Of a DNA stretch of 64,000 bases, positions 1 to 64,000 are shown piece after piece; the stretch's first letter is position 1, and every line of letters starts with the position of its first letter. The DNA is taken from NCBI RefSeq assembly GCF_030534335.1, contig NZ_CP130565.1, positions 3,679,501 through 3,743,500 on the forward strand, written 5' to 3'. This DNA comes from Marivirga harenae. Lineage in GTDB: Bacteria; Bacteroidota; Bacteroidia; Cytophagales; Cyclobacteriaceae. Made by a program: the position numbers and the translations under genes. Below the pieces are notes generated by a model. That model saw only the letters and a list, made by a program, of their open reading frames with translations. It did not search any database and was not told where the DNA came from.

Positions 1-8
1 ACAAAGTT

Positions 9-866
9 ATGACAAATTTAAGAAAAGGTGTCATGTATGTACTAACATTCATGGCCGCAACAGTATTCATGAGTTCATGCCAGCAAGATGAAGAAATGGC
101 AACTCAAATTGACGAAAGTATTGTGTCAGAAGAAGTGAAAGATCAGTTAAAAGATCTTGGTTTCGATCCGAGCGATGCTTATCGTGAAAAGTTCAACAAC
201 CCTCTTACAGGAGATCAAGGATTCCATTATGTAGTAGAAGGTGACATTTTAATTGAAGAAAAACAATTAAAGGAAATGTCTGAGAGCGAATTATTCCACA
301 CGGGTAAATTTGCTGAACAGTATCGCACATCTAATCTTGTGAGCCAAAATAGCACAATAGACGTGATTGGTTATACTGGCAACAACGCTAATGGATTAGA
401 TTCGAAGATGCGAACTGCTCTTCAATGGGCTGTAGATAATTACAATGCATTGAACACTGGTTTAACATTCACATTAACCTATGGTACTAATTACAACTCA
501 TATGACATGGTAGTTTACCGAGTTAGTGGCGGAGGCGGTGGAAGTGCCGGATTCCCAAGCGGAGGAGCTCCTAATAAGTTTATCAGAATTAATTCAGGTA
601 CAAGTCAATATGACACAAATGTAGTGGAGCATGTAATTGGCCACGAGATGGGTCATTCAATAGGATTACGTCATACCGACTGGTTTAACCGTTCTTATTC
701 TTGTGGATCTGGAGGAAGTGAAGGTACTGCAGGTGTTGGAGCAATCCATATTCCTGGCACTCCTACTGATATTGATCCTAATTCATTAATGCTTGCTTGC
801 TTCAGCGCAAATGAGGATGGTGAATTTGGTTACTACGATAGAGTGGCTTTAGAATACCTATACTAA
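9..866 (+). CDS. secreted M57-type (HEIGH) zinc metallopeptidase, lipoprotein
   Basis: This is a 285-residue exported protein. Its N-terminus is a lipoprotein signal ending in MSSC with Cys24, so it is probably anchored in the envelope or on the surface. A probable propeptide follows (about residues 30-115), then a catalytic domain carrying HEMGHSIGLRH at residues 212-222. This is the extended HExxHxxGxxH zinc motif of metzincin-like families; the preceding HVIG and the short domain match the dual-action HEIGH (M57) peptidases common in Bacteroidota. A Gly-rich stretch near residue 175 and several Cys in the last third may form disulfides. The start lies at the window edge, so its promoter is out of view. 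A hairpin terminator follows the stop. The substrate cannot be told from sequence. Confidence 0.85.
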   Translation: MTNLRKGVMYVLTFMAATVFMSSCQQDEEMATQIDESIVSEEVKDQLKDLGFDPSDAYREKFNNPLTGDQGFHYVVEGDILIEEKQLKEMSESELFHTGKFAEQYRTSNLVSQNSTIDVIGYTGNNANGLDSKMRTALQWAVDNYNALNTGLTFTLTYGTNYNSYDMVVYRVSGGGGGSAGFPSGGAPNKFIRINSGTSQYDTNVVEHVIGHEMGHSIGLRHTDWFNRSYSCGSGGSEGTAGVGAIHIPGTPTDIDPNSLMLACFSANEDGEFGYYDRVALEYLY

Positions 867-894
867 TACAATTTGGAGTTAACAGTAACAATTG

Positions 895-922
895 AAAAGG
901 TCAGCAAATGCTGACCTTTTTT
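895..922. terminator. hairpin terminator between convergent genes
   Basis: The stem AAAGGTCAGC/GCTGACCTTT closes an AAAT loop and is followed by a T-run on the plus strand. It lies between the convergent M57 peptidase and SDR genes, so it may also serve the minus strand, where the T-run is four bases. Confidence 0.85.
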
Positions 923-942
923 AGTTCCTAAACAAGTGAAAA

Positions 943-1662
943 CTACTTCTGCGGTGGTCTACTTGGTCTCACCTCTATCTTACTTGGCAATGTTCTTGGG
1001 TTCATTTCTAACAAATCAACAACCATCTGCCCAATATCTTCCTTTTGAATTTTCCAGAAATCTTTTTCGTTCGGCTCGTGATCATTGAAATAAGTAGCCA
1101 CAGACCCTGGCATTATAGTTGAAACGTTAATACCCTCTTGTCTCAGATCTAACATCACTGATTGCGTAAAACCAGTCAGACCAAACTTACTGGCATTGTA
1201 AGCTGAACCACCAGGAAAGAAATTAGTGCCTGCTAAACTAGATATTGTGAAGAAATAACCTCCATTTTTCTTTAATGCTTCAACACTAGATTTAATTGTA
1301 TAGAAGACGCCAGTTAAATTAGTATCTATGACTTCATTCCATTTATCAATTTCCATTTCATCAATAGGAGCGAAATGTCCTAAACCTGCATTCGCAATCA
1401 CGATATCTAATTTTCCCCATTTATCCAATACGGCATTCACACATGTTTGCTGATTTTCAAATGATCTCACATCAGCTTGAAGTCCTAAAACCTCAGCTTT
1501 CGCATTTTTTGCTAAAGACTCTGCAGCTTTATCCGCTGACTCCTGACTCCTACTTGTAATAGCTACATTTATACCTTTTGCCAATAATGCTTCTGCAATA
1601 CCATATCCAATACCTTTACTTCCTCCTGTTATAAGTGCTGTTTTATTTTCTAAGTTTTGCAT
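943..1662 (-). CDS. short-chain dehydrogenase/reductase (SDR)
   Basis: This is a classical SDR of 239 residues. It has the Rossmann nucleotide motif TGGSKGIG near the N-terminus, the NAG motif (IANAGLG), the catalytic Ser in ISSLAG and the YNASK active-site motif, so it should be an active NAD(P)H-dependent oxidoreductase. The substrate is unknown. I prefer the ATG at 1662 over the TTG at 1689, because the Rossmann strand begins only a few residues after the ATG and the extra nine residues look non-native. It lies downstream of the response-regulator gene on the same strand with a 68-base gap and may be co-transcribed with it. Confidence 0.85.
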   Translation of the reverse strand: MQNLENKTALITGGSKGIGYGIAEALLAKGINVAITSRSQESADKAAESLAKNAKAEVLGLQADVRSFENQQTCVNAVLDKWGKLDIVIANAGLGHFAPIDEMEIDKWNEVIDTNLTGVFYTIKSSVEALKKNGGYFFTISSLAGTNFFPGGSAYNASKFGLTGFTQSVMLDLRQEGINVSTIMPGSVATYFNDHEPNEKDFWKIQKEDIGQMVVDLLEMNPRTLPSKIEVRPSRPPQK

Positions 1663-1730
1663 AATATAAGTTTGTTTACCTTCAATCAACTGATAAAAAA
1701 ATGATTGGTTACAAAATGACTAGATGAAAC

Positions 1731-2435
1731 TTAGATTTTTTGCTTGAATAAATAGCCCACTCCCTTGATGGTCTTGATATAACCTTCTCCGAGCAATTGT
1801 CTAATTTTCAAGATATGAATATCAACAGAACGCAAAGTAACCTTAGCGGAATTACCCCAAATAGCTTGCATAAGCTGCTCTCGAGAAAATACTTGGTTTG
1901 GAAATCGTGCTAAAAATAAAAGTATTTCATAAGATTTAGATTGAATCTGTAACAAATCTTTGGCGGGAAGTTTAAATAACAATCGCTTTTTAACATCAAA
2001 ATACAGATCTCTTATTTCATATTCTTCAATCGGTTTTAAATTGAAAACGGAGTCTTCTGTGTCAAAGAATTTGGACAACCTCTTTTTAAAAGCATTTTTC
2101 CGTAGTGGCTTTCTTAAGAAAAAATCAATCCCTGTTTCATAACTTAGGATTTCGTATTTCTCGTCACTATTGGAAGTAAGGGCTATTATTTTAGTATCCA
2201 GCTCGTTAATTGCAACTTCATTTTTCAGGTAAGTAAATAAGCTAATCCCATCATAATTCTGATTACCAATTTCTGAAATGATTAATTGAGGATGGTGTTT
2301 ATTGATTAGTTGGATTGCATGTTGAGTATCTAAGGCGAGAGCTACATTGAAATTTTCTGATTCCAGAATGGTCACCAAATCCCTTAATGTACTCTTGTCA
2401 TCGTCCGCTATTACCGCAGTTCTGCTTTGTTGCAT
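1731..2435 (-). CDS. OmpR/PhoB-type response regulator with atypical receiver
   Basis: This 234-residue protein has an N-terminal receiver domain (about 1-125) and a C-terminal winged-helix DNA-binding domain (about 140-234, ending in the usual GVGYLF hairpin). The receiver keeps the acidic pocket (D11-D13), the switch Thr87 and the conserved Lys109-Pro110. The residue aligned with the phospho-acceptor Asp, eight before the conserved Gly63, is Glu55. It should therefore not be phosphorylated in the usual way and may act constitutively or through another signal. No histidine kinase gene is adjacent, and the following gene is an SDR. The family assignment is firm, while its targets are unknown. 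Confidence 0.9.
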   Translation of the reverse strand: MQQSRTAVIADDDKSTLRDLVTILESENFNVALALDTQHAIQLINKHHPQLIISEIGNQNYDGISLFTYLKNEVAINELDTKIIALTSNSDEKYEILSYETGIDFFLRKPLRKNAFKKRLSKFFDTEDSVFNLKPIEEYEIRDLYFDVKKRLLFKLPAKDLLQIQSKSYEILLFLARFPNQVFSREQLMQAIWGNSAKVTLRSVDIHILKIRQLLGEGYIKTIKGVGYLFKQKI

Positions 2436-2607
2436 TTCTTAGATACTCCTTAAATTTATTACTCTAAGAAAGCACAAAATCGGAATGAATATATCCTCAA
2501 AAACTGAAGTTAAAGTGAAAATAACCTGAAGGTAAACTAGACTTAATATTAGATATGAAAATCAAGTGAATTATTAATATTGAGGTAAAGCAAGAAATCC
2601 TTCCCTG

Positions 2608-3210
2608 TTAATTGCCCCTAAACTTCTCCATTGTAGCCACCCCTTCCCCACTGATTCCTTCTGCTTTGAAAACTTTAAAAATGGTCAAAAATATGATTTT
2701 CAAATCCAGCAGAAAGGATTGATTATGAACATACCAAACATCATATTCGAATTTCTTTTGCCAGCTAATGGTATTTCTGCCGTTTATTTGCGCCCAACCT
2801 GTGATGCCTGGCGTTACCAAATGCCGTTGCCTTTGCTGCTGACTGTAAAGAGGTAAATACTCCACCAACAATGGTCGCGGCCCAATAAAAGACATATCCC
2901 CTTTTATAATATTGAATAACTGCGGGATTTCATCCATGCTCGTTTTTCTTACTAGTTTACCAATCCAAGTAAGTCTTTCTGAATCAGGTAATAGTTCCCC
3001 TTTTTCATTTTTATCATCTCTCATGGTTTTAAACTTAATCAACAAGAATACTTCCTCGTTTAAACCAGGTCTTTTCTGTGTAAAAAAGATTTTTCCGTTT
3101 TGAAATATTGCTAATAGTAAAGCAACCACGAGAAATATTGGACTTGCAACTAAAAAAGCAATTAAGGCAGTCAACTTGTCAAAAAAAGGTTTAATAAATT
3201 TTTTGTACAT
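2608..3210 (-). CDS. membrane sugar-1-phosphate transferase (PglC/WcaJ-C type)
   Basis: This is a 200-residue bacterial sugar transferase, a size typical of the small monotopic phosphoglycosyl transferases. It has one hydrophobic re-entrant segment (about residues 15-37), the basic KRPGLN region, KFKTMRD, the [21 protein letters not shown] block and the [12 protein letters not shown] block. Such enzymes load the first sugar phosphate onto undecaprenyl phosphate at the inner membrane to begin a glycan. No other glycan genes are next to it, and the nearest glycosyltransferase is at the far end of the window. It starts one base after the stop of the AstE-like gene, so the two are probably co-transcribed. 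Confidence 0.9.
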
Positions 3211-3211
3211 T

Positions 3212-4147
3212 CTACTTGATTACGCCCAAATGCATAATAGCATCTCCTTGATGCACAATGGGGTTATGATTGAGACCTATAACATAACCATTCACTGAAG
3301 AAGTAATTTTACTTTTAAAGCCGCCAAAGGGATCATTCACATGTCCTAATAACTGATTCTTTTTAATTACATCCCCACTTTTGACAGCAGAAAGAAATAC
3401 ACCTGATTTTTTGGCCCTCACCCAAGATGAGTTTTTTATAACTAAATTCTCATAACTGGCTTTTTCAGATTCTTCACACATTCCCAAGTGTTGCATCATC
3501 CTTTTTGTACCTTTAATACCTTCACGAATAGCAAATTCATCGAAGCGGGAAGATTCACCACCTTCATATACCAAAATATTCTTTCCGAACTTATTGGCCG
3601 TTTGTCGCAAAGAATTTGGCCGAAATTTAGAATCTAATGTAAATGGAGCATGAAAAGCCTCTGCTAACTGCACATTTTTTTCATCCTTCATCATACATCT
3701 TATTTGAGGGTAATTGGTTCTATCGGCTCCACCTGTATGAAAATCAATTCCATAATCAATCAATGGAATAATCTCATTTGTCAAAAAGTACGCCATCCTG
3801 GAAGCTAATGAACCATTTTTATTTCCTGGAAATGATCGATTAACATCCTTACCATCCGGAACATATCGAGAGAAATAAATGAAACCATATACATTGATAA
3901 TAGGGATGCAGATTACGGTTCCAATCTTAGGAATATGATCGTTTTTCTCGATCATTCTCCTTACAATTTCAGAACCATTGATTTCATCACCATGTAAACC
4001 TCCCATCAATAGTAATACAGGCCCCGGTTCAACAGCCCTAGCCACTGTAATTGATACGTCTATAGTAGTATGCGAAGGGAGTCTGGCAATATTCACATCT
4101 ACCACTTTTTCCTCTCCTGGCTCAATTTCAATTCCGTGTAAAATCAT
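3212..4147 (-). CDS. succinylglutamate desuccinylase/aspartoacylase (AstE/AspA) family protein
   Basis: This 311-residue M14-like zinc deacylase has the zinc-ligand motif [12 protein letters not shown] near residue 50, an Arg/Asn substrate region (DVNRSFPG) and IDFHTGG with the third ligand. The last 90 residues form a biotinyl/lipoyl-like beta domain, as in many AstE-AspA relatives ([18 protein letters not shown]). It probably deacylates an N-acyl amino acid or a similar amide in the cytoplasm; the substrate is not known. Its start overlaps the stop of the PAP2 gene by four bases (ATGA), so translation is likely coupled. The run continues one base later into the sugar transferase. Confidence 0.82.
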
Positions 4148-4806
4148 CTATTAAAAATTAATCCTTTATGCATGGCACTTACATTATACAGTAACTTTTG
4201 ATTTTTGAAGGAGAAAAACCACCATATAAAACCAGAAACCAATAAGCCAATGGTAGCACCCACAATTGTATCGACCATAAAATGTTGAAACAAATAAACC
4301 CGAGAAATAGCAACTAAAATGGCTAGTAACATATAAATCACCTGCAGAAGCTTATTTTTTGTAAGTAATATTAAAATCGTTGCCAAGGCAAATGCCGAAG
4401 CAGAATGCCCACTTGGCATACTGTAAAAGTTGCTCAGTTCTACGCCTTCTACCAAATTAAATGAGGACAAAGATTCCTCAAAATGCAACGCAGGCCGATT
4501 AACATTGAATACTACAATTTTTAGAAATTGAACAATTGCAAAATGTACTAGACCAGTTAAAGTCAATAAAATAGCAAAGTAAATTCTATACATTAATAAA
4601 ATAATGCCTGTGATAATAAATATATGTGCTTCACCCAGATAAGTGATATAAGTAAAAAAGGCATTTCCAAAAGGATTATGTCTTTTATTTAGCCACAATA
4701 AGAAGGTACCCTTATCTAGAAATAGCACTAAGGCCAAGGCTGTTAAGAAATAAAGCACGTACATCAAAAATGCAGGGCTTTGTAATTTATCTTTTAAGCT
4801 TTCCAT
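4144..4806 (-). CDS. PAP2-superfamily membrane phosphatase
   Basis: This 220-residue polytopic protein carries the three PAP2 phosphatase motifs: a K-x6-RP motif (KIVVFNVNRP), PSGHSASAFA, and SR-x5-H-x3-D (SRVYLFQHFMVD). About six hydrophobic segments are visible. Such enzymes remove phosphate from lipid phosphates such as undecaprenyl pyrophosphate, phosphatidylglycerol phosphate or lipid A. Its 5' end overlaps trmB by 13 bases and its 3' end overlaps the AstE-like gene by four. A role in recycling the lipid carrier used by the nearby sugar transferase is possible but is inference. Confidence 0.88.
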   Translation of the reverse strand: MESLKDKLQSPAFLMYVLYFLTALALVLFLDKGTFLLWLNKRHNPFGNAFFTYITYLGEAHIFIITGIILLMYRIYFAILLTLTGLVHFAIVQFLKIVVFNVNRPALHFEESLSSFNLVEGVELSNFYSMPSGHSASAFALATILILLTKNKLLQVIYMLLAILVAISRVYLFQHFMVDTIVGATIGLLVSGFIWWFFSFKNQKLLYNVSAMHKGLIFNR

Positions 4807-5459
4807 TCAAATCTTAAGTATTTTATAGTCTCTCCCACCTTAGAAAATTTTCTTTCATAACGAGTTGAAATCCCATAATGCTCTCCTAAATATACAGAAT
4901 TATGCAAATCATCTGTATAATGCAAATCTTTTATGTCTTCCCTAGCTGGCAAAACTTCATTGAGTGTCCAGTTAAATAAGTCTGTATTATCGGTTTTGAA
5001 ATATATCCTCCCTTTTCCTCCTTGAATTCTCTTATATATTTCCAAGAAACGATGAAAAGTCAATCTTCTCTTTTCATCTCTATCTCTTGGTCTAGGGTCA
5101 GGGTGAATAATCCAAATATCTTTCACTTCCCCCTCTGCAAACATTTGCTCAAGGTCTAAAATAAAATGACGAGCAAAGGCGACATTTTCTAAGCCCTCTT
5201 CTAACGCTTTTGTGCTTCCCTGCCATAAGCGTTCTCCTTTAATATCAATACCTACAAAATTTTCATCCGGAAATTCTTTTGCCAAGCCTACAGAATATTC
5301 CCCTCTGCCACATGCCAACTCCAAATTTATAGGATTGGAATTCCTAAATATGTATGTTCCCCAGTTTGACCTAATGTTTGGAAATCGGTCATCATCATAT
5401 TCAATCACATTATGACGATTTTGTAAATCTTCAAACCTTTTTAACTTTTGTCTACTCAT
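4794..5459 (-). CDS. trmB: tRNA (guanine-N7-)-methyltransferase
   Basis: This is a 221-residue class I SAM methyltransferase that makes m7G46 in tRNA. The SAM-binding loop is ELACGRGEYSVGLA, followed by VGIDIKG. The family signature appears as IHPDPRPRDRDEKRRL, close to the usual FPDPWPKKRHxKRR. The C-terminal TRYERKF element and overall length fit TrmB. It follows folC by two bases and overlaps the PAP2 gene, inside a long minus-strand run. Confidence 0.93.
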   Translation of the reverse strand: MSRQKLKRFEDLQNRHNVIEYDDDRFPNIRSNWGTYIFRNSNPINLELACGRGEYSVGLAKEFPDENFVGIDIKGERLWQGSTKALEEGLENVAFARHFILDLEQMFAEGEVKDIWIIHPDPRPRDRDEKRRLTFHRFLEIYKRIQGGKGRIYFKTDNTDLFNWTLNEVLPAREDIKDLHYTDDLHNSVYLGEHYGISTRYERKFSKVGETIKYLRFEWKA

Positions 5460-5461
5460 TT

Positions 5462-6763
5462 TTACAGATTTGCAATTTCGGCTACCGCAAAGGTAGAACC
5501 TCCGACAAAAATTAAGTCCTTATCTGAAGCATTTTTTTGTGCTATTTTAATTGCTTGGTCTACAGTAGCGTAAGAATGTCCCATCAAACCAAAATCTTGA
5601 GCTATTTTTTTCAATTCCTTCGAATCCAGAGCGCGAGGGATATTAGCTTGGGTGAAATAGTAAATAGCATTTTTTGGAAGTAATTCTAATATTTCATCTA
5701 GCTTTTTATCATTTACAGTGGCGTAAACAAAGTGCAATTGCTCATACACTTCCTGCTGAAGCATCTTGGTAATGAATTCAAATGCTGTTATGTTGTGACC
5801 TGTATCAGCAATCATTGGAGTGCTAGAACCAGTATTTGATATCCTTTGCCACCTTCCTTTTATTCCCGAATTTTGAATTACATTTTTCAAACCCTTTTGA
5901 ATATCACTTGAAGAAATACCAAAGCCGCTTTTATTTAGAAATTCAATAGCTGTAAATACGCTTTTCAAATTTTGTATTTGATATGTAGCAGAAAGTCCAG
6001 ATTCGAACTCAATTTTTTCGTTGCTTTTAAGATTCTCAGCACTAAATTTCCAATCTGGCAAAGACTCCTCAAGGACTGAAACACTAAAAAATTCCTGGCT
6101 GTCCATAAAAGGAGCATTCTTGGAATCGGCCAACTCTTTAATAATCAACCTCAGTTCATTTTCCTTTACAGAAGTTATGACGGGAACACTATTTTTTATA
6201 ATCCCTGCTTTTTCTTTTGTAATTTCTTCTAAGGTATCTCCTAAAAATTGCTGGTGGTCTAAACCTATTTGTGTGATAATTGATAGTAAAGGTTCTATCA
6301 CATTTGTACAATCTAGTCTTCCGCCCATGCCAACTTCTATCACCGCAATATCTACTTCTTCCCTTGCAAAATAATCGAAGGCCATAGCTGTTGTAAGTTC
6401 AAAAAATGATGGTCTTAATTCAGCTATAACGGGCTTAAATTTTTCAACATACCTAATTACTTCCGCTTCAGAAATTGGAATCCCATTGATCCTCATTCTT
6501 TCCGTAAAACTTTTGAGATGAGGTGAAGTATAAAGAGCAGTTTTGTACCCTGCTTCCTGCAATACGGACGAAATGAATGAAGCAGTACTACCCTTTCCAT
6601 TTGTACCCGCAACATGAATGAACTTCCCTTTTTTCTGAGGATTTCCTATTGACTCTAATAAAGCCAAAGTATTATGTAAATCCTTTTTGTAAGCAGATCC
6701 TCCCACACGCTGAAACATGGGCAGTTGTTCAAATAAAAAAGCTTCCGCTTCTTGGTATGTCAT
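5462..6763 (-). CDS. folC: folylpolyglutamate synthase / dihydrofolate synthase
   Basis: This 433-residue Mur-ligase family enzyme adds glutamate to dihydropteroate and folates. It has the P-loop GTNGKGSTASFI near residue 54, the TSPHL omega-loop, an IEVGMGGRLDCTN metal/substrate block, LDHQQFLGDT, and the C-terminal ADTGHN ligase motif. Length and order match bacterial FolC. It lies between trmB and the TonB-like gene on the minus strand, with a 22-base gap to the latter, so it may be read from the upstream envelope operon. Confidence 0.93.
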   Translation of the reverse strand: MTYQEAEAFLFEQLPMFQRVGGSAYKKDLHNTLALLESIGNPQKKGKFIHVAGTNGKGSTASFISSVLQEAGYKTALYTSPHLKSFTERMRINGIPISEAEVIRYVEKFKPVIAELRPSFFELTTAMAFDYFAREEVDIAVIEVGMGGRLDCTNVIEPLLSIITQIGLDHQQFLGDTLEEITKEKAGIIKNSVPVITSVKENELRLIIKELADSKNAPFMDSQEFFSVSVLEESLPDWKFSAENLKSNEKIEFESGLSATYQIQNLKSVFTAIEFLNKSGFGISSSDIQKGLKNVIQNSGIKGRWQRISNTGSSTPMIADTGHNITAFEFITKMLQQEVYEQLHFVYATVNDKKLDEILELLPKNAIYYFTQANIPRALDSKELKKIAQDFGLMGHSYATVDQAIKIAQKNASDKDLIFVGGSTFAVAEIANL

Positions 6764-6785
6764 ATTATATAATCAATTCGAAGAT

Positions 6786-7634
6786 CTAATTAGAGCGAAT
6801 TAAAAACGTTATAGTTCCTTTTGATTGAGGTGCAGTTTTACCTCCTGATGTTCTACTAAAAGATAATTTAGCCACCTCATCCTGATATATTTTTAACACC
6901 TCCGCTGATACAGTAGTTTCAATAGCTCTTACTGAAATAACTTCACCATTATTATCCACTCGTATATCAAAAACGATCTTTCCACTTTGTTGCGATGGAT
7001 CATTTGGTCTAGGTGGAGAATCCCACTTCCATCCTGACATATCCAACTTACTACCGCTCCCACCTCCCTGCGGGCCCATCATCGCCTCGGCATCTACTTC
7101 TCCTTCCGGATTGCCCTGATCTCCATTTTTTTCATTTGTTTCGCCCTGAGATTTACTGTCTCCAGGGAAGAGTGCATTTGGATTAGCCTTAGGTTCTTCC
7201 TTCTTTACTTCCTTCTCTTCCTTTTTCGTTGTTTCTTTAGCTTTTTCTGTTGGCGTATCTTCTACTTTCACTGGAGCTTCTTGATCCGTAACAGCTTCCT
7301 CAACTACTTCTTCGACTGGTTCAGAAACCTCTTCAACAATATCTTCAGCCTCAGCTTCAGTAGTTTCTTCTACCTCGTCTTCAACAATCTGTTCAGTCTC
7401 CTCAGTTGGAGTTTCTTCAATTTCTTCAGTTTGTTGTGCTGAGACCGGCTCATTTCCTGAACCTTGATTATCAATTCCAATGTTTAGTTCAATTCCATAT
7501 TCTGGTAAAGGAGGATAGGGTTCTTTCCATGCAGTTACCCACAAGAATAGTAGGAGCAACAAAATATGAAGCCCAACAGAAACGGATATTCCAATTATCC
7601 GATTTTTCTTTTCCCTATGTGCATAATCACTCAT
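6786..7634 (-). CDS. TonB-like energy transducer
   Basis: This single-span inner-membrane protein (282 residues from the start chosen) has a TM near residues 15-36, a long Glu/Thr/Val/Pro-rich periplasmic linker (about 55-170) and a C-terminal beta domain (VFDIRVDNNGEVISV and following) like that of TonB. It should couple the ExbB/ExbD proton channel encoded just upstream to outer-membrane partners. I prefer the ATG at 7634 over the one at 7649: it overlaps the exbD stop by eight bases and begins just before the basic region and TM. The C-terminus lacks the clear YP motif of enteric TonB, so a TolA-like role is equally possible. Confidence 0.8.
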   Translation of the reverse strand: MSDYAHREKKNRIIGISVSVGLHILLLLLFLWVTAWKEPYPPLPEYGIELNIGIDNQGSGNEPVSAQQTEEIEETPTEETEQIVEDEVEETTEAEAEDIVEEVSEPVEEVVEEAVTDQEAPVKVEDTPTEKAKETTKKEEKEVKKEEPKANPNALFPGDSKSQGETNEKNGDQGNPEGEVDAEAMMGPQGGGSGSKLDMSGWKWDSPPRPNDPSQQSGKIVFDIRVDNNGEVISVRAIETTVSAEVLKIYQDEVAKLSFSRTSGGKTAPQSKGTITFLIRSN

Positions 7635-8022
7635 TTGGCTGTGCCGCAATAGAAACTTTTGCTTTTAATGAAGCCGCAATACCGGCTACTTTTACTAAAT
7701 GCTCTGTAGGAACACTTTTGTCAATGTGTAACACCACTACACCCTCATCTGCATTCCGCAACTCTCTTTTTATAGCTGTCTCTAAATCTGATACTGCTAC
7801 TCTCTTATCATTAACGAAGTAAAGCATATCTTTTGTTATGGTAACACTCACTTTTTGCATTACGATATTGGTAGATTTACTTGAAGGCAAATTAACGGGT
7901 AATCCAGAAGGTGTAATAAATGAAGAAGTCAACATAAAAAATATCAATAAGAGAAAAATGATATCTGTCATGGATGACATACTAAAGGCAGGATCAACAT
8001 TATGTCTAGATTTCATTGACAT
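7627..8022 (-). CDS. ExbD/TolR-family biopolymer transport protein
   Basis: This 131-residue protein has one N-terminal TM and a periplasmic domain. The TM carries the family's essential acidic residue as Asp20 in MTDIIFLLLIFFML. It pairs with the ExbB-like channel encoded immediately upstream (six-base gap) to form the proton-driven motor that energises the TonB-like protein encoded downstream. Length and layout match ExbD/TolR; which of the two systems it serves cannot be told from sequence. Confidence 0.9.
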   Translation of the reverse strand: MSMKSRHNVDPAFSMSSMTDIIFLLLIFFMLTSSFITPSGLPVNLPSSKSTNIVMQKVSVTITKDMLYFVNDKRVAVSDLETAIKRELRNADEGVVVLHIDKSVPTEHLVKVAGIAASLKAKVSIAAQPNE

Positions 8023-8028
8023 AGCGTT

Positions 8029-8706
8029 TTATTTAGGTTCTTGAAGTAAATCAATAAATTCAACGGATGTGTATTCCATTTTATGTATAACCTTTTGCAC
8101 CTGGGTTACCAAATAGTTATAACCAAGATAAGCAATGATCCCGACTGAAAGACCTACGGCCGTAGTGATCATAGCCTCATAGATTCCTTCAGAGAGCAAT
8201 TTTGGACTTACTGATCCCTCTTCTTGAGCTATTGCAATAAAAGCCTGTATCATTCCAGTAACCGTGCCTAAAAACCCAATCATAGGTGCAGCACCGGAAA
8301 TCGTGGCCAGCAAAGATAAATTCTTCTCTAGTCTGTAAATTTCAATCTTACCCACGTTCTCTATAGAAACTTCAATGTTTTTAAGGGGACTTCCTATTCT
8401 AGAAATACCTTTCTCCAACATTTTGGCAATTGGAGTCTCGTTCTGAGAACACATCATTTTGGCTTGATCTATTTTCCCATCAGAAACCAATGATTTCACT
8501 TGGTTTAGCAATCCTGTTGGGGTTTTAGATGATTTCTTAATAGTTAGTACCCGCTCTATAAAAATAGCAATTGCTGCAGCTGATAATAACAAAAGGGGAA
8601 TCATTACATATCCCCCTTTTAAAAGTAAGTCAAACAAATTAACGCTTTCTTCAGAAGCGTTAACCATTGCTGAATCAGCAACAGTAGTAACTTGTAATAG
8701 TGTCAT
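8029..8706 (-). CDS. MotA/TolQ/ExbB proton channel family protein
   Basis: This 225-residue inner-membrane protein has three predicted spans: one near residues 33-52, and two in the conserved MotA_ExbB domain (about 130-205) with LLATISGAAPMIGFLGTVTGMIQAF and the GIYEAMITTAVGLSVGI segment. Between the first two spans is the usual cytoplasmic loop. It forms the proton channel with the ExbD-like protein. It sits between the SPOR gene (11-base gap) and exbD in the envelope module. Confidence 0.92.
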   Translation of the reverse strand: MTLLQVTTVADSAMVNASEESVNLFDLLLKGGYVMIPLLLLSAAAIAIFIERVLTIKKSSKTPTGLLNQVKSLVSDGKIDQAKMMCSQNETPIAKMLEKGISRIGSPLKNIEVSIENVGKIEIYRLEKNLSLLATISGAAPMIGFLGTVTGMIQAFIAIAQEEGSVSPKLLSEGIYEAMITTAVGLSVGIIAYLGYNYLVTQVQKVIHKMEYTSVEFIDLLQEPK

Positions 8707-8717
8707 ATTTAATTATA

Positions 8718-9494
8718 TCAATATTTCAAAGGCCAAGGTTGCTCTTTAAATTGACCTGTTAATTCTGTAGCTCGAGTACTCGCAGCAGCAAAACTCTCTG
8801 TTTCTTCAATAGCTACTCTATTGAATTTACTTTTACCGAAAGGTGGAATAATAAAAGCATTAGTTCCATCTTTGGTAAGCTTTTCTGCGTAGTCTTTCGC
8901 CAAATCCTCATCAAAAAAGCTACCAACAACAACATAAGAACGCCCTGTTCTCGAGTTTAGTGTGTTGACTTGTCCTTCTGCAGGCTCTTCAGGCTCAATT
9001 ACTTCAGGTTCAGGCTCAACGGGCTTTTCTACTACAACAGGTGTGGTTTCTTCGACAGGCTCTTTTTCAACCACTGGCTCTGGCGCAGGTTCTCTCAAGA
9101 AAAACCAATAAATCACTGCAACAGTAGCTATTATTATTATTGATAATGCAATAATTATTGGTGCAGCCGATTGTTTTTTAGGTGGAGTGTAGGTTGAAAC
9201 AGGCTCTTCCTCTTCTACCTCCTCCTCTTCATCCCCAAAAGGATTTGGGTCGTATTCCTCTTCAGCATACTGCGAAAGAGAATCCTCCGTAGTTTCAGAA
9301 GTATCAAATGAAGTCTCAATTTCAGACTCATCCTGAGTAGTAGCAATATCTTCTGAATCAAAATCATCAGAAGGTGCAGACTTTTCTTCGTCCTCGTCTA
9401 GATCAGGCAAACCGAAATCCTCATCATCTTGCTCGGGCTCCTTATGTATGTTTTCGTCTTTATACTCCTCGTCTTTTTTGTCCTTTTTGGCCAT
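8718..9494 (-). CDS. SPOR-domain membrane protein
   Basis: This 258-residue bitopic protein has a very acidic cytoplasmic N-terminal half (Asp/Glu/Ser-rich, about 1-105), one TM (about 110-130), a Pro/Glu-rich linker, and a C-terminal SPOR-like domain beginning near SYVVVGSFFDEDLAKDYA. SPOR domains bind denuded peptidoglycan strands. It lies between the barrel/TPR genes and exbB-exbD-tonB, which ties peptidoglycan binding to this envelope motor; that functional link is inference. Confidence 0.82.
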   Translation of the reverse strand: MAKKDKKDEEYKDENIHKEPEQDDEDFGLPDLDEDEEKSAPSDDFDSEDIATTQDESEIETSFDTSETTEDSLSQYAEEEYDPNPFGDEEEEVEEEEPVSTYTPPKKQSAAPIIIALSIIIIATVAVIYWFFLREPAPEPVVEKEPVEETTPVVVEKPVEPEPEVIEPEEPAEGQVNTLNSRTGRSYVVVGSFFDEDLAKDYAEKLTKDGTNAFIIPPFGKSKFNRVAIEETESFAAASTRATELTGQFKEQPWPLKY

Positions 9495-9649
9495 ATTCTG
9501 GTAATTTAAGGTTTACTCTAGCTTAAAAGTATTAAAAATTTATAATACTTTATCAATAAACTATTGTTTTTAATCAAAATCAATACTCAATAATAAATAG
9601 TTTTACCTATTAGAATCAAATATAATGGCAAATATTGATATTAAAAACA

Positions 9650-11338
9650 TTAAAACGAATATGTAAAGCCTCCTAAAATTTGAAATCCACGGTTAGGATA
9701 TCCCAAATAGAACTCGTATTTATTGGCTATCAGGTTATTAGCATGTAAGAAAATCTGACTTCTATTACTTAACTGATACCCTAATTTTATTCCTAAATCA
9801 TAGATGGGTGGGATAGATTCATCTAGATTGAACGAATAACTAGCGTTTTCTTGTATGAAGGTATTGACATTATTCATACGCCCCTGTAAATAGGCATCAA
9901 AACCAATCTTAAGTTTATTAGCAAACCAATAATGGGAATCAAATCTCAAAGTGTAATTAGGACGGAAAGGCATAAGCTCTGTTTCCCCCACATTGTAGTA
10001 GAAATAATCTCCTCTTAGATTAATCTTCAGCTTATCGATATTAGTAAATAATGAGGCATAAACATTAGCTTCTGTATTATTATTATTAAAATACCTAGCC
10101 CTGTATCTAATCTCGCCTTCGGCTTCACTGTAGATTGCCTCATATCCAAAATTATGACGAACTGAAGCTACACTGAATCCAAATTCATAGCCTAAGAAAT
10201 TACTTAAGGAACCATTTACTCCACCATAGATTTGAAATGGCATTAAAGTATTATTCACACTTATAACATTATCCAAATATGGGTTTTCCATCAGAAAATC
10301 TCTGTAGCGATTACCTCTGACATCTCCTGTCAAGCCACCAAAAATGCTTAACTTATTAAATGGTGTATACACAATACTTAAGTCAGGATATACATGAAAT
10401 TTATTCATTCCTGGGAGCGTGTCATTCTCGCTCACCATATTGAGACCCACGCCAATCTTTAGTTTATCTCTAATAAACTTTACGCCCGGTTTAAATCTTA
10501 GTAAATTTCTATTTTGAGATGAGTCAAGTGCATCAAATTTTAAAGCACTTATAAATCCATTAGCGCCAAAATAAATTAAAAATTCATCATTTATGTTAAA
10601 GCTATTTTTCAAATTATAATTAAATGAAAGCTCAGAATTATTGATATTTGTAAATAATTGGTATGCATCCATGTCCAAGTGATAATGATATTGGCTATTT
10701 TCATTTAGATCTTCCAGGGAGATATTGGCACCAATAGTGTGGAATGTTCTTTGCAAACTATCTCTATCAACTTCTGAAGTAAGGAGCGTATCATAGCCGT
10801 ATAAATAGTTGTTATGTCGCTCATAAAAAGCACCAGCGTTTATAACCGCTTTTTGGTAGATCAGCTTTCCATATGGGTTTACCTTTTGGTATCCTGAACC
10901 AGAATTTCTTCCATCTATAGGGCCGTTAGCAAAGCTTTGATGAAATAAATTTAGCCCATAACTTTTGTCTTTACTTCTTTTACTTGCAAAAGCACCTTCG
11001 AAAAAAGATGCTCCATAATTTCCCCCTCCTAATTTTACTTGATTAGCATACAACTTTTCTAACTTTTCATCTTGAATGGTCAGCACTCGAATTCTAGGAG
11101 TCAAGTTACTAAGATTGGGCACAAATTGCCTTGAAGTAAATTCAACTTCTAAAGGAGACTGATTCCCTTTGATCTTAGGTACATTTTTGAAATCCCTATT
11201 CACTCTCGGTAGATCAATTTTACGATCCTTCTCAATAATAACTTGAGAATCTTCCAAATCACCCTCCTGATTCCAGTTATCTTGACCTATTAAACTGAAG
11301 GGGAAACAAAAAATTATAAATAGAATATATCTTAACAT
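9650..11338 (-). CDS. outer-membrane beta-barrel protein (plug-less TonB-receptor-like)
   Basis: From the ATG at 11338 this is a 562-residue exported protein. A signal peptide (IIFCFPFSLIGQ) is followed by an N-terminal region without a clear TonB plug domain. The rest is alternating aromatic/polar beta-strands rich in Asn and Tyr, ending in an aromatic C-terminus (GGFTYSF), as expected of a barrel folded by BAM. The upstream ATG at 11365 would overlap the TPR gene by 26 bases. The 11338 start leaves a single-base gap and places the signal peptide at the N-terminus. It is the probable outer-membrane partner of the TPR protein and the TonB-like motor. Confidence 0.75.
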   Translation of the reverse strand: MLRYILFIIFCFPFSLIGQDNWNQEGDLEDSQVIIEKDRKIDLPRVNRDFKNVPKIKGNQSPLEVEFTSRQFVPNLSNLTPRIRVLTIQDEKLEKLYANQVKLGGGNYGASFFEGAFASKRSKDKSYGLNLFHQSFANGPIDGRNSGSGYQKVNPYGKLIYQKAVINAGAFYERHNNYLYGYDTLLTSEVDRDSLQRTFHTIGANISLEDLNENSQYHYHLDMDAYQLFTNINNSELSFNYNLKNSFNINDEFLIYFGANGFISALKFDALDSSQNRNLLRFKPGVKFIRDKLKIGVGLNMVSENDTLPGMNKFHVYPDLSIVYTPFNKLSIFGGLTGDVRGNRYRDFLMENPYLDNVISVNNTLMPFQIYGGVNGSLSNFLGYEFGFSVASVRHNFGYEAIYSEAEGEIRYRARYFNNNNTEANVYASLFTNIDKLKINLRGDYFYYNVGETELMPFRPNYTLRFDSHYWFANKLKIGFDAYLQGRMNNVNTFIQENASYSFNLDESIPPIYDLGIKLGYQLSNRSQIFLHANNLIANKYEFYLGYPNRGFQILGGFTYSF

Positions 11339-11339
11339 C

Positions 11340-14300
11340 TCAGTTTTTAGTAGAATCATTTTCAATTACTTCTTCCATTTCAATAGTATTCATGCTGCTA
11401 TCCTGGCCCTCCTCAGTTGTTCCAGTCTCACTCTCTATTAATTCAAGCTTCAATTTCGCCTCGTCTTTTAATACTTTGGAATCTGCATTCTCAATTATTG
11501 AATTTAAGGTAGCTTTAGCCTGAAAAATCTCATCCATTGCGTAGTAATTGTCCGCTATCAACAAGAATGATTTACCAATCCAGATCGCATAATTCCCAAA
11601 GTCTTTATTCAATTGGAATAATGCGTTAATGGATTCCTGATAGTTCTTAGAATTATAATCCATTAAGGCAATCATATATTTTGACTCTGCTGCAAATTCG
11701 TCCTTAGCTGCATTTACCGCACTTTGAAAACTAGACTTTGCTTCAGCATATTTTCCTTGGTAATAATTAGCCATACCCTTATTCAGATATGCTTCGTTGA
11801 TTGCATTAGCATTTACTGCTGCTTCCTCCATAATTAAATCGGCATACAAAATCATTTTACTATAATCAGAATTTGCTTTAGCAATTTCCATCAGACCGGT
11901 ATATGCGTTGTACTTGTCTTTTTTATTCTCAGATTGATCAAAAAGTTTTGTAAAGTACAATCTTGCCTTACTGTAATCCTTATTTACCAATTCTATTTCT
12001 GCTATTTTTTGAATTGAGCGTTTATTAAATGCGGTATTGTCAGCCTCAACCACTTCATAAAATAATCCCAATGCTTCTTCAAATTGATTATTCCTATAGT
12101 AGGAGTCCGCCAAATAGTACCGTGCTTCCGCTGTCAGAGAGTGATCAGGATAGTTCTGAATATAGGCTTTAAATGAAGATACTGCTCTATCGTACTTTTG
12201 ATTGAAATAAAGTGATTGGGCGGCATCAAATTCAATTTTTGTCACCTCACCATCATTAGGATTTGCATTTTTATAAGCTGATAAGTATTGATCCAAATCC
12301 CCTTCTTTATTCATTATTGAATACAGTTCCTGTAGACCAGCTAACGCACCATTTGCGGTCGAATGAGTTAAGTAATTTTGCAAAATCAAAGTATAATCTT
12401 CTTCTGCTTTCTCATATCGCTGTAAATTGAAATATGCTAAAGCTCTTTTTGAATAAGCAAAAGGACGCAGCGGACTTTGTTGCAGATTCTTCAATAAGTA
12501 AGAAAACCCATCAATTGACTTTTCATATTGCCCTGATTCAAATGCTAATTGAGCTTTTTGAAATAAGGCATTGTCATAATAATTAGAATTTCTGAAATCC
12601 GATATAACCTTATCAAAACTCTGGTTTGCTAAACTATTATTGCCCGTTATGCTGTTAACGACCCCTTTTTGAAAATATGCGTAGTCAATATTAGGGTTTC
12701 TTTCATCTATCGCCTTTTGATAATAGTTAATCGCTAATTGATAATTCTTGGTTACATAATAACAGTCTGCCAAGCGAACAATAGCATCTGCATAATAAGT
12801 GGCTGATTTACCATTATTTAAATATTCTTTAAAATACTGTAGAGATTTTTCAAATTGCTTATCATTGTAAAAAGCATAAGCTAATCCATAATTTAGATTA
12901 GCAAACCAATTGTCACTCCTTTTACTTGATTTAAATGATTTTTCGTATGATGCGATGGCTTCCTTATATTTCTTTCCAGTAGAGTAGGATTCTCCCATCC
13001 AAAAATAAGTCTCCCCTAATAGACTGATATTCTGCGGATAATCAACGGATTTTTGAAATAATTCCATGGCGCGATAATAATTTGCCTGATTAAAGTATTC
13101 AGCACCTTGATAAAAGGTAACTTTTTGATAAGCTTCCTTTAGCTTCAAGGATTTATTCTCAATTGATTCTAAGAATTCAATGGCTTTGTCATAGGCATTG
13201 GAATTCAGAAAGGCTTCACTTAATAATTCATTCGCTTGGGTAGAATATGGGCTTTTCGGATAATTTTTAATGTAAGAAGAAAGCTCTTCTACTGCATTGG
13301 TAGTGTTCCCTTGCTTTAATTGCAATTTAGCCAATTGAAAATGACTCTCCATTGCAATATCTTGGTTGAAATCCAGAAGTTTCGCTTGCTCATAAGCGTT
13401 CGAAGCAAATCTATAATTCTCTTTTTTCAAATATAACTCCCCTAGATAGTAGGCGTTAAACTGTGATAAAGAATCTTTTGCAATTCCAACTTCCTCAAAT
13501 AGTTTGATGGCTTCTTCATATTTTTGCAATTGATAAGCCACATAACCCATTCGATAGAGCAATTCCCTATCCATTTTGCTTCTATTTTCACTTCTATATT
13601 CTTCAAAATAATCATTTGCCTGTTTATAATTATTTTGCTCAAAATAAGCATCTGCTATCAACAACTTAATATTTAAGGCTTCTAACCTATTCAGGCGAGG
13701 AATCAAGTCTTCTGCATAATCAATTAATTTTTGATATTGGCCTCTTTGATAATAAATATTAGCCATCATATTGGCAGTAGAAATTTTGTAATCATCATTC
13801 TCCGCTGCCCGTTCTAAATCAATTAAAGCTTCATCGAATTGCTTTTTATCAAAATAAATATACCCCGCATAGTAATTTGCAGCTGATTGGTATTGATTGT
13901 CCCGCCTTTTTAATGAATTGAAGTATGGTAAAGCTTCTTGAAAAGCCTTTCTACTAAAATATGCATAGGCAATTTTAAATTGATAATGAGTCTTGTCCTC
14001 TCCTTTTAATTTATCACCCTCAGTTTTTTCGTAATATTGAATGGCTTTAGCATAGTTCTTTTCCCGAAAATAGAAATTACCAAGTTCGTAATATGCTTCC
14101 AGTGCTTTAGGATGGGCAGGGTTTGATTTAACAAACGATTTAATTCTGTTCTCTCCGTTCGACTGATAGAGGTAAATAGAAATTAAAGCACTATAATAAG
14201 TTGCATTTTCTGCTTTTATTCGTTCGTGATCTTGAAGTTTTCTATACTCTTCGAATTTATTTTGAGCTGTAGTATATTGCTTTTGCTCAAAAGCCTCGAT

Positions 14301-14408
14301 TGCCTCTTGATAGATATCATTAGCTCCTGAATTGACGAAGGCATATTGGCTAAAAGATTGAAGGGGCAGTAAAAAAACAAAGCCTATTACTACAATATAT
14401 TTATTCAT
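11340..14408 (-). CDS. large exported tetratricopeptide-repeat protein
   Basis: This 1022-residue protein starts with a signal peptide (FVFLLPLQSFSQ), and nearly the whole length is built of more than twenty TPR-like helical pairs (recurrent A-x-x-x-Y-x-x-A-I-x-x-Y patterns). A short acidic Thr/Glu tail follows. It is presumably a periplasmic scaffold. It is the first gene of the run TPR, barrel, SPOR, ExbB, ExbD, TonB, and its stop lies one base before the barrel gene start. The order suggests it bridges the outer-membrane barrel with the inner-membrane motor. No enzymatic motif is visible. Confidence 0.85.
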   Translation of the reverse strand: MNKYIVVIGFVFLLPLQSFSQYAFVNSGANDIYQEAIEAFEQKQYTTAQNKFEEYRKLQDHERIKAENATYYSALISIYLYQSNGENRIKSFVKSNPAHPKALEAYYELGNFYFREKNYAKAIQYYEKTEGDKLKGEDKTHYQFKIAYAYFSRKAFQEALPYFNSLKRRDNQYQSAANYYAGYIYFDKKQFDEALIDLERAAENDDYKISTANMMANIYYQRGQYQKLIDYAEDLIPRLNRLEALNIKLLIADAYFEQNNYKQANDYFEEYRSENRSKMDRELLYRMGYVAYQLQKYEEAIKLFEEVGIAKDSLSQFNAYYLGELYLKKENYRFASNAYEQAKLLDFNQDIAMESHFQLAKLQLKQGNTTNAVEELSSYIKNYPKSPYSTQANELLSEAFLNSNAYDKAIEFLESIENKSLKLKEAYQKVTFYQGAEYFNQANYYRAMELFQKSVDYPQNISLLGETYFWMGESYSTGKKYKEAIASYEKSFKSSKRSDNWFANLNYGLAYAFYNDKQFEKSLQYFKEYLNNGKSATYYADAIVRLADCYYVTKNYQLAINYYQKAIDERNPNIDYAYFQKGVVNSITGNNSLANQSFDKVISDFRNSNYYDNALFQKAQLAFESGQYEKSIDGFSYLLKNLQQSPLRPFAYSKRALAYFNLQRYEKAEEDYTLILQNYLTHSTANGALAGLQELYSIMNKEGDLDQYLSAYKNANPNDGEVTKIEFDAAQSLYFNQKYDRAVSSFKAYIQNYPDHSLTAEARYYLADSYYRNNQFEEALGLFYEVVEADNTAFNKRSIQKIAEIELVNKDYSKARLYFTKLFDQSENKKDKYNAYTGLMEIAKANSDYSKMILYADLIMEEAAVNANAINEAYLNKGMANYYQGKYAEAKSSFQSAVNAAKDEFAAESKYMIALMDYNSKNYQESINALFQLNKDFGNYAIWIGKSFLLIADNYYAMDEIFQAKATLNSIIENADSKVLKDEAKLKLELIESETGTTEEGQDSSMNTIEMEEVIENDSTKN

Positions 14409-14505
14409 TCCTATGGTGATGTGTCTATTAAAAACTCTTTTTCAAAGTGTTCGAACTATGCAGTATTAACTACAAAATCAATGATTTATTTCATCTTAAA
14501 AAATT

Positions 14506-15528
14506 TCAGTGCATCAATTTATATATTAATTCTTTCATAAGTTGCGCTTCATTAATATTAGCTGTTACTCCTTTGTACATTAAGTCTGCCTGAAAAATAT
14601 GCGCTAAATTTTGAATGGTCTTATTCAGATTAAACCTGTTAACTGCTGTAATGTAATCCTTCGCAAAAAATGGATTAACTCCTGCTGCGGCTGCTACTCC
14701 TCTTTCACTTTTATCCTGTGAATGATGAATCAACAGTACCTTTGTAAAAAAGGAATGCAGAAAACCAATATTCACAACTGCTGGATGATTTTTAGGATCG
14801 GAGGCAAAATAATTAATTATTCGATTCGCTTTGAGCCCATTTCCCTTAATAATCGCTGATTGTAATTCAAATATATTATAATCCTTATTGATTCCTACGT
14901 ATTCTTGAATCAAAGCATCGGTGATTTCGGATGGTTTATCAAAATTAACTAATACTTTATCAATTTCATTAGAAAGGCGCTCCAAATTATTTCCGATGTA
15001 TTCCGTCAATAACATTAAAGCTTGACGATTTATGCTGTGTCCCTTAGACTTTACATATTGTGAGATCCAATCTGGAACTTTATTTTCATAAATCTTATTT
15101 GACTCTAGTAGAACTGTATGTTTTTCTAGGCTTTTAAAGATCTTTTTTCGCTTATCAAGTTTTTTGTGCTTATAAGAAAAAACCAAAACACTAGAAGCCT
15201 GGGGGCTTTGGAGATAATTCTCTAAAAGAGAGAAATCAAAATCGCTTTCTGTGAACTCACCTAAATTTTGAGCCTCTTTAACGATGATTACCTGACGTTG
15301 CCCCATCATGGGAAAAGACCTGGCGGCAGAGACCACTTGGTTTAACTTTACATCCTTACCATAAAGAATTTGTTGATTAAAACCTTTCTCGCTTTCATCT
15401 AAGGCATGCTTTTCTATATAATCGCTAATGAGGTCTATAAAGTAGGGTTCTTCTCCGTGAAGGAAATAGATAGGTGCATAATTTCCGCTTTTAAGGTCTG
15501 CTAGTATTTGTTCTGCCGATTTTGCCAT
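14506..15528 (-). CDS. holA: DNA polymerase III subunit delta
   Basis: This 340-residue AAA+-fold clamp-loader subunit opens the sliding clamp during replication. Recognisable family features are an N-terminal YFLHGEEPYFID segment, the ARSFPMMGQRQVIIVKEA strand-helix, and the central ERLSNEIDKVLV helix. The third domain with KANRIINYFA and LIHHSQ-like helices forms the collar. Delta naturally lacks a working P-loop, as seen here. It is a single gene with about 100 bases before the TPR gene and 274 bases to the next gene upstream. Confidence 0.92.
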   Translation of the reverse strand: MAKSAEQILADLKSGNYAPIYFLHGEEPYFIDLISDYIEKHALDESEKGFNQQILYGKDVKLNQVVSAARSFPMMGQRQVIIVKEAQNLGEFTESDFDFSLLENYLQSPQASSVLVFSYKHKKLDKRKKIFKSLEKHTVLLESNKIYENKVPDWISQYVKSKGHSINRQALMLLTEYIGNNLERLSNEIDKVLVNFDKPSEITDALIQEYVGINKDYNIFELQSAIIKGNGLKANRIINYFASDPKNHPAVVNIGFLHSFFTKVLLIHHSQDKSERGVAAAAGVNPFFAKDYITAVNRFNLNKTIQNLAHIFQADLMYKGVTANINEAQLMKELIYKLMH

Positions 15529-15802
15529 AAAATTGCTGTATTGGTGCGAATATAAACTATCCGATTGTCAGTATCAAGTCACAAGTATTCCAGGCCTACT
15601 GATAACGAAAAACAATTATTAGATTTTTGAACCAAAATAAAAACAACACATCACAGAAGGTTAGTCGGTTGCTAACCTCTAACTGTTAATGATAAACATC
15701 CTCTAATTATTGTGCAAGCTTAATATCTAGAAGCACATTAATTTCTTTTATCAACTCCTCAGTACCTTTATATATGGATCAGACCGAGAACACCTTTTCA
15801 TT

Positions 15803-16291
15803 TCACGCTTCTAAGTCTTTCATCCTTTCCAAAATATTATAGACTGCTGGACAAATCTCTGCATTCGTGAATGTCTTTTTCAATATCTGATGCATTCTTT
15901 TTCTGTTGGTATGAGGATATTCCCTGCAGGCAGTTGGCCTGCTTCTATAAACTATACATTTGTTATCGTAGCCTAAAAAAGGACAAGGCGCTGAATTCAA
16001 TACATAATCGCCATCTTCATCAATATGCAGATATGTATCAATGAATTCCGGCACCTTCATCTTTACTGCTTTGGAAACCCTTTCTATATCTGATTGCTGA
16101 AAAATAGGGCTTGTGGTTTTACAGCAATTGGCACAATCCAAACAATCCATTTTCTCGAAGACCTCTGCATCTAAAGCATGAAAATTATCATCTAGCTTTT
16201 TCTTTTTGCGCAATTGATGAAAAAAAGACTTGTTATGAGCAAGATAATCTTTGCTGTTTTCCTTCCAATTTTGATATAGTTCGATGCTCAT
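15803..16291 (-). CDS. YkgJ-type cysteine-cluster protein
   Basis: From the ATG at 16291 this is a 162-residue protein with the zinc or iron-sulfur cluster motif CLDCANCC, then CPFLGYDNKCIVYRSRPTACREYP, the hallmark of the YkgJ family. The function of the family is unknown; a metal or Fe-S site is expected from the eight or so conserved Cys. The longer reading frame to 16351 adds residues without family character, and the start at 16291 fits homolog length better. The gap downstream to holA (274 bases) holds no convincing gene. Confidence 0.85.
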   Translation of the reverse strand: MSIELYQNWKENSKDYLAHNKSFFHQLRKKKKLDDNFHALDAEVFEKMDCLDCANCCKTTSPIFQQSDIERVSKAVKMKVPEFIDTYLHIDEDGDYVLNSAPCPFLGYDNKCIVYRSRPTACREYPHTNRKRMHQILKKTFTNAEICPAVYNILERMKDLEA

Positions 16292-16362
16292 AAGTTTACA
16301 ATAAAGTATTTGGTTTGAATCCTCTAAAAGCTTCAATTTACTCATTAACAAGAATGCAAAGG

Positions 16363-17178
16363 CTAAACCAAATAAATCCCGTCTACTTTAATCTGAATTT
16401 TCTTTTCTTTATACAAATGCCCGATTTGCCGTTTAAATTCCTTTTTGCTCAAGCCGAACATATCATATATTTCATCTGGTTTGGATTTGTCATGATAAGG
16501 CATAAAACCATTATGGTCTCTAAGCAACTCAAGGATTTCCTTTTGCTTTTCTTCTTTTTCAATTTTCCATTGCACATCCATTTTGCCATCTGCCCTTATG
16601 GATTTTATTTTTCCCTTGCCTTCCATTCCAATATCAAGCGGATCAAACACAGTGTTTTCATAAACCAATCCTTTATATTGTTGATTGATGACAACTTCAT
16701 AACCCAAATCTGTAATTCGATATATCAATAAATCCACTTCCTGACCTTCTTTCAAATCCCCAGAACCTGCCTCTAAAAAGGATTCAATATGCATCGAAGC
16801 TACAATCCTTTCTGTTTTAGGGTCTAAAGTGACATAAGCCACAATCAAATCGCCCACTTCCAGCTCATCTGTTTGTTCCGAAAAAGGGATAAGTAATTCT
16901 TTTTCTAAGCCCCAATCCACAAAAGCACCGACATTAGTGATTTGACGAACTTCAAACAATCTTGCCTGATTGAGTTCAGCTAATGGTTTTAAAGTGGTAG
17001 CAATAGGTCTTTGCGCAGAATCTTTATAAACAAAAACATTGATCTCATCTTCTACTTTCGTATTTTGTGGGACGTATTTATTTGGTAATAAAACATCTTC
17101 TTCTCCGTCTCCCAGGTACAAACCTTGTGGAGATTCCCGTAGTACTTTTAATGTATTCCACTTTCCTATTTTTAACAT
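16363..17178 (-). CDS. CvfB-like S1-domain RNA-binding protein
   Basis: This 271-residue protein has three consecutive OB/S1-like domains. The second is clearest (VGAFVDWGLEKELLIPFSEQ) and the third contains GYEVVINQQYKGLVYEN. A C-terminal winged-helix (about 215-271, FGLSKKEFKRQIGHLYKEKKI) completes the CvfB architecture. CvfB proteins bind RNA and affect virulence-factor and stress gene expression in Gram-positive bacteria; the role in Bacteroidota is not established. It stands about 70 bases upstream of the YkgJ gene on the same strand. Confidence 0.85.
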   Translation of the reverse strand: MLKIGKWNTLKVLRESPQGLYLGDGEEDVLLPNKYVPQNTKVEDEINVFVYKDSAQRPIATTLKPLAELNQARLFEVRQITNVGAFVDWGLEKELLIPFSEQTDELEVGDLIVAYVTLDPKTERIVASMHIESFLEAGSGDLKEGQEVDLLIYRITDLGYEVVINQQYKGLVYENTVFDPLDIGMEGKGKIKSIRADGKMDVQWKIEKEEKQKEILELLRDHNGFMPYHDKSKPDEIYDMFGLSKKEFKRQIGHLYKEKKIQIKVDGIYLV

Positions 17179-17232
17179 AGCTGCAAGTTAAGACGGATTT
17201 GGGTAATTATAAACAGATAGAAGTGAGAAGTT

Positions 17233-17252
17233 AAAAACGCAAAAAATTGCGT
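17233..17252 (-). terminator. hairpin terminator of the lipoprotein gene
   Basis: Read on the minus strand, ACGCAA-TTTT-TTGCGT forms a perfect stem followed by further Ts. It lies about 70 bases beyond the stop of the lipoprotein gene, so it probably ends the mnmA-lipoprotein transcript before the CvfB-like gene. Confidence 0.7.
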
Positions 17253-17324
17253 CATTGAAGATTGTCATTAGAATAGAGGAAACTGATAGTTTTCTAACGA
17301 ATTAAAATCTCTTTTTGAAAGATC

Positions 17325-17999
17325 TTAGTTAAATTCTCTACGCATTCGAACAGTTTTCCCAAACTCGATCTCTTGTAATCCCAAGCATTCTGTTTCTCTA
17401 CAAAATTCCAATTGAGACGATACTTTATAAATCAATCCAACATTAGCAGCATAGACCTCAATTCTTTGGTCATAACTGGCTATTGAATCTTGGTTGTCTT
17501 CTTGGATTACTTGAACAGTATTCTCAAAAGTTGAATCTGCAAGCTCCTTGTCTTGGAAAGCTCCAGAAATGGTAAATTCGTCTTCTTCAAATTCCTGAGG
17601 TTTACCGTTCCAGCTTTTACCTTCTGCTACGGGGAAACTTAACTTCACTTCTTCTGCATTGCCTAATTTTAATTTAGCAAGATTCGTAGTTCGGGTTTTT
17701 ACAATCGTAGAAACAATCTCTTTATCCCCATTATGATTGATATTGTAGCGATATCCTTCTAATTTAATTCCATTGTCTGTTGCAACCGAATCTGTCCACT
17801 CATCTTGAATAGAATAACGGAGGGTATCGATGGTGCCATCATTATTGTAATTAATCTCTTCAACTGAGTAACTATCTGCGTTTTGAAAATCAATAGGAAA
17901 AAACTGTAGCCCCAATATTTCCTCATTAGGAGCTACAGTTGAATTTTCACAGGCAGCGAAAATTATAAAGAGACTAAATAGAATTAGATAAAGCCTCAT
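17325..17999 (-). CDS. conserved lipoprotein of unknown function
   Basis: This is a 224-residue protein with a lipoprotein signal (FIIFAACE, lipid Cys at 17) and a soluble beta-rich domain. I do not recognise a family. The mature part has two Cys near the C-terminus (CRETEC) that may pair. It overlaps the 3' end of mnmA by 26 bases in another frame, which suggests co-transcription. The alternation of charged and beta-forming stretches is typical of small Bacteroidota outer-membrane lipoproteins, but no function can be assigned. Confidence 0.75.
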   Translation of the reverse strand: MRLYLILFSLFIIFAACENSTVAPNEEILGLQFFPIDFQNADSYSVEEINYNNDGTIDTLRYSIQDEWTDSVATDNGIKLEGYRYNINHNGDKEIVSTIVKTRTTNLAKLKLGNAEEVKLSFPVAEGKSWNGKPQEFEEDEFTISGAFQDKELADSTFENTVQVIQEDNQDSIASYDQRIEVYAANVGLIYKVSSQLEFCRETECLGLQEIEFGKTVRMRREFN

Positions 18000-19110
18000 T
18001 TTTTATTTTTTGCTGATTAAATGACGAATGAATCCAACCTCCGCCTATCACATCATCTCCTTCGTAGAAAACTGCAGCTTGGCCTGGTGCAATTGCAGGA
18101 ATTCCATTGCCAAAGAATACTTTCATGGTGTCCCCTACTTGTTCAATTACAGCAGGAGCACCGTCATCATTGTATCTAACTTTAGTTACCGTGTCAAGGC
18201 GGTCGTTAAGTGCAGTATATTTACTCATCACTAGGTTTTTAACATACATTCCATCTCTGGAAAGTTCATCAAAAGTACCTAGAACTACTCTATTTTTATC
18301 TTTTTGAATTTCAGTTACATAAACTGGATATCCTAATGCAATTCCCAAACCTTTTCTTTGACCGACAGTATAGAACGGATATCCCTCATGAGTCCCTACT
18401 ACAGTTCCATCCTCAAGAACAAATTCTCCCCCTTTCACTTCTTCTTCCAATCCTTCTACTCTTCTTTTTAAAAATCCTCTGTAATCATTGTCAGGAACAA
18501 AACAGATTTCGTAAGACTCAGATTTATTTACTAATTCGTAAAAGCCCTTATCTTCTGCCATTTTACGAATTTCTGGCTTTGTTAAATCCCCTAATGGTAA
18601 GATTGTTCGGCTTAAACTTTCCTGAGAAACTCCCCAAAGTGCGTAAGATTGATCTTTATTCAAATCCTTCCCTCTGGAAATAACAAACCTGTCGTTTTCC
18701 TCTCTTACTTTGGCATAATGTCCAGTAGCAATATAGTCACAGCCTAATTTGTCTGCCCTTCGTAATAATGAATCCCATTTAATATGGGTATTGCATAAAA
18801 CACAGGGATTAGGGGTTCTTCCAGCCAAATATTCATCGGTAAAATGATCGATTACGTAATCACCAAATTCCTCCCGGATATCCAAAATGTAGTGTGGGAA
18901 ACCCAAATTAACTGCTAAGTTTCGGGCATCATTGATGGAATCCAAGCTGCAACAACCCGTTTCTTTTTTGGAACTGCCAGATGAGGCGTAATCCCATGTT
19001 TTCATTGTCATGCCAATGACCTCATAGCCTTGTTCGTGCAATAGAACGGCTGCCAATGAGCTGTCTATTCCACCGCTCATGGCTACTAATACTCTTCCTT
19101 TTTTGCTCAT
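17974..19110 (-). CDS. mnmA: tRNA-specific 2-thiouridylase
   Basis: This 378-residue enzyme makes s2U34 in tRNA for Lys, Glu and Gln. It has the PP-loop AMSGGIDSSLAA at the N-terminus, the two catalytic Cys in TPNPCVLCN and YEICFVPD, and the ATGHYAKV motif. The C-terminal beta-barrel begins near FYTVGQRKGLGIALG. Length and motif order are normal. The last nine codons or so overlap the start of the lipoprotein gene. The 200-base upstream region contains the hairpin CAGGG-CTGTGAA-CCCTG about 15 bases before the start, of unknown meaning. Confidence 0.96.
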   Translation of the reverse strand: MSKKGRVLVAMSGGIDSSLAAVLLHEQGYEVIGMTMKTWDYASSGSSKKETGCCSLDSINDARNLAVNLGFPHYILDIREEFGDYVIDHFTDEYLAGRTPNPCVLCNTHIKWDSLLRRADKLGCDYIATGHYAKVREENDRFVISRGKDLNKDQSYALWGVSQESLSRTILPLGDLTKPEIRKMAEDKGFYELVNKSESYEICFVPDNDYRGFLKRRVEGLEEEVKGGEFVLEDGTVVGTHEGYPFYTVGQRKGLGIALGYPVYVTEIQKDKNRVVLGTFDELSRDGMYVKNLVMSKYTALNDRLDTVTKVRYNDDGAPAVIEQVGDTMKVFFGNGIPAIAPGQAAVFYEGDDVIGGGWIHSSFNQQKIKNEALSNSI

Positions 19111-19310
19111 AATTCACGTTTTCACAGGGTTCACAGCCCTGCTTTGGTGACACATTTATTTTGTGATGTCAACAACTTTTATTGACAGAAAGGGCAAAGT
19201 TAAGGAGAAAATATATATTTCGTTAAATGATCATGAATTATCGATCAAATTAAAACCAAAAATGCTAGTTCATACGTTCGTGTAGATACATTTAAAATAT
19301 AAATATTTAT

Positions 19311-19895
19311 ATGACACTTCATTCTACAGCTTTAGCCCCCTTATTCAATAAAAAAGACATATTTGGTCGTCAGATTAATTTAGAGGATTATAAAGAAAAA
19401 AAGTTACTTATTGGATTTTTTAGACATGCCGGTTGTCCGTTTTGTAATTTAAGGGTTCATGCTTTAACTAAAGTACATGAAAAATTAAAAGCAAAAGGAC
19501 TAGAAATGATATTCTTTTTCGAATCCAAGGAAAGTGTATTATTGCGAAGCACTTTTCATAAAGAGGTCTCACCAATTCCGCTGATATCGGATCCCGATAA
19601 AGAAATCTATGCTAAATATGGTCTAGAGGAATCAAAAAAAATATCTAGAAATAGCCACATCACAAGCTTTATTCAAACCGCCATTAAGGCTAAGTTTACA
19701 GGTGTCCCTATGAATATGCCTGAAGAGCAGGAGTCTCTAAACACCATTCCTGCCGAATTCTTAGTGGATAAAGGATTGAGACTTAAAAAACTACATTATT
19801 CCAAGAGCCTTACTGATAGACTTGATTTAGATCTGATTGAGAAATTTGCTGATGACAGTAGCATTTTTGAAGAAGAATATAAAGCGGTCTCCTAA
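19311..19895 (+). CDS. peroxiredoxin-like (AhpC/TSA fold) protein
   Basis: This 194-residue thioredoxin-fold protein has an N-terminal segment naming a redoxin start (APLFNKKDIFGRQINL), the redox motif GCPFCNLRV with a CxxC pair near residues 40-43, and a later LISDPDKEIYAKYGLEES segment typical of peroxiredoxin-like proteins. It likely reduces peroxides or disulfides in the cytoplasm; no signal peptide is present. It stands 40 bases before the Nramp-pxpABC genes in the same direction, so it could be co-transcribed, although a functional link is not obvious. Confidence 0.82.
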   Translation: MTLHSTALAPLFNKKDIFGRQINLEDYKEKKLLIGFFRHAGCPFCNLRVHALTKVHEKLKAKGLEMIFFFESKESVLLRSTFHKEVSPIPLISDPDKEIYAKYGLEESKKISRNSHITSFIQTAIKAKFTGVPMNMPEEQESLNTIPAEFLVDKGLRLKKLHYSKSLTDRLDLDLIEKFADDSSIFEEEYKAVS

Positions 19896-19935
19896 GCATT
19901 CCCGATAATTATATTAACTTTTGGCAAAAAAGTGA

Positions 19936-21147
19936 ATGCTAAAAGATTTAAAGCAATTGGGACCAGGAATGATAGTGGCTGCCGCATTTATTGGGCCAGG
20001 TACTGTTACAACTGCTAGCATGGCTGGAGCGGGATATGGTTATACACTGCTATGGGCCATGCTTTTTTCTATCATTGCGACAATAATCCTCCAGGAAATG
20101 ACTTCAAGATTGGGGACGCAAGCAAAAATGGGGCTAGGTGAAGCCATTCGCAAAAAGTCCTCAAGTAGATTCCTAAAATATTTAAGTTATTTTCTGGTAA
20201 TCAGCGCCATTGTGATTGGAAATGCGGCATATGAATCAGGGAATTTGGCTGGCGCAGTCATGGGCTTTGAGAACTTTCCTCAAATTTTTGGAACCAATAT
20301 ATTGTTAATCTTGATTGGTCTTATCGCCTTTACACTATTATTTGTAGGCAAATACAAATATATTGAGCGATTTTTAGTTCTTTTAGTAAGTTTAATGGGA
20401 ATAGTTTTCATTCTTGCAGCTTTACTATTACAACCCTCTTTAATTGAAATCATGGAAGGCCTTTTTATCCCGGTAATTCCTGATAAAGCAGGATTGATGG
20501 TAGTGGGTTTGATTGGCACCACTGTGGTTCCCTACAATTTATTTCTGCATGCATCCGCTAGTAAAACAAAATGGAAAGATGGTGACTCGTTGAAATTATC
20601 AAGGTTTGACACTATCCTTTCCGTAAGTTTAGGCGGAATCATTACGATGGCTATAATGATATCAGCTGCCGTAGCATTTAAAGGAAGCCCTCAAGAAATT
20701 GATGGGATCAGTGCTCTGGGGCATCAACTCGATCCACTTTTAGGAAGTTGGTCATCTCATTTTATTGCTTTCGGATTTTTAGCCGCTGGATTTTCTTCAA
20801 GTATAACAGCACCATTAGCGGCAGCATATGCCACATCAGAGATATTGGATTGGAAACATGGATTAAAAAACAAAAAATTTAAAATGGTGTGGGCTTTTGT
20901 ACTTTTTACAGGTATCATAATTGCTTCACTAGGTTTCCGTCCAACTGCCTTAATTTTATTTGCACAAGTAGCCAATGGATTACTTCTCCCAATTCTGGCC
21001 ATCTATCTTTTATGGATTGTCAATGACAAGGCGCTCATGGGAAAACATGTGAATTCAAAACTCATAAATGTTACTGGCGTTGTGGTTATTATTGTGACTT
21101 TAATTTTGGGAATAAAAAGTATAATTGGTGCATTGGGATTTATATAA
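19936..21147 (+). CDS. Nramp-fold transporter lacking the canonical metal-site motifs
   Basis: This 403-residue membrane protein has about eleven spans and clear Nramp-family sequence, for example IGPGTVTTASMAGAGYGYTLLW in TM1 and GTTVVPYNLFLHAS in TM6. In metal-transporting Nramps TM1 carries DPGN and TM6 carries MPH. Here these are GPGT (Gly20, Thr23) and VPY (Val198, Tyr200), so the acidic, amide and thioether metal ligands are absent. It overlaps pxpA by one base (TAATG), and pxpB and pxpC follow. It therefore more likely carries 5-oxoproline or another organic acid than Mn or Fe. That substrate is inference; the fold assignment is firm. Confidence 0.9.
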   Translation: MLKDLKQLGPGMIVAAAFIGPGTVTTASMAGAGYGYTLLWAMLFSIIATIILQEMTSRLGTQAKMGLGEAIRKKSSSRFLKYLSYFLVISAIVIGNAAYESGNLAGAVMGFENFPQIFGTNILLILIGLIAFTLLFVGKYKYIERFLVLLVSLMGIVFILAALLLQPSLIEIMEGLFIPVIPDKAGLMVVGLIGTTVVPYNLFLHASASKTKWKDGDSLKLSRFDTILSVSLGGIITMAIMISAAVAFKGSPQEIDGISALGHQLDPLLGSWSSHFIAFGFLAAGFSSSITAPLAAAYATSEILDWKHGLKNKKFKMVWAFVLFTGIIIASLGFRPTALILFAQVANGLLLPILAIYLLWIVNDKALMGKHVNSKLINVTGVVVIIVTLILGIKSIIGALGFI

Positions 21148-21911
21148 TGAAGAATATGGCTTCAATAGATATTAATTGTGATTTAGGTGAAAGTTTTGGT
21201 CAGTTTTCAATGGGAAATGACGATGCAATTTTCCCTTATATCAGCTCCTGCAATATTGCTTGTGGATTTCATGGTGGTGATCCTTTACACATAGAAAATA
21301 CTATCAAGAAGGCAATATATTATGACGTGCAAATTGGTGCACATCCCTCCTATCCGGACTTAGCTGGATTTGGAAGGCGTAAAATAAGGCTTTCAAGTGA
21401 TGAATTAAAAGCAACTATTAAGTACCAAATTGCAGCATTGCAAGGCATGGTTAAAAGTTTGGGAGGAGAATTGAAGTATGTAAAAGCCCATGGTGCATTG
21501 TACAATACAATTGCCCATGATAAAAAGGAGGCAGAAGTTTTTCTTAAAGCAGTTAATGAAATCAATCCTAGCCTGGCCATTTTGGGACTTGCTGGAAGTC
21601 CTTTTCAAGAATTCACTCGGAAATTTGGATTCAAGTTTATCAGAGAAGGTTTTTTGGACAGGAAATACCAAGAAGATGGCCAATTGATGTCCAGAAAAGA
21701 AGAGGGATCTGTTTTGCAAAGTGTTGAAGAAAGCATTGAACAATTCCAATCAATAGTCAAAAATGGTGAAGCCAAAACGGCAAGCGGAAGGAAAATCAAC
21801 TTGGAAGTAGATAGTTTATGTATTCATGGAGATAACCCGTTAGCAGAGGATATATTGAAAGCCATACATCAAATAGAAAATAAAATCAGCATAAAAAAAT
21901 TAATACTGTGA
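21147..21911 (+). CDS. pxpA: 5-oxoprolinase subunit A (LamB/YcsF family)
   Basis: This 254-residue protein has the family opening IDINCDLGESFG, then MGNDDAIFPYISSCNIACGFHGGDP and IGAHPSYPDLAGFGRR, followed by KAHGALYN. With PxpB and PxpC it forms the ATP-dependent 5-oxoprolinase that opens 5-oxoproline (pyroglutamate) to glutamate in the cytoplasm. It starts on the last base of the transporter stop codon. A second ATG three codons in, at 21156, is also possible. All three subunits are complete and adjacent. Confidence 0.94.
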   Translation: MKNMASIDINCDLGESFGQFSMGNDDAIFPYISSCNIACGFHGGDPLHIENTIKKAIYYDVQIGAHPSYPDLAGFGRRKIRLSSDELKATIKYQIAALQGMVKSLGGELKYVKAHGALYNTIAHDKKEAEVFLKAVNEINPSLAILGLAGSPFQEFTRKFGFKFIREGFLDRKYQEDGQLMSRKEEGSVLQSVEESIEQFQSIVKNGEAKTASGRKINLEVDSLCIHGDNPLAEDILKAIHQIENKISIKKLIL

Positions 21912-22582
21912 TGGAAATTATTGCTTATGGAGATAATGCTTTGCTCATTAATTTTGAACAAAAGATTGACTCTGAAACTCATCAATTAGTCAAATCTTAT
22001 CATAATGCCATTATTAATATTGAAGAAGTTGTTTATCAAATTCCTGCTTACTGCTCCATTACGGTAGTTTTTGATAATGAATCTATCAATTTTGAAATAT
22101 TAAAAGATAAGATCAAAGAATTAGGCATAAAGCCAGAACAAACTCAATCAAAATCAAAAATCATTGAAATCCCAGTTTGCTATGAAACAGATTATGCCCC
22201 TGACATCGAATCTCTTGCTCAAGATTTAAAATTAAGTCAAGAAGATATCATTTCTTTACATACTAGTCAGACTTATGATGTTTATATGATGGGCTTTTTG
22301 CCTGGATTTCCTTATTTGGGTAAATTACCAAAAGAATTAGAATGTAAACGAAAATCAACTCCACGAAAGTTCGTAAAATCTGGAAGTGTGGGATTAGCAG
22401 GTATTCAAACTGGAATTTACCCTAGCGAGGCACCGGGTGGTTGGCAATTGATTGGTCAAACACCTTTAAAAATATTTAACTCAAGAAAAGAAGAGCCTTT
22501 TTTATTAAAAATGGGTGATCTGGTTAAGTTTTATACTATTTCTGCCACAGAATTTAAAAAGATTCAAGATGAAGCAAAGTGA
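21911..22582 (+). CDS. pxpB: 5-oxoprolinase subunit B (KipI family)
   Basis: This 223-residue protein matches the KipI/PxpB family, with GFLPGFPYLGKLP, the TPRKFVKSGSVGLAG segment and APGGWQLIGQTP. It forms the biotin-independent 5-oxoprolinase with PxpA and PxpC. I place the start at the ATG of 21911, which overlaps the pxpA TGA by one base; a GTG at 21908 is an alternative. Its 3' end overlaps pxpC by 14 bases. Translation of the whole set is probably coupled. Confidence 0.94.
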   Translation: MEIIAYGDNALLINFEQKIDSETHQLVKSYHNAIINIEEVVYQIPAYCSITVVFDNESINFEILKDKIKELGIKPEQTQSKSKIIEIPVCYETDYAPDIESLAQDLKLSQEDIISLHTSQTYDVYMMGFLPGFPYLGKLPKELECKRKSTPRKFVKSGSVGLAGIQTGIYPSEAPGGWQLIGQTPLKIFNSRKEEPFLLKMGDLVKFYTISATEFKKIQDEAK

Positions 22583-23447
22583 ACTGACCTTAATATTTTT
22601 GAAAGCAGGAATGCAAACAACCGTTCAAGATCAAGGAAGAGCAGGTCTGCAACATTTGGGAGTTCCAATTGGAGGAGCGTTAGATAAACGTTCTGCCGAA
22701 TTGGCTAATTATTTGGTTGGTAACAATCAACAAACCCCCGTGCTAGAAATAACCATGATGGGGCCTGAAATTCTATTTGATACAGATGCTTTAGTGGCTG
22801 TAACGGGAGCACAGTTTGATATTTACATTGATAATAGAATTGTAAAAAATGAAGAAGCCTTTCATGTGAAAAGTGGTACGATTGTTAGGTTCGGACAGTT
22901 AAATTATGGATGCAGGGCTTATATGGCCGTTGCAGGTAAATGGAACGCCAAGAAATGGAAAGGAAGTGCTAGCCCTATTTTGCAAGCAGCTGAAGCAACA
23001 CCCGATAGTATAATAAAAAAAGGCTCTAAATTGAAAATTGAATCAGCACATTTGAACAAAAACGGAACTTTAGACAAAAATACTTCAACTCCCCCTTTAG
23101 CCAATAAAATAAGATTAAAAGTAAAAGCTGGACCTGAATTTGAAAACATTTCAAGGACTGCGATCGCAAAGTTCTTTGGCCAAGGTCACCTGATCACTCA
23201 AGATGCCAACAGAATGGGCTATAGATTAAAAACAGAACTAACCGCATTAGAAGAAAAGAAAGAAATGATTTCCTCGGGTATTATTCCGGGAACTGTCCAG
23301 CTTACAAGTAGTGGTCAGCCCATCATACTACTAAATGATGCGCAAACGACAGGTGGATATCCTAGAATTGTGAATATAATTGCTAAGGACTTAGATCAAA
23401 TAGCGCAATTAAAACCTGGTGATGAAATCTGGTTTAGTCTTGAATGA
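22569..23447 (+). CDS. pxpC: 5-oxoprolinase subunit C (KipA family)
   Basis: From the ATG at 22569 this is a 292-residue KipA/PxpC protein with TTVQDQGRAGLQHLGVPIGGALDK at the start and GIIPGTVQLTSSGQPIILLNDAQTTGGYPRI near the end, split across the usual cyclophilin-like fold. It is the third 5-oxoprolinase subunit. The longer frame from 22515 lies inside pxpB and adds a non-family leader, so I reject it. It ends 24 bases before the stop of the convergent PBP gene, and no clear terminator lies between them. Confidence 0.94.
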   Translation: MKQSELTLIFLKAGMQTTVQDQGRAGLQHLGVPIGGALDKRSAELANYLVGNNQQTPVLEITMMGPEILFDTDALVAVTGAQFDIYIDNRIVKNEEAFHVKSGTIVRFGQLNYGCRAYMAVAGKWNAKKWKGSASPILQAAEATPDSIIKKGSKLKIESAHLNKNGTLDKNTSTPPLANKIRLKVKAGPEFENISRTAIAKFFGQGHLITQDANRMGYRLKTELTALEEKKEMISSGIIPGTVQLTSSGQPIILLNDAQTTGGYPRIVNIIAKDLDQIAQLKPGDEIWFSLE

Positions 23448-23471
23448 AATAAACGTTCAAAAAAAAGCTAT

Positions 23472-25796
23472 TTAGTCAGATGACTCGTCCTTTTTGAACA
23501 ACTTCTTAATTCGTTTAAATAATCCTTGATTTTGCTTTCCCTCCTCTTCAAAATTTTTACTTTTTTCCTTGTCAGGATTTGTGAAGAGCTTTTTTAGAAA
23601 TCCATCTTCCTTAATAGGAGGACAGTCCATCAAGCCCTTTGCTTCTTCTGATATACTGGGATATTTGCTCTTACTGTAATGATTTAAGCTAGCATCAGCA
23701 TTTACTTTTTGCATCCATAATCCGAAAATGGGTAAAGCAGAATTAGCGCCCTGTCCAATTGATGTACTTCTAAAACCAATACTTCCTATGTCTGTCCCTG
23801 CCCAACTTAGCACCACCAGATTTGGTAAAAGTCCTACAAACCAACCGTCTCTATTATTTTGAGTGGTTCCAGTTTTACCTGCTATATCATTATTCAATTT
23901 ATATCTCCATCTCAATCTTGATGCAGTGCCTGAATTGACAACTTCTTGCATCATTTTTAAAATCATTTCTTGATTAAGTGTGGAAAACGCTTTTTCATTT
24001 TGCTTCTCTGGCTCAAATTCTGCCAATACAGTTCCTGAACTATTAGTAATCTTTTGTATAAAAAATGGTTCTGAAGATTTGCCATCATTTAAAAAAGAAG
24101 AATAGGCTTTTGCTAATTCAAGCATGGTAAGCTCTGCAGTTCCTAGTGCCAATGAAGGGACTTCGGGCAATTTAGATTCTATTCCAACATTTTCAGCAAA
24201 CTCTAGTAATGATGGAATACCAGTCTCTTCTAATATTTTGACAGAGACAGTATTCATGGATTTCCTTAGCGCTTCCTGCATATTAACATTTACATATGTG
24301 TAATCCTCATCATCGCTATTTGTTGGTTTCCATCCTTCCAAGTTTTCATATGCAACTGCACTGGCAGGAAAGTACTCACAGGGTTTCACTCCATTCTCCA
24401 ATGCATTTAAATACACAAAAGGCTTAAAAGTAGAACCAAGCTGTCTTCTACTTTGTGAAACATGGTCATATTTGAAGTATTCAAAATCAATTCCTCCTAT
24501 CCAGGTTTTAACAGCCCCGGTTTTCGGTTCCATTGCTAAGAATCCAGCTTGCAACGTTTTTAATGCATGCTGAATGCTATCAATAACACTCATAGTTTGT
24601 ACTTCAGCACCCGACCAGTTGAAAACTTGCATTTTCTTTTTCTCCCTCAATATTTGTTGAATTTCCTGCTCGGCTTTCCCTTGTGATTTTAAGGCTTTAT
24701 AATGGTGAGTTCTTTGAATATGCTTTTGATAAACTTCTTTCTTTTTCCAAGGCGCAAGATTGCCCCAATTTTCTTCGAAAGCTTTTTGTAAATTCTGCAT
24801 ATGCGTTTTCATAGCAGTTTCAGCGTATAACTGCATCCTTTTATTTAAGGTAGTATGAATTGTTAAACCATCTCCATATATATCAAGTGATTCGCCAGTT
24901 TCCTTTTCATATTTTTCAGCCCATGAAATCAGGTTCTTCCTTACTTGTTCCCTAAAATAAGGAGCGATCCCCTTGTCCGCCTTCATAGGACGGTAATCTA
25001 ATTCAATATCTTCCTTAACAGCCTTTAAGTATGTCTCTTCACTTATTTTATCATACTTTTTCATTTGGGACAGAACAATATTTCTTCTATCTATACTATT
25101 CTCTGGAAATATTCTTGGATTGAATGTGTAAGTAGCTTTCAAACTTCCTACTAAAATGGCCGATTCGCTTAAATCTAACTTATTTACTGGCTTGTTAAAA
25201 AAAGTGCGTGAAGCGGCCTCAATGCCGAAAGTATTATCTGGAAAACTAACTGTATTTAAATATAAAGTTAGTAGATCCTCTTTAGAATATATTTGCTCCA
25301 ACTCTTGAGCAATAATGGCTTCCTTGATTTTGATTACAAGAATCTCAAATTTATTCGAATATTCACGAGGAAATAAATTCTTTACCAACTGTTGAGATAA
25401 GGTGCTCCCACCTCCGCCCGATCGATCTTGTAGAATTATAGTTTTCACTAAAACTCGTAGCAAACTTCGATAATCAATACCTGAATGCTCGAAAAAACGG
25501 ATATCTTCTGTTGCAACTAAAGCATCGACAAGATGGTCTGGAAAATCAGTAAATTCTACATTAGAGCGAAAATTACGATAAAGGAAGCCAATATTTTCCC
25601 CATTCTCATCCACAATTTCTGTAGCTTGAGAATTTTTAATATTAGTCAAAAACTCTTCATTTGGTAATTTTCCAAACAGGCCAGATTTGATACTATAGAA
25701 AAACAAAACTAGTAGTAAAAACCCGAAGCCAATCAGCAAGGATATGTATTTGATAATTTTGTTCTTTAGACTCTTTTTTCTTTTCTTCTTTGGCAT
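23472..25796 (-). CDS. bifunctional penicillin-binding protein 1A-type (transglycosylase/transpeptidase)
   Basis: This 774-residue inner-membrane protein has one TM (about residues 13-33). The GT51 domain has EDIRFFEHSGIDYRS with the catalytic Glu, GGGSTLSQQLVKNLFP and AIIAQELE. The transpeptidase domain has SxxK as GSTFKPF, SxN as SMNT and KTGT as AGKTGTTQNN. It polymerises and cross-links peptidoglycan in the periplasm. The basic, Lys-rich tail after the transpeptidase domain is probably disordered. All catalytic motifs are intact. It is a single gene, convergent with pxpC and divergent from the Ca3427-like gene. Confidence 0.94.
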   Translation of the reverse strand: MPKKKRKKSLKNKIIKYISLLIGFGFLLLVLFFYSIKSGLFGKLPNEEFLTNIKNSQATEIVDENGENIGFLYRNFRSNVEFTDFPDHLVDALVATEDIRFFEHSGIDYRSLLRVLVKTIILQDRSGGGGSTLSQQLVKNLFPREYSNKFEILVIKIKEAIIAQELEQIYSKEDLLTLYLNTVSFPDNTFGIEAASRTFFNKPVNKLDLSESAILVGSLKATYTFNPRIFPENSIDRRNIVLSQMKKYDKISEETYLKAVKEDIELDYRPMKADKGIAPYFREQVRKNLISWAEKYEKETGESLDIYGDGLTIHTTLNKRMQLYAETAMKTHMQNLQKAFEENWGNLAPWKKKEVYQKHIQRTHHYKALKSQGKAEQEIQQILREKKKMQVFNWSGAEVQTMSVIDSIQHALKTLQAGFLAMEPKTGAVKTWIGGIDFEYFKYDHVSQSRRQLGSTFKPFVYLNALENGVKPCEYFPASAVAYENLEGWKPTNSDDEDYTYVNVNMQEALRKSMNTVSVKILEETGIPSLLEFAENVGIESKLPEVPSLALGTAELTMLELAKAYSSFLNDGKSSEPFFIQKITNSSGTVLAEFEPEKQNEKAFSTLNQEMILKMMQEVVNSGTASRLRWRYKLNNDIAGKTGTTQNNRDGWFVGLLPNLVVLSWAGTDIGSIGFRSTSIGQGANSALPIFGLWMQKVNADASLNHYSKSKYPSISEEAKGLMDCPPIKEDGFLKKLFTNPDKEKSKNFEEEGKQNQGLFKRIKKLFKKDESSD

Positions 25797-25916
25797 GCTG
25801 TTGAATTATCCTGCGAAGAACGGAAAAACAGCTCAAAAAGTGTAATGAAAATGTCATAAAGGGCGAAAAATCAAACAAAACCTGTGATATTTCATTAATT
25901 CAAAAAAGAAAGATTG

Positions 25917-25924
25917 TATGTTTG
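25917..25924 (+). promoter_or_regulatory. Bacteroidota-type -7 box (TATGTTTG)
   Basis: TATGTTTG matches TAnnTTTG exactly and lies 24 bases before the GTG at 25949. A clear TTTG at the -33 position is not seen. The box includes the TTG at 25922, which argues against that codon as the translation start. Confidence 0.5.
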
Positions 25925-25948
25925 TACACTCAAAAAAGGAAGAATACT

Positions 25949-26815
25949 GTGAGTAAAACCATAAGAATAGGCGGAGTACCAGAACATTACAATACACCAA
26001 TCCACCTAGCAATAGAATCCGGAGCCATTAAGAATGAAGGCTTACAAATTGAATGGATAACATTTGAAGGAGGCACAGGCGAAATGAGAGAAGCACTCAT
26101 CAATAATGAAGTTGATATTTGTGCTATTTTAACAGAAGGTATAGTGAGTGGGATTTTACAAGGTGTGCCTGCCAAAATCATCAGCGGTTATGTAAAAAGC
26201 CCACTAATTTGGGGCATACATAGCGGAACAGAAAATCCGATAAGAGACCATAAAGAGATTTACGATAAGCAGTTTGCCATTAGTAGAATTGGATCCGGTT
26301 CACACTTAATGCCAATAGTAGATGCTTTAAATAATGATAAAAAATTAGAGGAATCGCAGTTCAAAATTATCCAAAACCTAAAAGGCGCATTAGCATCACT
26401 TCAAAAGCAGGAAACAGATGTTTTTTATTGGGAAAAGTACACCACCAAGCCTTATGTTGAAAGAGGAGAATTGAAACGTATCGGTGAATATGTAACGCCT
26501 TGGCCCTGCTTCGTATTAGCAGCACATACTGAAATCATTAATGAAAGGCCCAAGGATATATCAAGAGTACTACGGCAAATACAACGTACTTCTGCCATGT
26601 TTATGGAAAATGAAGACGCAGTAAACATGGTTAGTGAACGATTCAAAATTAAAAAAGAAGACGCTGCCAAATGGTATCATGCTACTGAATGGGCTACGGA
26701 CGGCTGGGTTAGTAATAAGATGCTAAAAAATGTAGTATACACCTTAAAAGAAGCTAATATAATTGATGAAATGGCGGATACTGAACAACTCGTTTGGCAA
26801 CGGAATAGTATTTAA
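25949..26815 (+). CDS. Ca3427-like orphan type 2 binding protein
   Basis: This protein has the fold of ABC substrate-binding proteins of the NMT1/nitrate type (VPEHYNTPIHLAIESG, FEGGTGEMREALINNEVDICAILTEG) but no signal peptide and no permease or ATPase neighbours. It resembles the group named after Candida Ca3427, which are cytoplasmic and of unknown ligand. I take the GTG at 25949 (288 residues) rather than the TTG at 25922, because a -7 box covers that TTG and the family sequence starts right after the GTG. The cyclophilin gene follows after 69 bases. Confidence 0.75.
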   Translation: MSKTIRIGGVPEHYNTPIHLAIESGAIKNEGLQIEWITFEGGTGEMREALINNEVDICAILTEGIVSGILQGVPAKIISGYVKSPLIWGIHSGTENPIRDHKEIYDKQFAISRIGSGSHLMPIVDALNNDKKLEESQFKIIQNLKGALASLQKQETDVFYWEKYTTKPYVERGELKRIGEYVTPWPCFVLAAHTEIINERPKDISRVLRQIQRTSAMFMENEDAVNMVSERFKIKKEDAAKWYHATEWATDGWVSNKMLKNVVYTLKEANIIDEMADTEQLVWQRNSI

Positions 26816-26884
26816 AAGTACAGAACACAGAAAAGCAAGCCGGATGATTAAGACTAGTAATTTCAATAAGATTAATATATAATT

Positions 26885-27319
26885 ATGAGCAAAGCAGAAA
26901 TAGTAACGAGCAAAGGCACATTAAAAATTGAATTTTATGATGATGCCACACCCAATACGGTAAAAAACTTTCACAAATTGGCAAAAGAAGGATTTTATGA
27001 TGGTTTAACTTTCCATAGAGTGATTCCCGATTTTGTCGTACAAGGTGGTTGTCCTGATGGAACAGGTGCTGGTGGCCCCGGGTACTCCATTGACTGTGAA
27101 ACAGATGGAGACAAGCAACATCATGAAAAAGGAGTTTTATCAATGGCGCATGCTGGAAAAAACACGGGAGGTTCTCAATTCTTTATCTGTCATAGCAGAC
27201 AAAATACTCAACATTTGGACGGCAAGCACACTGCCTTTGGAAAAGTGTATGAAGGTTTAGATATCATTGATGAAATTCGTCAAGGGGATGTGATGGAGAA
27301 AGTGACGATTTTGGAGTAA
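26885..27319 (+). CDS. cyclophilin-type peptidyl-prolyl cis-trans isomerase
   Basis: This 144-residue single-domain cyclophilin carries the catalytic core [19 protein letters not shown], the FFICHS segment and [11 protein letters not shown]. There is no signal peptide, so it should act in the cytoplasm like PpiB, catalysing proline isomerisation in folding proteins. The only departure is [13 protein letters not shown], a family-typical loop. An inverted repeat eight bases after the stop may serve as a terminator. Confidence 0.93.
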
Positions 27320-27326
27320 GAAGCTC

Positions 27327-27357
27327 GAAGTAGGAAGTTAAAAATACTTCCTACTTC
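27327..27357. repeat. GAAGT-rich inverted repeat between convergent genes
   Basis: GAAGTAGGAAGT, a seven-base loop TAAAAAT, and ACTTCCTACTTC form a perfect 12-base inverted repeat. It is embedded in wider GAAGCT/AGCTTC flanks. A short related string (GAAGTGAGAAGTTAAAAA) lies at about 17220. It separates the cyclophilin and OmpA genes, and may work as a bidirectional terminator or belong to a dispersed REP-like family. Confidence 0.6.
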
Positions 27358-27374
27358 TAACTTCCAGCTTCCAA

Positions 27375-28322
27375 CTAATTGCTTTCTAAAATCTGAAATA
27401 ACTCATCCAACTTAGGAGTTAAGATAATTTCTGTTCTTCTGTTTTCTTTTCTACCTTCAGCATTCTCGTTTGCGGCTTTCGGTGCAAATTCACCTTTCCC
27501 CGCAGCAGTAACCCTATCAGGAGAAGCCCCATTTTGAGTCAAAATCCGTACAATGGAAGTAGCTCTAAGCACGCTTAAATCCCAATTATCTTTTAAATAT
27601 TTGTTGTTCCCTGAAATCGGAACATTATCCGTATGTCCTTCAACCACAATATTCACATCTCGACTGTCTTTAAGAACTTGGGCTAATTTCTTTAGTGCCT
27701 CAGCACCTTTTGCATCTACCACAGTACTGCCCGAGTTAAAAAGGAGCTGCTCAGCTAGTGAAACATAAACTTTTCCGTTTTTGACCTCTACCGTTAAATC
27801 ATTTTCCTTAAAATTTAGTAGTGCCTCACTTACTTTCTGTTTTAAAGCATTAACTGCAGCTTCTTTATCGGCCAACACCTTTTCAAGTTCCGCAACTCTC
27901 TCTTCGCGCTCCGCTAAATTTGCAGCTAATTCATCATTTCTTTGTTTGGAAATCTCTAAGTCAGCCTCCATTTGAAGCAATTGCTTTTCTTTATTAGAAA
28001 GATCTTTGTTGAGTTTCCCACTACTACTCATCAACTTATCATAGTAATCATTCAGTGTTTCATATTGTTGCTGTAAAGAATCCAGACTACTTTGAGAAGC
28101 CTGATACGCTTTTTTGCTTTGCTCAAGTTCCTCTTGTGCTTCTAATAATTGCGATTCTAAAGATTCAATGGTGTTATTTTTCATTTCCACCTTATCTTCC
28201 AACTCCATTTTTTCAGCGTCAGTCTTGACTTTTTCGGCTAGAAGCTCATCATATTTCTTCTGAGTAACACAAGCAAAACTGCTAAAAATTACTAGGGCAA
28301 TTAAAATTTTTTTTACTAACAT
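27375..28322 (-). CDS. OmpA-family lipoprotein with coiled coil
   Basis: From the ATG at 28322 this is a 315-residue lipoprotein (signal ending SSFAC). A long coiled coil (about residues 25-175, rich in Glu/Lys/Leu/Gln) is followed by an OmpA C-terminal peptidoglycan-binding domain with LLFNSGSTVVDAKG, VEGHTDNVPI, NWDLSVLRA and ENRRTEIILTP. It probably tethers the outer membrane to peptidoglycan, in the manner of MotB/Pal-like proteins. An upstream ATG at 28388 would add residues in front of the signal peptide and is less likely. Confidence 0.9.
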   Translation of the reverse strand: MLVKKILIALVIFSSFACVTQKKYDELLAEKVKTDAEKMELEDKVEMKNNTIESLESQLLEAQEELEQSKKAYQASQSSLDSLQQQYETLNDYYDKLMSSSGKLNKDLSNKEKQLLQMEADLEISKQRNDELAANLAEREERVAELEKVLADKEAAVNALKQKVSEALLNFKENDLTVEVKNGKVYVSLAEQLLFNSGSTVVDAKGAEALKKLAQVLKDSRDVNIVVEGHTDNVPISGNNKYLKDNWDLSVLRATSIVRILTQNGASPDRVTAAGKGEFAPKAANENAEGRKENRRTEIILTPKLDELFQILESN

Positions 28323-28400
28323 TTTTTCAGGTTTTATTATATTGAAGCTTGTAACGAAACTTACTAAAAATAGATTGTATCTTTTCAAATATATATAGTT

Positions 28401-29093
28401 ATGCGAAAGAACTTAGTAGTTTTAACAGGTGCTGGAATAAGTGCAGAAAGTGGTATACCAACATTTCGGGGAACAGATGGTCTGTGGGAAGGCCATGACG
28501 TAATGGAAGTGGCATCTCCACAAGGCTGGGCCAAAAACCAAAGCTTGGTTTTAGACTTTTATAACCAAAGACGGAAGGCTGTTTTAGATGCTGAACCAAA
28601 TGAAGCACATAAAATGCTAGCTGAATTAGAAAAGGATTATGATGTTCAAATCATAACTCAGAACATAGATGATCTGCATGAAAGAGGCGGTTCTTCAAAA
28701 GTTTTACATTTACACGGTGAAATAAAAAAAGCAAGAAGCTGTGTTGACGAAAATCTAATATATGAGCTTAATGGCTGGGAAATCAAAGAAGGAGATTTAT
28801 GTGAGAAAGGCTCTCAATTGCGGCCGCATATTGTTTGGTTTGGTGAAATGGTTCCGATGATTGAGCCTGCAGCTCGAATAACCGCCAAAGCAGATGTTTT
28901 ATTAGTGGTTGGTACATCATTGCAGGTCTATCCTGCAGCAAGCTTAATTCATGAGGTGCAAAGAAATATCCCTATTTATGTGATAGACCCTAGCACTCCG
29001 GAATACTATGGTACTAATCAAATTACAGCAATAGCTAAAGGTGCAGTTGAAGGCATGAAAGAGGCAAAAGAGAAATTGATTGCTTCGTGCTAA
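28401..29093 (+). CDS. cobB: sirtuin NAD-dependent protein deacylase
   Basis: This is a 230-residue class III sirtuin with GAGISAESGIPTFRG, catalytic His in QNIDDLHERGG and LHLHGE, and NAD residues in GTSLQVYPAA. The FYNQRR segment carries the Tyr/Arg pair that in CobB-like sirtuins favours succinyl- and malonyl-lysine. Only two Cys are present in the zinc-ribbon region (ARSC and GDLC), whereas two CxxC pairs are usual, so the zinc site is reduced. It is divergent from the OmpA lipoprotein, and a TATCTTTT box lies about 20 bases before its start. Confidence 0.9.
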   Translation: MRKNLVVLTGAGISAESGIPTFRGTDGLWEGHDVMEVASPQGWAKNQSLVLDFYNQRRKAVLDAEPNEAHKMLAELEKDYDVQIITQNIDDLHERGGSSKVLHLHGEIKKARSCVDENLIYELNGWEIKEGDLCEKGSQLRPHIVWFGEMVPMIEPAARITAKADVLLVVGTSLQVYPAASLIHEVQRNIPIYVIDPSTPEYYGTNQITAIAKGAVEGMKEAKEKLIASC

Positions 29094-29130
29094 GAGAATT
29101 AGGCTGTCAAAATCAATAACGAGATTTCTG

Positions 29131-29991
29131 TTAATCCAAAACCTTTCTAATTTCATTTGCTTTCTGCATCAGCACCTTAATCTCATTAGAGTTGTCTGAT
29201 TTTAACTGCTCCTGAAAGTTCATTAATTGCAAAATATACTCATCCAAAGCTTTGCTGAGGTATGATTTATTTTGTTGGAAAATCGGAGCCCACATATCTG
29301 GAGAGCTTTTTGCCAAACGTACTGTGCTTGCAAACCCACTTCCAGCCAAATTCAGAATATTTTCTTCATCTTTCTCAATATTCAAAACGGTCAATCCTAG
29401 CATGAATGAGCTAATGTGAGATAAGTGTGAAACATAGGCTAAATGTTTATCATGACTTTCAGCATCCATAAAAATATTATCCATTTCCACTAGCTTAAAA
29501 AACCAATTGGCACACTCCTTTGCTTCGGTATTGCATAATTCAAATTCACAAATTAAATTTTTCTTCCCACGAAAAAGGCTTTCAAAGGCGGATTCTGGAC
29601 CAGAATATTCTGTTCCTGCAATTGGATGTGCCGCAACAAATTGCGATCTGTTATTATGATGACTGACGGCTTGACAAATACTAGACTTAGTGGATCCCGT
29701 ATCAACAACAACCGTATTTGACGAAATATTGGATAGTAATTGCGGAAGTATTTCAATAATTGCATTCACGGGAATTGCCAAAATGATTAAGTCAGAACCC
29801 AACACTTTGGAGTCATCTGAAGTCTTAATTTCATCAATCAAATTCAATTCAAGGGCCTTTGCTGCATGAGCAGGGTTTTGATCTACGCCATAAATTATAA
29901 TGTCGGGAAACTTATTCTTTACAACTAAAGCAAAACTACCTCCAATTAAGCCAAGTCCAATGATACTGAGACTATTAATTTTCTGAATCAT
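29131..29991 (-). CDS. tyrA: prephenate dehydrogenase
   Basis: This 286-residue NAD-dependent enzyme converts prephenate to 4-hydroxyphenylpyruvate in tyrosine synthesis. It has the Rossmann motif IGLGLIGGSFALVVK, the VDTGSTKSSI strand, HPIAGTEYSGPESA with the substrate-binding His, and a C-terminal helical domain with a SHLSH motif. No ACT or chorismate mutase domain is fused. Its start overlaps the aminotransferase stop by four bases (ATGA). Confidence 0.92.
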   Translation of the reverse strand: MIQKINSLSIIGLGLIGGSFALVVKNKFPDIIIYGVDQNPAHAAKALELNLIDEIKTSDDSKVLGSDLIILAIPVNAIIEILPQLLSNISSNTVVVDTGSTKSSICQAVSHHNNRSQFVAAHPIAGTEYSGPESAFESLFRGKKNLICEFELCNTEAKECANWFFKLVEMDNIFMDAESHDKHLAYVSHLSHISSFMLGLTVLNIEKDEENILNLAGSGFASTVRLAKSSPDMWAPIFQQNKSYLSKALDEYILQLMNFQEQLKSDNSNEIKVLMQKANEIRKVLD

Positions 29992-31148
29992 AAAGCAAAA
30001 TTTTGAAGCCGATCTAATGCGATTCTATATTGGCTTTCAGTAGCACATAGTGAGATTCTAATATAGCCCTCTCCTTGTGTACCAAAAATAAATCCAGGAG
30101 TTAAAAATATTTTATAATTATTCAATAACTGATCAATCAAGTTTGCAGAAGATAATAGCTTTGGAGGCAGTTTAGCCCAAATGAATAGTCCTTGTTGCTT
30201 CTCATCAAAAGTGCAGCCTAATTTCTTCAGGATTGCTTCCGCTAAAATTCTTCTTTGTTGATAAATCTCATTTAAATCATCAAACCACTTATCTTCTAAT
30301 TTCAAAGCTGCAGTTGCCGCAAGTTGCAAAGGCTTAAACATACCACTATCCATATTGCTTTTTACTTTCAAAATTGCATTGAGGAATGCGGAGTTTCCCA
30401 TACACCAACCAATTCTCCAGCCTGCCATATTATGTGACTTACTTAATGAGTTCAACTCTATCGCCACATCTTTGGCTCCTTCCAGAGACATTATACTTTG
30501 ATACTTCTTATTCAAAATCATAGAATAAGGGTTATCATTTACAATCAGAAATCGGTGCTCTTTAGCTAATTCAACTAACTGTTGGAGCACATCCACAGAA
30601 TATTGCACTCCACTAGGCATGTGAGGAGAATTGAGCCAGAGTAATTTAACTTTGTTCAACTCCAATTTCTTCAGTGAATCGATATCGATTTGCCAATTAT
30701 CCCCTTCTGCTAAATTGTAGTACTGGATATTCGCTTGCACCAATTTACCTACTGCTGCATAGGTAGGGTAACCCGGGTTTGGAACCAAAATCGTATCTCC
30801 ACTATTGACAAAAGCCTGTGTAATATGCATGATCCCTTCCTTGGAACCGACTAAAGGTAAGATTTCTTCCTCAGCACTTAATTCCACCTCAAAGTATTTT
30901 AGATAATAATCAGCGATAGCATTACGCAATTCTGGAATTCCTCTATATGATTGATAAGCATGTACATCATGTTTTATAGCAGATTGATTTAGAGCATCTA
31001 CTACCTGCTTATGTGGAGCCAAGTCTGGACTCCCTATTCCAAGATTTATAACTGGGAAATCAGGATTATCCAAAGCGCTAACTTCTCGAAGTTTTTTACT
31101 AAAATAATATTCTTCAACTCCTTTAATTCTATTTGCAGTATCTATCAT
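29988..31148 (-). CDS. class I/II PLP-dependent aminotransferase
   Basis: This 386-residue fold-type I aminotransferase has the PLP-Lys segment SLSKSHNMAGWRIGW (Lys in SKSHN), the NDNPYS active-site Asp/Tyr motif and the terminal Arg region YIRISLC. Placed directly before tyrA, it is likely to transaminate an aromatic or related keto acid, for example 4-hydroxyphenylpyruvate or prephenate, but the sequence alone does not fix the substrate. Related enzymes also act as LL-diaminopimelate aminotransferases, and dapD in this window uses a different branch. Confidence 0.88.
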   Translation of the reverse strand: MIDTANRIKGVEEYYFSKKLREVSALDNPDFPVINLGIGSPDLAPHKQVVDALNQSAIKHDVHAYQSYRGIPELRNAIADYYLKYFEVELSAEEEILPLVGSKEGIMHITQAFVNSGDTILVPNPGYPTYAAVGKLVQANIQYYNLAEGDNWQIDIDSLKKLELNKVKLLWLNSPHMPSGVQYSVDVLQQLVELAKEHRFLIVNDNPYSMILNKKYQSIMSLEGAKDVAIELNSLSKSHNMAGWRIGWCMGNSAFLNAILKVKSNMDSGMFKPLQLAATAALKLEDKWFDDLNEIYQQRRILAEAILKKLGCTFDEKQQGLFIWAKLPPKLLSSANLIDQLLNNYKIFLTPGFIFGTQGEGYIRISLCATESQYRIALDRLQNFAL

Positions 31149-31264
31149 TATCGAAACTAAATTAATGCAATTTGGACGTCATTCTGACGCTTTAATAAGT
31201 TGGCTAATCAAAACAGTAAAAAAATATATGCTGATTTTCAGAAAGACATGAAATTCTCGCCAAC

Positions 31265-31291
31265 AAAAAAGCCCGAGCGATAAACTCAGGC
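31265..31291 (-). terminator. gyrB terminator
   Basis: On the minus strand GCCTGAG-TTTATCG-CTCGGGC forms a stem with one G-U pair, and six Ts follow. It lies about 30 bases beyond the gyrB stop. Confidence 0.8.
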
Positions 31292-31319
31292 CTTAATATA
31301 AGTGATTTAATGAAAATTT

Positions 31320-33299
<1,980 letters not shown>

Positions 33300-33300
33300 T

Positions 33301-33308
33301 CAAAAATA
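33301..33308 (-). promoter_or_regulatory. gyrB -7 promoter box (TATTTTTG)
   Basis: On the minus strand TATTTTTG fits TAnnTTTG exactly and lies about 20 bases before the gyrB start. No clear TTTG is seen at the -33 position. Confidence 0.5.
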
Positions 33309-33455
33309 GGTTATTTTAATGGATTTTGATAGCTTTCTTATCTGTTTTTTACTTTTTGTATCGTTATCGGGGATTAAAATAAAAAATAAGATATTTTGCT
33401 ATTCCATTTTAAATACTATATCTTTAGTATTTAATCATTAGTTAGTTATTCTTCT

Positions 33456-34916
33456 ATGAAACGATTTATAATATTTCTCATAGTTATAGTTGGATGTTAT
33501 CAACAGCTCCAAGCTCAAAAAACATATAAATTTTACAATGAGCAAGATTCTATTGACTATCACCACTACCAAATGATCATGAGCAACGGCTTTAAGATTA
33601 GCGTGGAGGATGGAGTTTTTAAAAGAGAATTAGTGGACAGTAGCTACCAAGACCCACAAAATTTCATTGGCTATGATTCTGCCTTTTCGTTGTTGAGAGA
33701 AATACCTAAATTCGACTACTATCTTAGATCGCAATCTGAAACTCACCTTCGGGCAAACCAGCTTAAAAACCACAATAAATACGATACTATTACACATATT
33801 TCTTTTGAAGGAGAAGATATTAAAAGGCTCCCGCTATTTAAATTGTTAAAATGTAAAAATTTAAAAGAAATCGAATTAGTTAACACATCTGTAAAAAAAA
33901 TCCCATGGTTATTGAATTGGTCCATATTCGGTTTGGACAGCTTGGAAACCATCCGAATTTATAATCATGCTCCAGGTCAAAGGATAAAATTTACAAGAAA
34001 TATAAATATTAAAGAATTGGTGTACAGAGATAGTCCTTACTCTCCAGTTCCTAAAAACTTCCACAAGCTTAAGAATGTGAAAGAAATTGATTTTGCTAGA
34101 AATGATTTTAGAGAAGATTCAAAATTTCATCTAGAAAAGCTACAAAATTTAGAACATTTAAACTTATCTAGAAATAATATAGATCTTCAAAACATAGCTA
34201 AAGATAGCGTTGAAGGTCTTAAATACATTGTATTATCCTTTAATAACTTAACTTCAGTTCCAAAACAGATTGGTCTATTAAAAGATCTAGTCGACTTACA
34301 ATTTGCTGAAAATGACATCAAGAGTGATAATATTCATCCTGCGTTAGGAAGTTTAAAGAACTTGGAAGTATTATCATTTTATAAAAACGATTTAGACAGT
34401 CTCCCGTCTTTTCTTTTCAACTTGATAGAGTTAGTAGAATTAGATTTATATTTTAATCAAATTGAAAAACTTCCTGAAGAGCTAGGAAACCTACAAAAAC
34501 TAGAAAGACTATATGTTGCTCATAATCGATTTTTCAGTATCCCTGAAAGTATTGGCAAGCTAAGGTCATTAAAAGAATTCTATATTCACCATAACAGGAT
34601 TTCCTACTTACCGGAAAGTATAGCAGACTTAGAACACATAACAGATTTCCATATCCAGAACAACTATTTCCAAGGTTTCCCTGAGTTTATATTGAACTAT
34701 AAGGAACTAGAAGATCTAGATATTTCGTTTAACGAAATCCATACATTCCCTACAGAAATACTGAAACTTGTAAATCTTAAATATCTCTGGATGAGAGGAA
34801 TAACTTTTGAAGCAGGTAATAAAAAAGAAGCAGAAGAATTAAAAAATACTTTGGAGACTCTACAGCGAAATGGGGTTAAGGTGAGCATTGAATTAGAGCA
34901 AGAAATCAGTCCGTAA
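33456..34916 (+). CDS. secreted leucine-rich repeat protein
   Basis: This 486-residue protein has an N-terminal signal (FLIVIVGCYQQLQAQ) and, from about residue 115 to 470, consecutive leucine-rich repeats of the LxxLxxLxLxxNxLxxLPxxIxxL type (for example LDSLPSFLFNLIELVELDLYFNQI). The first 110 residues are not repeat-like. It is probably secreted or periplasmic and works through protein-protein interaction. It ends immediately before the stop of the convergent ung gene with no spacer. No function can be assigned. Confidence 0.85.
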   Translation: MKRFIIFLIVIVGCYQQLQAQKTYKFYNEQDSIDYHHYQMIMSNGFKISVEDGVFKRELVDSSYQDPQNFIGYDSAFSLLREIPKFDYYLRSQSETHLRANQLKNHNKYDTITHISFEGEDIKRLPLFKLLKCKNLKEIELVNTSVKKIPWLLNWSIFGLDSLETIRIYNHAPGQRIKFTRNINIKELVYRDSPYSPVPKNFHKLKNVKEIDFARNDFREDSKFHLEKLQNLEHLNLSRNNIDLQNIAKDSVEGLKYIVLSFNNLTSVPKQIGLLKDLVDLQFAENDIKSDNIHPALGSLKNLEVLSFYKNDLDSLPSFLFNLIELVELDLYFNQIEKLPEELGNLQKLERLYVAHNRFFSIPESIGKLRSLKEFYIHHNRISYLPESIADLEHITDFHIQNNYFQGFPEFILNYKELEDLDISFNEIHTFPTEILKLVNLKYLWMRGITFEAGNKKEAEELKNTLETLQRNGVKVSIELEQEISP

Positions 34917-35579
34917 TTACCACTCAACTGCCTCCAATTGTTGGGAGGTTAAGTATTCATTGCATTTACCAAATGGTTTTGACCCAAAAAAGCCACGGTG
35001 AGCCGAAAAAGGTGATGGGTGGGCTGATTCAATAATAAAATGCTTGCTTCGATCAATTATTGCCCCTTTCTTCTGTGCGTAGGCTCCCCATAATATAAAA
35101 ACTAGGTTTTCTTTTTCACTAGATAGCTTGTGAATTACAGAATCAGTGAAATTCTCCCAGCCTCTCTTCTGGTGAGAGCCTGGTGATTTTGCCGCTACAG
35201 TTAGGGTTGCATTCAATAAAAGAACTCCTTGTTTAGCCCAGCCTGTTAAATCGCCATTGGGGGGCATTGATTTACCGAGGTCAGCTTTTCTTTCCTTAAA
35301 GATATTGACCAAAGATGGTGGCATTGCAACACCGGGGTGCACTGAAAAACAGAGGCCGTTAGCTTGACCTATACCGTGATATGGATCTTGTCCCAAAATT
35401 ACTACTTTTACCTGATCAAACGGGCAAGCGTCAAAAGCCTTGAAAATTTCTTTTGCAGGAGGATAAACAGTTTTATTTTGATATTCAGATTTTACAAATT
35501 TTGCCAGATCAAGGAAATAATCTTTCGTAAATTCTTTTGACAACCTATTTTTCCAACTTTGTTCTATTTTTACCTGCAT
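34917..35579 (-). CDS. ung: uracil-DNA glycosylase
   Basis: This 220-residue family 1 enzyme excises uracil from DNA. It has the catalytic motif GQDPYHGIGQANGLCFS, the LLLNATLTV strand and the HPSPFSAHRGFFGSKPF minor-groove loop. Length is standard. It converges on the LRR gene, and the two stop codons are adjacent. Confidence 0.97.
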   Translation of the reverse strand: MQVKIEQSWKNRLSKEFTKDYFLDLAKFVKSEYQNKTVYPPAKEIFKAFDACPFDQVKVVILGQDPYHGIGQANGLCFSVHPGVAMPPSLVNIFKERKADLGKSMPPNGDLTGWAKQGVLLLNATLTVAAKSPGSHQKRGWENFTDSVIHKLSSEKENLVFILWGAYAQKKGAIIDRSKHFIIESAHPSPFSAHRGFFGSKPFGKCNEYLTSQQLEAVEW

Positions 35580-35696
35580 AAATTAATATTTACCCAAATT
35601 TAGAAAAAGATATAAAAAGCCAATAGATTTAAGGCTATGTAATAAATCAATAAACTATTAATGTGCTTCATTCGTTGAATTACCTATATTTACATT

Positions 35697-36083
35697 ATGG
35701 TTCAGTCAATTACAAGAGGTATACACGTAAGCGTTGAGACGGAATTCCAACCGGAGTACAGTAGTCCGGTTCAATTTCACTATGTATTTACCTATAAAGT
35801 AGTGATCGAAAACAAAGGAGACCAAACCGTGCAACTCCTTAGAAGGCAATGGTTTATTCATGACGCGGGTTCAGAAATAAAAGAAGTTGAAGGGGAAGGA
35901 GTAATAGGGCAACAACCTATCTTAGAATCTGGCCAAAAACATACTTATGTTTCAGGATGTAACTTAAAGTCCCCTTTTGGTAAAATGCATGGTTTCTATC
36001 AAATGGAAAGAATGTTAGACGGACAATTAATTGAGGTAAGAATTCCTGAATTTAATATGATTGCTCCTTATAAATTGAATTAA
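35697..36083 (+). CDS. apaG: ApaG-domain protein
   Basis: This 128-residue single-domain protein of immunoglobulin-like fold has VSVETEFQPEYSSP, the YKVVIENKGD strand and the GVIGQQPILESGQKHTY region typical of ApaG. ApaG proteins are linked by name to Co2+/Mg2+ efflux, and the biochemical role is unclear. It is followed after one base by a methyltransferase gene, and a TATATTTAC box lies just before the start. Confidence 0.92.
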   Translation: MVQSITRGIHVSVETEFQPEYSSPVQFHYVFTYKVVIENKGDQTVQLLRRQWFIHDAGSEIKEVEGEGVIGQQPILESGQKHTYVSGCNLKSPFGKMHGFYQMERMLDGQLIEVRIPEFNMIAPYKLN

Positions 36084-36084
36084 A

Positions 36085-36864
36085 TTGAACCTCTTTTTAG
36101 TAAAAGAATACATTCGCTATTTCCATTTCAAAACAGACGAGCATTCACTTCATTCACTATACTTCTACAATTTCTATACAAACCTGATAAAAAGAAAAAA
36201 ACATTCTAATGATTGGGAACCAATTGAAAAGCTTAGATCAGAATTGTTAAAAGATAATTCTGAATATAAGATATTAGATTTGGGAGCAGGTTCAAAAGTG
36301 GAAAAATCAACGGTTCGCAAAGTAAAATCGATTGCAAAACACAGTTTATCTAGCCCTAAGTTCTCTCAACTTCTTTTTCAATTAATCAGAAAATACAAAT
36401 TCAGGAACATTATTGAGCTCGGTACAAGTTTAGGAATAAACACTGCATATATATCTAAAGCTGATGAAGACGCTGAAATCCATACTTTTGAGGCAGACCA
36501 TAATGCGATGGCGATAGCAAAAAAAGTAAATTCAGCACAAAAAAACATAAAATTTCACAACGGGGACATCACTGAAATCTTACCAGCCTTTCTACAACAA
36601 TCAAAAAAGGATGTCGACTTAGTTTATGCAGATGCAAACCACACTTATGAGGCAAGCATTCACTATTTTAACGTTCTACTCCCCTATCTTGCACCCAACT
36701 CGATTTATATTATGGATGATATTCACTGGTCAGCCGGAATGAAAAGAGCGTGGTTAGAGATTAGGCAAAGAAACGAAGTAAAATCTAGCATTGACCTTTT
36801 TGATGCGGGTATACTATTTTTTAATCCCGATTTTAAGAAGCAAAATTACGTTTTAGATTTCTAA
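36085..36864 (+). CDS. class I SAM-dependent methyltransferase
   Basis: This 259-residue Rossmann methyltransferase has the SAM loop IIELGTSLGINTAYIS and acidic IHTFEADHNA, then DLVYADANHTYEASIHYF and IYIMDDIHWS. This arrangement resembles the O-methyltransferase/cephalosporin hydroxylase-like type. The start is a TTG (36085) one base after the apaG stop; no ATG or GTG occurs until far inside the fold, and a stop lies in frame just upstream. The substrate is unknown. It ends overlapping the next, convergent gene by four bases. Confidence 0.82.
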   Translation: MNLFLVKEYIRYFHFKTDEHSLHSLYFYNFYTNLIKRKKHSNDWEPIEKLRSELLKDNSEYKILDLGAGSKVEKSTVRKVKSIAKHSLSSPKFSQLLFQLIRKYKFRNIIELGTSLGINTAYISKADEDAEIHTFEADHNAMAIAKKVNSAQKNIKFHNGDITEILPAFLQQSKKDVDLVYADANHTYEASIHYFNVLLPYLAPNSIYIMDDIHWSAGMKRAWLEIRQRNEVKSSIDLFDAGILFFNPDFKKQNYVLDF

Positions 36865-37445
36865 TTTTTAGGAACCATTCTTATAAACAACTCACTCCCT
36901 TGTCTTTCCGGAATTGAGTTATAGGCAGTATCCATTTTTAAAATATTAAAATATTTAGAAAAAAGGTTTTTATATTCCTCCTTATTTCCCCCGAAAGGTG
37001 GTCGATCATCAAAAAGTGGGATATCAAAAAGCAAACCTAACAATTGTCCCGTTGGCTTTACCAATTCATACATTTTCTTAGCATAATTCTCTCGTAATTG
37101 AGGCTTTAAGGCACAAAAAAATGTTTGTTCAATAATATAATCGTAGTCTCCTTCAACATCAAAAAAATCCATATTTAACAACTGCCCTTTAGGAAATTCT
37201 GGGTTATCATGAGAAAACTTTTTTAACGGAATCACAGAAAAATCTAATAAGTGAACATTTGTATATCCTTTCTTCCACAAATAGGCGGCTTCATATGCAT
37301 TTCCGCACCCTGGAATTAATATCCTTGCATTCTTTTCCTCGACTGTTTCCATAAATTGAACGATAGCAGGTGATGGATAACCTATATCCCAACCGAGTTG
37401 ATTACTTTTATATCTGTCTGTCCAGTAAGATTCATTTAACTCCAT
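36861..37445 (-). CDS. thiopurine methyltransferase-type SAM methyltransferase
   Basis: This 194-residue protein has the TPMT-family opening YWTDRYKSNQLGWDIGYPSPAI, the SAM loop ILIPGCGNAYEAAYLWKKGY and LLDFS, and the DYIIEQTFFCALKP segment. Such enzymes methylate small thiols, thiopurines or selenium/tellurium compounds. It converges on the SAM methyltransferase gene with a four-base overlap. The natural substrate cannot be told. Confidence 0.88.
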   Translation of the reverse strand: MELNESYWTDRYKSNQLGWDIGYPSPAIVQFMETVEEKNARILIPGCGNAYEAAYLWKKGYTNVHLLDFSVIPLKKFSHDNPEFPKGQLLNMDFFDVEGDYDYIIEQTFFCALKPQLRENYAKKMYELVKPTGQLLGLLFDIPLFDDRPPFGGNKEEYKNLFSKYFNILKMDTAYNSIPERQGSELFIRMVPKN

Positions 37446-37561
37446 GCGGTAAAATATAATATTTGTTTAAATTTGTGGTTTGTATTTAACGAAGAAAACA
37501 TACTATTTGTAGTATAAAAACTTAATTTCATCAGCAAACTTATTAAAAAGTTCGACCTATT

Positions 37562-38494
37562 ATGTCAGAGGAATCAAAAAATTCAGCTTACAACCAATTA
37601 GAAAAAGAGAATAAAAGCTCTAAGAGAAATATTATTATCATTGTATTTCTTGTAGCAATTGTTGCGATAATTGGAGTCAAATTTTATCTGGATTCTGAGA
37701 AAGAAAATGAAGAATTACAACAAAATTTAGAACAAACTTATGGGGAGCTGGATAGTATCAGCACTCAATTAGATATGAAGATCGCAGAAATAGAAAGTTT
37801 GGGTGGAGACATATCAGAATTACAATTGATTCGTAAAAATTTGGAATCTGAAAAAGAAGAGCTAAAAAAATCTAATAATTGGGCTGCAAATCAAATTCAA
37901 CGCTATAAGGATAAAGTAGGTGGTTACGAAGAATTACTGAACCTGCAAGATGAAAAAATAGCTAGACTTGAAGCCATCAATAAGGAATTGCTTTCTGAAA
38001 ACACCAATCTGAAAACTGAGAAAAATCAATTAAATGATAGTATCTCTCGTCTTAAAAACAACAGAGAAGAATTAGAGGATAAAGTCGAAATGGCTTCAAG
38101 ATTAAAGGCTGAAAATATTAAGATAATTGCAATAAATTCAAGAGGGAGAGAAAGAGATGACAAAGAATATAAACCTCGACATATAGAAAAATTGAAAATT
38201 CAATTCAATTTGGCTGAAAACAGTGTAGCACAACCAGAAGGAAAAGATATTATTCTTAGGGTAATAAACCCAATTGGCAATGCACTATTTGATGTAAACA
38301 CGGGTTCAGGTTCTTTCATGATCGATGGAAAGGAAATGTTTTATACAGCGAAGCAAGAAATTCTGTTTGATAATACACAGCAGGAACTATCTTTTATTTA
38401 TGACAGAGGAGAAGAATATGAGGAGGGAGTTTACCAATTAGAATTATACGCTGATAATTATTTGATTGGTAAAGAGAAGTTCTCCGTTAATTAA
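37562..38494 (+). CDS. single-span membrane protein with long coiled coil
   Basis: This 310-residue protein has one TM (about residues 24-44), a long coiled coil (about 47-190, Glu/Lys/Leu/Asn) and a C-terminal beta domain (about 205-310) ending YADNYLIGKEKFSVN. No enzymatic motif is visible. It is conserved in outline with Bacteroidota hypothetical proteins. It precedes the PagL-like gene by 38 bases on the same strand, so it could be co-transcribed with it. Confidence 0.75.
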   Translation: MSEESKNSAYNQLEKENKSSKRNIIIIVFLVAIVAIIGVKFYLDSEKENEELQQNLEQTYGELDSISTQLDMKIAEIESLGGDISELQLIRKNLESEKEELKKSNNWAANQIQRYKDKVGGYEELLNLQDEKIARLEAINKELLSENTNLKTEKNQLNDSISRLKNNREELEDKVEMASRLKAENIKIIAINSRGRERDDKEYKPRHIEKLKIQFNLAENSVAQPEGKDIILRVINPIGNALFDVNTGSGSFMIDGKEMFYTAKQEILFDNTQQELSFIYDRGEEYEEGVYQLELYADNYLIGKEKFSVN

Positions 38495-38532
38495 TCATAA
38501 ATATTTCTTTTTACTTTGCTAGTTCAAGGACC

Positions 38533-39678
38533 ATGAGCATTAAAACATTTTGCTTATTAATTTCTATCATTTATTGTTTTGAGGCTACTGGTCAAGAAAA
38601 CAAACGGTATGTAATTCCAGAAATACTAATAGGCTCAATTGTCCCCAATTACCTAAAATCCCCATCATTTGGTGTGAAAATTGGACTTGCTGTTACCTAC
38701 TATAAAAGTGCCGAGGCTCAGACTGCAACCAATCAATACTATAAATATCCACTTTTAGGCGTACAAGCTGGATTTTACAATTTAGGTAATACGAAGGTCT
38801 ATGGGCATGAAATTAATTTAATGCCAGTTTTAGGGTTGAGAATGAAAAAAGGTATGTTCCAATGGGGAATTGGAGCGTCTTATTTTACGAAAACTTACAG
38901 AGAGAACGAAAAGAATCAATCAATAGGAAGCCACTTTAATTGGGCATTTCAGTGGATGTACTATCGTTCCTACGATGTTTTCATGAAAAGAAACCTTCGA
39001 CTGGGAGTTGGGTACAGACATTCTTCTAATGGACATGTTCAACTTCCAAATTATGGACTTAATTCTGCTGTATTTTCAATTGCAATCACGGCCAAGGAGC
39101 TCAAAACCTCCAGAAATGTTGCCCGAAAAATAGATAGCAATCCAAATAATAGAACATTATTTATAAAAGCACGAAGTGGGATTGGATTCCATGAATTTGG
39201 TAATACCACATCTCCGGTAGGAGGTGAAAAAAAACTTGTATTTAGTCAAAGCTTCGGAGTCGGAATTATTTTTAATGAACATTTCAGATGGTACGCGGGC
39301 TTTGGTACCCGTCATTATCAACATTTTGCTGATTCTATTAATAAAAGTATTGAATTACAGAACCTAAACGTTCATCCAAACAATCATTTTTTCTTGATGG
39401 GCGTTGAATATTTGATCTATCATGTAGGTATATCCATTGAAGGAGGAATCAATATTTCAAAGCCCTTTTACTATCATTTTTCTGAAAGATTTGAAAACAC
39501 AGAGTCAGTGAAGTATACCCTTAAAAAATTATTTCCCAGCAGAATGGGCTTGAAACTATATTTAATAAATACAGCAAAAAATCCAAGACATAATTTCTAT
39601 GTTGCAACTCATATTAATGCTAATTTTGGTCAGGCTGATTTTTCAGAAGCTAGTTTAGGGTACGTCCTTAATTTGTAG
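38533..39678 (+). CDS. acyloxyacyl hydrolase / PagL-like lipid A deacylase
   Basis: This 381-residue protein starts with a signal peptide (LLISIIYCFEATGQ) and is predicted to be an outer-membrane beta-barrel with an apolar end (SLGYVLNL). The segment LGVGYRHSSNGHVQLPNYGLNS matches the catalytic HxSN region of PagL, which removes the 3-O acyl chain of lipid A. It is about twice the length of PagL from proteobacteria, as is usual for the Bacteroidota relatives, with a second barrel-like half of unknown role. Confidence 0.8.
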   Translation: MSIKTFCLLISIIYCFEATGQENKRYVIPEILIGSIVPNYLKSPSFGVKIGLAVTYYKSAEAQTATNQYYKYPLLGVQAGFYNLGNTKVYGHEINLMPVLGLRMKKGMFQWGIGASYFTKTYRENEKNQSIGSHFNWAFQWMYYRSYDVFMKRNLRLGVGYRHSSNGHVQLPNYGLNSAVFSIAITAKELKTSRNVARKIDSNPNNRTLFIKARSGIGFHEFGNTTSPVGGEKKLVFSQSFGVGIIFNEHFRWYAGFGTRHYQHFADSINKSIELQNLNVHPNNHFFLMGVEYLIYHVGISIEGGINISKPFYYHFSERFENTESVKYTLKKLFPSRMGLKLYLINTAKNPRHNFYVATHINANFGQADFSEASLGYVLNL

Positions 39679-39786
39679 AATTATATCCTTAATTAAATTT
39701 TTATAAGCCAATTTTTTACTAATATTTGAAAAAATTCATTGCATTATACTGGCCCAATTGGAGAAAAGAAAGTTTTGAATAGATAA

Positions 39787-40089
39787 TTACACGGTAATTT
39801 CAGGAGCTTTTCGTTCGACAAAATCGGATTTTTCAAAAATGATGAATGAAAGGAAACCATAATATGACACAGAGATATTCCCAAAGCGGTATTCAAATTG
39901 ACTATATAAAAGTCTGTTGTGATATTCAAATTCCCCGTATTCAGCAAGATCTTCAGCACTCAAATCAAAATTCTGGTGACTAGCACCATAGTCGTTTGCA
40001 ATACGTGATAAATAATCATCTTCACTAGGTACTAACAATACGAAAAGTATTAATAGGAAACACACTGACAGTAAAAGCTTTCTAGACAT
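39787..40089 (-). CDS. small single-span protein of unknown function
   Basis: This 100-residue protein has an N-terminal hydrophobic segment (about 4-21, LLLSVCFLLILFVLLV), which may be a TM or signal peptide, and an acidic/aromatic soluble part. It is faintly like the small DUF4359-type proteins, but I cannot confirm that. It stands alone between the PagL-like gene and a lipoprotein gene. Confidence 0.55.
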   Translation of the reverse strand: MSRKLLLSVCFLLILFVLLVPSEDDYLSRIANDYGASHQNFDLSAEDLAEYGEFEYHNRLLYSQFEYRFGNISVSYYGFLSFIIFEKSDFVERKAPEITV

Positions 40090-40136
40090 ATTGCAAAAAC
40101 TATCCTAGCTTAAAAAAGTTGGGAATAAGTCAATTT

Positions 40137-40580
40137 TTAGATGTCTTTACACTCTCCAGTATAATCTTCAACAAATTGAAATTCCAATTTATTGTCAGAG
40201 TCTATCATAAAAATTTCCAATACAAAAACCCCTTGAGCAAAGGTCTGTGCATTTGCATCCATCCATAATGTATCCGACTGATATACTATATTATCTGAAA
40301 TTCCTTGTGCTAATATATATTCTGTGCTGATGGTATCTATATTGATCCAACAGGTATATTGTTGCAAAGGGAAGAAGCCGACAGAATCCTGGTATCCACC
40401 AATATCATAATAAAAAGTATCAAAATCCACTCCACTGTCATTAAACAAAGCTAAATTGGCATCACTATTATGAATTTCTCCACAAACCACTGGAATGCAA
40501 AGATCTTCGTTTAACTGCTCAAAATCCGAGCATGCAATTGAAACTAAAACAAGTATTGAAAAAGTAAAAATGTATTTCAT
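40137..40580 (-). CDS. small lipoprotein of unknown function
   Basis: From the ATG at 40580 this is a 147-residue lipoprotein with a clear signal and lipobox (LVLVSIACS). The mature part is Asp-rich, with two Cys pairs (CIPVVC and one near the end) that could form disulfides. No known family is recognised. It is divergent from the ribosomal operon; the ATG at 40595 would only add residues before the signal. Confidence 0.65.
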   Translation of the reverse strand: MKYIFTFSILVLVSIACSDFEQLNEDLCIPVVCGEIHNSDANLALFNDSGVDFDTFYYDIGGYQDSVGFFPLQQYTCWINIDTISTEYILAQGISDNIVYQSDTLWMDANAQTFAQGVFVLEIFMIDSDNKLEFQFVEDYTGECKDI

Positions 40581-40666
40581 AAATATTGCTATCAATCTTT
40601 AAGACATCCGAAATCCTTTAAAGGTTGCAAGAGGGGAATAATTATTCAATAAACTTTCGTTTAAAT

Positions 40667-40698
40667 TTTGTTGTATTTAAAGATTATCACTATTTTTG
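40667..40698 (+). promoter_or_regulatory. promoter of the rpsF operon
   Basis: TTTG at 40667, 20 bases, then TATTTTTG at 40691 match the Bacteroidota -33/-7 consensus. The -7 box lies 24 bases before the rpsF start. Confidence 0.75.
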
Positions 40699-40722
40699 CG
40701 CTTCAAATTAAATAAATAAAAA

Positions 40723-41094
40723 ATGCAATTGAAAAATTACGAGACGGTATTCATACTTACTCCCGTTTTATCTGATGCACAGATGAAGGATGCTGTCGAC
40801 AAATTCAGAAAAGTCTTAGAAGACAAAAAGGCTGAAATCATTAATGTTGAGCAATGGGGCTTGAAAAAATTAGCTTACCCTATTCAACATAAAAGTACTG
40901 GTTTCTACAATCTAATTGAATTCAAAGCTACACCTGAAATTGTTGCTGCACTGGAGTTGGAGTATAGAAGAGACGAAAAAATCATGAGATTCTTAACCGT
41001 TGCTTTAGACAAGCACGCTATAGAATACGGAGAAAGACGCAGAAAAGGCGCATTTAATAAACCTAAAGAACAAAAAGAGGAGGTAGCGAAATGA
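40723..41094 (+). CDS. rpsF: 30S ribosomal protein S6
   Basis: This 123-residue protein matches S6: [39 protein letters not shown] and the [13 protein letters not shown] region. It binds S18 in the 30S platform. It is the first gene of rpsF-rpsR-rplI and overlaps rpsR by four bases (ATGA). A consensus promoter lies upstream. Confidence 0.97.
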
Positions 41095-41348
41095 CACTTC
41101 ATAACGAGCCAATAAACCAGAAAAAGCAAGATAATCAAAAGAAATATTGTCGATTCAAAAGATACGGCATTAAGTATATTGATTATAAAGATCCTAACTT
41201 CTTATTGAAGTTTGTAAATGAGCAAGGTAAATTATTACCAAGCAGAATTACAGGGACAAGTGCAAAATATCAGAAAAAAGTGGCACAAGCAGTAAAAAGA
41301 GCAAGGCACATTGCTTTATTACCTTATGTTACTGATTCATTAAAATAA
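41091..41348 (+). CDS. rpsR: 30S ribosomal protein S18
   Basis: This 85-residue basic protein matches S18: [49 protein letters not shown]. It forms a heterodimer with S6 on the 30S platform. A Bacteroidota-type N-terminal extension of about 15 residues precedes the family core. It sits between rpsF and rplI in the conserved order. Confidence 0.97.
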
Positions 41349-41372
41349 TTAACCCAATAAAAATTTATAAAA

Positions 41373-41816
41373 ATGGAAGTAATCTTAACACAAGATATAA
41401 ATGGATTGGGCTATAAAAATGATACAGTAACTGTAAAGCCCGGATATGGAAGAAATTATTTAATCCCGCAAGGATTTGCAATTATCTCCAATAATTCCAA
41501 TGCCAAGAAAATAGCAGAGAATATTCGTCAAGCAGCTCACAAGGCTGAAAAATTGAAAAATGATGCCGAAGATCTTGCAAATAAAATTGGTGATCTAACA
41601 CTTAATATTAAAACTAAAGCTGGTGAAAGCGGTAAAATTTTTGGTGCTGTAACCACTCTTCAAATTGCTGACGCATTGAAAGAAAAGGGTTTTGATATTG
41701 ACAGAAAGAAAATTGCTATTTCTGGTGACATTAAGCAATTAGGAGAATATAAGGCAGTAATTGATTTACACAAAGAGGTGAAAAAAGAAATTTCGCTAGT
41801 TGTGGAAGCTGACTAA
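41373..41816 (+). CDS. rplI: 50S ribosomal protein L9
   Basis: This 147-residue protein has the N-terminal L9 domain (QDINGLGYKNDTVTVKPGYGRNYLIPQGFA), the long linking helix, and the C-terminal domain with GKIFGAVTTLQIADALKEKGFDIDRKKI. It is a normal full-length L9. A hairpin terminator follows about 25 bases after the stop and closes the operon. Confidence 0.97.
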   Translation: MEVILTQDINGLGYKNDTVTVKPGYGRNYLIPQGFAIISNNSNAKKIAENIRQAAHKAEKLKNDAEDLANKIGDLTLNIKTKAGESGKIFGAVTTLQIADALKEKGFDIDRKKIAISGDIKQLGEYKAVIDLHKEVKKEISLVVEAD

Positions 41817-41840
41817 GAACTAAGAAAATAAATTTTATTG

Positions 41841-41873
41841 AAAGCCTTTTGTAGTAATGCAAAAGGCTTTTTT
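41841..41873 (+). terminator. terminator of the rpsF-rpsR-rplI operon
   Basis: AAAGCCTTTTG, an eight-base loop and CAAAAGGCTTT followed by Ts form a strong hairpin between rplI and the convergent CHAT gene. Confidence 0.88.
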
Positions 41874-41878
41874 ATTGA

Positions 41879-44431
41879 CTACTTTCCCCAAAGAATGAAA
41901 GGGGCCCAATAATATGGCGCATTATAGTCTGAATTAATCATGGAAAGTTTAGCATTCCTTAGTTCACTAGAAAACGAATGATTCGCTAACCCTAAGTCCT
42001 TTTGGTAAAATGATTGCATCAAATATGAGGTCGATTCATCTGCTACTTTCCATAGTGATAGAATCAAATTATCAGCACCTGAATAAGCAAAAGCCTGACC
42101 TAAGCCCACCACTCCTTCTCCCCTATTTATTTTTCCCAATCCAGTTTCGCAAGCCGACAAGACCACTAACTCAGCATTAATACTAAGCCCATAAATTTCT
42201 CCTACATAAAGCACGTTATCATTTGCCAGACTACTATTCTCCTCCTTTTTAAAATACACTCCTGATAAATCCGGAGATTCTAAATCAACAGTTCCGTGAG
42301 TAGCCAAATGAATAAATCGAAAGTTATCTAAAGAAGAATTTTTAAACTTACTTTTAGTAGCATCACTTCTTACAAGTGACTCAATTGATAACGACTGCTG
42401 GTCACACCAGCTTATAAAATGCATACTTTCTTGCTCAGAAGCTGGTAACATGGGAATCCCAGCTCCGAACTCCACTGGTGAAATCAATAAAGCTTCATTA
42501 CCGTAATTTCTTGACTCACTAGCATGATACAATGTAGCTGAATAGACATAGTTTATTTCATACGATTTAATCAAATAATCTAACTCATAAAACCTATTGC
42601 TTTCTTGCTGGTCCTTTACTAATGCTTCAAATGGAATTGTACATAATTCACCGTCCGGAACAATGATTAATTTGTTAATATAACTGTTGAATTTGACAGG
42701 CAATAAATATTGATAAAGTTCATGCGCTATGGTTTCAAAACTCATCTGTAAATTGTAAGTTAACGTATTTCGATACGCTTTCAAATACTTTATTACTTCA
42801 TCCAATTCATAAATGCGTTTATAGTTAATGCTACTTTTAGATATAATATAAAGATTAATCGTATTGCTTTTTGAAGCAAATGAATATTCTAAAATAACTT
42901 CATCACTACTTAACCTATTTTGAATATCAATGACATTTACAAATGATCCACGGTGTTTTAAATTGTAATATTCCGGATACTCCTGACCGAGTTCTTCAAT
43001 AAATCTGTTGTGCTTCTGCTTTAATTGGAAATATTGATCTCTCAAGAAATTCAATTTAGAGACCTCTTCTTCTAATGCAATTTGAGTGTTTAAGTAAGCT
43101 AACTCACTAGAAAACTCCTTTTCTTTCTCTAAAATCTCCGTGGGAATTCCTGAAAAACTTTGAGCCTCAGACTCCACAACTGATGTTTTTAGTAGAGATG
43201 ATTTTGACTTCTCTGCATATTGAAAGGCTTTTATCAAAAATTTGTTACCAAATAAAGTCACTTCTTGTAACTGTAAAGCAATTCTTTGCCCATCCTCAAA
43301 AAGTTCAGAGGCTAAATCGCTTAACTCCAGTAAATCCTTTTTATTGGTAGTTCCTGCCCGGATACTCTCCAAAACTTCTTCTGCACGGTCTACTGTTGTT
43401 AAAGCAGCTTCTAGATGAGATTTTTTCAATGAAAAGCCAAAATAATATGACTCTAAAATAATGGCTTTTCTCATTAGAAGTGTAAGTTGAATATTAAGCC
43501 TATTGGCATCTTCGACCTTAGGATTTTGATTAAAAGACACAGAGCTAAATTCAAAACTGTTGGCTTTCAAAGCTTTTTGAATATACTTTAGTGATTTCTC
43601 ATAAGCTTTCTCTTTTACGGCTAATTCTGATAACTGAGCAAATACATTGGCTAGTTCAGAATTACGTTCACCATAATTTTGAAGATAAATAGATTTGGCT
43701 TCATTGAGGTAATCTTTGGCCAACACTAATTGATCAGTAGCAAGATAAATACCGCCTAAATTTGCTTTGATAAATGCTTCAGTTGGTAATCCCTCTTGAT
43801 GATTAGCTTTCCATCTGGATAGAGCATCATTTAATATTCTAAAAGCTTCAATTTGATTAGCCTGCTTAACTTCAGCCAAGCTTATATTAATCGAAAGCTG
43901 AATAATTTTATCTAAATTTTCATCCTCAAAGTCGGAATATATAGCTAAAGCATTTTTGTAGTAGTCTACAGCTTTCTTTGGTTCAGTACTGACATAAACC
44001 AATCCAATATTATTATAAATATCAGCTATGTTGGCCCTATCAAGTCCTTCAATTCTTTTGTATTCAGCCAATGACTGCTGTAAAAACTCGAGTGCTCGAT
44101 CCCTTTTTCCTTGATTCCATAAGATCAATCCATAATTTTTTAACCATCTGGCATAAAGCTCAGGCTTTTTGTGATTTTGGATTTCATCATTCTCTTCAAA
44201 CGATGTAAGCAGCTTCATTGCTTTATCATTCCTTCCTTTCAAGAAATATAATTCTGCCAGTAACAAGTTCACTTCATGAGAAGTTGAATCGGAATCTAAA
44301 TTATCAATCAGAATGTCAATATTTTGGCTGCGGCTTTTAAATATCGTGGCATGGTAGTGCTCTGATAATAGCTGGCTAAAACCTAGAAATGGTAAAAATA
44401 TCAGGTATATTAAAAAATAATATCTTGACAT
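41879..44431 (-). CDS. exported TPR-CHAT domain protein (caspase-like fold)
   Basis: This 850-residue protein starts with a signal peptide (LIYLIFLPFLGFSQ). Residues about 30-430 are TPR-like repeats and about 520-850 form a CHAT domain, the clan CD peptidase fold related to caspases. Both catalytic residues are present, His712 in HLATHG and Cys761 in LSACETGLG, so it may be an active protease. CHAT proteins are often cytoplasmic, whereas this one is predicted to be exported. Its gene starts three bases after the stop of the barrel gene upstream, so the two are a likely pair. Confidence 0.88.
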   Translation of the reverse strand: MSRYYFLIYLIFLPFLGFSQLLSEHYHATIFKSRSQNIDILIDNLDSDSTSHEVNLLLAELYFLKGRNDKAMKLLTSFEENDEIQNHKKPELYARWLKNYGLILWNQGKRDRALEFLQQSLAEYKRIEGLDRANIADIYNNIGLVYVSTEPKKAVDYYKNALAIYSDFEDENLDKIIQLSINISLAEVKQANQIEAFRILNDALSRWKANHQEGLPTEAFIKANLGGIYLATDQLVLAKDYLNEAKSIYLQNYGERNSELANVFAQLSELAVKEKAYEKSLKYIQKALKANSFEFSSVSFNQNPKVEDANRLNIQLTLLMRKAIILESYYFGFSLKKSHLEAALTTVDRAEEVLESIRAGTTNKKDLLELSDLASELFEDGQRIALQLQEVTLFGNKFLIKAFQYAEKSKSSLLKTSVVESEAQSFSGIPTEILEKEKEFSSELAYLNTQIALEEEVSKLNFLRDQYFQLKQKHNRFIEELGQEYPEYYNLKHRGSFVNVIDIQNRLSSDEVILEYSFASKSNTINLYIISKSSINYKRIYELDEVIKYLKAYRNTLTYNLQMSFETIAHELYQYLLPVKFNSYINKLIIVPDGELCTIPFEALVKDQQESNRFYELDYLIKSYEINYVYSATLYHASESRNYGNEALLISPVEFGAGIPMLPASEQESMHFISWCDQQSLSIESLVRSDATKSKFKNSSLDNFRFIHLATHGTVDLESPDLSGVYFKKEENSSLANDNVLYVGEIYGLSINAELVVLSACETGLGKINRGEGVVGLGQAFAYSGADNLILSLWKVADESTSYLMQSFYQKDLGLANHSFSSELRNAKLSMINSDYNAPYYWAPFILWGK

Positions 44432-44434
44432 AAT

Positions 44435-45394
44435 TTAAAAGTTAAAAGTGTAATTAAGATTGATTACATGCTTTCTGGTGAGCCCGTCTGGGTTAACTTC
44501 CCGATCCGTTATTCTGTGACCATAAATCAAATGAACACTAGAAAATACGTTAAAACTGTAATTTACACCAAAGAGTGCTGACAGTGCTAATCCAGTGGTG
44601 CCATCTATCTTTTCGTATTCATTGGTTTCGTTCAAAGCTTGATCCTTGGTGATTCTATAAATCGGTAATAAACCAACATTAAAATTAATTCTTGACATTC
44701 TGAAATTTCGTTCAAATCGCATCATCACATCTGCACCCCTTCGTAAGTCCCTACCGACATCATGTCTTCTGACATAAGACATGCCACCTTCATACCAACT
44801 CCAAGAATCAACCGAAGCATCAAAGGAATTCTCATTTTGATGGATTATTGGTTTTTGCAAGCCAACAGAGATCAACCATTTTCTATTTATAAATGAAGCT
44901 CCTGTTACCAAATCATATGTACCAAGAGATGTTTGATAGTACATAGGGTAGACAGCATCTTGTCCAGGTACAGTAATATTGGATCTATTGCTTGGGATTT
45001 TCGCCCCCAATGTTCCCATTATATCCCATTCTGGATTTGTATATAGATTTTTGGTTAAACTTAATGAAATATCTCCTATTCCTGATGTTGTACCAAAATT
45101 TCCATCTATATGCATATATGGAACTTTTACCTGAAGTTCATATTGACCACCGATCGTTAAACCAAAATCAAAAATTCCTGCTCTTATCAGCGCAGAAGTA
45201 TTGCTTTGACCTTCATAAAACGCAACTGAAATTGAACGTAATTTTACAGGTACATTTTTATTAAATTCTTGACTTGGTTTCATTGCCCCCATCGTACAAA
45301 ATCCGGCATCGCTACACCCTTGCCCGTGTAAGAAGTACGACAGTGGTAATATCAAAAAAAAGCTAATTAATCTCTTATATACATGCATAAACAA
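44435..45394 (-). CDS. predicted outer-membrane beta-barrel protein
   Basis: This 319-residue protein has a signal peptide (FFLILPLSYFLHGQ) and alternating beta-strands typical of a channel-like barrel, ending VINLNYTFNF with a C-terminal Phe. Cys pairs lie just after the signal (GCSDAGFC). It resembles Bacteroidota proteins annotated as outer-membrane transporters, with no assigned substrate. The next gene, CHAT-TPR, begins after a three-base gap. A second ATG at 45388 is also possible. Confidence 0.72.
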   Translation of the reverse strand: MFMHVYKRLISFFLILPLSYFLHGQGCSDAGFCTMGAMKPSQEFNKNVPVKLRSISVAFYEGQSNTSALIRAGIFDFGLTIGGQYELQVKVPYMHIDGNFGTTSGIGDISLSLTKNLYTNPEWDIMGTLGAKIPSNRSNITVPGQDAVYPMYYQTSLGTYDLVTGASFINRKWLISVGLQKPIIHQNENSFDASVDSWSWYEGGMSYVRRHDVGRDLRRGADVMMRFERNFRMSRINFNVGLLPIYRITKDQALNETNEYEKIDGTTGLALSALFGVNYSFNVFSSVHLIYGHRITDREVNPDGLTRKHVINLNYTFNF

Positions 45395-45703
45395 ATAATT
45401 TGCAATATAAAAATAGCTTAATTAATTGAAAATGTAATAAAAACTAATGTAAATATGATTACAGGCAGCTTCAAATATATTATTTGATTACAAAATTCTA
45501 TATTCGCAGGAGCCTAGTGACGACTTTGCTGATAAAAAAAGTGAGATTTTTATCCCTTTACAAAATTTTAAATGTAATATACATTAAGAATTAAAAGAGT
45601 ATAAAATATAATGTTAACTACTTACAAGTAGTAAAGACTTCCTTATTCTAATTTATAGTTTTATATTAGAATCTAAATATTAATAATTTTTTAAACTAAA
45701 CTA
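45395..45703. other. AT-rich intergenic region between divergent genes
   Basis: This stretch of 309 bases separates the divergent barrel gene and histidine kinase. It is very AT-rich with no convincing ORF or RNA gene. It presumably holds both promoters, but I find no full TTTG/TAnnTTTG pair on either strand. Confidence 0.5.
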
Positions 45704-47092
45704 ATGAAGTACTGGGGGGCGTATAAAGTTAGGATGGCGCAGACTATTTTAGGTCAAACTGACACCAATCAAAATCTAAAATATTATCGAAATCAGCTGT
45801 TCTTTTACCTGATACTGTACACTTTTACTTTTTCACCCTTAGCAATAATACCAGGAATAATTGCGTCATATCATACAGGCTTTATCAATCTCCTCATATT
45901 GAATATTGCATTTTTTTTCGTCCTACTAATTCTCGCATTTGCCAAACCCATTAAAATTGAATCAAGGAAAGTAATTTTAATTATTAGTCTTCTTACGGTC
46001 TCCTGGGCTTTAATTTTCAACCTTGGTCTGGAAGGGCCTGGAATGATGTATCTCTATTCATGTATTATAGTGACATGTTTGATTCATTCTGGAACCATTG
46101 CCTACAAATTGATTCTGATTAATTCATTAATTTTAGTTTTAGTGGGACTCAATATTGAATACCAGTGGTTAAACCTCCAGTTGACAAATGAACAAAGCAT
46201 GACTACATGGTTTGGTATTACTGTAAATCTAATATTTGTCAGTATTGTTATTGTAGCATGCTTTGAAATGATTTTTAGGAAAATGGATATTATCATTCAT
46301 CAGCAAAGGACACTGAATGAAATAGTTAAATCAGACAATAAAAAAATGAAGGACACCCAAAACATCCTTCAAGGGAAAAATGAGGAATTGAGTCAGTTTG
46401 CACATATAATTGCACACGATTTAAAGGAACCATTGAGGACAATGCAAGCTTTTTCTGATTTAACCATTAGTAAATACAAAGAATCAATCCCTGAAAGAGG
46501 ACAAGAGTTTTTAAATCATATCAAATCCTCTTCTATTCGAATGGCGCTTCTATTGGATTCCTTATTAGAGTACGCTCAATTGGGAAAAGATAAGAAAAAG
46601 TCAACCTTCTCAGTCCATGCTCTAATGAAAGAACTCGAACAAGACCTTAGTCAATTGATTAAAGAAAATAAGGCTAGTATAAATTACGACCAGTTACCAG
46701 AAATAACTGCTTATGAAATTGAGTTTAAACAGCTTCTCCAAAATTTGATAGCTAATGCCGTGAAGTTTAAAAAAGAAGATGAAAAAATTACAGTTAACAT
46801 TGAAGCAAATGAAAACAGTCAATTTTGGGAGTTCTCAATTCAGGATAACGGCATAGGTATCGACCAAAAACACCAGGAAAAAATATTTACAATATTCCAC
46901 AGATTACATAAAAATAGATTTGCGGGCACAGGTTTAGGACTGGCTAATTGTAAAAAAATAGTGGAAATGCACAATGGTAAGATTTGGATTGATTCTGTAC
47001 CCGAAGAAGGGAGCACATTCCATTTTACTATTAACAAAAACCTACTTTCTCCTGAAGAAAATCAAGAGAAACACATTTCAATTACAAAATGA
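45704..47092 (+). CDS. membrane sensor histidine kinase (orphan)
   Basis: This 462-residue kinase has about six TM segments (residues 30-200), a short coiled linker and a complete kinase core. The H box is FAHIIAHDLKEPLRTMQAFSDL, the N box LIANAVKF, G1 DNGIGID, F box IFTIFHRLH and G2 GTGLGLANCK. Such Bacteroidota kinases phosphorylate response regulators. None lies beside it, and the only one in the window (at 1.7 kb) has an altered phospho-site. An internal ATG at 45734 would drop ten residues and may be the real start. Confidence 0.9.
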   Translation: MKYWGAYKVRMAQTILGQTDTNQNLKYYRNQLFFYLILYTFTFSPLAIIPGIIASYHTGFINLLILNIAFFFVLLILAFAKPIKIESRKVILIISLLTVSWALIFNLGLEGPGMMYLYSCIIVTCLIHSGTIAYKLILINSLILVLVGLNIEYQWLNLQLTNEQSMTTWFGITVNLIFVSIVIVACFEMIFRKMDIIIHQQRTLNEIVKSDNKKMKDTQNILQGKNEELSQFAHIIAHDLKEPLRTMQAFSDLTISKYKESIPERGQEFLNHIKSSSIRMALLLDSLLEYAQLGKDKKKSTFSVHALMKELEQDLSQLIKENKASINYDQLPEITAYEIEFKQLLQNLIANAVKFKKEDEKITVNIEANENSQFWEFSIQDNGIGIDQKHQEKIFTIFHRLHKNRFAGTGLGLANCKKIVEMHNGKIWIDSVPEEGSTFHFTINKNLLSPEENQEKHISITK

Positions 47093-47136
47093 AAGGCAAT
47101 TATCAAATGTTATTAAATATATTATTTGTTGAGATT

Positions 47137-47576
47137 CTAGTTAGATAACAAATCATTTGTTGGCGTTTCTATCTTATTGAAATGATGCTTAGTGGTCTGA
47201 AGAAAGGAATTACAGGATTGAACTATTAATTTGTAAAAGATAGAAAAAGCTGTTTTGTCACGATTCTCAATTGTTACTTCCACTTTCTTGAACATTAGAT
47301 TAGTCATAGTCCCCACTAATTTGGAAATCCCAAAGCATTCATCCATCACATTTGCAGCTTCTATTTCCTCGATAGTTTCTTCAATTTCATGTGCATAGCA
47401 TTCTGACATCTCCCAATTTACACTATTGACAACAAAATACATTAATGACTGTATCGCTGCGAATAGCCCATCGCAATAGCTAATTCACCGCCTTCCTCTT
47501 CCGCTTGACTAAAACTAGTTTGAACCATTTCATTTCTTTCTGCTTCACTGTTGCTAATTGATTTTGGAGTGTTAAA
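47137..47576 (-). pseudogene. possible frameshifted small gene of unknown function
   Basis: On the minus strand two reading frames meet at about 47450-47470. The upstream one reads EAERNEMVQTSFSQAEEEGG and then ELAIAMGYSQRYSH and stops at 47442-47444. The downstream one (101 codons from ATG 47442, open upstream as GLFAAIQSL) reads naturally on from ELAIAMG. A single shift at the GATGGGC would join them into an acidic protein of about 140 residues. No family is recognised. Alternatively, the downstream ORF alone is a real small gene. Confidence 0.35.
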
Positions 47577-47767
47577 TTAATTCATAACACCTATTACTGA
47601 TGTAATAAAAGCTAATTCCAAGCTGACTAAATTTCTATTCATACTCTCTTTTTTTCGATAATAATTACTGTTCAAATTTAGAATTGCTTTAAGTGGGTAT
47701 GAAAACTTTCTCAAATATTTTAATACCTAATTTCCCTATGCATAAGAAAATTTTGTATACTTGCAAC

Positions 47768-48105
47768 ATGGCAAATCAGCAATTGATAAAAGGAAGTCTG
47801 TCCACCATAGTTTTACATCTTCTGCAGAACGCAGGTGAGATGTATGGTTATGAAATTACGCAGAAAGTAAAGCAACTTACTGCTGATGAAATCAAGCTAA
47901 CAGAAGGCGCCTCTATCCTACTCTCCATAAACTGGAAGCTGAGGGCACTTTGACTACTGAAAGCAGAAAAGTAGATGGAAGAGTAAGAAAATACTACAGA
48001 CTTACAGAAGAAGGAAAAAAAGCCACATCGGAACGAATGGAAGAATTAGAGGCATTTCTGTTGAACATGCAACGGGTCCTAGGATTTAACTTGAAATTAG
48101 GATAA
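47768..48105 (+). pseudogene. PadR-family transcriptional regulator, one-base frameshift
   Basis: From the ATG at 47768 the protein begins as a typical PadR repressor (QQLIKGSLSTIVLHLLQNAG, MYGYEITQKVKQL, IKLTEG). It then meets a frameshift at 47909-47911. The other frame continues exactly as the family does: LYPTLHKLEAEGTLTTES, then KVDGRVRKYYRLTEEGKKA, ending at 48105. One base is missing in GC-CTC-TAT, where a codon such as GCN should precede CTC TAT. It is either a recent inactivating mutation, a sequencing error, or less likely a programmed shift. The stop overlaps the next gene start (TAATG). Confidence 0.85.
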
Positions 48106-48773
48106 TGAAGACAATAACTCAAGAACAAAAAGATCAGCTAGCTAAACACATTGCTAATAAGCCGATTGATTACATAGAATTGTATAATGAACTCTACGAT
48201 CATTATGCTTCAGCTTACGAAACAGGTGAAAAAAATTTTGAGGAAACTTTAGAACAACTGGACGAGCACTTTCACTTTCAAAAAGTCAAAAGGATCAACG
48301 ATAATTTACTAAAAAAAACTAAAAAGTCTGTTAATGATATCTATTGGAATGAATTCAAGAACTTTTGGAGATGGCCTCAGATTCTATCTACCTTAGGAAT
48401 CCTCTTTCTTGCTATTTTACTAATGGGGTTTATACCAGTTAAATCAATAGTTTGGTATTTTTTGGTTCCAATCTTAGCGCTTAATGTTGGATTACTTATT
48501 TATGGTTCAATTTTAATGTACACCAAAAAACGAGGAAAAAAACGATTCAAATCAGCACATTTCAATGCTACTCAACACTACCTGAGCTTACCGACCACGA
48601 TATTTAATTTAACTATTTTTTTACCGGTCTTAGTTTTAGAGCCTGGAAAACCTACGATTAGTATTTTCGAAACCTACCCTATTATCGTACTGCTTTTATT
48701 AATGCTGTTTTTTACTTCAGTCTATATTGGGATGAAAGTATTTAGAACTAAAATTAAGGTACAATACTTATGA
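48105..48773 (+). CDS. PadR-linked membrane protein, DHxASAxE domain, copy 1
   Basis: This 222-residue protein has an N-terminal soluble domain (about 1-85) with YDHYASAYE near residue 30 and a C-terminal part with about four TMs. The next gene has the same layout and motif. The domain recalls the short helical modules that precede permease domains in PadR-regulated systems. Its start overlaps the PadR stop by one base, and its end overlaps the next gene by four, so the three form one coupled cassette. Its function is unknown. Confidence 0.78.
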   Translation: MKTITQEQKDQLAKHIANKPIDYIELYNELYDHYASAYETGEKNFEETLEQLDEHFHFQKVKRINDNLLKKTKKSVNDIYWNEFKNFWRWPQILSTLGILFLAILLMGFIPVKSIVWYFLVPILALNVGLLIYGSILMYTKKRGKKRFKSAHFNATQHYLSLPTTIFNLTIFLPVLVLEPGKPTISIFETYPIIVLLLLMLFFTSVYIGMKVFRTKIKVQYL

Positions 48774-49423
48774 AATTAGCACCCCACCAGATTGAGCAAA
48801 TTAAATCCTGGATTTCAAAGAGAGGATTTACGCATACAGATGTGCAATACGAAATCATAGATCATGTTGCTTCTGCAATTGAAAGTAAGATGGAAGAAAA
48901 TCCTGATATTGAATTGGAAGATGCTTTTAGCCAGGTGCATAAATCATTTGGCATATTTGGTTTCGCAGAAATAGAGGAAGCAATTGTAAATCGGCTTAAC
49001 AAGGAATTGCTTCACTCCTACTGGCAGGCACTGCTAGCAATATTTTCTACAAAAAGGATGTTGATCCCATCATTAATCATCGTAATTCTAAGTTTGGTTT
49101 CCGTTCGCTTGCCTGAATACTTTGATTTGGTGGTTCAAGGCTTACTAATGGCATTCATGACATTATATTTAACGTATACATACATTACCTATCGTTCAAA
49201 AAAGTATCTGAAAAATTATATCAGCTTCAAAGCCGCTTTTGCTATTGTTCCCTTATTAGCCGTAAATGTTTTTAATTTAAGATTCCTTTACCTTGATAAA
49301 GCAAACCAGTTCTTGCCGCTCTTTCTTATCTCTATCATCATCTTTTCTGTTTATGCTGTCCATTTAGGTAGCCAACGCATCATAGAGAAAACGGATAGAT
49401 TACATAAACTTTATAAAGATTAA
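48770..49423 (+). CDS. PadR-linked membrane protein, DHxASAxE domain, copy 2
   Basis: This 217-residue protein has an N-terminal domain with YEIIDHVASAIESKMEE and EDAFSQVHKSFGIFGFAEIEEAI, then about four TMs. It is a divergent paralog of the preceding gene: the two share the D-H-x-A-S-A-x-E core and the overall domain and TM plan. The function is unknown. It probably acts with its neighbour in the membrane under control of the PadR protein. Confidence 0.78.
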   Translation: MKLAPHQIEQIKSWISKRGFTHTDVQYEIIDHVASAIESKMEENPDIELEDAFSQVHKSFGIFGFAEIEEAIVNRLNKELLHSYWQALLAIFSTKRMLIPSLIIVILSLVSVRLPEYFDLVVQGLLMAFMTLYLTYTYITYRSKKYLKNYISFKAAFAIVPLLAVNVFNLRFLYLDKANQFLPLFLISIIIFSVYAVHLGSQRIIEKTDRLHKLYKD

Positions 49424-49506
49424 GACATCATTGCAAATAATGACATATAACGTTTAACTTTTTTATATATTTATTAAACACTTCAAACTCTTCCGTGTTA
49501 TTGCCG

Positions 49507-49514
49507 TATATTTG
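49507..49514 (+). promoter_or_regulatory. -7 promoter box of the PTPS-folE genes
   Basis: TATATTTG matches TAnnTTTG and lies 21 bases before the start at 49536. The -33 element is not clear. Confidence 0.5.
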
Positions 49515-49535
49515 ACCTTCAATAAATAAATATTA

Positions 49536-49946
49536 ATGCAAGTATCAGTTTTCAGGAAAGAACATTTTAATGCGGCTCACAGGTTAAACAATCCTAATTG
49601 GTCGGAAGAGAAAAACCAGAAGGTTTTTGGAAAATGTAATAATCCCAATTTTCATGGACATAATTATGAACTTATCGTTAAGGTAACAGGAGAAGTTGAT
49701 CCTGATACTGGATATGTTATGGACATGAAAGTATTAAGTGATTTGATTAAGGAAAGAGTTTTGAATCGGTTTGATCATAAAAACTTGAATTTAGATACGG
49801 AAGAATTCTCCAAGCTCAATCCAACTGCTGAAAATATTGCAATCGTAATTTTTAATTTATTGAGGGAAAAAATTGATCCCAAAAAAGAATTAAAAATTAA
49901 GTTGTACGAAACGGAAAGGAACTATGTCGAATACCCATCAGAATAA
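49536..49946 (+). CDS. queD: 6-pyruvoyl-tetrahydropterin / 6-carboxytetrahydropterin synthase
   Basis: This 136-residue T-fold enzyme acts on dihydroneopterin triphosphate. It has the zinc His in FNAAHRL and the catalytic Cys and zinc ligands in GKCNNPNFHGHNYEL. The motif CNNPNxHGHNY and the MDMKVLSDLI and DHKNLNLD segments are closer to animal PTPS than to the short QueD motif, so the product may be 6-pyruvoyl-tetrahydropterin rather than the queuosine precursor. It overlaps folE by 23 bases, so the two enzymes of consecutive steps are coupled. The symbol is a convenience and the exact product is unresolved. Confidence 0.88.
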   Translation: MQVSVFRKEHFNAAHRLNNPNWSEEKNQKVFGKCNNPNFHGHNYELIVKVTGEVDPDTGYVMDMKVLSDLIKERVLNRFDHKNLNLDTEEFSKLNPTAENIAIVIFNLLREKIDPKKELKIKLYETERNYVEYPSE

Positions 49947-50622
49947 TAAAGAATTGGAAAAAATTAATGATCTAGAAGAATTTGGAGATGATCATGTAGC
50001 CTCAAACTTTGAGACTCCTTTAAGAGCAGATGCTTTTGAAATGGACGATGATCTGAAAATGGAAATGATAGCAAAGCATTTCAAGGAAATCATGCACATT
50101 TTAGGAATGGACTTAGGTGATGACAGCTTAAAAGGCACGCCTAACAGGGTTGCTAAAATGTATGTCAAAGAAGTTTTCAGTGGATTGAATCCAAAAAACA
50201 AACCGCAACCTAAGCTCTTTGAAAATAAATATAAATATAGCCAAATGTTGGTGGAGAAAGATATCACTTTCTATTCGCACTGCGAACATCATTTTGTTCC
50301 AATATATGGAAAAGCCCATGTAGCATATATTTCTAGCGGAAAGGTAATTGGTCTTTCTAAAATCAATAGGATTGTACAATACTATTCTAAAAGGCCTCAA
50401 GTTCAGGAGCGATTGACGGTCCAAATTGCTGAGGAATTAAAAGAAGTGATGCAAACGGAGGATGTTGCAGTAGTAATGGACGCCAATCATATGTGTGTTT
50501 CTTCTAGAGGTGTTGGAGATACCAACAGTAGAACAGGTACCTCATACTTTGGGGGTAAATTCAATGATGAAGCTACGAGACGAGAATTTTTAGATTATAT
50601 CAATTCTCCCAATAATAGTTAA
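49924..50622 (+). CDS. folE: GTP cyclohydrolase I
   Basis: This 232-residue type IA enzyme converts GTP to dihydroneopterin triphosphate. It has the zinc/catalytic residues in SHCEHHFVPIYGKAHVAYI and ANHMCVSSRGV, and the GLSKINRIV and RPQVQERLT segments. An acidic N-terminal extension of about 40 residues precedes the core. It directly follows the PTPS/QueD-like gene (23-base overlap) and is closed by a hairpin terminator. Confidence 0.95.
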   Translation: MSNTHQNNKELEKINDLEEFGDDHVASNFETPLRADAFEMDDDLKMEMIAKHFKEIMHILGMDLGDDSLKGTPNRVAKMYVKEVFSGLNPKNKPQPKLFENKYKYSQMLVEKDITFYSHCEHHFVPIYGKAHVAYISSGKVIGLSKINRIVQYYSKRPQVQERLTVQIAEELKEVMQTEDVAVVMDANHMCVSSRGVGDTNSRTGTSYFGGKFNDEATRREFLDYINSPNNS

Positions 50623-50935
50623 TACCAAAATTTATTACTAACTGTAAGCCCGCTTAAATATCAAGTGGGCTTTTTTTTTGATTTAGAATGATCCTCAGCA
50701 AAAAACGCAAAACTTGGTAATGACATGAGATCCAGATTAAATCAAGCATTAATCTGATCAGTGCGAAATTGAGACAATTTCCTACCGACTTTTTTAAGAA
50801 AAAGAAGAATACCAGAAACCTCAAGATGCTAGATAAAATTGGAATCACTACATCATTAAAAAGGAAATTACATTTAAATAAACATTAGCCCTTGTTCAAT
50901 GTTAAATACATAATAATTAAACAAAAAAGAACATT
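50623..50935. other. intergenic region with folE terminator
   Basis: This 313-base stretch holds the folE terminator at its start. After that I see no gene. A minus-strand ORF (50654-50848) has low-complexity Phe/Leu composition and looks spurious. It separates the folE pair from the SDR gene, so they are not one operon. Confidence 0.6.
50646..50679 (+). terminator. folE terminator
   Basis: AAGCCCGCTT pairs with AAGTGGGCTT (one G-U pair) and a run of nine Ts follows. It lies 24 bases after the folE stop. Confidence 0.9.
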
Positions 50936-51646
50936 ATGTCTTTCAAAGATAAAAATATTTTAATCGTTGGCGCAAGCTCAGGCATTGGCTTAAGCTTAGC
51001 CAAGAAATTACAAAATGAAGGAGCAAATCTCATATTAGCATCTAGAAACAAACCTGATTTTCAGGGTGACTTTCAATACATCAGGTTAGATGTTCTAGAA
51101 ATGCAAGATGAACTAAAAGATCTGCCAGAAGTGCTACATGGTTTAGCATACTGTCCAGGCAGTATTAATTTGAAACCTTTTCAGAGTATTAAAGAAAATG
51201 ATTACATCAATGACTTTCGTCTAAATACTGTTGGTGCAGCGATGGTCATCCAGCAATCTTTAAAGTCACTGAAAAAGGCCGATGGGGCAAGTATAGTCCT
51301 GTTCAGCACAGTGGCAGCAAACACTGGTTTGTCCTTTCACGCCTCTATTGCTTCTGCGAAAGGAGCACTACAAGGTTTTGGTTTAAGTTTGGCTGCAGAA
51401 TTAGCAAGCAAAAAGATTAGAGTTAATCTGGTTGCCCCTAGTTTGACGGACACTCCAATGGCTAAAAATCTATTATCTACAGATGAGAAAAAAGAAGCCT
51501 CAAATAAAAGACACCCAATAGGCAGATATGGAACCCCTGATGATATTTCAAATGCAGCAAAATTTCTACTCGACAGCGAAAATAGTTGGATTACTGGTCA
51601 AATCATTGGAGTAGATGGTGGAATGGAAAGAATTAGAAATATCTAA
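50936..51646 (+). CDS. SDR-family protein lacking the catalytic Tyr
   Basis: This 236-residue Rossmann protein has the nucleotide motif GASSGIGLSLA, the catalytic Ser in FSTVAA (Ser124) and the Lys of the active site (Lys142), but the residue four before it, normally Tyr, is Ile138 in SIASAKGAL. It also has the usual HPIGRYGTPDDIS and GQIIGVDGG C-terminal segments. It may bind NAD(P)H without classical reductase activity, or use another residue. It lies 313 bases after folE, in its own unit. Confidence 0.85.
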   Translation: MSFKDKNILIVGASSGIGLSLAKKLQNEGANLILASRNKPDFQGDFQYIRLDVLEMQDELKDLPEVLHGLAYCPGSINLKPFQSIKENDYINDFRLNTVGAAMVIQQSLKSLKKADGASIVLFSTVAANTGLSFHASIASAKGALQGFGLSLAAELASKKIRVNLVAPSLTDTPMAKNLLSTDEKKEASNKRHPIGRYGTPDDISNAAKFLLDSENSWITGQIIGVDGGMERIRNI

Positions 51647-51726
51647 GATTTAATCAAACAATTGAACCTCCCTGTAGGTTATTTTTCAATAACAATATTT
51701 TTATAATCAACACAACTTTTACAAAT

Positions 51727-52167
51727 ATGAGTAACGATACAGAAACAATCACGGACAGTTTACAAGAATATCACACAGGTACACATGCCAAAGTTTCTTT
51801 TGTAGAGGGAAAGCCAGTTGCTATTGTTGAAGCAACGAGCACATACATACCTATAGAAGAGTTTAAAGCGATTTTCAATACAATTGGAAAGTTAGTCGAT
51901 TCCAAAAAAATCGCAAAATTGATTTTCGACAAAAGGAAACTAACAGTTTTTCACCAACCTTCAATGGAATGGTATTTTACAGAATGGAAAGAAGAAATGT
52001 GGCATAAAGGATTGAAGACGCATAGGAAAATATTGCCAGACAATAAAGTTTTCCAACAAAGTGTAAAAATTGGTAGGGAAAAAATTAGAGAAGAGAATCC
52101 AAACTTAAAATTTAACGAAATGGACATCCAGTACAAGAATTCAATCCAAGATGCCATTGATAATTAA
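51727..52167 (+). CDS. STAS/SEC14-like protein of unknown function
   Basis: This 146-residue cytoplasmic protein has alternating beta/alpha elements (AKVSFVEGKPVAIVEATSTYIP, IAKLIFDKRKLTVFHQP) that resemble the small SpoIIAA/STAS-like proteins of Bacteroidota. No catalytic motif is visible. It is followed after six bases by a coiled-coil miniprotein and after another 59 bases by a second. The family placement is by fold-like pattern only. Confidence 0.6.
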   Translation: MSNDTETITDSLQEYHTGTHAKVSFVEGKPVAIVEATSTYIPIEEFKAIFNTIGKLVDSKKIAKLIFDKRKLTVFHQPSMEWYFTEWKEEMWHKGLKTHRKILPDNKVFQQSVKIGREKIREENPNLKFNEMDIQYKNSIQDAIDN

Positions 52168-52173
52168 TAAAAT

Positions 52174-52422
52174 ATGTCAAAAAGCACTGTAGAAGAGTTA
52201 AAATTAGAATTAGAAAAGTCAAATAATGAAATAAAACTCTTAAAGTCGAAGTACGAAAGTCAGGTTGGTGAACTCAGAAGCGAGGTTTCCTATCTAAAAG
52301 AGCAACTAATGGCTCAGCAGGATATGCTAAAAATGGCCGTAGATTACGCCAATAAATTAGGTAAAGAATTAAAAGGTCTTAAAAAGAAGATAGATTCAGG
52401 TAATTTTCAAAGCATACATTAA
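52174..52422 (+). CDS. coiled-coil miniprotein, copy 1
   Basis: This 82-residue protein is almost wholly a predicted coiled coil (Leu/Lys/Glu heptads). Its YLKEQLMAQQDMLKMAVDY segment has a close counterpart in the gene that follows. No other domain is visible. It is six bases downstream of the STAS-like gene, so it may be a partner or adaptor. Confidence 0.7.
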   Translation: MSKSTVEELKLELEKSNNEIKLLKSKYESQVGELRSEVSYLKEQLMAQQDMLKMAVDYANKLGKELKGLKKKIDSGNFQSIH

Positions 52423-52481
52423 TTTGCTTATCGAATCTCGAAAAATTGTAACAATTTTGAAAAACGGTTAAGTACTGTTGT

Positions 52482-52742
52482 ATGAGTAGAATTCCAGAAT
52501 CATATTATTTTTACCAAGATTTATTACGTAAATCCAAAGAGGAAAGGGCGAAGCTAAAAAAAGAGTATACAGAAAAAATAAATGGGCTTCAGGATGAAAT
52601 TTCTTTTCTGAAAGAGCAAATTAGTTCGCAGCATTCCATGATCGAACAGTCAATTGATTACGTTATGAAGTTAGAACAACAGCTTAAAACTTTTGACTTA
52701 GAAATTTCAATAGATAAAAAAGACGAAGAAAAAGATAAATAA
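52482..52742 (+). CDS. coiled-coil miniprotein, copy 2
   Basis: This 86-residue coiled-coil protein is a tandem paralog of the preceding gene (SFLKEQISSQHSMIEQSIDY against SYLKEQLMAQQDMLKMAVDY). It has a distinct N-terminus with aromatic residues (PESYYFYQDLL) and a Lys/Asp tail. A hairpin terminator follows 23 bases after the stop. Confidence 0.7.
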   Translation: MSRIPESYYFYQDLLRKSKEERAKLKKEYTEKINGLQDEISFLKEQISSQHSMIEQSIDYVMKLEQQLKTFDLEISIDKKDEEKDK

Positions 52743-52765
52743 CATATTATTTACGGTTTATTACT

Positions 52766-52797
52766 AATGCATCTGTTTTAAAATGGATGCATTTTTT
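52766..52797 (+). terminator. terminator of the coiled-coil gene cluster
   Basis: AATGCATC and GATGCATT pair across a 12-base loop, and a T-run follows. It closes the STAS-coiled-coil cluster. Confidence 0.75.
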
Positions 52798-52810
52798 ATG
52801 TTCAACCTTA

Positions 52811-52844
52811 AAAAAAACATCTGCCTTCGGAGCAGATGTTTTTG
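52811..52844. terminator. bidirectional terminator between convergent genes
   Basis: AACATCTGC-CTTCGGA-GCAGATGTT has A-rich and T-rich flanks on both sides. It can end the minus-strand hflKC transcript as well as the plus-strand one. Confidence 0.82.
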
Positions 52845-52869
52845 TGAATATAGATTTCAACTGATTCTA

Positions 52870-53811
52870 TTAATCCATGGATTTTAAGTATTTATAGAGA
52901 TCACTGTCAGTAGATAAAATAACAGTAGTTTCATCATTAAAAGTCTTCTGGAAGGTTTCCATGGACTTTAAGAAAGAATATAATTCTCTCGAGGCATTGT
53001 TTTTATTGTATGCATTGGCATAAATTGCGGCCGCCTCGGCATCAGCTTTACCTTTTATCTGTTCAGCTACTTTGAAAGCCTCCGACTGAATAGATTTAAG
53101 TTCTCGTTCTTTCTCACCATTAATTCTTGATGCTTCCCCCTGCCCTTCTGAACGGAATTTATCTGCAATTCTGAAACGCTCACTTTTCATTCGCTCATAA
53201 ACTTGGGTTCGGACTTCTTCTACATAATTGATCCTTTTGAAACGGAAATCTAATATTTCAATTCCTAAATCTTGAGTTTGAAGATTAGCCGATTTCTGGA
53301 TATATTCTTGAATACTGTCACGACCAACATTGATTTGAACTAAACTGTCATCTACTATTTCGCTTATTGCACCGCTTGAAATAGGAGTTCTATTGCTAGT
53401 TCTAACCGCTTCTTCTAAATAGTTGTTTGCTATGAAATCACGAGTTTCGCCATCCAAAATATCATCTAAACGAGACTGCGCCCCACGCTCATTTGTTAAA
53501 CGCTTATAGAACTGTAGAGGATCTGTGATTTGCCAACGAGCGTAAGTATCCACAAAAATAAACTTCTTATCTTTTGTTGGTACTTGATTAGGATCACCAT
53601 CCCATTCTAAATATCGCTTATCAAAGAAATTAGCAGTTTGTACAAACGGGATCTTAAAATGAATCCCTGCATCTTTAACGGCATCTCCCACAGGTTTACC
53701 AAATTGTGTAATAATTACCTGCTCCGACTCTTTCACTATATATGCACTCTGAGCAATTACTATTAAAGCAACTACTATTATAACTAATATGGTTATTAAT
53801 GATTTTTTCAT
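52870..53811 (-). CDS. hflC: HflC, regulator of FtsH protease
   Basis: This 313-residue protein has an N-terminal TM and a SPFH/prohibitin domain (VKESEQVIITQFGKPVGD, KRYLEWDGDPNQVPTKDKKF, IEILDFRFKRINY) and a coiled Ala/Glu-rich end. HflC forms a ring with HflK that surrounds FtsH in the inner membrane. Its gene follows hflK by 27 bases, the standard order. Length is normal. Confidence 0.92.
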   Translation of the reverse strand: MKKSLITILVIIVVALIVIAQSAYIVKESEQVIITQFGKPVGDAVKDAGIHFKIPFVQTANFFDKRYLEWDGDPNQVPTKDKKFIFVDTYARWQITDPLQFYKRLTNERGAQSRLDDILDGETRDFIANNYLEEAVRTSNRTPISSGAISEIVDDSLVQINVGRDSIQEYIQKSANLQTQDLGIEILDFRFKRINYVEEVRTQVYERMKSERFRIADKFRSEGQGEASRINGEKERELKSIQSEAFKVAEQIKGKADAEAAAIYANAYNKNNASRELYSFLKSMETFQKTFNDETTVILSTDSDLYKYLKSMD

Positions 53812-53838
53812 ATCTTCTTATTCAATATTTAAAAATGA

Positions 53839-54828
53839 CTACTGATTAATCTTGCTTCCTGATTGAGTAGCCATGTTTAATAATGGCAATACATTCCCTC
53901 CTTTATCATCAGTAATAATTTTATCACCTAATTTTGGTACTACCTCCTGCATGGTTTCCAAGTAAATCCTGCTTTTTGTAACTCCAGGAGCTTTTACATA
54001 TTCAGTGTACAATTCATTAAATCGAGCTACCTCACCTTGTGAATTATTAACTCTTTCAGTTGCATAACCCTCTGCTTTTTGAATAGTCTCTTCTGCCTGC
54101 CCTCTTGCTTTCGGGATAACTTTGTTGTATTCTGATTTGGCCTGATTAATCAAAGTCTCTTTCTCTTGCTGCGCTTCATTTACAGCATTAAAAGCTGCTC
54201 TTACGGGCTCTGGAGGAGTCACATCTTGTAATACCACTTGTTCAACCCTAATTCCCAATTCGTAATCATTAGAAAGCTCTTGGATTAGTACTTTCAGTTT
54301 TCCAGCAATTTCAGCCCTACCTACCGTCAATACTTCATTTACTGTTCTATCTCCAACAATTTGTCTCATTCCTGATTCAGAGATATCTCGGAGTGTATTT
54401 TCAGGATCTCTTACTTTAAAAAGGAAATTATAAGGATTATCGATTCTATACTGAACTACCCATTCCACATCAGCTAAATTCAAGTCTCCGGTTAACATTA
54501 AAGACTCCCCTTCTGCTCCTCGCTTGGTAAAAGTTGATTGTACTCCAGCACTAGTGGTTCTAAATCCGAACTCCTGCTTTTGTTGCCGCTCAACGGGTAC
54601 TTTAGTCACTGATTCTACAAAAGGGATTTTAAAATTCAATCCTGATTCAAGTGTTCTATTGTATGCTCCTAGGCGAGTTACAACCCCAACTTCTTCTGCT
54701 CCTACTTGAAAAAATGTACTAATAACAGCTGTTAAGACCACTACCACTACTACAATCAAGCGTATGTTTTTTACTATTTTTTGAAAGGACTCTTTTGCTT
54801 TGTCCCCGTCAAATTCAAATTCTGCCAT
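53839..54828 (-). CDS. hflK: HflK, regulator of FtsH protease
   Basis: This 329-residue protein has one TM (about residues 22-43) followed by the SPFH domain (GVVTRLGAYNRTLESGLNFKIPF, DLNLADVEWVVQYRI, LGIRVEQVVLQDVTPPEPVRAAF) and a helical C-terminal region with KARGQAEE repeats. With HflC it modulates FtsH. The N-terminus is shorter than in enterobacteria, without the Gly-rich segment. Confidence 0.92.
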   Translation of the reverse strand: MAEFEFDGDKAKESFQKIVKNIRLIVVVVVVLTAVISTFFQVGAEEVGVVTRLGAYNRTLESGLNFKIPFVESVTKVPVERQQKQEFGFRTTSAGVQSTFTKRGAEGESLMLTGDLNLADVEWVVQYRIDNPYNFLFKVRDPENTLRDISESGMRQIVGDRTVNEVLTVGRAEIAGKLKVLIQELSNDYELGIRVEQVVLQDVTPPEPVRAAFNAVNEAQQEKETLINQAKSEYNKVIPKARGQAEETIQKAEGYATERVNNSQGEVARFNELYTEYVKAPGVTKSRIYLETMQEVVPKLGDKIITDDKGGNVLPLLNMATQSGSKINQ

Positions 54829-54898
54829 AAATATGCTATTTTATTGGTTAATTGTTTTTACTTAATGCGTTAATAATCCTTTAATTTTTCATTCCCAT

Positions 54899-56368
54899 TC
54901 ATTCTCCCCATTTCCATTCGTTTCCTAATTCCAATTCATCTTTCAGTCCCTGCTCAATTAAAAACTGTCGGGTCTCCTGGAAGTCTAATTTCTTTGCTGG
55001 TATTTTATCAGCATTAGCTAATTCCCACAAAAACATACCTCCGAAACGAACAGTATTCTTAAGATGTTCTTCATTTACTAGAGAAAAATCATCACCATTT
55101 GAATGATAATAACTATATACTTTCCTTTCTAAGTTCCCAACCAAACCAACAACAGGAACTCCTTCCATCATAAATGATTGGTGATCACTATGCAATCCAG
55201 CCTTATTGGCATTTGTATTTTCATAGCTAGAGTCCACAGCTTGTATTTTTTGTCCAATTGCATCAAAAATCGGCATCATTTCATTTCTACCTGCCGCATT
55301 AAATCCTTTCGGGTTTCCGCTCATATCAATATTCATCATGTATGCTACCTCTCCCAATTCGCCTTTGTCAGCCAACATTTTTACCATTTCTTTGGACCCT
55401 AGCAAGCCTTGCTCTTCACCCATAAACATTACAAACTTAATGTTTCTCTTTGGTTGCAAATCAAGTATCTTGTACGTTCTAGCTATATCCAATATAGCAG
55501 CAATGCCAATTCCATTATCAATGGCCCCTGTCGAAAGATCCCAACTATCTAAATGACCTCCTAAAATAATATTTTCATCTGTCTTTTCTGTTCCTGCTAA
55601 AGTTGCGATTACATTTCTGGATTTTATAACCTCACTTTTATTACTCATTTGAATGTGAGCATTGATTATTTCTCCTTCCGCTAATTGCTTTTTTAGCTCC
55701 ATACCTTTTTCATAACTAATGCAAATGGCTGGAATATCAATCAAACTGCCAGTAACGGATGCCGTACCTGTCAGTAGTACTCCGCCAGGAACCTGGTTTG
55801 TTATGATGATCCCCTTGGCGCCATATTCTATCGCTAATGCTGTTTTCTCCGACCGATGAATGTTTTTTAAGCCTTCTGGACTTCCATCCAAAATCCCAAT
55901 ATAAACTAAGGCAATCTTACCTTTCACCTCATCTTTTAAGCTATCAAAATCAGCTCTAAGTCCGTTATTAACATCAATAACTTCATGTTCAATATCTGCT
56001 GAAACAGGTGAATGCCCTAAAGAAACAACTTCAGCTACCTCATTATCGTTAACTTCAAGACTCACTGAGTCACGAGCCCACGCTTCCACTTCAAATTCAT
56101 GATATTCTACGTCTTCAAAACCATATGACTTAAAAAGATTATAAGTATACTCTTCTGCCTCGGCACCGTTCTTGGATCCCGTAAGACGATGCCCAATTTC
56201 GGAAGTCATCTTCTCCAAATTGACATATGCTTTACTGTTTTCTTTTACTTCAGTATTAATAGATGCCAAAACATTCTCGTCTTTCTCTGTCTTAGTTTCG
56301 CATGATATAAACAGGAAAATTGGTAGGCTTAGTAGTAGTAGTTTAATAGTATTCTTTGTATTTTTCAT
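54899..56368 (-). CDS. M28-family aminopeptidase lipoprotein
   Basis: This 489-residue lipoprotein (signal ending FISC) has a PA-like insertion (about residues 130-240) and an M28 peptidase domain. The zinc ligands appear as GGHLDSWD, GAIDNGIG, GEEQGLLG, a NIDMSG Asp and HSDHQSF with the last His. It likely cleaves N-terminal residues of peptides outside the cytoplasm, in the manner of the PA-domain aminopeptidases. All key residues are present. Confidence 0.92.
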   Translation of the reverse strand: MKNTKNTIKLLLLSLPIFLFISCETKTEKDENVLASINTEVKENSKAYVNLEKMTSEIGHRLTGSKNGAEAEEYTYNLFKSYGFEDVEYHEFEVEAWARDSVSLEVNDNEVAEVVSLGHSPVSADIEHEVIDVNNGLRADFDSLKDEVKGKIALVYIGILDGSPEGLKNIHRSEKTALAIEYGAKGIIITNQVPGGVLLTGTASVTGSLIDIPAICISYEKGMELKKQLAEGEIINAHIQMSNKSEVIKSRNVIATLAGTEKTDENIILGGHLDSWDLSTGAIDNGIGIAAILDIARTYKILDLQPKRNIKFVMFMGEEQGLLGSKEMVKMLADKGELGEVAYMMNIDMSGNPKGFNAAGRNEMMPIFDAIGQKIQAVDSSYENTNANKAGLHSDHQSFMMEGVPVVGLVGNLERKVYSYYHSNGDDFSLVNEEHLKNTVRFGGMFLWELANADKIPAKKLDFQETRQFLIEQGLKDELELGNEWKWGE

Positions 56369-56577
56369 TGCTATTAGTTTAGAAATTTGAAGTTAAGCAA
56401 ATCTAATCACAAAATAGAAAATGTACATACCTTTAAAATAAAAGCTAAAAAAATCAGGTTAAATCGACATATTCCTACTAAAAAAATGATTTTAGAAATT
56501 CCCTTCATGCTTGATTCTGATAGGCTCCCTTTGCAAGCTATGAAAACTTATGATCAACAAAAACAAAATTTAAATAC

Positions 56578-56997
56578 ATGAATACTCAATTTTGGATGAA
56601 AATGGCAATTGATTTAGCCAAAGAAAGTAAAACTCCTTTTGGAGCTATAATAGTAGACCCAGAAGGTCAACACGTCAGTGGATACAATACCACTATTCAT
56701 GATGGAGCAGTGGCTCATGCAGAAATAAATGCCATTAATAAACTAAAACAATTGGATCATGATAGAGCAGAAGAATTGATGATAATCACCACTGTAGAAC
56801 CTTGCCCGATGTGTATGTCAGCCATCATTTGGGCAGGGATTGGTGAAGTAATCTACGGTTGTGACATCCCTACGGCCTCGAAATATGGGAAACAAATTAA
56901 TATTAGAGCAAAACAAATAGCAGCAGAAGCCTGGTTTGGACCCATTATAAGTGGTGGTATTTTAGCAGAAGAATGTGAGGATCTTTTTAAAAAATAA
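56578..56997 (+). CDS. nucleoside/guanine deaminase
   Basis: This 139-residue cytidine-deaminase-fold enzyme has the zinc site AHAEINA and the PCPMC motif, the general base Glu in the former, and AIIWAGIGEVIYG. Length and the GPIISGGILAEEC tail resemble guanine deaminase-like proteins more than TadA. It is the only plus-strand gene here, and it overlaps the convergent following gene by 11 bases at the 3' ends. Confidence 0.85.
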   Translation: MNTQFWMKMAIDLAKESKTPFGAIIVDPEGQHVSGYNTTIHDGAVAHAEINAINKLKQLDHDRAEELMIITTVEPCPMCMSAIIWAGIGEVIYGCDIPTASKYGKQINIRAKQIAAEAWFGPIISGGILAEECEDLFKK

Positions 56998-57604
56998 CTG
57001 AAGCCAAATATTTACGGAAAGCAATAAACTCTTCGAGTTGATGTTCTGGTATTTTATGAGCTTGCAATTCTTCATAGTAATCATAAAAAGTTGCTTCAGT
57101 CATCTGCTCGTGTAAAATCAATCTTAACAAATAACTTCTTTGACAAAGTTTGAACAAGTTTTTAGGTCTTAGATTTTCAGCGAAAATTAAATTCTGTATA
57201 TAATCGGACAGAATTTTCAAATCAGTGAATTCATCCAACCAACTGAAGCCTCTCTTAACTAAGGCGCTTTCTATTTCATATAAAGCTTTGCGAAGCTCAA
57301 CAGTATTTTGAATAAAGCTTCTTTTTGAGAGCCCCTCTGATATTTGACTAAGGTTTTCCCAATAAGTGAGTTTCAGATTTGTAAAATCTTGATTGTAAAA
57401 TCTAAAAATTAAATCTTCTACTTGATCAATTGTTAGTGCTAGTTGAATTTCCAGCATTAAACCATCTTCGTAGGGAGTGATATTACCAACAATTATTTTA
57501 CGTCCTTTTAAAAAAGATTGATGGAAAGCATCATAGCCTTCCATTTTGAAATATTGAAAGTCATTAAAAAAATCTTCTAAATTCTGAATGACTTCCTTTT
57601 TCAT
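56987..57604 (-). CDS. conserved protein of unknown function
   Basis: This 205-residue protein is predicted soluble and mostly helical, with an initial FFNDFQYFKMEGYDAF segment and many charged residues. I do not recognise a family. It overlaps the preceding YheT-like gene by four bases (ATGA), so it is probably co-transcribed with it, and its end overlaps the convergent deaminase gene by 11 bases. Confidence 0.65.
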   Translation of the reverse strand: MKKEVIQNLEDFFNDFQYFKMEGYDAFHQSFLKGRKIIVGNITPYEDGLMLEIQLALTIDQVEDLIFRFYNQDFTNLKLTYWENLSQISEGLSKRSFIQNTVELRKALYEIESALVKRGFSWLDEFTDLKILSDYIQNLIFAENLRPKNLFKLCQRSYLLRLILHEQMTEATFYDYYEELQAHKIPEHQLEEFIAFRKYLASVIF

Positions 57605-58575
57605 TGATATACCCTCAAAGTTTCATTAAAAAATGTCAATGCTCTTTCCTCAGCATAGGTATAAACTTTTCCCATTTGTAGAAAGCCAACATGACCTCCG
57701 TGAGTGGTTAGCTCCAGTAAAATGTTTTGGTTTGCTTCTGCCTGTGATTCTGGATAACAATCACCAGTTAGCATTGGATCATTTAAAGCGTTTAAGATTA
57801 AAGTAGGAACTTTTATATTCATCAAATGCGGAAGACACTGCACGCTATCATAAAAATCTTGTGCATCTTGGTATCCAAATATTTTTGCAGAATAGTGAGT
57901 GTCAAAATCATGAAAATCTCTGAATGACTTCCAATGCCTAATCTCTAGTAAGCCAGGGTATTGTTCATTTTTTTGTCTTAACTTAATATCTAACTTCCTC
58001 ATAAATCGATTTTGATAGAACTTATTTTTCTTCAGAGCAAGCATTTTTGAGCTACTTGATAAATTACAAGGAACACTCACTGCCATAGCCCCTTTAATTT
58101 GAGGATATAAATCCTGGCCGTTTTCGCCTACATACTTTAAAGTCAAACTACCACCCATACTAAATCCTATGAGTACAATTTCCTTGTAGCCATTTGCTAT
58201 TGCTCTACTCACCACTTCTTCTACATCTTGGGTGAATCCATGGTGATACAGAAACTTTTTACGATTCATTTCGCCACTGCAACTTCTACAATTCCATGCC
58301 AATACATCCCAATTATTTTGAGAAAACAGTTTTGCAATCCCCTGGATATAGGGTCTATCTGAACTTCCTTCTAATCCATGAGAAGCAATAATTAAACGAG
58401 AATTATTATTCTTAACCCAATCAATGTCCAAAAAATCGCCATCCTGAGTCTCTATCCTTTCTCTCTCGTATTTTACTCCTTTTACTTTTCTGATGGCACT
58501 AGGAACTATTGTTTCTAAATGCTGATTGAAAAGGTAAAATGGGGGTTTATAATGGGTGTTCTTGATTATTGGCAT
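57601..58575 (-). CDS. YheT-type alpha/beta hydrolase
   Basis: This 324-residue alpha/beta hydrolase has the nucleophile elbow GFSMGGSLTLKY, the oxyanion HGLEGSSDRPYI, a LNALNDPMLTG Asp region and catalytic His in GGHVGFL. The NHGF, LAWNCRSCSGE and YEE segments place it in the YheT/EMB8 family of putative esterases. Its substrate is unknown. It is followed by a small helical protein gene in the same operon (ATGA overlap). Confidence 0.88.
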   Translation of the reverse strand: MPIIKNTHYKPPFYLFNQHLETIVPSAIRKVKGVKYERERIETQDGDFLDIDWVKNNNSRLIIASHGLEGSSDRPYIQGIAKLFSQNNWDVLAWNCRSCSGEMNRKKFLYHHGFTQDVEEVVSRAIANGYKEIVLIGFSMGGSLTLKYVGENGQDLYPQIKGAMAVSVPCNLSSSSKMLALKKNKFYQNRFMRKLDIKLRQKNEQYPGLLEIRHWKSFRDFHDFDTHYSAKIFGYQDAQDFYDSVQCLPHLMNIKVPTLILNALNDPMLTGDCYPESQAEANQNILLELTTHGGHVGFLQMGKVYTYAEERALTFFNETLRVYQ

Positions 58576-58637
58576 TCATTACTATTTTAAAAGGATCGAA
58601 GATAACAAACTGCGGGCGTTGACACATTGTAAAAGCA

Positions 58638-58666
58638 TAAAAAAACCCAATTGTTTCCAATTGGGT
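58638..58666 (-). terminator. terminator downstream of the STAS-like gene
   Basis: On the minus strand ACCCAATTG-GAAA-CAATTGGGT is followed by seven Ts. It lies 25 bases after the stop of the 130-residue STAS-like gene. Confidence 0.88.
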
Positions 58667-58690
58667 CTGGAATAAATATTTCGTGCAAGT

Positions 58691-59083
58691 TCAGGCCGTT
58701 TCAGACTGCTGAACACTGTTAATTTCATACTGATAAAGCCATTCCTTTCCATCTTCAACAGAATCTAATAGTTTCATTTTTCTTCCAGTAGCCGCAATAA
58801 TGGAATTTAGAATCAATGTCGATAGCTTACTTAAACCACAAACAACAGTAACTTTCACTTTTGGATTATTCTTCTTTACTGTTTCTTTAATTTTAGAGAG
58901 AAGATCCTTATTAAACCTAGCATTAGTTGCATTCACACAGGACAAAACTGATTTATCCGGAAATTCTGCAACCAATTTCTGCACTGCATCAAATGCTGGA
59001 ATAGCTTCGTTTCCGTTGGTGTTTTCAATATCAGTATAAACTATTTTTACCCCTTTATGCTCAACAACTTTACAATACGACAT
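58691..59083 (-). CDS. STAS-like protein of unknown function
   Basis: This 130-residue cytoplasmic protein shows an alternating alpha/beta layout (KGVKIVYTDIEN, DKSVLSCVNATNARF, VKVTVVCGLSKL) like the SpoIIAA/STAS-type proteins of Bacteroidota. It has no domain fusions. No partner is adjacent. A strong terminator follows. It differs from the other STAS-like gene at 51.7 kb in sequence. Confidence 0.65.
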   Translation of the reverse strand: MSYCKVVEHKGVKIVYTDIENTNGNEAIPAFDAVQKLVAEFPDKSVLSCVNATNARFNKDLLSKIKETVKKNNPKVKVTVVCGLSKLSTLILNSIIAATGRKMKLLDSVEDGKEWLYQYEINSVQQSETA

Positions 59084-59285
59084 AATTATAATATTTTATT
59101 ATTTTTTATCACTTATTTAATTCGGTACTAATTAAACAAATAATATTAAAATAAAGAAGTAAATCATTAAAATGACTTAAATAAATTTATCTTTTTAGAT
59201 AAAAAGTAAAATCTTTACGATAAAGTATAGGTATAGGGTCAAGGACATAAACCATGGAACTCTACTTATTACGATAGTGAAAAGG

Positions 59286-59963
59286 CTAATTATGCTCGGT
59301 ATGATTACAAATTTTTTCAGTGCTGGTGCTACCACTACCCAAGCAATTGGGACAATAAGTGTAAAGCTCTTTGTCACCCTCGCAAACTGGGCATATATTA
59401 ATACCTTCACCGTTACATTGATGGCATGTTTTATAACTCCTATTTCCCATAGCACCCAGTTGAATTAAAACACCATCTCCACTGCAGGCAGTACATCCAA
59501 CTTTTCCTTTTGCTTCACAATAATCACATTTTTTTAGCAATTGTTTTTCACCATTGCAGGTTACACAAGTTTCCAGTCTGTAGCCACTCAAATCACAATA
59601 TTGACATGAAAGACTTTTATTGAGTTGAAGTGCCAATAGCTTTTTTAGTTCTTCTGCATTGTCATAATAGGTACCAGCTTTACCCATTATTTCAAAATAC
59701 TTATCCAAAAAGCTTTGACTATTTTGATATTGACCTACTTCAAATAAAGTTTTTGCAAATAAATAAGGCATTTCAGAAGGAAGCTTGACTCCTAATTTTA
59801 GAATTTTTCTGAATTGGGTGTTTGCGGTCTCATAATCACCAGTTTCCATGGCACTTTGAGCATTTTCATAGTAAAAATTTAATGATTCTTTTTGATTTTG
59901 AGCTACTGAATTCTCGAAATTAAATAGGAAAGAGAAAATTAGAATAGAAAAAAAATACTTCAT
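59286..59963 (-). CDS. exported CXXC-repeat (DnaJ-zinc-finger-like) protein with TPR-like N-half
   Basis: This 225-residue protein has a signal peptide (FSFLFNFENSVAQ), a helical TPR-like region (about 25-110) and a C-terminal zinc-ribbon region with at least seven CxxC units (CQYC, CVTC, CDYC, CTAC, CHQC, CPVC, CPNC). The spacing is like the DnaJ central domain, though the GxG follow-on is only partly kept. It may bind zinc or act as a disulfide-type chaperone outside the cytoplasm. No J-domain is present. Confidence 0.75.
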   Translation of the reverse strand: MKYFFSILIFSFLFNFENSVAQNQKESLNFYYENAQSAMETGDYETANTQFRKILKLGVKLPSEMPYLFAKTLFEVGQYQNSQSFLDKYFEIMGKAGTYYDNAEELKKLLALQLNKSLSCQYCDLSGYRLETCVTCNGEKQLLKKCDYCEAKGKVGCTACSGDGVLIQLGAMGNRSYKTCHQCNGEGINICPVCEGDKELYTYCPNCLGSGSTSTEKICNHTEHN

Positions 59964-60058
59964 TTTATTATGCTACAATAACTGCTTAGACTGGCTTTTT
60001 TTAATACTATCTCTACTAACGAACAAACTTAAAAAAGATTCCAAAAGTCACAGAAAAA

Positions 60059-60448
60059 TTAACCCCCTACTATTTCCTTTAAGTTGTTTATTAAACCTTC
60101 CCATACTTCATATTGCTCCTGTTCATCCTCGAAATCAGAATAGTCAACAACTTTCATGTACATGGATTGAGTCAGCTCATTTTCATCTAAATGAATTTCT
60201 ATAAAAGCCGGATCATCCTCTTCACCTTCTTCAGGAAACTCAAACTTAACAAATTGATTCACCCTATGCCCAGCCATTATTGCCGGATGATCTTCATCAT
60301 CATATATAAAATTATACTCCTTGTCCTCATTAATATTTACATCATCAGCAAACCATTGTGACAAGCCGCTTGCTGTACTAATATATGGATACAGCATTTT
60401 TTTTGAGGCATTTATTTCGAAGTCTCCGGTAAATTTTTTCAGTCCCAT
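60059..60448 (-). CDS. START-like (SRPBCC) domain protein
   Basis: This 129-residue protein has the opening FTGDFEINASKKMLYPYISTASGLSQWFADDVNI, matching the START-like/AHSA1 group of Bacteroidota. It is a single domain of about full family length with an acidic middle. It likely binds a small hydrophobic ligand or acts as a cochaperone-like protein; neither is proven. It is a single gene, with about 270 bases to the tRNA gene. Confidence 0.78.
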   Translation of the reverse strand: MGLKKFTGDFEINASKKMLYPYISTASGLSQWFADDVNINEDKEYNFIYDDEDHPAIMAGHRVNQFVKFEFPEEGEEDDPAFIEIHLDENELTQSMYMKVVDYSDFEDEQEQYEVWEGLINNLKEIVGG

Positions 60449-60521
60449 AACCTATTCATTTTAATAGTCGATAAGTTAGGATTAAATATGATATATCACA
60501 ATAAATTCTTTTTCAATTTTT

Positions 60522-60554
60522 TTTGGATTATGAAATCATAATTCATTATGTTTG
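60522..60554 (+). promoter_or_regulatory. promoter upstream of tRNA-Met
   Basis: TTTG at 60522, 21 bases and TATGTTTG at 60547 match the Bacteroidota consensus. Transcription from it would give a leader of about 160 bases before the tRNA, holding a 35-codon ORF (60608-60715). Confidence 0.6.
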
Positions 60555-60722
60555 CACTCCAATTTCGGACAGACAAATAAATCAAGAGGATTTAGGTGTT
60601 AAAATAAATGAGGTCGAAGCAAGTTAGTTTGGCTGTAGAAGCGGAAGTTTCAGCTAATATGCAAAGAAACAAATCTGATTCTCTCTCGATAGAAGAACTT
60701 AAATTATTGAAATAAATTAAAT

Positions 60723-60796
60723 GGCGAGGTAGCTCAGTTGGTTAGAGCGCAGGATTCATAACCCTGAGGTCGGCAGTTCAAATCTGCTTCTCGCTA
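60723..60796 (+). tRNA. tRNA-Met (CAU)
   Basis: A 74-base cloverleaf can be folded by hand. The acceptor GGCGAGG pairs with TCTCGCT (G-U at 1-72 and 7-66), the D stem is GCTC/GAGC, the anticodon stem is CAGGA/CCCTG with an A-C mismatch at its base, and the anticodon CAT is at 60757-60759. The T stem is GGCAG/CTGCT with loop TTCAAAT. No CCA is encoded. The body looks like an elongator Met tRNA; an Ile2 tRNA with lysidine-modified CAU cannot be excluded. A terminator follows. Confidence 0.93.
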
Positions 60797-60802
60797 CTAT
60801 TT

Positions 60803-60827
60803 AAAGGCAGCTTCGGCTGCCTTTTTT
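60803..60827 (+). terminator. tRNA-Met terminator
   Basis: AAAGGCAGC-TTCG-GCTGCCTTT with a following T-run forms a strong hairpin seven bases after the tRNA. Confidence 0.92.
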
Positions 60828-60896
60828 GTTATATGCTCGCTGTATTAGTGACTATGATTGCTTCAATAAATTATTATAAACTGTCCGAAGAACTCA

Positions 60897-60960
60897 TTGA
60901 GCAGACTCAGTTGCTTAAGGCGCATGATTCATATCCGCCAACTAGTGGACGGCAGTTTTT
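60897..60960 (+). pseudogene. decayed tRNA-Met copy
   Basis: This stretch aligns with the intact tRNA. CTCAGTT starts the match, then GCGCATGATTCATATCC parallels GCGCAGGATTCATAACC including the CAT anticodon region, and GGACGGCAGTT parallels GGTCGGCAGTT. By eye, 9 of 14, 21 of 27 and 10 of 11 positions agree in the three blocks, with an insertion before the last. The acceptor and T-arm ends no longer pair, so it is not functional. Confidence 0.75.
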
Positions 60961-60983
60961 GGTAGAAAGTCGATAGTAAAAAC

Positions 60984-61013
60984 AAAAAAGGCGAAAATTA
61001 GAAATTTTCGCCT
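60984..61013 (-). terminator. terminator of the TPR lipoprotein gene
   Basis: On the minus strand AGGCGAAAATT-TCT-AATTTTCGCCT is followed by a T-run. It lies 28 bases after the stop of the TPR lipoprotein gene. Confidence 0.9.
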
Positions 61014-61040
61014 GGATACAGTACTGCTTAATTTAAAGAA

Positions 61041-61634
61041 TCAATTACAGTATTTATTATATAATTCTTCGGCACCATCATACCCTATATTCTTAGCCAA
61101 TTGGATATCATTGCATGCACCTGATTGATTCAAATGAACTTTTAAAGCTCCCCTATATAAATAAGCCTCTGCATTATCTTTATCGTTATTTATGGCAATA
61201 TTATAATATTCCATTGCGTCCTCTACTTTCCCAGCTTTATGGTAGGCTCTAGCTAATAAGGTAGCCGATCTCGTAGAATTTGTATTTAGTTTATAAGCCT
61301 TTTCAAATTGAAAGGCTGCATTTTCATAGTCTTTCTCCCTGTAGAAATGCTTACCATAACTTAAAAAAGCACCCGTATTTCTTGGGTCTATATCTATGAC
61401 TTCTAAGAAATCCTGAACTGCTTTATCGTATTGTCCTAATTCCTCATATGCACGGCCACGATTATAGATAGCTATTTCATCGGCAGGCTTCATCTCCAGA
61501 TGCTTATTGTAAAATTGAATTGCAGCTTCGTAATTCTCTTCATTGTAAAGTTGATTAGCTTTGTCAAGCTCATTTTTTTCTTCGCATGAAAAGAAAAATA
61601 CTGGGAAAATAAGTAATAATACTAAGTTCTTCAT
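61041..61634 (-). CDS. TPR-repeat lipoprotein
   Basis: This 197-residue lipoprotein (signal ending VFFFSCE) consists of about five TPR units (for example YNEENYEAAIQFYNKHLEMKP, DFLEVIDIDPRNTGAF and YRGALKVHLNQSGAC). It is probably attached to the outer membrane and acts as a scaffold. A promoter with a perfect palindrome lies upstream and a terminator downstream, so it is a single-gene unit. Confidence 0.88.
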   Translation of the reverse strand: MKNLVLLLIFPVFFFSCEEKNELDKANQLYNEENYEAAIQFYNKHLEMKPADEIAIYNRGRAYEELGQYDKAVQDFLEVIDIDPRNTGAFLSYGKHFYREKDYENAAFQFEKAYKLNTNSTRSATLLARAYHKAGKVEDAMEYYNIAINNDKDNAEAYLYRGALKVHLNQSGACNDIQLAKNIGYDGAEELYNKYCN

Positions 61635-61657
61635 TCTTGATTTTTAAAATTAAAATG

Positions 61658-61690
61658 CAAAAGTAACTCAATTGAGTTAGAAATGCCAAA
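61658..61690 (-). promoter_or_regulatory. promoter of the TPR lipoprotein gene
   Basis: On the minus strand TTTG (61690-61687), 21 bases, then TACTTTTG (61665-61658) match the Bacteroidota consensus. The -7 box lies 23 bases before the start at 61634. Confidence 0.7.
61664..61679. promoter_or_regulatory. 16-base perfect palindrome within the promoter spacer
   Basis: TAACTCAATTGAGTTA is a perfect palindrome placed between the -33 and -7 elements and touching the latter. Its position suggests an operator for a dimeric regulator. Confidence 0.5.
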
Positions 61691-61715
61691 TAAAGAGCAC
61701 ACCGATACCTTGGTG

Positions 61716-62564
61716 TTAATTACTCATATCAAAGTTGATGGGATATTTAATATTTCTAAAGGACGTTATTTCCAATCCACCTGAACCAACATAGAGCTTT
61801 GCATTTATTTTTAGCGGGATTTTATTTTTATCAGCGGAGAACCAACCTAATATTGAATTTTCACCATCAAATATTTTAGTTTCGGGCATTACAGGTGTAA
61901 CTTTATGCGCTCGCACTTTTCCTATCTCCAACTCCAGGGTTTCATCTCCCAAATAAACAATTTCCAGATTATAAAATGTATCTTCAAAAAATGCAGGAAT
62001 CTTAATAGTATCCTGTGGCATTAAAGTATCAAAATCTACTGCCCTGAAATAAGCAAAGCCACTGATCAAATCTCTAATCTGTGGTGGGAATTCATAGTAC
62101 ATGGGTTCTCCAAAGTCGTCATCTTTTCTCCCCATACTTTTAATTTCCAACATTTGGGAGTTATGATCATATTTAACTATCTCATTTTTTCTGTAATTCC
62201 CTTCTTTAATAAATCTATAAGATTGATGAGGCACCAATGAAGCAGTGTCAATGTAGCCACCCCAATGGTCATCGATTTTGGCTACCCAGTCAACCATGCC
62301 AGTGGTTTTTGCTTTTACATCCACTTTGTAAGCCGCTCTGTTATTGATTTTATAGGGGTTTTTATGAACTTTCAGTTGTCCTTTCCCCACGGTAATAAAA
62401 CTATAATAGATTTTATACTCAATTTCCTCACCAGCTTCAAAGGGGACATTCTCTATGACGGGAAAATCTTCTTGAGGTATTTCCGAGTATAAATCTTCAT
62501 ATCTCTGCCCAACAGCACTACATATAAATAATCCAGAGAGGCAAATTAGTAACAACTTCTTCAT
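61716..62564 (-). CDS. DUF3108-family exported protein
   Basis: From the ATG at 62564 this is a 282-residue protein with a signal peptide (LLICLSGLFICSAVGQ). The mature part carries the DUF3108 pattern, opening with FEAGEEIEYKIYYSFITVGKGQL, then HQSYRFIKEGNYRKNE and the YEFPPQIRDLISGFAYFR segment. It is a predicted periplasmic beta-rich protein of unknown function. It lies 45 bases downstream of dapD in the same direction. A longer start at 62594 adds residues before the signal. Confidence 0.87.
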   Translation of the reverse strand: MKKLLLICLSGLFICSAVGQRYEDLYSEIPQEDFPVIENVPFEAGEEIEYKIYYSFITVGKGQLKVHKNPYKINNRAAYKVDVKAKTTGMVDWVAKIDDHWGGYIDTASLVPHQSYRFIKEGNYRKNEIVKYDHNSQMLEIKSMGRKDDDFGEPMYYEFPPQIRDLISGFAYFRAVDFDTLMPQDTIKIPAFFEDTFYNLEIVYLGDETLELEIGKVRAHKVTPVMPETKIFDGENSILGWFSADKNKIPLKINAKLYVGSGGLEITSFRNIKYPINFDMSN

Positions 62565-62609
62565 AAATAGACTGTTCTTCAAATTAGATGCCAAACAATT
62601 TGTAAACGA

Positions 62610-63425
62610 CTAAACGGCAACATTATTCTCTCGAAGTGCCGCATTTAATGAAGTCTTCTTATCCGTACTTTCCTTTCTTTTACCAATAATCAACGCGCAA
62701 GGAACTTGATATTCACCTGCTGGAAATTTTTTAGTAAAAGACCCTGGAATTACAACCGATCTTTCTGGAACATATCCAAGATGTTCTACCGGTTCTTTTC
62801 CAGTAACATCAATGATTTTAGAACTTGCAGTTAAAGTAACATTAGCACCTAAAACCGCTTCTTTTCCAATCCGAACTCCTTCAACAATTATACAGCGCGA
62901 ACCAATAAATGCATTGTCCTCTACAATAACTGGAGCAGCTTGAACCGGTTCCAAAACTCCGCCAATTCCTACACCTCCACTAAGGTGCACATTCTTTCCG
63001 ATTTGCGCACAACTACCTACTGTTGCCCAGGTATCAACCATTGTACCGCTATCTACATAAGCTCCAATGTTAACATAAGATGGCATCATAACGACACCTT
63101 CATTCACGAAGGATCCATATCTAGCAATCGCATGAGGGACCACACGAACGCCCAATTTTTCATAGCCGGTTTTTAGCTTTATTTTATCATGAAATTCAAA
63201 AGGGCCAACATTTATAGATTGCATTTTTTGAAGAGGGAAGTATAAGATCACCGCTTTTTTTATCCATTCATTTACCTTCCAATTTCCGTTGCCATCAGGT
63301 TCGGCAACTCTAATTTTTCCATGGTCCAACTCCTCCACTACAGTCTTCACCGCTATCTGTGTATCTTTATCTTTTAATAATTCTCTATTGTCCCAAGCCT
63401 TTTCAATAAATTCTTTAAATTCCAT
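62610..63425 (-). CDS. dapD: 2,3,4,5-tetrahydropyridine-2,6-dicarboxylate N-succinyltransferase
   Basis: This 271-residue enzyme catalyses the succinylation step of lysine/diaminopimelate synthesis. The left-handed beta-helix is visible as repeats such as VMMPSYVNIGAYVDSGTMVD, VGSCAQIGKNVHLSGGVGIGG and VIVEDNAFIGSRCIIVEGV. The Lys-rich C-terminus (SLNAALREN) is normal. It is divergent from the glycosyltransferase gene with only 22 bases between the starts. Confidence 0.95.
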   Translation of the reverse strand: MEFKEFIEKAWDNRELLKDKDTQIAVKTVVEELDHGKIRVAEPDGNGNWKVNEWIKKAVILYFPLQKMQSINVGPFEFHDKIKLKTGYEKLGVRVVPHAIARYGSFVNEGVVMMPSYVNIGAYVDSGTMVDTWATVGSCAQIGKNVHLSGGVGIGGVLEPVQAAPVIVEDNAFIGSRCIIVEGVRIGKEAVLGANVTLTASSKIIDVTGKEPVEHLGYVPERSVVIPGSFTKKFPAGEYQVPCALIIGKRKESTDKKTSLNAALRENNVAV

Positions 63426-63447
63426 TTTCTGTTTATATCTTTAATCT

Positions 63448-64000
63448 GTGGATGATAAAATAAAAGTATTAATCACTTCGGTTCTCAAACCTGTTGATGA
63501 TGTTCGTTCTTGCTACAAGATTGGACAATCATTAGCGCAAACAAATAAATATGAGGTAAATATCATAGGGTTTGATTCAAAAAAGAAATATCAACATGAA
63601 AATATTTTTCTCCATCCTGTATTTAAATTCAGAAGAAATTCAGTAAAAAGGCTATTTGCTCCTTTTTCTGTACTCAAAAAATTTATTAAACTAAAACCTA
63701 AACTCATAATAGTCAACACACCTGAATTACTGTGGGTTATGTATTTAATCAAAATATTATTTGGTACTAGAATAATATACGACATACAGGAAAACTATAG
63801 ATTAAATGTAAAATATAGTGCTGTAGATAACAGCATTACTAAAATCATCTCACTCCTATTCTTATATTTCACAGAAGGGGCTTCTAAATACTTCGTGAGC
63901 GGCTACTTCCTAGCTGAAGATTGTTATATAAACCAACTTAATTTCTTCCATAAGAAGCCTTATATCAAGCTATTGAATAAATCTGTACAACCAATACAGG
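63448..64000 (+). CDS. glycosyltransferase, N-terminal part (cut by window end)
   Basis: This open frame has no ATG near its beginning. The only plausible start is the GTG at 63448, since a stop (TAA at 63442) lies just upstream in frame. The 184 codons present read KVLITSVLKPVDDVRSCYKI, SLAQTNKYEVNIIGFDS, then LIIVNTPELLWVMYL and RIIYDIQENYRLN. This is the N-terminal donor-independent half of a GT4-like (GT-B) glycosyltransferase that modifies surface glycans. It continues past the window. The 22-base gap to dapD leaves little room for separate promoters. Confidence 0.82.
   Translation, partial: MDDKIKVLITSVLKPVDDVRSCYKIGQSLAQTNKYEVNIIGFDSKKKYQHENIFLHPVFKFRRNSVKRLFAPFSVLKKFIKLKPKLIIVNTPELLWVMYLIKILFGTRIIYDIQENYRLNVKYSAVDNSITKIISLLFLYFTEGASKYFVSGYFLAEDCYINQLNFFHKKPYIKLLNKSVQPIQ

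Follow-up and report, generated by a model that had tools for sequence, protein, structure and literature searches.

An Nramp homologue encoded with a complete 5-oxoprolinase

The locus examined here raises the question of what an Nramp-related membrane protein carries when its gene is joined directly to those of a 5-oxoprolinase. In the window (the whole 64,000-nucleotide stretch of Marivirga harenae DNA that was analysed), the gene at 19936..21147 on the plus strand encodes a protein of 403 aa, which scored 290 bits against the Pfam Nramp family PF01566 (gathering score 29.8) and was the sole PF01566 member in the 4.37-Mb genome. Its TAA stop codon (21145-21147) has one base in common with the ATG (21147) of pxpA, the gene for 5-oxoprolinase subunit A (LamB/YcsF; 21147..21911, +). 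The TGA of pxpA (21909-21911) shares one base in the same manner with the ATG at 21911 of pxpB, encoding subunit B (21911..22582, +), for which a GTG at 21908 is also a possible start. The start of pxpC, encoding subunit C (22569..23447, +), is most plausibly the ATG at 22569, which gives a 14-base overlap with pxpB; the mechanically assigned GTG at 22515 is less likely.

Profile searches showed that all three subunits (3/3) were present and intact. PxpA (NF003814, 306 bits; PF03746) and PxpB (TIGR00370; PF02682) scored above the NCBIfam cut-offs, and PxpC (PF02626) scored above that of TIGR00724 but reached 222 bits where a stricter equivalog model of PxpC demands 500. The chain of overlapping genes and the completeness of pxpABC, both of which had been predicted originally, were thus borne out by the coordinates and the profile matches. 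In 8 of 9 other genomes of the genus pxpA was located directly behind the transporter gene, and in the remaining one the locus was truncated where the contig ended; this argues that the pairing is not due to chance. The nearest named relative of the transporter was found in Marivirga sericea (82%).

Replacement of the metal-site residues

The TM1 motif GPGT (residues 20-23, codons 19993..20004, +) was found at the site of the canonical DPGN in 166/166 clade members, and the TM6 motif VPY (residues 198-200, 20527..20535, +) at the site of MPH; the residue numbers of the original prediction (Gly20, Thr23, Val198, Tyr200) were right. The alignment of 166 unique clade members revealed that G20, T23, V198 and Y200 were 100% fixed and that N103 was present in 165 of them, the DraNramp counterparts of these five residues being D56, N59, M230, H232 and E134. 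N103 and E100 both belong to the TM3 stretch NAAYESGN (residues 96-103, 20221..20244, +); E100, the sole acidic residue remaining among the compared positions, aligned with Dra D131 and was Glu in 146 members and Gln in 19. The proton-pathway residues of TM3 in DraNramp (E124, D131, E134) corresponded to V93, E100 and N103, a departure from the canonical set, and Q344 (Dra Q378) was retained. Two models of canonical metal transporters scored below their cut-offs, namely NF001923 with 179 bits (cut-off 430) and TIGR01197 with 98.7 bits (cut-off 272.5).

An AlphaFold model of the transporter (43 sequences, mean pLDDT 88.6) had helix breaks at GPGT in TM1 and at V198 in TM6. Superposition gave Z 46 for DraNramp and Z 45 for EleNRMT, with amino-acid carriers such as AdiC and ApcT next at Z 26-27, and both the PF01566 score and the Nramp/LeuT fold place the protein in the Nramp superfamily. 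The fixation of the altered site across the whole clade points to a probable change of substrate rather than to decay.

EleNRMT departs from the full DPGN/MPH motif and yet moves Mg2+/Mn2+, so the sequence alone is compatible with metal transport. The transporter could then be an importer of divalent metal (Mn2+/Mg2+) which gives the oxoprolinase its cofactor or couples Mn to nitrogen metabolism, along the lines suggested for MntG/YcsG and MumT. We consider such a role unlikely: the canonical ligand columns hold neither an acidic nor a sulphur side chain, the replacements are invariant, and DraNramp D56A transported neither Mn nor Cd (PMC10185341). The NRMT-like Mg transporters were found in the alignment to retain the TM1 Asp and the TM3 Glu; the transporter has no DAGG/APW signature and does not group with EleNRMT.

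In the trees, the GPGT sequences formed one side of a branch with support of 88/95 (89 rows) or 97/96 (41 rows), apart from the canonical Nramps, NRMT, the GPGS group and the GTGS group. The tree comparison proposed with the original prediction accordingly placed the clade as distinct and outside the canonical metal transporters. Search scores in 148 Bacteroidota genomes were bimodal, the GPGT genes scoring 196 bits or more and the others 139 bits or less. Databases label such proteins 'divalent metal transporter'. In the open-access literature we found no functional study of the GPGT lineage and no paper tying the GPGT clade to OPLAH or DUF2891.

Association with two unrelated lactam hydrolases

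To see how the gene is placed in other genomes, 80 loci were collected by scanning the genomes of 84,980 species; in this set, which favours close relatives, 74 loci were pxp-linked, 2 carried a fused OPLAH-type enzyme, 3 were unlinked and 1 was cut by a contig end. A more even draw consisted of the 148 Bacteroidota genomes, 35 of which, spanning 7 families as judged from group codes, had a GPGT gene. This gene adjoined pxpA in 21 genomes and OPLAH/HyuAB in 8, and the remaining 6 encoded an oxoprolinase elsewhere. A 5-oxoprolinase was encoded in 35/35 GPGT genomes versus 21/113 genomes without the gene (Fisher 1e-19, a p value that ignores shared ancestry). Adjacency to an oxoprolinase was observed for 29/35 GPGT genes versus 0/89 other Nramp homologues, a figure which holds for hits at E<=1e-15 only, as the more distant GPGF group does adjoin pxp.

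The 166 unique members comprised 124 that were linked to pxp, 17 linked to HyuAB/OPLAH and 25 unlinked. The expectation that the clade always travels with pxpABC was therefore correct for the majority but did not hold throughout. For 23 of the unlinked members an oxoprolinase was found elsewhere in the genome or record; the other two were plasmid records, for which the search covered the plasmid alone. In one draft genome with a GPGT gene (G042) neither type of oxoprolinase was found. GPGT genes without a pxp link were considered as counter-evidence and rejected as such, since a larger stretch around them revealed OPLAH/HyuAB next to many. The transporter shows the linkage to a 5-oxoprolinase gene that is expected of a 5-oxoproline importer.

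PxpABC and OPLAH/HyuAB are both ATP-dependent lactam hydrolases, and the two are unrelated to each other. In Haloferax mediterranei the GPGT gene adjoined HyuAB without a gap; HyuAB neighbours were seen in other haloarchaea too, and in several Bacteroidota the GPGT gene stood beside a fused or split OPLAH. At least three switches of partner between PxpABC and OPLAH/HyuAB were counted on the tree. Among the 148 Bacteroidota genomes, pxpA occurred in 34 and HyuB in 22, with 0 co-occurrences versus 5 expected (p=0.002, ignoring shared ancestry), and such mutual exclusion is as expected of interchangeable enzymes. By parsimony, though not by proof, 5-oxoproline is the substrate common to both partners. 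One dedicated metal importer serving two unrelated enzymes would be less economical than a common substrate. HyuB-type enzymes bear a conserved metal site (PMC8453981), a point in favour of metal import.

The HyuAB family also includes hydantoinases and a caprolactamase (PMC8453981), so the substrate of the HyuAB partners is not proven to be 5-oxoproline. The transporter might accordingly carry some other small solute of the cyclic-amide type or akin to it, such as hydantoins, D-5-oxoproline or a lactam, and 5-oxoproline would then be just one of its substrates; CapA was the best NCBIfam match, and a gene of the Asp/Glu-racemase family ended 2 of the 4 HyuAB-linked haloarchaeal loci that were read. 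This appears quite improbable, because most members pair with PxpABC, whose sole established activity is on 5-oxoproline, and because a single substrate would account for both enzyme types as well as for the DUF2891 link described below.

Two further observations could be taken in favour of metal import. In three Pseudomonadales genomes the GPGT gene lay 3 bases behind mgtE, a Mg transporter gene, with pxp elsewhere in the genome. Canonical Nramps were also scarcer in genomes with a GPGT gene (2/35 versus 44/113), which may represent functional replacement; however, both genes follow lineage, and the scarcity may simply reflect this.

DUF2891 as a shared neighbour

The commonest other neighbour was DUF2891 (Pfam PF11199), which was found directly upstream and on the same strand in 52/163 loci, four loci without an oxoprolinase link included. 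It was absent from the 64-kb Marivirga window, the only part of that genome searched for it. In C. jejuni, cj0552-4 encode DUF969, DUF979 and DUF2891, and the mutant cannot use 5-oxoproline (PMC12795558). DUF2891 thereby joins the GPGT transporters to a different transporter with the same proposed substrate, and the association gives a pathway to DUF2891, for which a structure is on record (8ieu).

A separate GPGF lineage

The idea of an Nramp relative acting on 5-oxoproline is itself not new. The C. glutamicum protein PxpT (cg1142), an Nramp relative, is required for growth on 5-oxoproline, and the same source gives B. subtilis YcsG as necessary for the utilisation of 5-oxoproline (PMC13274462). 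On the other hand, YcsG has been renamed MntG, a Mn importer, as Mn accumulates on ycsG overexpression (PMC10448178), and A. baumannii MumT, whose operon resembles pxp operons, was reported as a Mn importer with Mn defects in the mumT mutant (PMC5050338). Both reports favour the metal-import reading of the present transporter, but they bear on proteins that are apparently of another lineage.

That the transporter is a plain YcsG/PxpT ortholog was considered and rejected, in view of the GPGF locus of Bacillus badius and of the YcsG model (PDB 9a52_A), which is only 18% identical to it over 383 residues. A PDB sequence search with the transporter did not return YcsG, and one with a GPGF protein found no relative. 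In five Bacteroidota with pxp and without GPGT, an Nramp-related protein with IGPGF in TM1 adjoined pxpA; in one further pxp genome without GPGT an MFS carrier stood beside pxpA. These GPGF proteins grouped by themselves at the end of a long branch (100/100), and the transporter, which has no IGPGF motif and lies outside that clade, was 25-29% identical to them. The order pxpA - GPGF transporter - hydro-lyase was found in Bacillus badius, which has a B. subtilis-like gene set, and in Moraxella the GPGF gene occurred with accBC-pxpBCA; these loci match the ycs/kip and, apparently, the mum operon arrangements. YcsG, PxpT and MumT therefore probably belong to the GPGF type; for YcsG this is based on the Bacillus badius synteny together with its 18% identity to the transporter. 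GPGT would then be a second, separate Nramp-related lineage for the role already proposed for YcsG/PxpT.

Proposed function of the GPGT transporter

The loss of the metal ligands across the clade and the near-exclusive association with oxoprolinases lead us to propose, with a probability of roughly 0.8 and on indirect evidence, that the GPGT transporter imports 5-oxo-L-proline or a closely similar small acid with a cyclic amide, and that metal is a less probable substrate. This substrate had been put forward in the original prediction and was strengthened by both lines of evidence, but as an idea it had been published for YcsG/PxpT and is disputed by the Mn claims cited above.

In the mechanism that we envisage, the protein would be a secondary importer of the Nramp/LeuT fold for 5-oxo-L-proline, translated together with the ATP-dependent PxpABC, which opens the ring to give glutamate. 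Absence of the acidic and thioether ligands would rule out a canonical divalent-metal site. The carboxylate of the substrate may be bound through backbone amides at the Gly-Pro-Gly break of TM1, with Y200, N103, E100 and Q344 probably lining the site. Such binding of a carboxylate by backbone amides is known from the G-x-G loops of the APC amino-acid carriers AdiC, ApcT and LAT1. Transport would presumably be directed inward. Sequence does not fix the direction, and exchangers are common in the APC superfamily (for instance AdiC, which the model resembles in structure), so that an exchanger or an exporter, for example of glutamate or 5-oxoproline, was considered as well; we regard it as very unlikely, given that pxpT, ycsG and cj0552-4 are needed for the use of external 5-oxoproline, albeit in other lineages.

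The original prediction had further spoken of an Nramp fold re-used for an organic solute. An organic solute is indeed favoured, but the phrase assumes that metal transport came first, and the direction may be the reverse, with the Nramp-related groups at the base of a rooted phylogeny (PMC12873925). If the deeply separate GPGT and GPGF lineages, which lie outside the metal clades, both import 5-oxoproline, an amino-acid-like carrier origin would follow; it is a tentative and rather doubtful suggestion that the family began as G-x-G-loop carriers and acquired the DPGN/MPH metal site later. Linked to one particular metabolite through two non-homologous enzymes and DUF2891, the GPGT clade bears on the dispute between 5-oxoproline and Mn and on the ancestral or derived status of metal transport in Nramps. 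The substrates of Nramp-related proteins are at issue, since in a structural study from 2026 every one of them but EleNRMT and the disputed MntG is described as uncharacterised.

Comparison with known systems

Canonical Nramp/MntH proteins (DraNramp, BfraNramp) resemble the transporter in fold (Z 43-46), in the helix breaks of TM1 and TM6 and in 24-26% identity, but their D56, N59, M230, H232 and E134 are replaced clade-wide by G, T, V, Y and N. The NRMT-like Mg2+ transporters, represented by EleNRMT (Z 45), are likewise Nramp-related and without DPGN/MPH; however, their DAGG/APW motifs go with a retained Asp in TM1 and Glu in TM3, and they form a different clade. The 'Orphan' Slc11 outgroup of Cellier, with Y/N residues in h3, V/Y in h6 and invariant glycines (PMC10606218), and the 'G-motif' groups (PMC12873925) fit the GPGT clade in the residues described. 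MntG was placed in 'G-motif 3', and the other Nramp-related groups except the NRMT-like were called uncharacterised (PMC12873925); in these two papers a substrate is given for no 'Orphan' or 'G-motif' group except MntG, hypothesised to import Mn.

PxpT, YcsG (MntG) and PxpG of C. difficile are, like the transporter, Nramp-family proteins encoded with pxpABC, but YcsG differs in its 18% identity, its apparent GPGF lineage and its disputed Mn role. The DUF969/DUF979 transporter of C. jejuni (cj0552-3) has the same proposed substrate and DUF2891 as a common neighbour, and it apparently belongs to different protein families.

Genes near the GPGT transporter

In the window, a gene for a SelL-related redoxin (19311-19895, + strand) ends 40 bases upstream of the GPGT transporter. 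Most genomes of the genus retain such a gene close to the transporter, with a spacing that differs between them; the redoxin gene is probably unrelated to the transporter. A periplasmic-binding-protein-like gene with a TTG start was located at 25922-26815 (+ strand); no obvious signal peptide was found in its product, and no adjoining transporter genes were seen within the listed stretch.

Other Nramp-related groups and unusual GPGT loci

Where the GPGT transporter was missing beside pxp genes, the transporter slot was occupied by a second Nramp-related group, GPGF, carrying the motifs IGPGF and GGTVGGY (loci L257-L261 and L271-L274). This group was also present on plasmids of Deinococcus, Bacillus, Moraxella, Lactiplantibacillus and Klebsiella (the last by count only). 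Two more Nramp-related groups, with GPGS and GTGS in TM1, were observed in Bacteroidota (L023, L024, L025, L031, L028, L029, L227-L230).

Three genomes of Pseudomonadales (L192, L193, L196) have a GPGT gene starting 3 bases after mgtE and carry pxpA at a separate site. At L264, on contig C3 of the draft genome G176, the GPGT transporter beside pxpABC lies at a contig end and appears to be broken, being a fragment that contains an in-frame TAG.

DUF2891 and gamma-glutamyltranspeptidase as neighbours

The commonest recurring gene directly upstream of GPGT transporters was that for DUF2891 (PF11199), a putative lipoprotein, observed at 52 loci (L095:5784-6989 and 51 others). At L198, DUF2891 is followed by an unlinked GPGT transporter and directly thereafter by a gamma-glutamyltranspeptidase gene (L198:10895-12625), an arrangement that fits a supply of 5-oxoproline from glutathione or gamma-glutamyl breakdown. 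DUF2891 is a candidate partner in 5-oxoproline acquisition; in Campylobacter, it is grouped with DUF969/979, the genetically supported 5-oxoproline transporter of C. jejuni (cj0552-3).
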